Assembly: GCA_016193115.1 (NCBI GenBank)
Contig: JACPSV010000213.1
Span: forward strand, 1-11,851
Direction: 5' to 3'
Source of the DNA: Elusimicrobiota bacterium
GTDB taxonomy: Bacteria > Elusimicrobiota > Elusimicrobia > 2-02-FULL-39-32
DNA length: 11,851 bases
Made by a program: the position numbers and the translations under genes. Under the pieces are notes generated by a model that was given only the letters and a program-made list of their open reading frames with translations, was not told the origin of the DNA and made no database searches. Positions 1 through 11,851 of this stretch are shown here, in pieces (within the stretch, counting starts at the first letter, position 1; each line of letters begins with the position of its first letter).

Positions 1-2
1 CT

Positions 3-71
3 TCTTTGGTGGAATCGTTAGGCGCGCGCGTTCGTCTCCGGCCTTATCTGGACGACTACGAGGATCAATGA
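3..71 (+). CDS. 3' end of an unidentified protein-coding gene
   Basis: The window opens inside a reading frame with no start in view, ending at a TGA at 69-71. The visible tail is 22 residues, beginning SLVESLGARVRLRPYL and finishing in an acidic stretch (DDYEDQ). Its codons are arranged like those of a real gene, while the other two forward frames give less protein-like sequence. I do not recognise the family from so short a tail. It would lie 33 bp upstream of the 3D-domain gene on the same strand, so the two could be co-transcribed. It is possible that this is not coding at all. Confidence 0.5.
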   Translation, partial: SLVESLGARVRLRPYLDDYEDQ

Positions 72-104
72 TGTTGAATTCGTGATGGAGAAATCCTGAC
101 GGGA

Positions 105-773
105 ATGAGGGTCGCTGTCCTTGCGGGCTTTGCGCTATTTCTGATGTTCACAACAGAAACAATGCTTTATCCCGCGCGCAAGGCCGCGCTAAAACCAAAG
201 AAGGTCGCGTCCGCTACGCATCGTTCGGCGCGTGAGGATGGGACAGTAAAAGAGTTCAGCGCCTTTTTCCCGTCGTGGAAGACAAAGACAGCGCGGAACT
301 TAAGGTCTGTGGAGATCCGCGCGGGATATTACCGCAAAACAGTTTGGTCACATCCGGTGATTTTCCCCACCAGTGAAATGAGGCGAGCGCTTTTGAACGT
401 GGAGAAAATACCGTCCGAACAAATCGTTTTATTGAACGAGAACGGTCAACCCGAGAAAATCTATGACCTTTTTGGATCGAAGAAAATAAAAATGGTTGCG
501 ACAGCTTATTGGGTCGGGGATCCGCAGGTGCCCGGCACAATCACTTTCAGCGGTCATGCCGTGAGACGCGGATTGGTTGCCGTGGATCCCGGCGTCATCC
601 CGATGGGAACGCGTCTTTATGTTCCCGGGTACGGGTACGCCTACACGTCGGATACGGGCAGCGCCATTAAAGGAAACCGCATCGATCTTTTTGTAGAGGA
701 CAAACACGCTTCCCGTCCCTGGGAACACAAGTCAGTGGACGTCTATGTTTTTGAGAAGGCGGCGCAATGGTGA
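105..773 (+). CDS. 3D-domain (MltA/RpfB-like) cell-envelope protein
   Basis: This 222-residue protein has an N-terminal hydrophobic segment (about residues 3-16) fitting a signal peptide or anchor. A low-complexity basic linker follows, then a C-terminal 3D domain (about 128-218). The three aspartates that name the domain are visible: D161 in a VDP motif followed by IPMGT, D183 in SDTGSAIKG, and D194 in RIDLF. ATAYW at 132-136 is the usual opening of the domain. The family has the double-psi beta-barrel fold of MltA lytic transglycosylases and often acts on peptidoglycan outside the cytoplasm; lytic activity here is inferred. The ATG at 105 is chosen because the upstream ATG at 86 runs into a stop. 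Its end overlaps the next gene by 7 bp, which suggests translational coupling with nfeD. No LysM or G5 domain is seen. Confidence 0.85.
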   Translation: MRVAVLAGFALFLMFTTETMLYPARKAALKPKKVASATHRSAREDGTVKEFSAFFPSWKTKTARNLRSVEIRAGYYRKTVWSHPVIFPTSEMRRALLNVEKIPSEQIVLLNENGQPEKIYDLFGSKKIKMVATAYWVGDPQVPGTITFSGHAVRRGLVAVDPGVIPMGTRLYVPGYGYAYTSDTGSAIKGNRIDLFVEDKHASRPWEHKSVDVYVFEKAAQW

Positions 774-2092
774 AGTCCGTTTCCGTTCCGGTCAGAACAA
801 AACTTCTCACGCTCTTTTTTTCCGTGGCGCTCTCCATAGGGATTTCAGTTTCTGCGCTTTTTGCCAGTACCCGCCCGTTCGTTTTGATCGCAAGTTATGA
901 TGGTTCCATCGGACCGGCTTCCTGCGAGTGGTTGGTGTCAGCCATCCGGAACGCGGAGCAGGAAGGAGCGAACGCTCTCATCCTCCAACTCGACACACCC
1001 GGCGGTCTTCTGGAATCCACGCGTCTTCTAGTGAAAGAGATGCTCTCCTCACCTTGTCCGATTGTGGTTTACGTTTCTCCTGCGGGCAGCCGGGCCGCCT
1101 CCGCAGGCACGTTTATTACTCTGGCGGCTCACGTTGCGGCGATGGCTCCGGGGACGCGGATCGGAGCGGCGCACCCTGTGGAACTTGGTAAAGCGAGCGA
1201 AGGTGACCTGCGCTTAAAATTAGAAAACGATACCGTCGCTTTCATTAAGAGCATCGCAGAGACCAGAAAAAGAAATAGTTCCTGGGCGGAAGATTCCGTT
1301 CGCAAAAGCAGTTCTTCCACGGAAGGGGAAGCGTTGGCTTTGGGAGCAATTGATTGTGTGGCTAAGGATTTAGACGATCTTTTTAAAAAGATTGATGGGA
1401 AAGCGGTCACTACCGCCGGTGGAGAAAAAGTTCTGCGGACGCAAGACTCTGAGAGACGATATTTTCCCATGAGTTTAAGGGTAAAATTTTTTAAAACTTT
1501 AACCGATCCCAACATTGCGTATATTCTGCTAATTGTAGGGATGTACGGACTTCTCTATGAAATCATCAGTCCGGGCGCGATTTTCCCGGGAGTGGCGGGT
1601 TCCATCTGTTTGCTGGTAGGACTGTACGCCATGCAAACTCTGCCGGTCAACTCTGCCGGAGTTGGTCTTCTTATTTTAGCGGTTTTATTGTTTGTGATTG
1701 AGAGTCAGGTGGTGAGCGGACTGATTGGGTTAGGAGGACTGATCGCCTTGGCGCTCGGATCTCTCCTTTTGGTTCCGCAGGAGTTCCCTGGTTTTAAGAT
1801 CGAAACCTCTCTGGTCCTATCCGTTTCCGTGTTGACGGGATTGTTTCTCTTTTTTGCGGTCGCTGCGCTGCTCAAGGTTAAACAGAGAAAACCGGTAAGC
1901 GGAGCGGAAGGGATGGTCGGTGAAACCGCGGTCGCAAAAACAGACCTCACGCCTCGAGGCCAGGTTCTGTACGGCGGAGAGATTTGGAATGCTCAAAGCG
2001 AGGAGAACGTGTCGCAAGGAGAAGAGGTGGAAATCGTGCGCGTAGAGAACTTAAAATTGTTTGTTAAATCCCGAACACCAAAGTCGGGTTAA
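767..2092 (+). CDS. nfeD: NfeD-family membrane serine protease (long, ClpP-class form)
   Basis: The product has 441 residues. A signal/TM segment lies at about 13-33, followed by a ClpP-like protease domain (about 38-215) and four or five membrane segments (about 250-370). A C-terminal soluble NfeD/OB-type domain occupies about 378-435. The catalytic serine is S112 in AASAGT, after LDTPGG (76-80). The probable general-base lysine is K161 in AFIKSIAE; assigning this lysine rests on the Ser/Lys dyad known for Pyrococcus PH1510. The PH1510 protease cleaves its partner stomatin, and here a slipin gene follows 18 bp downstream, so a membrane quality-control pair is likely. The start overlaps the 3D-domain gene. 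The last codons (TPKSG and the TAA) coincide with a sequence resembling one arm of a dispersed repeat, so the extreme C-terminus may be repeat-derived. Confidence 0.93.
   Translation: MVKSVSVPVRTKLLTLFFSVALSIGISVSALFASTRPFVLIASYDGSIGPASCEWLVSAIRNAEQEGANALILQLDTPGGLLESTRLLVKEMLSSPCPIVVYVSPAGSRAASAGTFITLAAHVAAMAPGTRIGAAHPVELGKASEGDLRLKLENDTVAFIKSIAETRKRNSSWAEDSVRKSSSSTEGEALALGAIDCVAKDLDDLFKKIDGKAVTTAGGEKVLRTQDSERRYFPMSLRVKFFKTLTDPNIAYILLIVGMYGLLYEIISPGAIFPGVAGSICLLVGLYAMQTLPVNSAGVGLLILAVLLFVIESQVVSGLIGLGGLIALALGSLLLVPQEFPGFKIETSLVLSVSVLTGLFLFFAVAALLKVKQRKPVSGAEGMVGETAVAKTDLTPRGQVLYGGEIWNAQSEENVSQGEEVEIVRVENLKLFVKSRTPKSG
2080..2092 (-). repeat. Possible solo arm of the AACCCGA-type repeat at the nfeD stop
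   Basis: On the minus strand this 13-bp stretch reads TTAACCCGACTTT, matching the outer end of the arms at 5765-5787 and 6610-6630. It contains the nfeD stop codon. A partly complementary TTAAATCCCGA lies just upstream (around 2064-2074), so a tiny hairpin is possible. The match is short and chance cannot be excluded. Confidence 0.35.
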
Positions 2093-2110
2093 AAGAGGGG
2101 GTAAAAATAA

Positions 2111-2869
2111 ATGCAGATGTTAGGCGGTCTTATGACGGTTATCGGTGTGGTCATCATTGGATTTGTCTTTCTTTGGGTGTCCGGGATACGAATCTTAAAA
2201 GAGTATGAACGCGGGGTAATTTTGATGTTGGGCCGGTACTGGAAAATCAAAGGTCCCGGCCTCATTTGGGTGGTCCCCGTCCTTCAGAGCATGCGGATTG
2301 TAGACACGCGGATCGTGACGATGGACGTCGAGCCGCAGGACGTCGTCACCAAAGACAACGTCTCTGTCAAAGTGAACGCGGTGGTTTATTTTAAGGTCGT
2401 GGATCCCAAGAGAGCCACTTTGGATGTGCAGAACTTTTTGTTTGCCACTTCCCAGATTGCTCAAACGTCCCTAAGAAGCATACTTGGCCAAAAGGAGGTG
2501 GACATACTCCTTTCCAACCGGGACGATGTGAACAGCGAACTGCAGAAGATCATTGACCAGCACACGGAACCGTGGGGCGTGAAAGTCACGGCGGTGGAAG
2601 TGAAGAACGTGGACTTCGCCCCGGAAATGCTGCGGGCGATGGCGCGTCAAGCGGAAGCGGAACGCGAGCGCAGAGCGAAAATCATTCACGCGGACGGCGA
2701 GTTCCAGGCTTCCCAAAAACTTGCGGACGCAGCCCGCATTATCAACACCGAGCCGGCCACATTACAGCTTCGATTCCTTCAAACGTTGACGGAGATCGCG
2801 TCCGACAAGAACTCAACCATCATATTCCCCGTCCCCATAGACTTGATCAACTCCCTCGTCAGGAAATAG
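2111..2869 (+). CDS. Slipin / stomatin-like SPFH membrane protein
   Basis: A 252-residue SPFH protein. One N-terminal hydrophobic hairpin or TM (about 4-25) is followed by the SPFH/band-7 domain (about 27-185) with the usual [13 protein letters not shown] and GPGLIWVVP motifs. A charged helical, probably coiled-coil segment (about 175-210) precedes a hydrophobic C-terminal stretch ([12 protein letters not shown]). Stomatin-family proteins oligomerise on the inner membrane and organise membrane domains. The Pyrococcus homologue PH1511 is cut in its hydrophobic C-terminus by the NfeD protease PH1510, so the TIIFPVPI region is a candidate site (inference). The ATG has a strong AGAGGGGG ribosome-binding site about 10 bp upstream. 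It forms an operon with nfeD. Length and domain order are normal for bacterial slipins. Confidence 0.95.
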
Positions 2870-2928
2870 CAGTTTTAGCCAGTTTAAAAAATTACATGAC
2901 CTTTTGAGTACCAAACTGGGGAATGTTG

Positions 2929-2977
2929 AACCCGAATTTTGCATTCGGTTCTTATTTCCTAATGCAAAATTCGGGTT
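2929..2977. repeat. Short palindromic repeat (deletion form of the long palindrome at 6610-6779)
   Basis: Two perfect 17-bp inverted arms, AACCCGAATTTTGCATT at 2929-2945 and its complement at 2961-2977, enclose a 15-bp centre. The right side, read on the minus strand, continues GCATTAGGAAATAAGAACCG, which matches the outer left arm of the long element at 6610-6779 at nearly every base. This copy therefore looks like an internally deleted version of that element. It lies 59 bp after the slipin stop. There is no T-run after it, so a classic rho-independent terminator is not obvious. Confidence 0.88.
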
Positions 2978-3003
2978 GAAAATACCAACAAGAATAGTAT
3001 AAT
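2976..3003 (+). promoter_or_regulatory. Sigma70-type promoter for the class II aldolase gene
   Basis: A TTGAAA (-35) at 2976-2981 and a perfect TATAAT (-10) at 2998-3003 are separated by 16 bp. The first two bases of the -35 are the last two of the repeat's right arm. In the copy at 6756-6779 the same edge reads GGGTTAAAG, so the repeat boundary may have contributed the box. Transcription would begin near 3010, within a few bases of the GTG start at 3012. Confidence 0.7.
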
Positions 3004-3011
3004 ACAAGACA

Positions 3012-3566
3012 GTGTATTCTGACTTTGTGAAGTACGGGAGAATGCTTTGGGAAGCGGGTCTAATCCACCTGACCTCCGGGAACATTTCCATGCGTAAGGG
3101 TCCGGTGCTGTATGTGACGCGCACCGGTTCTCTTTTGGGCGATCTCACTCCATCCGATATTGTTTCGGTCAATTTGGAAAACACCCTGCGGGATAAAGGC
3201 GCTTCCTCGGAGACTCCTGTTCACCGGGCCATCTATCTTGCAAACCCGGAGATTGGAGCCGTTGTGCATGCACACCCGCCGCACGCGACCGCTCTCTCTT
3301 GGGATTACGAGGTGATCCGGCCGATAGATTCCGATTCTCTTTACATTCCCGAAATTCCGGTTTTGTTGGATTGTCCGTATGGCGAAGGATCTACCTGCGT
3401 GGCTCAACATTTCCCCCAGATTCTTGGGAAACATACGGTGGCCATGATTCGCGGTCACGGCGCTTTTTCGGTTGGGAAAGATATTCGACAAGCCACAGCC
3501 CGCATCTCCATGATGGAAAACCAGTGCCGACTTCTCTTTTTCCGAAGACTTCTGGAGAAAAAATAG
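3012..3566 (+). CDS. Class II aldolase / adducin-head domain protein
   Basis: The product has 184 residues, all of it one class II aldolase domain. Family marks are present: GNIS at 23-26 (phosphate loop), a TGS loop at 38-40, SSE at 65-67 with E67 as the probable catalytic acid/base, the zinc histidines H86 and H88 in HAHPPH, and H149 in RGHG. These match FucA, where the equivalents are Glu73, His92, His94 and His155. The family includes fuculose-1-phosphate aldolase, ribulose-5-phosphate 4-epimerase and MtnB dehydratase. I cannot tell the substrate, and no sugar or methionine-salvage gene is adjacent. The GTG at 3012 is the only start keeping the full N-terminal helix; an upstream stop closes the frame, and ATG at 3042 is the alternative. 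With the promoter ending at 3003, the message would be leaderless or nearly so. Confidence 0.87.
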   Translation: MYSDFVKYGRMLWEAGLIHLTSGNISMRKGPVLYVTRTGSLLGDLTPSDIVSVNLENTLRDKGASSETPVHRAIYLANPEIGAVVHAHPPHATALSWDYEVIRPIDSDSLYIPEIPVLLDCPYGEGSTCVAQHFPQILGKHTVAMIRGHGAFSVGKDIRQATARISMMENQCRLLFFRRLLEKK

Positions 3567-3569
3567 ATC

Positions 3570-3580
3570 TAACCCGACTT
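3570..3580 (+). repeat. Possible fragment of the AACCCGACTT repeat after the aldolase stop
   Basis: TAACCCGACTT begins 4 bp after the TAG and matches the outer 11 bp of the arms at 5766 and 6611 apart from one A. The match ends at CCGG. On its own it could be chance; its position right after a stop codon is what makes it worth noting. Confidence 0.3.
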
Positions 3581-3737
3581 CCGGATCAAACCGAATGATT
3601 CGATCAGTGTAGTGCGTCACACATATCTTTACTTTTGAAAATGCATATTCTGTACCTCATCTGATCCAAGTAAAGATTTCTGCAATTTCATTCAGGATAT
3701 TTATATCGTTGGTAAACAAAATACAACAGATATTCTT

Positions 3738-4391
3738 ATGAAGTTTGACCTCCTTGAAAAAATAATCCTAGAATATAATTCAAAATTCAATCTGATTTCC
3801 CATAATGATTCTAAAATTATCCAGATCAGGCATTTTCAGGATTCCCTATACGTTGCGCACCTATTTAAGGATATGTTTCACCGTAATATTAAAAATGCAA
3901 TCGATGTTGGCAGTGGCGCTGGTTTCCCAGGTATCCCCATTGCCATTCTTTTCCCGGATATAAAAGTCACACTTCTTGACTCCAATCGTAAAAGACTTAC
4001 ATTCCTGGATTCCATACTTCGAAAAAGGTTGGATATGAGGAATGTAGAATGTGTTTGGGGCCGATCTGAGAACATCGCCCACAGGAATGAGTTCCGTGAG
4101 TGTTACGATGTTTCAATTACGAGAGCGCTTGCTAAACTTCCAGTTGCATTGGAATTGAATTTACCATTTGTCAGAGTTGGTGGAACCTCCTTCTTTTGGA
4201 TTGGAAACGAGTCAATTCTAGAGGAGGACTCAAACAAATGCGCCAATAAATTTGGTGGAGAATTTTCCAGAGGCGAGAAATACTCCATTTTATGTGATCC
4301 TGCCGGTTACACGCGATCTATTCTGGCTTTCGAGAAATATGCTCCCACGAGTGAACGATACCCCAGACGCACAAGTGCCATGGCTCGATAG
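3738..4391 (+). CDS. rsmG: 16S rRNA (guanine-527-N7)-methyltransferase RsmG (GidB), short N-terminus
   Basis: RsmG uses S-adenosylmethionine to methylate G527 of 16S rRNA. The 217 residues show the family core. NLISHND leads into HFQDSL, then the SAM site AIDVGSGAGFPGIP (about 54-67), LLDSNRKR (about 79-86), a GRSEN motif, ITRALAKL, and the terminal PTSERYPRR. The usual lysine-glycine after the VGG motif reads FWIGNE here, a departure from the family. The ATG at 3738 lacks about 20 residues of the usual N-terminal helix and has no clear ribosome-binding site. The same frame stays open back to 3639 and reads like the missing helix, but holds no ATG, GTG or TTG. The C-terminus stops soon after YPRR. 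The gene is clearly more AT-rich than the genes outside this region. It could be functional with an unusual start, or decaying. Confidence 0.85.
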   Translation: MKFDLLEKIILEYNSKFNLISHNDSKIIQIRHFQDSLYVAHLFKDMFHRNIKNAIDVGSGAGFPGIPIAILFPDIKVTLLDSNRKRLTFLDSILRKRLDMRNVECVWGRSENIAHRNEFRECYDVSITRALAKLPVALELNLPFVRVGGTSFFWIGNESILEEDSNKCANKFGGEFSRGEKYSILCDPAGYTRSILAFEKYAPTSERYPRRTSAMAR

Positions 4392-4464
4392 TATGGGCAG
4401 ATGCGCTTGTGTTCGATTAAATTATGAATTTAAGTCATTTGTATATGGTTCGTAAACTCACCAC

Positions 4465-4558
4465 GAGCGGATGCTACCGCTCACCCTGAGCTTGTCGAAG
4501 GGTGAGCACGGGTGCTCATGGTTCGACATGCTCACTATGAGCGGGATTTCAGTATGTA
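4465..4558. repeat. REP/BIME-like composite palindromic repeat, copy 1
   Basis: Three consecutive hairpins can be drawn. The first pairs GAGCGG with CCGCTC (4465-4482). The second pairs GCTCACCCT with AGGGTGAGC (4479-4487 and 4499-4507) around a GAGCTTGTCGA loop. The third pairs GCTCAT with ATGAGC (4514-4519 and 4537-4542). The stretch from 4478 to 4558 is repeated with small changes at 5795-5898. CCTGAGCTTGTCGAAGG-type palindromes are dispersed in many bacterial genomes. Confidence 0.88.
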
Positions 4559-4661
4559 GAATTAGAGGATGAGTGGCTTTCCATCGTACTTTAAACGGAC
4601 AGATTTGAGACATGTGCTAAGGTTGTGACATCAACACAGGCTTCCAAATTAATATTAGCAA

Positions 4662-4690
4662 TGTTTCATGTGAAACATTACGGTGAAACA
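4662..4690. promoter_or_regulatory. parS-like palindrome with an extra half-site, copy 1
   Basis: TGTTTCATGTGAAACA at 4662-4677 differs by one base from the widely conserved ParB site TGTTTCACGTGAAACA. A further half-site, GTGAAACA, follows at 4683-4690, 13 bp after the equivalent half of the palindrome. The rhomboid ATG is 5 bp downstream. Its position after rsmG, the usual neighbour of parAB, supports a centromere-like site. An operator for a repressor acting on the rhomboid gene is the alternative. Confidence 0.7.
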
Positions 4691-4695
4691 ATAAA

Positions 4696-5367
4696 ATGAT
4701 ACCATTGAGGGACAATATACCTTCCAGAAGGATTCCTTTTGTAAACTACGTCCTGATAGGGATAAATATAATTGCCTTCCTATCTCAGATAAGGATGGCC
4801 CGTATAGGGGCTGTAGAAGAGTTTATACTTCTGAATGGAGTCATACCGAATCAGTTCTTGGATGATCCATTTGACAGAGCCAGAAGCTTAGTGACCTCAC
4901 AATTCCTGCATGGTGGCTGGATGCATATTCTTGGGAATATGCTCTATCTTTACATTTTTGGAGACAATGTGGAGGATCGTTTGGGGCACTGGAGATTTCT
5001 AGGTTTCTACTTGTTTTGTGGCATCTCTGCATCCTTGGCCCAGATTTATTTTCACCAGAATAGCACGGTTCCTATGATCGGAGCCAGTGGATCCATAGCC
5101 GGTGTCCTGGGGGCATATTTCTTCTTCTTTCCAAGAGCAAGGGTTCTGACTTTGATTCCAATTGGGTATTTCAGCAGGATAGTGGAATTGCCCGCATTCC
5201 TATTTTTGGGTTTTTGGTTCGTTATTCAGATGTTTAGTGGCACGGCTTCATTGTATGCAGCCAAAACCTTTGGGGGCGATGCGGGAGGAATTGCATGGTT
5301 CGCTCACGCCGGTGGATTTCTGGCTGGATTTTTAGGAGCTATTTTTCTTGTATGGAAAAGGGCATAA
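4696..5367 (+). CDS. Rhomboid-family intramembrane serine protease
   Basis: The product has 223 residues and about six membrane segments. It cleaves substrate transmembrane helices within the bilayer; the substrate here is unknown. The catalytic dyad is visible: S131 in GASGSIAG and H204 in WFAHAGGF. The supporting H77 and N81 in HGGWMHILGN match GlpG His150 and Asn154. VEDRLGHWRFLGFY at about 92-105 is the conserved loop after the second segment. The N-terminal IPLRDNIPSRRIPFVNY is typical of bacterial rhomboids of this type. No extra soluble domain is present, so it is a compact core enzyme. The ATG has no clear Shine-Dalgarno and follows the parS-like repeat by 5 bp. A second copy of that repeat lies just after the stop codon. 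Confidence 0.95.
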   Translation: MIPLRDNIPSRRIPFVNYVLIGINIIAFLSQIRMARIGAVEEFILLNGVIPNQFLDDPFDRARSLVTSQFLHGGWMHILGNMLYLYIFGDNVEDRLGHWRFLGFYLFCGISASLAQIYFHQNSTVPMIGASGSIAGVLGAYFFFFPRARVLTLIPIGYFSRIVELPAFLFLGFWFVIQMFSGTASLYAAKTFGGDAGGIAWFAHAGGFLAGFLGAIFLVWKRA

Positions 5368-5369
5368 AA

Positions 5370-5398
5370 AGTTTCACATGAAACATTACGGTGAAACA
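5370..5398. promoter_or_regulatory. parS-like palindrome with an extra half-site, copy 2
   Basis: AGTTTCACATGAAACA at 5370-5385 differs from the ParB consensus by two bases. It is followed, with the same 13-bp offset, by the half-site GTGAAACA at 5391-5398. Positions 5371-5398 match 4663-4690 at 26 of 28 bases, so the two are true copies in direct orientation flanking the rhomboid gene. The LAGLIDADG gene starts 27 bp downstream. Confidence 0.68.
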
Positions 5399-5425
5399 CT
5401 ATAAATATAAAATGGAGATGAATAT

Positions 5426-5806
5426 ATGATGGAGGGTTTAGAGGTGGATCAGTTCTCACTTGGGTTCCTGTTGGGGATCTTGGTGGGGGAAGGGCATTTT
5501 GGAGGGGATGGAAGACAGCCACAGGTGACATTGCGGATGCATGTGCGACACAAAAATCTGTTTGAGTGGCTGCTGAGAATTGTCCCAGGATCAAAACTCT
5601 ATGGGCCCTACAATCATTCGGGTAGGGAATACTATCAATGGATGGTGCGCGGGGAACCTCTGCGCCAATATCTAGCGCCTCTTTTGCAGAAAACCTCTCT
5701 TCGGTATCTCGCCCCTTACCATTATGATCGTTTTCAAAAAATGGTAGAGAAATACCATATTGAGTTAAACCCGACTTTTGCATTGGGATGCATCCGCTCA
5801 TCCTGA
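5426..5806 (+). CDS. Solo LAGLIDADG-type (homing-endonuclease-like) protein
   Basis: This 126-residue product has one LAGLIDADG-like helix, FLLGILVGEGHF (about 14-25), with E22 in the place of the metal-binding acidic residue. The fold's usual beta-strand pattern follows: QVTLRMHVRHKNLFEWLLRIV, then KLYGPY and YYQWMVRG. One motif per chain implies a homodimer if it folds like I-CreI. It may be a DNA-binding or nicking relative rather than an active nuclease. No intron or intein surrounds it, so it is free-standing. GGAG at 5414-5417 sits 8 bp before the ATG at 5426; 5429 is a second ATG. The last 14 residues (about 113-126) and the TGA are encoded by two different dispersed repeats, so the original C-terminus has been replaced or extended. 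Confidence 0.75.
   Translation: MMEGLEVDQFSLGFLLGILVGEGHFGGDGRQPQVTLRMHVRHKNLFEWLLRIVPGSKLYGPYNHSGREYYQWMVRGEPLRQYLAPLLQKTSLRYLAPYHYDRFQKMVEKYHIELNPTFALGCIRSS
5765..5787 (+). repeat. Solo arm of the palindromic element family
   Basis: The 23 bp from TTAAACCCGACTTTTGCATT onward match 6610-6632 with one difference (CATTGGG against CATTAGG). No inverted partner is present; the sequence runs straight into the composite repeat at 5795. It lies inside the LAGLIDADG frame and encodes LNPTFALG. Confidence 0.85.
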
Positions 5807-5898
5807 GCTTGTCGAAGGATGAGTGCAGTTGCTCATGGTTCGACAGGCTCACCATGAGCGGCTGGACGAGCTCACCATGAGCGGGCTTTCAGGATGTA
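5795..5898. repeat. REP/BIME-like composite palindromic repeat, copy 2
   Basis: The first hairpin pairs CTCATCCT with AGGATGAG (5797-5804 and 5816-5823) around the same GAGCTTGTCGA loop as copy 1. The second pairs GCTCATGGT with ACCATGAGC (5831-5839 and 5851-5859). The unit then repeats part of itself (CTGGACGAGCTCACCATGAGC, 5862-5882) before sharing the GCGGG-TTTCAG-ATGTA tail with copy 1. The TGA of the LAGLIDADG gene (5804-5806) lies within the first hairpin. Confidence 0.88.
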
Positions 5899-5946
5899 CC
5901 TTGAGCACATTCGCTACGCTCAGTGTAAACTCCGCGAAGGGGAAGA
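5899..5946. repeat. Probable further dispersed-repeat fragment
   Basis: The stretch reads as CGCTACGCTCAGTGTAAACTCC followed by GCGAAGGGGAAGAATGAC. It looks like the CGCT(A/T)CGCTCAG...CGCGAAG type of dispersed bacterial repeat and continues directly from the composite repeat. No second copy is in the window, so this rests on resemblance only. Confidence 0.35.
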
Positions 5947-5961
5947 ATGACTCAAAAAATA

Positions 5962-5970
5962 TGTTATAAT
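5962..5970 (+). promoter_or_regulatory. Extended -10 promoter element for folE
   Basis: TGTTATAAT is a perfect extended -10 (TG, one base, TATAAT). There is no good -35 about 17 bp upstream, which extended -10 promoters tolerate. Transcription would start near 5977, so translation would begin at the ATG at 5989 rather than at the upstream ATG at 5947. Confidence 0.5.
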
Positions 5971-5988
5971 TACCACCGGACGATAAGC

Positions 5989-6603
5989 ATGGAAATTGAG
6001 AAGGCGGAAAAAATACTGGGAAGCGCCAAGTCTGATCTGAATTCTCGACTGGAATATCATGTCGAATCCATCTTGAGAGAGTTGGGGATGGATTCGTCCC
6101 GGGAAGGACTTAGGAGAACTCCCAAGCGCGTAGCGGAGGCTTTTAGGTTTTTCACGCAAGGATACGCTCAGGATCCTGACCAGATACTATCCAGAGCTAC
6201 TTTCAGCGAGAAGTATAACCAAATGGTTCTCGTCAAGGATGTTAACTTTTTCTCCCTTTGCGAGCACCACCTTCTTCCCTTTTATGGGAAATGCCATGTC
6301 GGTTATATTCCGGATGGGAAAGTGGTGGGACTCTCTAAAATTCCCAGAGTTGTGGACGCCTATGCCAGAAGATTACAGATTCAAGAGCGTCTCACCCAGG
6401 AGATTGCTTCCGCCATAGAATCCGTCGTCAAACCGCGCGGCGTGGGCGTTGTGATAGAAGCATTCCATCTCTGCATGGCCATGCGCGGCGTGGAGAAACA
6501 GAACGCTTACGCAACGACCAGCGCGATGTTAGGAGTGTTTGAATCGCACGAACGCACGCGCATGGAGTTCTTAAGTTTCATCCGCCGGGACGTTTCCCGT
6601 TAG
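5989..6603 (+). CDS. folE: GTP cyclohydrolase I (FolE)
   Basis: This enzyme converts GTP to 7,8-dihydroneopterin triphosphate, the entry step to folate and, in many bacteria, queuosine. From this start it has 204 residues, close to the family's usual length. Numbered from 5989, the zinc ligands are C91 and H94 in [12 protein letters not shown] and C162 in [24 protein letters not shown] and [23 protein letters not shown] are family hallmarks. An in-frame ATG at 5947 would add 14 residues of non-conserved sequence. It has a GAAGGGG-like ribosome-binding site, but it lies in what looks like dispersed repeat and upstream of a TGTTATAAT promoter, so I prefer 5989. The long palindrome begins 7 bp after the stop. 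No other folate gene is in view. Confidence 0.95.
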
Positions 6604-6609
6604 CCCTAA

Positions 6610-6779
6610 TTAAACCCGACTTTTGCATTAGGAAATGAGAACCGAGACGAAAAATAAGGGTCAGATTTTGGCACAAAAAAGTGAGAGCGTACTCTGGAGT
6701 ACGGTCGAACTTTTTTGTGACGAAAGATGACCCTTATTTTTCGTCGAATTCCATTTCCTAATGCAAAATTCGGGTTAAA
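6610..6779. mobile_element. MITE-like long palindrome, about 170 bp, no coding capacity
   Basis: The whole segment is one imperfect inverted repeat centred near 6695. The left arm begins TTAAACCCGACTTTTGCATT (6610-6629) and the right arm ends with its near-complement at 6759-6778. Inward from these, GACGAAAAATAAGGGTCA (6646-6663) pairs with 6729-6746, CACAAAAAAGT (6672-6682) pairs with 6709-6719, and the centre GTACTC-TG-GAGTAC (6689-6702) is a perfect palindrome. It encodes no protein and sits between folE and resB. A short form is at 2929-2977 and a solo arm at 5765-5787. A non-autonomous element moved by a transposase elsewhere is the best guess. A very long stem-loop RNA could also form when it is transcribed. 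Confidence 0.85.
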
Positions 6780-6803
6780 GACATTCCTCTCCATGAGGTC
6801 AGA

Positions 6804-8168
6804 ATGAAAAACTCTCTCTCCCTGTTCCAAAATGTCAAGTTCAATGTCTGGCTTTTGGCGGTGATTGCGGCGGCTTCACTCCTGGGCACCTTGATCCCGC
6901 AGGTCACAGAGGTACCTGAAAAAGTGCAGGCGTTCATGGCTCAATCTCCCAAATTGGGCGCTCTTTTTCAAACTCTGGATATTTTTAATCTCTATTATTC
7001 CTGGTGGTACTGTGGCCTACTTGGCCTTTTGGCCTTCGATGTAATTGTTTGTAAACTGATTTTTGTCAAATTTCCCGGATTTCACACTTTTCAGGACGAG
7101 GAGTGGCAAGACTCTATCTTGGAAAAATGTGATTACAAACGGAATTTCCAGATTCCGGGTTCTCTTCAAGGAAACTTGCAAAAAATAGTAACCGGACTGA
7201 AAAATCAGTATTATTCAGTGCAACTTAGAAACTCAAACCAAGCAGAATCTGTGACCATTCTAGCGGCTAGGCACCGCCTGCAGAGGTATGGGAGTTGGGT
7301 GAGCCATGTTTCCATATTGGCCATACTGGCAGCTAACTTGACCGGGGCGCTCTATGGATTTAAGGAGGTTGTGACCTTGCCGGAAGGAACGTCCTCCAAG
7401 ATGCAACACAGGCCGTGGACCGTGACCTGCGATCAGTTTACGGTGGATTGGTATAAGGACAGTTCGGTTCCTAAAACATTCTCCTCCGACCTCCGTCTTT
7501 TTGAGGCGGGACGTTTGGCGGAAGAGAGAAAGGTGATCGTCAACCAACCTTTAGAGTATAAGCGGGTGAGATTTTATCAGGCAAGTTACGGTCCGTACCT
7601 GAAGGAAGCGCAGATAGGGTTTTTTCTGCGCAAAGATCCAAAACGGTCTCCCAAAGTTCGCGTCCAGTTAGACGAAGATGTGAGTGTCCCAGGAACCCCC
7701 TACAGTCTGAGAATTCTACAGTTTGTGCCGGACTTCTCCTTAACCGAAAAGAAAGAAGTTGTGTCCCGGTCCCCTCACCCACAGAATCCCGCGCTTCAGG
7801 TACTGGTTTCCAAAGGTGGGAAACCGCTCATCGCTCCGTGGGTATTTGAGAAATTTCCGGGACTTCAGATGCCGCCCGTGCAAAAGGAAGACGAATTTAT
7901 TCTGGTTCTGGCCGACTATGTTCCATCGTACTATACCGGTCTTCAAGTCGCTTACGATCCCGGCGCGGATTTTTTCTGGATTGGGTGCTCCATTTTGGTT
8001 TTGGGACTTGCGGCGCTTTTCTATTTGAATCAGAGAAAACTGTACCTCTTTTTGAAAAGCGGCGTTTCCGGATTGTCCACGGAAATTAGAGTGGGAGGTT
8101 TCTCTTCGCGGGGAGCCGCCTTTGAAAATGAGTTTGGGAAGATTGCCCATTCGATTGAGACGGTATGA
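6804..8168 (+). CDS. resB: ResB/Ccs1-family cytochrome c biogenesis protein
   Basis: ResB and a CcsA protein form the System II heme-delivery and ligation complex that attaches heme to apocytochrome c outside the inner membrane. The 454 residues show the family layout. Membrane segments lie at about 12-31, 64-88 and 163-186, the last with GSWVSHVS and its conserved H168. A large extracytoplasmic domain (about 187-387) contains NQPLEYKRVRFYQASYGP, and a final membrane segment lies at about 388-410, followed by a cytoplasmic tail. The start has a GAGGT ribosome-binding site 6 bp upstream. It is the first gene of the tetrapyrrole/cytochrome run and overlaps the next by 4 bp (ATGA). Only 24 bp separate it from the long palindrome. 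Its promoter must therefore be inside or before that element, or it is read through from folE. Confidence 0.92.
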   Translation: MKNSLSLFQNVKFNVWLLAVIAAASLLGTLIPQVTEVPEKVQAFMAQSPKLGALFQTLDIFNLYYSWWYCGLLGLLAFDVIVCKLIFVKFPGFHTFQDEEWQDSILEKCDYKRNFQIPGSLQGNLQKIVTGLKNQYYSVQLRNSNQAESVTILAARHRLQRYGSWVSHVSILAILAANLTGALYGFKEVVTLPEGTSSKMQHRPWTVTCDQFTVDWYKDSSVPKTFSSDLRLFEAGRLAEERKVIVNQPLEYKRVRFYQASYGPYLKEAQIGFFLRKDPKRSPKVRVQLDEDVSVPGTPYSLRILQFVPDFSLTEKKEVVSRSPHPQNPALQVLVSKGGKPLIAPWVFEKFPGLQMPPVQKEDEFILVLADYVPSYYTGLQVAYDPGADFFWIGCSILVLGLAALFYLNQRKLYLFLKSGVSGLSTEIRVGGFSSRGAAFENEFGKIAHSIETV

Positions 8169-8815
8169 TTCCCCGGAACCGGTACTACCCCCTCTTTCTT
8201 GATATTTCCGGCCGGGGAGTTCTGGTCATAGGCGGCGGAAGCGTGGCTCTGAGAAAGATCCGGATTTTGACCCGGTTTGGCGCGGCAATTTCCGTGGTGG
8301 CCATCCGCGTGGTTCCAGGAGTAAGAGAATTGGCCCGAAAGGGAAAAGTAACCCTCTCGCAGAGAGAGTTCCGTCACTCGGATTTGGATGGGAAGGAAAT
8401 CGTTTTTGCCGCTACCGGCGACAAAGAAATAAACCAGGAAGTCAGTCAAGAATGCGGCCGGCGGAATATCTGGGTCAATGTGGTGGACGATCCCTCCTTG
8501 TGCAGTTTTATTGTCCCGGCCATTGTGCGCAGAGGAGATGTGAGCTTTGCGATTTCTACAGGCGGGTCCAGCCCAGCCTTGGCGAAATTTTTGAGGAAGA
8601 AAGTGGAGACCACATTTGGGAAAGAATTTCAGACGGCGGCAAAAACGCTCCGGCATTTTCGGGGCAAATTGTTGAAACTGTCTTTGACTGAGAGACGAAA
8701 GGTTCTGAAACCATTGCTAAACGATTCCATTTTGGATAAACTGAGACGTGGAGATAACCGCGCTTTTGAGAAGAGATTGGAACAGTCATTTAAAGGAAGA
8801 GGAGTGATGACATGA
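8165..8815 (+). CDS. Precorrin-2 dehydrogenase / sirohydrochlorin ferrochelatase (CysG N-terminal type)
   Basis: The 216-residue protein matches the N-terminal (CysG-B/Met8/SirC) part of siroheme synthase without the methyltransferase half. It uses NAD+ to oxidise precorrin-2 to sirohydrochlorin, and in some members also inserts iron. Visible signs are YYPLFLDISGRGVLVIGGG (7-25) with the Rossmann glycines, VNVVDDPSLCSFIVPA (104-119) with the conserved aspartates at 108-109, and STGGSSPALA (131-140). Whether it chelates iron or only dehydrogenates cannot be told from sequence. It is translationally coupled to resB (ATGA overlap) and its end overlaps ccsA by 4 bp. A siroheme or heme d1 branch off the heme pathway is the likely role; the uroporphyrinogen methyltransferase is not in the window. 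Confidence 0.93.
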   Translation: MIPRNRYYPLFLDISGRGVLVIGGGSVALRKIRILTRFGAAISVVAIRVVPGVRELARKGKVTLSQREFRHSDLDGKEIVFAATGDKEINQEVSQECGRRNIWVNVVDDPSLCSFIVPAIVRRGDVSFAISTGGSSPALAKFLRKKVETTFGKEFQTAAKTLRHFRGKLLKLSLTERRKVLKPLLNDSILDKLRRGDNRAFEKRLEQSFKGRGVMT

Positions 8816-9732
8816 GAATTCTGGAGCCAATTCTATTTAACGCAGCGTACCTGCTTTATACCGCGGCCATGCTCACCTATTTTTTCTATGCGTGGAGCAA
8901 GAAAGAGTCCCTCAGCCGCATGGCGTTCTTTGCGGTGGTGGCTGGAGTGGCGTGTCATGTCCTTCATCTGGGACTGAGGGCGTATGTGGGATTGGCATTA
9001 GATCAGTTGAGATGGTATGTACCCTGGTCGAACTGGTTTGAGAGTTTTTCCCTGTTTGCGTTGGTGATTGGGATCACTTTCATCGCCGTGCAATGGTCTG
9101 TCCACCTTCCCATTTTAGGCGTATTTGTTGTGACGCTTCTCTGGATCATATTGAGTTTTTCTTTGACCTATCCTCTTTTTAGTCAGTGGGAACAGTTGCA
9201 GGGATTCTCCCAAGTCTGGGAAGCCGTGAAACAGTCACGAACCATTCCGCAGTTGATGCCGGCTTTACAATCCTATTGGATGGCGATTCACGTTCCGGTC
9301 ATGTTTACCGCCTATGCTTCATTTGCGGTGGCGTTTGCGGTGGGCATCGTCTATTTGATTCAGGAAAAACAAATAAAATCCAAGAATCCTTCGGACTTTT
9401 CTCAATCTTTGCCCGCTCTGGAGCCTTTGGATCGGATGATCTACCGGTTGATCGCGTGGGGGTTCCCTATCTTAACCCTGGGAGTGATCCTCGGCGCGCG
9501 CTGGGCCTACGATGCCTGGGGACGGTATTGGGGATGGGACGCCAAAGAGACGTGGGCGCTGATCACGTGGTTCACGTACGCGATTTACCTGCACATGCGG
9601 TTGGTCGCGAACTGGCGCGGTAGAAAGACTGTGATCCTTTCTATCGTAGGATTCGGAGTGGTTTTGTTTACCTATATCGGCGTCAACTATCTGTCGCAAC
9701 TCCACGGTTTCTTATCCGGCAAAGGATCCTAG
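8812..9732 (+). CDS. ccsA: CcsA/CcsB-type (HemX-like) heme-handling membrane protein
   Basis: This is the second half of the System II machinery with ResB. The 306 residues contain about eight membrane segments and the WWD heme-binding signature, WGRYWGWDAKETWALITW, at 236-253. Candidate heme-ligand histidines are H49 and H52 (CHVLH), H160 (YWMAIHVP), H261 (LHMR) and H298 (QLHGF). Family members carry heme across the membrane and present it to apocytochrome c. A shorter relative, HemX, lies before hemA in many bacteria and affects GluTR levels. The WWD motif and the neighbouring resB favour cytochrome assembly here. The ATG has a strong AGAGGAG ribosome-binding site and overlaps the preceding gene by 4 bp. 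hemA follows after 10 bp. Confidence 0.93.
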   Translation: MRILEPILFNAAYLLYTAAMLTYFFYAWSKKESLSRMAFFAVVAGVACHVLHLGLRAYVGLALDQLRWYVPWSNWFESFSLFALVIGITFIAVQWSVHLPILGVFVVTLLWIILSFSLTYPLFSQWEQLQGFSQVWEAVKQSRTIPQLMPALQSYWMAIHVPVMFTAYASFAVAFAVGIVYLIQEKQIKSKNPSDFSQSLPALEPLDRMIYRLIAWGFPILTLGVILGARWAYDAWGRYWGWDAKETWALITWFTYAIYLHMRLVANWRGRKTVILSIVGFGVVLFTYIGVNYLSQLHGFLSGKGS

Positions 9733-9742
9733 GGAGTCAGCG

Positions 9743-10810
9743 ATGGGTTTGAATGTCATTGGCGTTTCGCACAGAACGGCGCCCGTGGAGTTGCGGGAGA
9801 AACTTTCGTTTACCCTGCCGGATTTGGAGAGACTGCTTCGGCAAGAAAGTGGCGGCAACACTCTTCCGGAAGTAACGGTCTTGTCCACTTGCAACCGGAC
9901 GGAACTCTATGTCGCCTCGGAAAAAGAGTGCGAGTCGTGGTGTCTGGAATTTTTGAGCCGAGGGGCCGGCGCGGCGGGTTTGAATCCCTACCTCTACAAG
10001 AAACAGGAGAGGGATGCGGTCCTCCATCTTTTCAATGTCTCTTCCGGTCTGGACTCCTTGGTATTGGGAGAAGCGGAAATCCTGAAGCAGGTGAAAGACG
10101 CCTACGGACTTTCGCAAAAGCTGGGTTTGACCGGAAAACTTTTGAACGTGCTTTTTCAAAGGGCTCTCTACGTCGGAAAATTGGTGAGGACAGAAACCAG
10201 GATCAGCCAAGGAGCGATCTCTGTAGGCAGTGTCGCCGTCTCTTTAGCCGAGAAAATTTTTGGGAACTTGTCTGAAAGCGCAGTGCTCCTATTCGGCGCG
10301 GGCAAAATGGCAGGGGTGGCCGCGCAGTACCTTCTCAGCAAAAAGGTTAAAAACCTGTTTGTCGCCAACCGCACCGTCGCCACGGCGGAGTCCCTTGCGG
10401 CCAAGTTTCATGCTCAAGCGCTCTCTTTAGAATCGGGCATCGCCCATCTCAAGAATGTGGATGTTGTCATCACTTCCCTTGCCTCCACCGACCCTCTGAT
10501 AACGAAATCTTTAATTCAGAACGTGATGTTAAAGAGGGCAAACCGGTCTCTCTTCTTGATTGATATTGCGGTGCCGAGAAATGTGGATCCAACGGTCCAC
10601 GAGGTGGACAACGTTTACCTCTACAATATTGACGATCTAGATCACATTGTGCGGGAAAATCTGAGCAGACGGACACAGGAAATTCAGAAAGCATCACAGA
10701 TTGTGGAGAACAAGGCAGACGAGTTTTTTGAATGGTACCGCTCTTTGAGTTCTGGAGAAGAGAAAAGTTTGAAACACAACACGGTGGGGACAGCGGGGAC
10801 AGAACCCTGA
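9743..10810 (+). CDS. hemA: Glutamyl-tRNA reductase (HemA), C-terminally short
   Basis: HemA reduces glutamyl-tRNA(Glu) to glutamate-1-semialdehyde with NADPH, the first committed step of the C5 route to tetrapyrroles. The 355 residues carry SHRTAPVELREKL (9-21), the catalytic C50 in STCNRTELY, LVLGEAEILKQVK (107-118), RTETRIS with GAISVGSVAVSLAE, the NADPH loop FGAGKMA (184-190), and IDIAVPRNVDP. The usual length is about 410-430 residues. The C-terminal dimerisation domain breaks off shortly after the FFEWY motif (328-332). The tail ends in TVGTAGTEP, encoded by a GGGGACAG tandem. The family active-site and NADPH domains are complete, and short GluTRs are known (for example in Chlamydia), so activity is still plausible. 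The start has a GGGAG ribosome-binding site 8 bp upstream. Confidence 0.95.
   Translation: MGLNVIGVSHRTAPVELREKLSFTLPDLERLLRQESGGNTLPEVTVLSTCNRTELYVASEKECESWCLEFLSRGAGAAGLNPYLYKKQERDAVLHLFNVSSGLDSLVLGEAEILKQVKDAYGLSQKLGLTGKLLNVLFQRALYVGKLVRTETRISQGAISVGSVAVSLAEKIFGNLSESAVLLFGAGKMAGVAAQYLLSKKVKNLFVANRTVATAESLAAKFHAQALSLESGIAHLKNVDVVITSLASTDPLITKSLIQNVMLKRANRSLFLIDIAVPRNVDPTVHEVDNVYLYNIDDLDHIVRENLSRRTQEIQKASQIVENKADEFFEWYRSLSSGEEKSLKHNTVGTAGTEP
10784..10806 (+). repeat. GGGGACAG tandem (dispersed-repeat-like) at the hemA/hemC junction
   Basis: GGGGACAG occurs twice (10786-10793 and 10795-10802) with one base between. It encodes the last residues of HemA just before its stop. GGGGACAG-rich short repeats are widely scattered in some bacterial genomes. 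Here it could also serve as the ribosome-binding region for hemC. No second copy is in the window. Confidence 0.5.
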
Positions 10811-11745
10811 AAAAAATCCGTTTGAAGGTAGGGACTCGCGGATCCAGTTTGGCGCTCACGCAAACCGCGTTCGTTGTCAGGTCTCTGCGCAGGAAGTTTC
10901 CTTCCCTTGAGATCGAAACCGTGACCCTACAGACGGCAGGAGATAAGATAACGAATGTGCCTCTTGCCCAAATTGGGTCGAAGGGGGTCTTCATCAAAGA
11001 GATTGAAGACGCGCTTCTCCAAGGTAAAATTGATTTGGCAGTCCATTCTTTGAAAGATTTAACCACGGATTTGCCGCAGGGACTTGCTTTGGGAGCGGCT
11101 CTGAAGAGAGAAGATCCCAGAGACTGTCTGGTTTCCAAACGATACAAAAGTTTGGTATCTTTGCCGGAAGGAGCCCGTGTGGGGACAAGCGCTCTGCGAC
11201 GAGGCGCCCAGATTTTGGCCTTGAGGCCCAATCTGCGTGTGCAAAATTTGAGAGGGAACCTGGATACGCGGCTACGCAAACTGAAGGAAGGGAATTACGA
11301 TGCGATCGTCATAGCTCATGCGGGGGTGAAACGGTTATACGGCGCAAGCAGAGATCCAGAACTTAATTTCTCCGTCGTCCCTTATTCTCAAATTCTGCCG
11401 GCGGTCGGACAAGGCATTTTGGCGATCGAGATTCGGAAATCCGATCCTGAGGCAGAAACTCTGGTTCGTTCTCTGAACGATCCTGGCTCTTATCGGGCGG
11501 CTCTGGCGGAAAGAGCGTTCTTAAGGCAGTGTGAAGGCGGGTGTCAGGTTCCCATAGGAGTAAGGACCCGGATCGTTGGCAAAAGGATTGAGATGGAAGG
11601 GGTGATAGCTTCTTTGGAAGGAAAGAATGTGGTGCGCCGGTCCGCCGGAGGTTCAATCCTGTCCCCGGAAGACGTGGGTGTGCGGCTGGCTGAGAAGATT
11701 TTGAGTTGTGGAGGTCGGGAAATACTTGAAACCATTCGATCTTAA
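10807..11745 (+). CDS. hemC: Porphobilinogen deaminase / hydroxymethylbilane synthase (HemC)
   Basis: HemC joins four porphobilinogens into hydroxymethylbilane. Numbered from a CTG at 10807, it has 312 residues, the normal length. Domain 1 opens [13 protein letters not shown], and [11 protein letters not shown] carries the catalytic D84. [11 protein letters not shown] and [12 protein letters not shown] bind cofactor and substrate, and [14 protein letters not shown] leads to [11 protein letters not shown], where C246 should hold the dipyrromethane cofactor (E. coli Cys242). The start is uncertain. CTG at 10807 overlaps the hemA stop (CTGA) and gives a perfect family N-terminus with GGGGAC just upstream. 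ATG at 10732 would overlap hemA by 79 bp and add 25 unlikely residues, and TTG at 10822 is possible. Its end overlaps the following gene. Confidence 0.94.
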
Positions 11746-11851
11746 GGATAAAGTCGTCCTCATTACGGGAGCTTCTTCCGGGATAGGACGGGCGACGGCC
11801 GCGGCGTTTGCAAGGGAAGGCGCCAGAATCGCGCTCGTTTCGCGGGATCTC
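11726..11851 (+). CDS. Short-chain dehydrogenase/reductase, 5' part
   Basis: The first 42 residues of an SDR run off the window edge. The Rossmann signature GASSGIGR follows KDKVVLIT, and ARIALVSRD suggests a cofactor-binding basic residue at the end of the second strand, typical of NADP(H)-preferring classical SDRs. The chosen start is TTG at 11726, with GGAGGT at 11710-11715 about 10 bp upstream; GTG at 11708 is the alternative. It overlaps the end of hemC, so it is translated with the heme genes. The substrate cannot be told from this fragment. Many operons have hemD at this place, and this gene is not hemD. Confidence 0.9.

Follow-up and report, generated by a model that had tools for sequence, protein, structure and literature searches.

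Putative parS Sites beside a Rhomboid Gene and Apart from parAB in a Family of Elusimicrobia

Results

Gene Content of the Locus

The window, meaning the whole 11,851-nucleotide stretch of DNA that was analyzed, is the entire contig C210 of a 1.5-Mb draft genome (321 contigs, 80% complete). It carries genes for a 3D-domain protein, NfeD, SPFH, and an aldolase, then rsmG, rhomboid, LAGLIDADG, and folE; downstream of folE lie resB, sirC, ccsA, hemA, and hemC, named by reading the ORFs and not by profile. The features on which the analysis turns are these:

3012–3566, + strand: class II aldolase-type gene (PF00596), preceding rsmG in a conserved order
3738–4391, + strand: rsmG (gidB), 16S rRNA methyltransferase (PF02527, 122.5 bits, E 1.7e-35)
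3874–3887, − strand: third ATTACGGTGAAACA, inside rsmG, without a palindrome
4662–4677, no strand: parS-like palindrome TGTTTCATGTGAAACA, directly before the rhomboid start, one mismatch to TGTTTCACGTGAAACA
4683–4690, + strand: extra half-site GTGAAACA with prefix TTACG, 21 bp start to start from the first palindrome
4696–5367, + strand: rhomboid intramembrane protease (PF01694, E 4.1e-34)
5370–5385, no strand: second parS-like palindrome AGTTTCACATGAAACA, between rhomboid and the LAGLIDADG ORF, two mismatches to TGTTTCACGTGAAACA
5391–5398, + strand: extra half-site GTGAAACA, at the same 21-bp offset from the second palindrome
5426–5806, + strand: predicted single-motif LAGLIDADG-fold protein, 126 aa (structure model and PDB matches)
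5947–6603, + strand: folE, GTP cyclohydrolase I (PF01227), the next gene in the conserved order

The profile matches uphold the rsmG and rhomboid identities given in the initial annotation. Across an alignment of 16 rhomboid sequences, S131 and H204 are invariant, and we take these serine and histidine columns to be the catalytic residues. The small ORF at 5426–5806 had no Pfam match at E 0.001, and seven family members stayed below the cut-off of the Pfam LAGLIDADG profile (best E 0.033; window protein, 12.3 bits vs. 22.5). Despite these scores, its LAGLIDADG label is borne out by a confident structure model (pLDDT 90.7), which best matches LAGLIDADG endonucleases (PDB E 1.6e-5); as modeled, the protein has the LAGLIDADG fold. 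Its protein family is very widespread (at least 7998 matches), and the two best-scoring organism-named relatives among the matches listed are from Elusimicrobia, in line with a probable placement of the window in Elusimicrobiota. No host intron or intein was seen near the ORF by inspection, and no known RNA family reached its gathering score in the window.

Repeats also occur here. Direct repeats of 76 bp, 87% identical (4469–4544 and 5786–5861), bracket the rhomboid–parS–LAGLIDADG cassette and might have favored rearrangement. Two inverted elements, at 2920–2986 and 6610–6779, end in AACCCGAATTTTGCATTAGG-like sequence, the latter containing 49-nt hairpin arms, and a similar element stands between rsmG and rhomboid in the relative G003 (L065, about 1990–2160).

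Two parS-Like Palindromes Flank the Rhomboid Gene

The initial annotation had described palindromes with one and two mismatches to the parS consensus around the rhomboid gene; both are there, flanking the gene, and each is a 16-bp palindrome near TGTTTCACGTGAAACA, as expected of parS. TGTTTCATGTGAAACA has no mismatch to the related pattern TGTTTCAYRTGAAACA. The two copies form a 29-bp direct repeat with the GTGAAACA half-site as its end, and a 50-nt direct repeat, 80% identical, contains both palindromes with their half-sites. Allowing three mismatches to TGTTTCACGTGAAACA, we observed two palindromes in the window vs. 0.06 expected by shuffling (n = 200; 2 of the 200 shuffles gave two matches).

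A genome-wide search for sites, proposed along with the annotation, gave three places with up to two mismatches to parS in the window's draft genome: the two window sites and a third on contig C18, within an ORF read by eye as a sigma factor. By our own estimate, chance would give about 0.4 such places per 1.5 Mb, and nowhere does the draft come closer to the consensus than in the window. The copy at 5370–5385 has the position common to relatives, with a site there in G002, G003, G005, G006, G007, and G008. Shuffling, genome-wide rarity, and conservation in relatives lead us to reject a chance origin of the palindromes.

The Genome Encodes a ParB of the parS Type

Searching the window's own genome for parB, as had been recommended, located the gene outside the window, on contig C234 (TIGR00180, 191.9 bits), and its product matches solved chromosomal ParBs (best E 6.9e-54). 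When aligned to Caulobacter ParB (6t1f), with positions 173 and 201 mapped by us, all seven family ParBs have the equivalents of R173 and G201 together with the GERR motif; the ParBs of G010, G012, G019, and G050 were left out of this residue count. According to passages of one study (PMC7383237), ParB conserves R173 and G201, and Noc has Q and R in their place. We reject Noc identity on the presence of R and G, not Q173 and R201, in all seven. Judged from its sequence, the window's genome encodes a cognate ParB of the parS type.

Sites and parAB Lie Apart in the Window's Family

The window's family, f1, comprises nine genomes, the window's included. A comparison of rsmG neighborhoods in relatives, another check suggested at the outset, placed f1 sites at the rhomboid gene and parAB on other contigs. 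The order aldolase–rsmG–rhomboid–site–LAGLIDADG–folE is common to the window, G003, G005, and G007; G002, G006, and G008 have rsmG elsewhere and rhomboid–site–LAGLIDADG–folE intact, the G002 site at the rhomboid position having two mismatches. In the G001 draft, which gave no close rhomboid, a perfect site directly follows rsmG, and the G004 draft has neither a site with up to one mismatch nor a parB match. Site and parB are on different contigs in all eight f1 members having both (the window's genome included and G002 counted by its two-mismatch site). Wherever the f1 parAB region was read (7/7 genomes), parA–parB–gene X stands on another contig than the site; parAB is divergent from gltX in six of these regions, and the G003 contig begins in parA. 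The seven regions (104 kb) held no parS-like site with up to three mismatches. If site and parAB share one replicon, contig ends put them at least about 90 kb (G007), 49 kb (G005), and 70 kb (G002) apart; for the window's own genome, the contigs prove no more than about 9 kb.

Within the family, the sites are rare and clustered. Beyond the two of three places in the window's own genome, all 7 sites with up to one mismatch in G005 (draft 98% complete) and all 10 in G007 (96%) fall genome-wide within one interval of 1.1–1.3 kb at the rhomboid gene, many of them about 70–90 bp apart, downstream of the gene and once inside it. The site center is often TG or CA, not CG. Read by itself, the window's draft, with just two sites of one and two mismatches that resemble a local duplication, would suit degenerate remnants without present use. 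We consider remnants highly improbable, given that these two congeneric relatives have kept and multiplied sites here and that nothing else in the window's draft matches the consensus better.

Relatives Suggest a Position Near the Origin

In all six f1 members with both genes on one contig, rsmG and dnaA are 12–26 kb apart, a count that leaves out the window, G001, and G003 (3 of the 9 f1 genomes). The distance between the sites themselves and dnaA is 24–28 kb in G005 and G007; in G002 it is 38 kb. Because the window's own 80%-complete draft gave no dnaA match, it is from these relatives that its segment is placed, probably near the origin. In the GC-skew check, also proposed beforehand, G007 alone gives mild support: on its contig C22 (4-kb windows), skew is negative nearly throughout and positive at 94 and 96 kb, the location of dnaA. 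It is also positive in a single window at 10 kb, and the final window is negative again. The contigs of G010 and G012 were uninformative.

A Half-Site Accompanies the Palindrome at a Fixed Distance

An extra half-site at an equal offset from both palindromes had been noted, and the 21-bp start-to-start distance is indeed identical at the two; the third ATTACGGTGAAACA, inside rsmG, was absent from that account. GTGAAACA occurs five times in the window vs. 0.53 expected, one occurrence being an arm of the first palindrome. The window has two copies of the composite (palindrome, 5 bp, then GTGAAACA), and G002, G005, G006, G007, and G008 have one apiece; the G002 palindrome deviates by two mismatches and the G008 half-site by one. 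G033 (f6) has two more, with GACGGTGAAACAA, 59 bp apart (L194, C269, 263–351) and with two and one mismatches in their palindromes, which brings the fixed 21-bp composites to nine; its 3.7-kb contig had no LAGLIDADG gene, rhomboid, rsmG, or parB match. The pattern TGAAACANNNNGGTGAAACA (up to one mismatch) matched 10 of 147 class genomes, six through the family composites. Matches without a palindrome, in G018, G031, G045, and a second time in G007, look like chance. At the remaining array sites of G005 and G007 and the scorable sites of f3, f5, and f8, the half-site is absent (at most 4/8 letters), and one G036 site has 6/8 letters at the offset.

The 12-mer TACGGTGAAACA (up to one mismatch) was found 13 times in the family contigs near the origin or the sites (270 kb in total) vs. 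0.67 expected from 12 Markov-resampled sets; this enrichment is post hoc, the motif having been defined on 7 of the 13 matches, and the other six are two from congeners and four inside rsmG. Another 147 kb of family contigs held none vs. 0.25 expected, which is a weak control because so few were expected there. The 12-mer ACGGTGAAACAA gave 13 matches in 16 chosen genomes vs. 3 for the reversed control, and 5 of the 13 (G012, G013, G036) had no adjoining palindrome. TAC(G/A)GTGAAACA is seen within rsmG of the window, G003, G005, and G007 (two of them congeners), the window copy being on the opposite strand.

Two readings of the composite at the RNA level were rejected. An RNA hairpin of palindrome and half-site is not supported by the changes in G008 and G002, which, judged by eye, are not compensatory. 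A Shine–Dalgarno reading of GGTGA could be at most part of the explanation: by eye, the distance to ATG varies from about 9 to 31 nt, and no evident gene start follows the G033 composites.

Composites adjoin the LAGLIDADG gene upstream, shortly before its start and with identical 21-bp spacing, in six of the seven family members having it (exception by location: the window's rhomboid copy). The seventh, G003, still has TATACGGTGAAACA before the gene, but the palindrome ends 66 bp away. Such placement would suit a composite that is chiefly an operator of this gene, bound by its own product or another regulator, with the likeness to parS secondary; the protein's modeled fold fits as well. On a palindrome, such a single-motif LAGLIDADG protein would presumably work as a homodimer. 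We nevertheless think this quite unlikely to be the main role: the other array sites of G005 and G007 are without the half-site, f3 and f5 have parS with rhomboid and no such gene in the stretches read, G033 has two composites on a contig without it, and the protein's relatives are far more widespread than the composite. The copy that precedes the LAGLIDADG gene may in addition serve as an operator, a function already raised as an alternative in the initial annotation. Passages of PMC7022226 report that Pseudomonas aeruginosa ParB represses genes adjoining two parS sites and binds half-parS sites, and by analogy, ParB repression of the LAGLIDADG gene at the composite is plausible.

Distribution of Site, Rhomboid, and parAB in the Class

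We searched 60 genomes of the class, the window's included, for rhomboid, site, ParB, RsmG, and DnaA, defining a close rhomboid orthologue by E below 1e-45 and a site by up to one mismatch to TGTTTCAYRTGAAACA. Close orthologues occur in 19 genomes, 11 with a site within about 1.2 kb and 8 with none adjoining, among them G002 with its two-mismatch site. Sites were found in 22 genomes (the reversed control pattern matched 1 of 60): in 11 near a close rhomboid, in 7 more beside parAB or within 4 kb of rsmG, and in 4 (G021, G028, G033, G036) elsewhere only. In 11 genomes, the window's included, no more than 3 kb separates rsmG from a rhomboid. Four genomes have rhomboid beside both parS and parA: G010, G019, and G026 (f3) and G012 (f5). 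Three perfect sites surround rhomboid–parA–parB in G010, which has two further sites away from the par locus. The G026 contig ends within the rhomboid–parA locus, and parB opens another contig that also bears dnaA 36 kb on; the two contigs presumably join. G012 has rsmG–rhomboid–parS–parA–parB and then gene X in one row, and gene X is downstream of parB in f1 alike.

Canonical parS is not universal in the class because 38 of the 60 genomes are without a site though 57 have a ParB match; ParB sites in genomes of the former kind may differ in sequence. We also scanned 20 parAB regions of other genomes (11.7–20 kb each), additionally requiring symmetry at 6/8 positions. Two regions had a site with up to one mismatch beside parA, two had three-mismatch palindromes only, and 16 had no parS-like palindrome with up to three mismatches.

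The order of families in the rhomboid tree is poorly resolved and so does not prove which arrangement came first. This tree and the 16 regions without a palindrome would fit a history in which parAB never moved out, f1 having gained or kept parS independently and f3 and f5 having brought parAB beside it. Against that history, which we regard as unlikely, stand the adjacency of rsmG and parAB, a common gene order in bacteria, and the single row of G012. Because that row includes X and X follows parB in f1, a joint move of the whole operon requires fewer steps.

Rhomboid loci of named genomes (the best 80 of at least 581; two titled Elusimicrobia and nearly all the rest from other phyla, some with short flanks) had no site with up to one mismatch; just two of them, L154 (Elusimicrobia) and L152 (Poribacteria, 36% identity), had a ParA-like gene. 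These loci do not support a general partnership of rhomboid and parS; because none of the 80 had a site, the gene is probably a passenger of the parS/parAB locus. Judged by title, no paper on Elusimicrobia or on rhomboid among those found concerns this arrangement.

Discussion

The palindromes are most probably (roughly 0.83) an origin-proximal chromosomal parS centromere left in place when parAB moved away, with ParB acting in trans. That the segment is origin-proximal and parted from parAB had been suggested from the window itself, and relatives support it: four genomes keep rhomboid, parS, and parA together, and f1 has site and parB on different contigs wherever both are present. ParB would be made from a parA–parB operon now elsewhere, beside gltX, would load in trans on the two window palindromes, and would spread across the rsmG–rhomboid–folE region. 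ParA would move ParB, and the origin region would segregate first. The rhomboid gene would be a long-standing passenger, not a partition protein. We infer ParB binding at both palindromes, which partner moved (parAB, with parS staying behind), and the presence of parS and parAB on one replicon; the drafts are also compatible with parAB on another replicon.

A further reading, which we put forward tentatively and rate as doubtful, is that parS and the phased TACG half-site form a distinct partition element of this lineage, a ParB operator that would nucleate the segrosome and switch the neighboring LAGLIDADG gene and, in the window's genome, the rhomboid gene as well. Equally tentative is its extension, by which TACG half-sites inside rsmG would mark the zone and the centromere would have evolved alone after parAB left. 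Any use of the extra half-site would be a proposal made from DNA sequence.

As a kind, chromosomal parS is familiar; the new details, as read here, are the separation of site from operon in f1 and the conserved composite. Within one phylum, on this reading, centromere and partition genes have come apart without the loss of either: parS stays with parAB in some families, and f1 keeps parS at the rhomboid gene, multiplied in place in one genus. The f1 layout is a natural test of whether ParB must be encoded near its site, and the composite offers a concrete sequence for asking what half-sites do, a question that passages of PMC10419367 and PMC7022226 still leave unsettled for Pseudomonas.

Comparison with Known Systems

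The locus resembles the ParABS systems of Bacillus, Caulobacter, and Pseudomonas in having a 16-bp palindrome near TGTTTCACGTGAAACA, clustered near dnaA in relatives, and a cognate ParB with R173, G201, and the GERR motif. It differs from them in that f1 parAB is on a different contig (8/8) with the sites retained beside rsmG–rhomboid, in that the site center is often TG or CA, and in that one site of the cluster has an extra phased half-site. Half-parS sites of P. aeruginosa, according to passages of PMC10419367 and PMC7022226, likewise have a single parS arm (GTTTCAC/GTGAAAC) as the element, whereas the candidate half-site here mostly has a TACG-like prefix and a fixed 21-bp distance in nine copies. 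Noc and its NBS share a ParB-type fold and a palindromic site, but the window site is not like the NBS consensus TATTTCCCGGGAAATA given in the relevant passages of PMC7383237. Finally, the protein of ORF 5426–5806 is predicted to share the fold of LAGLIDADG homing endonucleases of the I-CreI and I-OnuI type and, unlike them, has one motif and is free-standing.
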